Source: Deltaproteobacteria bacterium (GTDB lineage Bacteria; Desulfobacterota_B; Binatia; UBA9968). From it: DNA of 5,095 nucleotides. The notes beneath the pieces were generated by a model, which saw only the letters and a program-made list of their open reading frames with translations, did not search any database and was not told the DNA's origin. Position 1 is the stretch's first letter. Each line of letters opens with the position of its first letter. A program made the position numbers and the translations under genes. The stretch spans positions 1-5,095 of the forward strand of contig JAPUHZ010000225.1 of NCBI GenBank assembly GCA_027297485.1, given 5' to 3'. Below are positions 1 to 5,095 of this stretch, in pieces.

Positions 1-33
1 CATAATCGAGCCATTGGCGTGTCCCCCCAAGCG

Positions 34-47
34 TAGGGATTCTCCTA
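34..47. repeat. Imperfect palindrome TAGGGATTCTCCTA
   Basis: TAGGGATTCTCCTA pairs 4-5 bp on each side (TAGG with CCTA plus a G-T pair) and is followed by TG. It resembles the palindrome at 114-126, also followed by TG, so the two may be a pair of binding sites for one regulator. This is inference from sequence similarity only, and an element this short can arise by chance. Confidence 0.3.
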
Positions 48-113
48 TGTGCAAGGAGGGCCTGTCAACATGCCCTTTATAGCTCGGGCTTAGGTAGATT
101 TTATGGGTGGAAT

Positions 114-126
114 TAGGATAATCCTA
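114..126. repeat. Perfect 13-bp palindrome TAGGATAATCCTA
   Basis: TAGGAT and ATCCTA are exact reverse complements around a single central A. The element lies 44 bp before the GTG start of the membrane protein gene and overlaps the first base of an out-of-frame ATG (126-128). It could be an operator; no regulator for it can be named from this window. Confidence 0.4.
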
Positions 127-169
127 TGGCGAAAAGGAGAATGCCAGGAAAGAGCCAACGACGGATAAA

Positions 170-730
170 GTGGTGCAGCGGTTAGACCGTTTGGAGAAGG
201 AGAATCGCCGCTTGAAGCGTATAGGTTCATTGGTGCTTGTCGGTATTGCCGCTGTGGTGCTGATGGGTCAGGCCAGGCCCAACAAGGTGGCTAAGGTGAT
301 TGAGGCCGAAAAGTTTGTACTTCGCGATGCGAATGGAAAGGCTCGTGCTGAGCTAGGGGTATACGAGAGGGGAGTCGCACGTCTTACCTTCAAGGGAAAG
401 GATGGAAATAGCTCACTTGTATTATCTGTGGACAATGAATTAGAAATTTCGGGTCTGGTAATTGACCAAGGCAATTACAATATCTCCATTCTTTCAACAA
501 TAGGGAGTGGTTTTTTAAGCGTTTCCGACAAAGAATTTGGTGAAATAGTGACTTTAAGTGTTTCTAAAGACTCAACCTCATTCATAATTAATGACACGAG
601 TAGAAATACTCGTCTAGTATTAGGCAACACTTCTCTTGAGACCACAGACACCGGAACAAAAACTAGGACTGCTGAATCCTCTTTAGTTCTCTTCGACAAA
701 AAGGGCAAGGTCATCTGGAAAGCACCGTAG
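170..730 (+). CDS. Membrane-anchored protein of unknown function, beta-strand repeats
   Basis: The function is unknown. The 186-aa product starts with a charged, probably coiled segment (residues 1-17, LDRLEKENRRLKR). One membrane helix follows (about 18-35, GSLVLVGIAAVVLMGQA), and the rest is presumably outside the cytoplasmic membrane. After the helix comes FVLRDANGKARAELG (49-63), and the C-terminus ends with SLVLFDKKGKVIWKAP; both share a strand-'D..GK'-strand pattern, suggesting repeated beta hairpins. I recognise this style from uncharacterised proteins of soil and subsurface bacteria, without a named domain. The start is uncertain: GTG 170 (or GTG 173) is the first usable start in the open frame, but no good Shine-Dalgarno precedes it. 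The frame is open back to 122 and there reads ...KEPTTDKVVQRLDRLEKE, which looks like authentic coding sequence. A one-base indel or an unrecognised start upstream is possible. The next gene lies 49 bp downstream on the same strand. Confidence 0.75.
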   Translation: MVQRLDRLEKENRRLKRIGSLVLVGIAAVVLMGQARPNKVAKVIEAEKFVLRDANGKARAELGVYERGVARLTFKGKDGNSSLVLSVDNELEISGLVIDQGNYNISILSTIGSGFLSVSDKEFGEIVTLSVSKDSTSFIINDTSRNTRLVLGNTSLETTDTGTKTRTAESSLVLFDKKGKVIWKAP

Positions 731-779
731 GCTTGATAGGCTGACTCTCCCAAAGCGTACTTAAAATGGAGGGATCAAT

Positions 780-1202
780 ATGAGTAAATGCGTCCTAATT
801 ATCTTTATGACTCTATTGATAGCTGCCCTTGCAGAAGCAAAACCCGTGCTGACTGTTACCTGCAATTCTCCGAAAGGCACACGCTTTGATTATGGGACAG
901 GGCAGTTTGGAACTGGCATGAAAGTTGAAACAAATAAAGATGGTTACCGAGGAGTTACTCCAGTTTTTGTGATAGACGACGCAAAGCCAAATAAAATGCT
1001 GGTTATTTGGGGCGAATCGAAGACACTTGGGCCAGCGGCAGAGACCAAAGCTGCTGAGGCTATTATCTGCACCAAACAGCGAATCAAATATCTGCCGTTG
1101 AGCCTTACGAGGTTGGTGCCTGGTTATATACCCTATACCCGAAACTGGGAATTGGATATTTCTCAAGGCATAGTCATCAATATTCTGGAACAGTCAGCGT
1201 AG
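780..1202 (+). CDS. Small secreted protein of unknown function
   Basis: The 140-aa product begins with a textbook signal peptide: short basic start, hydrophobic core (CVLIIFMTLLIAALA) and a likely signal-peptidase I site after AEA (residue 20). The mature protein is about 120 residues with two cysteines (C28 and C97) that could form a disulfide. The motif DGYRGVTPVFVIDDAKP (about 54-70), then VIWG, looks like a conserved beta-sandwich core, but I cannot assign a family. No lipobox, membrane helix or catalytic motif is visible. The ATG is well supported by GGAGGG at 768-773, six bases upstream. It lies 49 bp after the membrane protein gene with no terminator between, so the two may be cotranscribed. 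Both appear to be exported proteins and probably belong to the host rather than to the replication module to the right. Confidence 0.8.
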   Translation: MSKCVLIIFMTLLIAALAEAKPVLTVTCNSPKGTRFDYGTGQFGTGMKVETNKDGYRGVTPVFVIDDAKPNKMLVIWGESKTLGPAAETKAAEAIICTKQRIKYLPLSLTRLVPGYIPYTRNWELDISQGIVINILEQSA

Positions 1203-1349
1203 GCGTTATCTTTTATTCTCTGTGCAAATTCTCCTCTTAAGCTGAGGCGAAAACCTGCGACAAACCCCCTTTGAGCTTAGCTCGGCCAGACACGAAGACT
1301 GCCGGAGCTAATCCGATATTTTTGTAGTACCTTTTAGACCGGGGGGGGC
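1203..1349. other. Gap between convergent genes
   Basis: This 147-bp stretch separates the + strand secreted-protein gene from the - strand 464-aa gene. It contains a bulged hairpin (1277-1311) followed by a short T-run, and an eight-G run (1341-1348) touching the stop of the - strand gene. No tRNA, integrase or clear attachment repeat is visible. If the right side is an integrated element, one boundary could lie here, but the sequence does not prove it. Confidence 0.5.
1277..1323 (+). terminator. Candidate intrinsic terminator (bulged hairpin plus T-run)
   Basis: TTAGCTCGGC (1277-1286) pairs with GCCGGAGCTAA (1301-1311) as ten base pairs with one bulged G at 1304 and a 14-base loop. Seven bases later comes TTTTT (1319-1323). 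The position downstream of the secreted-protein gene fits a terminator. The long loop, the bulge and the gap before the T-run make it a weak example. Confidence 0.35.
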
Positions 1350-2744
1350 TCAAGGTTCGCGTTGCGTTTGGGTTACTAGCCTTTTGATATCCTCAATTGA
1401 TTCACCTTTTTGTAGGTGGCGGTTTATATACTTCCTGGCGGTTTCCCTCTCTTTTGTTTTAGTCAAGTGATCAATGAGAAGACGGCGGTTACGTTGAGGC
1501 TTGAGTTTCTGCCTCACCGCTTCCAGAATACCATCGTCTAGGCATCTGAGAGGTTTGCCTCCGCGTTGAGTGTGCTCGCATTTAATTTGCCCTTTGTTAA
1601 TCCAATCATGCAGGCGGTCGGGGCTCACTTCATATCCCTCGGTGTTCAACTGCTTTACCGCTTGTTTGACGCTGTAAATGTCCCTTTTATCGTCAGCCTT
1701 TTTAATTTCCAACTTCTCAGGGGGTTTACCTCTGGTTCCGGCATATACGCGACCGCGAGTTTTCCGCTCCTTGATCTCTTGCACTTTCTCAAGGTCATCG
1801 GAATGGTCAATCTCTGCCGATTGCGCATTTTCTCTCTTGAAAGACCATTTCACCCGACGCACATACAATCTCATGGCCCGCCAATCCTCGGGTAAAGTGA
1901 AATTGTTCAAAAGCCCCTCCCGTGGTTTATCTCCATGTAACACGAGAATGGCATCTCCTTGGTCTTTGATCTTGAAACATTTCTGAACCAACTCACACAA
2001 AGTAGCATTCACAGATTTGTCAATCATTCCCTCCTGCCTAAGATAAAGCAGTAAGTGCAGGCGAACTTCATCAATAGGCTGCCGGGGATCAATATAGATA
2101 GTCCTCCAGCTTCTCGGTGCTCCCTTCTCGTACAATGCTTCGGCTTGTATCTTGATTTTCAGGGACCCCACTGTAAGGACTTTTTCCTTCTTGCCCTTTG
2201 TGTAAGAACCGCGAATTTCGTTTAAGGGCTGCTGAGGATCAAACAAATACTTTATCGGTTTTCTAGTTCCAGAGAATCTTTGCCTGTCTCTCATGCGGGA
2301 AAATATTTGCCATGGGAATCTTCTATTTCCAGCAAGACCAGAAAATCCAACGTGAATCGTGAGTTTTTTGATTGCTGCATCGAGAGCTTTCATCTTCTCC
2401 GGTGAAGACTCTAACAGCGCCCCTCTCAGCTCGTCCTCTGTGGAATGCGGATGCTGGGCAAAATCTAATAGCAAGTAAGGCTTGCGGGGCATCCAAAAAA
2501 CACGAACCGTGCACGAGAGCCCGGAGCATCTCTCAAACCCAAGGTCTCGCCTACCAAATCCTGAAGTTTTAACCTCAGTTTTCTCTTGCTCCGACATGTT
2601 CTTGAGGAAGAAGAAACGATCCTTACGCCGCCGCCGGGTAAGTTGATGGACCCGTGCCGCAAGCTTGCCCACCAGATCAGGATTTGAGTCACAAGTGAAA
2701 AATGCTTGGTTGGAGGTATCTCTAAGGGATTGATTTTCCAGCAT
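1350..2744 (-). CDS. Unknown 464-aa protein with C-terminal MerR-like helix-turn-helix
   Basis: I do not recognise the family. The protein is basic and soluble, with an Arg/Lys-rich patch (LTRRRRKDR, about 35-43). Two segments resemble each other: IKYLFDPQQPLNEIR (164-178) and RTIYIDPRQPIDEVR (214-228), suggesting a duplicated unit. A charged, probably helical linker (about 302-352) leads to a helix-turn-helix-like region (about 355-413) reading DIYSVKQAVKQL, then VSPDRLHDWINKGQI, then RGGKPLRCLDD. That order of helix, recognition helix ending in 'W...G.I' and a wing is like MerR or excisionase-type domains. The tail (about 420-457) is helical and charged. The ATG at 2744 is preceded by a weak GGGA eight bases upstream; Met50 is a possible later start. 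It is transcribed divergently from the replication operon across a 65-bp gap, so a regulatory or element-maintenance role is a reasonable inference. No nuclease, recombinase or ATPase motif is visible. Confidence 0.75.
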   Translation of the reverse strand: MLENQSLRDTSNQAFFTCDSNPDLVGKLAARVHQLTRRRRKDRFFFLKNMSEQEKTEVKTSGFGRRDLGFERCSGLSCTVRVFWMPRKPYLLLDFAQHPHSTEDELRGALLESSPEKMKALDAAIKKLTIHVGFSGLAGNRRFPWQIFSRMRDRQRFSGTRKPIKYLFDPQQPLNEIRGSYTKGKKEKVLTVGSLKIKIQAEALYEKGAPRSWRTIYIDPRQPIDEVRLHLLLYLRQEGMIDKSVNATLCELVQKCFKIKDQGDAILVLHGDKPREGLLNNFTLPEDWRAMRLYVRRVKWSFKRENAQSAEIDHSDDLEKVQEIKERKTRGRVYAGTRGKPPEKLEIKKADDKRDIYSVKQAVKQLNTEGYEVSPDRLHDWINKGQIKCEHTQRGGKPLRCLDDGILEAVRQKLKPQRNRRLLIDHLTKTKERETARKYINRHLQKGESIEDIKRLVTQTQREP

Positions 2745-2809
2745 AATCTATGTCCCATTTTGCCACTATATACTAGGTAGGGCAAGAAAATTTTTCTTCG
2801 AGGTGTGAC
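2745..2809. promoter_or_regulatory. Divergent promoter/operator region
   Basis: This 65-bp gap must hold the promoters of both the - strand 464-aa gene and the + strand operon, unless these start inside a gene. TATACT (2769-2774) is a good -10-like box for the + strand, and its complement TATATA could serve the - strand. No good -35 box sits at the right distance for either, so the promoters would be weak or regulator-dependent. The inverted repeat at 2760-2785 straddles these boxes. The neighbouring small helix-turn-helix protein (2810-3004) is the obvious candidate to bind here. Confidence 0.45.
2760..2785. repeat. Inverted repeat over the divergent -10 boxes (candidate operator)
   Basis: TTGCC-A-CTA (2760-2768) pairs with TAGGGCAA (2778-2785): eight base pairs with one extra A in the left arm and nine bases (TATACTAGG) between the arms. 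The placement over TATACT suits a repressor site. The unequal arms weaken the case for a symmetric dimer operator. Confidence 0.4.
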
Positions 2810-3004
2810 ATGGACGTTAATCTTGGACTCAAATTGGCACTGATTAAACAGTTTGGTTCGCAAGTCTCTGCTTCTCGCAAGTTGGGGATTCGTGAAAGCA
2901 AATTATCCTACATCGTGAGAGGTCATGCTCAGCCGTCAGACCGAGAACGGCAGGCCCTTGAGAGCGCCTTGGGGCGTGTGCTTGTTAGGAGGCTACTCGG
3001 ATGA
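2810..3004 (+). CDS. Small Cro/XRE-like DNA-binding protein
   Basis: The 64-aa product is almost entirely one helix-turn-helix domain. Residues about 6-15 (GLKLALIKQF) form helix 1, SQVSASRKLGI (17-27) helix 2, and RESKLSYIVRG (28-38) the putative recognition helix. A C-terminal helix (SDRERQALESALG) follows. This matches the layout of phage Cro/CI and YdaS-like proteins, in which such a domain binds an operator as a dimer. There is no oligomerisation or protease domain, so it is more Cro-like than CI-like. GAGGTG at 2800-2805 lies four bases before the ATG. It is the first gene of the operon: its TGA overlaps the ATG of the TOPRIM gene. The divergent inverted repeat 25-50 bp upstream makes autoregulation likely, by inference. 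Confidence 0.75.
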   Translation: MDVNLGLKLALIKQFGSQVSASRKLGIRESKLSYIVRGHAQPSDRERQALESALGRVLVRRLLG

Positions 3005-3684
3005 TGTCCAGAGAGGAGGAGGAGAGGGCCAAACGACACCACTATCTGAATATTTTACTTTCTGCAGTCTATCGAGGCAGTCTAGCCCCTGACCATCGTG
3101 AAGACTTAAAAAAAAGCGGACTAAACCCTGAGACGATCCACATGCAACGAATCCGTTCCGTTCCTCCATGGCTGATCCCGAGACTTCTTGGGTTCAATAT
3201 CCCGAATATTAACTCAGCCCTTCTATTTCCATTTCCTGATCCTTCGGATGGATTCATGGACCATGTACGAATGAAGATTTTTCCAATAATCACAAATCGT
3301 GACACTCAAACTATCAAATATCTCCAGCCAAAAAACACTGGTGTTCGTCTTTTTTTCCCGTATCAGGCAATGGAAGAGGTACTTCACGGACTCAACCCCC
3401 TCTGGTTAGTAGAAGGAGAGAAAAAAAGCCTCGCAGTAGCCCAGATCGGCCTCCCTGCCGTGGGGTTCTGTGGGATCGAGGGATGGCACAGGAAAGGATC
3501 TATAGAGTTGATTCCAGATTTTGACCATATCCCTCTCAAGGATCGAGTGGTGGAGTTGGTCCCCGATGGTGATGTTCAGACCAATCCATTTGTCCGACGC
3601 GGGACGGAACGGTTTTCCCTGGCCCTCCAAGCTCGCGGGGCTCGTCCCCGTCTCGTGGTACTTCCGGGGGAGGTAGCAGCGTGA
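3001..3684 (+). CDS. TOPRIM-domain (DUF3854-like) replication protein
   Basis: The 227-aa protein resembles DUF3854/TOPRIM proteins of plasmids, phages and integrative elements. The N-terminal part reads HREDLKKSGLNPETI (32-46), then SALLFPFPDP (72-81), IKYLQPKN (105-112) and RLFFP (116-120), a pattern typical of this family. The TOPRIM core follows: LWLVEGEKKSLA (134-145) carries the conserved glutamate (E138), and ELVPDGDVQTNP (185-196) carries the D-x-D pair (D189, D191). It ends in a Rossmann-like helix and strand (ALQARGARPRLVVLP). TOPRIM enzymes use these acids to bind metal in primases, topoisomerases and nucleases; which activity applies here is unknown. No zinc-finger or helicase domain is fused to it. 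The start ATG 3001 is supported by AGGAGG at 2987-2992, eight bases upstream; ATG 3004 is an alternative. It overlaps the genes on both sides by four bases (ATGA and GTGA), so translation is probably coupled with the downstream MCM-like helicase. Confidence 0.8.
   Translation: MMSREEEERAKRHHYLNILLSAVYRGSLAPDHREDLKKSGLNPETIHMQRIRSVPPWLIPRLLGFNIPNINSALLFPFPDPSDGFMDHVRMKIFPIITNRDTQTIKYLQPKNTGVRLFFPYQAMEEVLHGLNPLWLVEGEKKSLAVAQIGLPAVGFCGIEGWHRKGSIELIPDFDHIPLKDRVVELVPDGDVQTNPFVRRGTERFSLALQARGARPRLVVLPGEVAA
3669..3674 (+). promoter_or_regulatory. Shine-Dalgarno GGAGGT deciding the GTG start of the helicase gene
   Basis: GGAGGT sits six bases before GTG 3681 inside the end of the TOPRIM gene. It is a near-perfect ribosome binding site and favours GTG 3681 over the in-frame GTG at 3690. 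Confidence 0.7.
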
Positions 3685-5095
3685 ACAACGTGGGCGCAGA
3701 TGACTTCATCGAAGCGAAAGGCGCGACGGCAGAAGACTTAGACGGCCTTCCCAGGGGAGAAATTCTCCCCCCTCTGATCCATCTCGTCGATCTTGAACGC
3801 ACGGAGTACGTTGGCCGGATCGTTCGTACTGATATTGTAATTGCTGGAGTCGGGGAGACGTTTCACGTGCCTCGATCATGGGAAGCAAAATGCATAAAAG
3901 GCAATTGCCCGCGCTGTCCCACGACGGTAGACCTCAAGACACGGAAGGATCTACTTAACTTTTGCCGCATGAGTGACGATCAAACCAAAGGATTCATGCG
4001 AGCCATATCCGGTTGCAAGAATAAACCAACGATACGAGAGAGAGAGATGACAACTATCACGGAGATTCTCGCATTGCCAGTAGCCACTCCAAACGTGGAA
4101 GGATCGACCAGAGATTATCGCGAGAAAATCGTATACCTTGTCGGTAGCCTTTCCACAAGTAATATTCGATATCGTGCTATTGGAACTGTTATTGCGGAAC
4201 CGAAGCGGCAGCGGGCCGCGCTCCTAATCACTCGCCTTGACCGCCTCCAATCTGCTTCGGAAGAATTCACCCTGACGTCTGAACTCAGCGAGCAATTTCG
4301 CACCTTCCAAATGACTAGGCCAGCAGATTCTTCACCCCAGGCGCAGCTTGATGCTGCGGAGGAACATGTGAAGAGGGTCACACGGGATATCACGAAACAC
4401 ATTACTAAGATATATGGCTCTCATCGAGAAACTGTACTACTCGGCGAGCTCCTTACCCTACATAGCCCTGCCGAGATCCACTGGGCAGGAGAAATAATAA
4501 AGGGAGTTGTCGACGGCCTAGTAGTTGGCGACACAGGTCAAGGCAAAACTACTCAGGCACGACGGCTCATAGCTGCTACGGGGCTGGGATATCTGCCCTC
4601 GGGGTCTACTGGGAGCCGTACCGGGCTTCTCTACAACCTCGATTCCAAGGTCAACGATAAGCGGATTCTCCGATGGGGAGCATTCCCGTTAGCGCACGGC
4701 GAGATACTTTTTGTCGATGAGGCACAGAATATTTCTCGGAAGGAATGGACTGAGTTTACATCCGCAAGAAGCGAGGGGATTTTAAAGGTTGATCGGTCTA
4801 TCCGCGCAGAGCATCCGTCAAGAGTGCGGCTGGTTTGCTTCGCTAACCCTCTTGAACAGCGATCTATGGCCTCCTTTCAGTATGGGATCATGGCAGTCCA
4901 TCCTGAAAGCGGCTTTCTCGATTCCCAAGACCTGCGACGTTTCGACTTTGTTGCTCTTGTTTCAGAAGCGGACCAGGAAACCAATGATATTGTTTCAGGT
5001 ATAAACGGAAACGATACTTTCGAGCTAATACCGCCAAATCTGCTTCGGGAGTCAATTCTCTGGGCGTGGACACGCAGAATCGAGCACCTCCGATA
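3681..5095 (+). CDS. MCM-like AAA+ replicative helicase (partial, runs off right end)
   Basis: The frame is open from GTG 3681 to the window end: 471 codons plus two bases, no stop. The N-terminal part has a possible zinc cluster, C71-x4-C76-x2-C79 with C95 or C112 as fourth ligand. A beta-rich OB-like region follows (about 120-200, with YLVG...YRAIGTVIAEPKRQ). The ATPase domain starts near KIYG (243-246), equivalent to the 'IYG' of MCM proteins. Walker A is GDTGQGKT (283-290). SGSTGSRTGLL (307-317) matches the MCM 'GSS..GLT' loop. GAFPLAHGEILFVDEAQ (333-348) is the MCM 'GAL.LAD.G...IDE' Walker B, with DEAQ in place of DEFD. The sensor-1 motif is CFANP (386-390), and DLRRFDFVALV (417-427) supplies the arginine finger (R420), matching MCM 'LLSRFDL'. 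Sensor 2 and the C-terminus lie beyond the window. MCM proteins form hexameric rings that unwind DNA at replication forks. The gene overlaps the TOPRIM gene by four bases, so the two probably act together in element replication. The MCM-class assignment is firm; the family within it is not known to me. Confidence 0.85.
   Translation, partial: MNNVGADDFIEAKGATAEDLDGLPRGEILPPLIHLVDLERTEYVGRIVRTDIVIAGVGETFHVPRSWEAKCIKGNCPRCPTTVDLKTRKDLLNFCRMSDDQTKGFMRAISGCKNKPTIREREMTTITEILALPVATPNVEGSTRDYREKIVYLVGSLSTSNIRYRAIGTVIAEPKRQRAALLITRLDRLQSASEEFTLTSELSEQFRTFQMTRPADSSPQAQLDAAEEHVKRVTRDITKHITKIYGSHRETVLLGELLTLHSPAEIHWAGEIIKGVVDGLVVGDTGQGKTTQARRLIAATGLGYLPSGSTGSRTGLLYNLDSKVNDKRILRWGAFPLAHGEILFVDEAQNISRKEWTEFTSARSEGILKVDRSIRAEHPSRVRLVCFANPLEQRSMASFQYGIMAVHPESGFLDSQDLRRFDFVALVSEADQETNDIVSGINGNDTFELIPPNLLRESILWAWTRRIEHLR

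What the first reader, a model, noticed from the sequence alone, without database searches (positions are those of the whole stretch)
3681..5095. MCM-class helicase in a bacterial mobile-element context
MCM is the archaeal and eukaryotic replicative helicase; most bacteria and their elements use DnaB or superfamily 3 helicases. Here the order of motifs (IYG, GDTGQGKT, GSTGSRTGLL, LAHGEILFVDEA, ANP, RRFD) is that of MCM, with divergent details such as DEAQ instead of DEFDK. The gene has Shine-Dalgarno coupling to bacterial-style genes. Bacterial MCM-like proteins are known in a few integrated elements (Bacillus cereus MCM, fused to an AEP primase); this one sits beside a separate TOPRIM protein.
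Basis: partly seen in the sequence, partly recalled or inferred. Interest (0 to 1): 0.75.

Follow-up and report, generated by a model that had tools for sequence, protein, structure and literature searches.

The report
MCM helicase beside a split primase
The fragment carries a true relative of the DNA-unwinding helicase of archaea and eukaryotes, encoded directly after a small bacterial-type primase, and the last piece of that primase appears to sit on the front end of the helicase, which would tie the two enzymes together.

Summary
ORF 3681-5093 (GTG start, runs off the window) is an MCM-family helicase: Pfam MCM is its best profile, above cut-off, and its predicted structure matches MCM chains in all 50 Foldseek hits listed, over N-terminal domain and AAA+ core. 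Nearest characterised relatives are phage primase-MCM fusions. Of 88 related ORFs, a script assigned 37 a fused AEP primase, 48 a fused DnaG-type primase; one (L006) is complete and stand-alone. A length-limited protein search found 16 closer relatives (49-62% identical) without fused primase. The gene just upstream (3001-3684) is a DUF3854/TOPRIM protein predicted to have the DnaG catalytic-core fold. New here: the primase module seems split at the gene boundary. The TOPRIM protein stops just after a conserved 'LP'; the MCM begins with the G-x-D-D segment that follows 'LP' in fused primases and in DnaG. Two of 120 TOPRIM relatives still carry that segment; a viral contig (L109) has the same split before an AAA_25 helicase. 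My reading: one primase-helicase machine made from two coupled genes. Docking and priming are untested; pairing outside the window rests on one shared contig length. Bacterial host and mobile-element context are not shown.

The parts
2810..3004 (+). 64-aa helix-turn-helix protein, first gene of the operon; its TGA overlaps the next ATG (ATGA 3001-3004)
   Evidence: HTH_3 E 0.0018, 18.7 bits, below the cut-off of 23; sequence
2987..2992 (+). AGGAGG Shine-Dalgarno-like sequence of the TOPRIM gene
   Evidence: sequence
3001..3684 (+). separate DUF3854/TOPRIM protein, 227 aa: DnaG-type primase core without CHC2 zinc domain
   Evidence: PF12965 E 1.1e-8, above cut-off; model pLDDT 92.6, pTM 0.88; DnaG core best fold
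3412..3420 (+). TOPRIM motif EGE (residues 138-140)
   Evidence: invariant in 35 of 35 aligned rows (35 of the 120 listed relatives)
3565..3573 (+). TOPRIM motif DGD (residues 189-191)
   Evidence: both Asp in 35 of 35 rows
3661..3666 (+). 'LP' (residues 221-222) after the last TOPRIM strand; the protein ends five residues later
   Evidence: P in 35 of 35; 118 of 120 listed TOPRIM proteins lack G.D[DT] in their last 25 residues
3666..3673 (+). GGGGGAGG Shine-Dalgarno-like sequence of the MCM gene, inside the TOPRIM gene
   Evidence: sequence
3681..3684 (+). GTGA overlap: MCM start GTG and TOPRIM stop TGA
   Evidence: sequence
3681..5095 (+). MCM-family helicase, 471 residues seen, C-terminus cut off by the window end
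3681..3755 (+). N-terminal tail (residues 1-25) with G-A-D-D-F...G: resembles the segment that follows LP in fused primases; residues 1-22 under pLDDT 50 in the MCM model
   Evidence: 13 of 13 proteins with complete N-termini (window included) have G.D[DT] in the first 12 residues, background 4 of 2861; combined profile rank 3 of 1855
3777..4250 (+). MCM N-terminal domain (about residues 33-190): mainly beta, with cysteines C71, C76, C95, C112 conserved in the close relatives
   Evidence: alignment to MCM chains; Cys counts
4527..4550 (+). Walker A GDTGQGKT (283-290)
   Evidence: K289 in 53 of 53 (A5) and 17 of 17 (A7) rows
4602..4676 (+). helix-2 insert region (308-332: helix, then beta hairpin 318-321/329-332)
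   Evidence: predicted secondary structure; colinear alignment with MCM
4707..4727 (+). Walker B LFVDEAQ (343-349)
   Evidence: E347 in 53 of 53 rows of A5
4779..4817 (+). pre-sensor-1 beta hairpin (367-379)
   Evidence: strands 367-371 and 375-379
4845..4847 (+). sensor 1 Asn (N389)
   Evidence: 53 of 53 rows of A5
4935..4946 (+). arginine-finger motif RRFD (419-422; SRFD of MCM)
   Evidence: R420 in 53 of 53 rows of A5

Best explanation
This is the replication core of an unidentified replicon. An MCM-family AAA+ helicase, presumably a hexamer moving 3' to 5', works with a small DnaG-type primase core encoded just before it and translationally coupled to it. The two genes divide what is one polypeptide in relatives. 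The TOPRIM protein carries the primase fold up to its last TOPRIM strand and 'LP'; the next primase segment (G-x-D-D-F...G) is the N-terminal tail of the helicase. The simplest working model is that the tail docks back on the TOPRIM protein, completes that part of the fold and tethers the primase to the N-terminal side of the helicase, where fused relatives carry theirs. Shown: MCM membership by profile and predicted fold, predicted TOPRIM/DnaG-core fold, overlapping genes, the split by sequence. Inferred: docking, priming, hexamer, polarity, replication role. Not shown: host and element type.
Against: No CHC2 zinc domain was found on the TOPRIM protein, and some zinc-less TOPRIM primases have lost priming (recalled for animal Twinkle). 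The second Asp of the tail is Thr in 3 of 13. With a profile of the DUF3854 fusions alone the window ranks only 47th of 1778; with the combined profile 6 of the 13 MCM N-termini rank in the top 8, the other 7 rank 13th to 486th. HMMER's alignments to E. coli DnaG stop before the segment. TOPRIM relatives (656) far outnumber close MCM relatives (16), so many of these TOPRIMs probably work with another helicase; both searches were limited by length, so fusions could not appear in either. Pairing outside the window rests on one shared contig length. No complex was modelled. The other complete stand-alone MCM, L006, lacks the tail, and the DUF3854 profile finds no TOPRIM on its 6.1-kb contig, though that profile also misses the fused DnaG-type primases.
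Confidence: 0.7

Rival explanations
1. The MCM is the helicase, but the TOPRIM protein no longer primes: it is a DNA-binding or regulatory remnant, and primers come from host DnaG. The GxDD tail is only a leftover docking peptide.
For: No CHC2 zinc domain on the TOPRIM protein, whereas the 6 fused DnaG-type relatives scanned with Pfam all have one (6 of 6); second tail Asp is Thr in 3 of 13.
Against: EGE and DxD are invariant in 35 of 35 aligned rows of a family of 656 proteins, which argues for retained catalysis; the fold matches the N-lobe and TOPRIM parts of the DnaG core.
Confidence: 0.2
2. TOPRIM and MCM are independent proteins and the N-terminal resemblance is convergent: a short acidic peptide of unrelated use.
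For: The motif is short; E-values are modest (0.0053 with the combined profile), the window ranks 47th with the DUF3854-only profile, and 7 of 13 MCM N-termini rank below 12th with the combined one.
Against: 13 of 13 against 4 of 2861; the same motif lies near the start of the AAA_25 helicase behind the separate TOPRIM of L109; TOPRIM proteins stop just before it, and two still carry it.
Confidence: 0.12
3. The MCM-like ATPase is not a replicative helicase but a repair, recombination or defence AAA+ motor of the MCM/Mg-chelatase/McrB superclass.
For: Mg_chelatase, AAA_5 and AAA_22 also hit weakly.
Against: Those are below cut-off; an MCM N-terminal domain is present; relatives are fused to primases and lie near DNA polymerase genes in a Bacillus phage and a plasmid.
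Confidence: 0.06

Closest known systems
AEP-MCM fusions of Bacillus phages and prophages (BcMCM type; ev125 protein AYP68415, B. velezensis p3 WP_218791794)
   Same: MCM N-terminal domain plus AAA+ core, 31-32% identical over 92-94% of the window protein; primase linked to the helicase
   Different: There an archaeo-eukaryotic (AEP) primase is fused in front; here no AEP, but a separate DnaG-type TOPRIM protein
CHC2/TOPRIM-MCM fusions of phages (BSTP5 QQO90093, ctIqW946 UOF80042 and viral contigs such as L036, L044)
   Same: DnaG-type primase plus MCM-type helicase; a GDxxDF segment after LP
   Different: One polypeptide with a CHC2 zinc domain; here two genes, no CHC2, and a TOPRIM of the DUF3854 family
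DUF3854-helicase proteins (with AAA_25, D5_N/DUF5906 or DUF927 helicases; cyanobacterial plasmid CyRepA)
   Same: Same TOPRIM family beside or fused to a helicase (CyRepA passages in PMC10079941)
   Different: The helicase is of another family; in the window it is a true MCM
SCCmec helicases Cch and Cch2 with separate primase (CCPol-MP)
   Same: Mobile-element operons with an MCM-like helicase (Cch), or with separate helicase and primase genes (Cch2, CCPol, MP) (passages in PMC7581432)
   Different: The primase there is an A-family polymerase with a small partner; no TOPRIM protein of the element is named in the passages seen

Membership tests
MCM helicases | Match to the MCM P-loop profile above the curated cut-off | tested here: met
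   31.0 bits against 23.3
MCM helicases | Walker A, Walker B (DE), sensor 1 Asn and SRFD-type arginine finger in MCM order | tested here: met
   the finger reads RRFD
MCM helicases | Helix-2 insert and pre-sensor-1 hairpin | tested here: met
   hairpins 318-332 and 367-379 in the predicted model, colinear with MCM; prediction, not experiment
MCM helicases | MCM N-terminal domain | tested here: met
MCM helicases | Zinc bound by the N-terminal domain | not testable with these tools
   in the close relatives C71 and C76 are Cys in 13 of 13, C95 in 14 of 14, C112 in 15 of 15 rows with a letter; in the wider A5 set C71 and C79 are Cys in 52 of 53, but C76 in 36, C95 in 5 and C112 in 1
MCM helicases | C-terminal lid and winged helix | tested here: inconclusive
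   outside the window; complete relatives show helix-turn-helix matches below cut-off near their C-terminus
MCM helicases | Hexameric 3'-5' helicase activity | not testable with these tools
   needs purified protein
BcMCM-type AEP-MCM fusions | AEP primase domain fused in front of the MCM | tested here: not met
   no AEP match in the window protein; only about 30 residues precede the MCM domain
CHC2/TOPRIM-MCM fusions | CHC2 zinc and TOPRIM domains fused to the MCM | tested here: not met
   TOPRIM on a separate gene, no CHC2 match
DnaG-type primases | TOPRIM catalytic core with Glu and DxD | tested here: met
   predicted fold; residues
DnaG-type primases | CHC2 zinc-binding domain | tested here: not met
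   no Zn_ribbon_DnaG hit at E up to 1 in the six window proteins scanned
DUF3854 | PF12965 above cut-off | tested here: met
   35.5 bits against 23
Magnesium chelatase / MoxR / McrB ATPases | Best profile match to one of these | tested here: not met
   MCM scores best; Mg_chelatase 20.2 against 20.3
SCCmec Cch (DUF927) helicases | DUF927 profile match | tested here: not met
   no DUF927 match at E up to 1

The most novel reading that the evidence does not exclude
The primase active site is shared between two proteins: the helicase's N-terminal tail brings the conserved aspartate segment (DnaG 'GxDPDxx') that the TOPRIM protein lacks, so the primase is silent until it sits on the MCM ring. The same trans-completed junction serves as an exchange socket through which a split DnaG-type primase has been coupled to different helicases (MCM here, AAA_25 type in L109).
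Probability: 0.35. Interest if true: 0.75.

Novelty: new variant of a known kind. Interest (0 to 1): 0.55.

Why it matters
From general knowledge, bacteria and their elements normally pair DnaG primases with DnaB-type or SF3 helicases, and archaea and eukaryotes pair MCM with AEP primases. This element combines an archaeal/eukaryotic-type helicase with a bacterial-type primase core as two coupled genes. Beside AEP-fused and DnaG-fused MCMs it is a third, stand-alone arrangement. The apparent split of the primase inside its own fold gives a simple testable answer to how a primase is restricted to its helicase, and a small two-protein system for reconstituting MCM-primase coupling.

Tried and rejected
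Rejected: Mg-chelatase/MoxR/McrB identity. Programmed frameshift joining TOPRIM and MCM: the MCM frame is open 36 codons upstream of 3681, but none of four slippery heptamers tested occurs there; reinitiation at the GTGA overlap with its own Shine-Dalgarno-like sequence is simpler. Iterons or an origin: only three two-copy direct-repeat families and no inverted repeats at 12 bases or more within 400 bases; promoter and terminator scans at chance level. No tRNA, no Rfam match at gathering score.

Tried without result: search of the window's own genome (not held); the MCM protein search failed or timed out three times before another region worked; single-sequence viral scans with MCM, TOPRIM and the 464-aa protein; a viral scan with the close MCM family found no relative by its two patterns; DUF3854 profile in 80 genomes of G002's phylum, one weak hit; the left-hand gene 170-727 in plasmids, no match. 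Rooting the MCM tree: the one outgroup (L116) has a branch of 7.6 changes per column, so the order of stand-alone, AEP-fused and DnaG-fused groups is undecided. Unrooted, the stand-alone rows are one side of a branch (100/100), but L006 is a long branch and the program warns of long-branch joins.

Full report
What is there. ORF 3681-5093 (+) starts with GTG and runs off the window after 471 codons. Three genes are chained by 4-base overlaps: a 64-aa helix-turn-helix protein (2810-3004), a 227-aa protein (3001-3684) and the helicase (3681-). AGGAGG (2987-2992) and GGGGGAGG (3666-3673) precede the second and third starts.

Relatives. tblastn finds 10 phage records, some of them duplicates (seven of Bacillus phages, one Weizmannia phage, two uncultured Caudoviricetes), and one plasmid. 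The four opened are fusions: AEP primase plus MCM (L001, L002) or CHC2 zinc, TOPRIM and MCM (L003, L004). A script put the 88 MCM ORFs of L001-L088 into 37 with fused AEP, 48 with fused DnaG-type primase and 3 unassigned. The labels come from similarity to a few anchor proteins; Pfam finds only weak primase matches below cut-off, or none, in the AEP-labelled L045, L065 and L085. The three unassigned are L006, complete and stand-alone with 659 aa; L013, cut at its contig's edge; and L079, whose AEP lies in another frame. Three MCM loci fetched later (L089, the same contig as L079; L090, L091) were not classified.

The window's own clade. A search with residues 20-265 found 16 proteins at 49-62% identity. 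This search only admits proteins of 0.55 to 1.75 times the query's length, so fusions of 1000 aa could not appear. The 12 relatives with a complete N-terminus begin as the window does, without a primase domain; the 9 that look complete at both ends are 650-677 aa. On a tree of 70 rows the stand-alone proteins, L006 included, are one side of a branch (100/100), though L006 is long and the program warns of long-branch joins; as labelled, primase type changes at least three times. The nearest row is P0122 (70% over 433 columns). A viral-contig scan with this clade found nothing by its two patterns.

The split. In the DnaG-MCM fusions, the TOPRIM domain is followed by 'LP' and then a segment with two nearly invariant Asp (16 of 17 each; 17 of 31 rows aligned). 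HMMER aligns this segment with 'GYDPDEFI' of A. aeolicus and 'GLDPDDYI' of B. subtilis DnaG; its alignments to E. coli DnaG stop before it. In the window, the TOPRIM protein ends five residues after LP, and the MCM opens with MNNVGADDFIEAKGATAEDL. All 13 proteins with complete N-termini (window included) have G.D[DT] in the first 12 residues, against 4 of 2861 background N-termini; the 13 share ancestry and so are not independent, and the background is mechanical ORFs of 100 aa or more from the fetched loci, many of them not genes. 118 of 120 TOPRIM proteins lack the motif in their last 25 residues. The two that have it, P0058 and P0116, show it as a continuation of the TOPRIM protein ('LPAGVKGIDDYL' in P0116), as expected if the segment belongs to the primase module. 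A profile from 27 of 33 non-redundant DnaG-MCM fusions (6 dropped because the anchor pattern missed them) and 11 DUF3854 fusions ranks the window 3rd of 1855 N-termini (14.1 bits, E 0.0053); 6 of the 13 MCM N-termini rank in the top 8, the other 7 rank 13th to 486th, L006 1664th. The DnaG-MCM profile alone ranks the window 2nd of 1703, the DUF3854 profile alone only 47th of 1778. In L109 a separate DUF3854 protein (9944-10693) overlaps by 4 bases a helicase with an AAA_25 domain (E 6.8e-17) that carries the same motif near its start (13.3 bits). Residues 1-22 are low-confidence in the MCM model, which fits a tail that needs a partner but does not prove one.

Mechanism. I infer one primase-helicase machine from two coupled genes: the tail docks on the TOPRIM core, completes that part of it and holds it at the N-terminal side of the MCM, the side on which fused relatives carry their primase. 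In E. coli DnaG, Asp residues of this segment belong to the metal-binding acidic cluster (recalled, not from a call; the paper search found nothing), so the active site might be shared; Thr at the second Asp in 3 of 13 speaks against a strict need for it. Docking, priming, ring formation and polarity are untested.

Limits. Pairing beyond the window rests on P0008 and P0122 sharing a longest-contig length of 16,627. TOPRIM relatives far outnumber close MCM relatives, so many of these TOPRIMs probably serve other helicases. The host is unknown and nothing in the window itself proves a mobile element.

Literature. MCM helicases in bacterial phages and plasmids, with AEP primases, are known (passages of PMC5862659; passages of PMC4538821, which describe BcMCM as having helicase, primase and polymerase activity). 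Separate primase-helicase pairs occur in SCCmec (passages of PMC7581432). DUF3854 is tied to the TOPRIM domain in cyanobacterial plasmid Rep proteins (passages of PMC10079941). The 2009 BcMCM paper and the 2016 Cch paper are not held. Searches for MCM with TOPRIM and primase or DnaG, DUF3854 (six papers), MCM-like helicases of mobile elements and 'split primase' (none) listed no paper whose title or abstract start describes this arrangement; beyond the listings only the passages named were read, so this is not proof that it is unpublished.

Noticed in passing
L109:9944-12030: Viral contig with a separate DUF3854 TOPRIM gene overlapping by 4 bases an AAA_25 helicase whose N-terminal region carries the same GxDD segment: the same split with a different helicase.
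   Followed up: partly
   Followed up: no
L079:571-3581: AEP primase and MCM parts of one viral gene lie in two overlapping frames (571-1359 and 1341-3581), by frameshift, split gene or sequencing error.
   Followed up: no
L045, L065, L079, L085: Four MCMs labelled AEP by script or by hand (L079) fall among the DnaG-fused ones in the tree (some branches weakly supported), so primase type may have been exchanged more than once; Pfam support for their primase domains is weak.
   Followed up: partly
window 1350-2744 (-): 464-aa protein, divergent to the operon, with a helix-turn-helix-like stretch near residues 346-396 (phrog_12885 E 1.4e-5, Pfam HTH matches below cut-off); no relative in phage, plasmid or viral-contig searches.
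   Followed up: partly
window 170-730 and 780-1202: Two short genes, one with a hydrophobic N-terminal segment and one with a signal-peptide-like start, without any family match above cut-off; possibly host genes beside the element.
   Followed up: no
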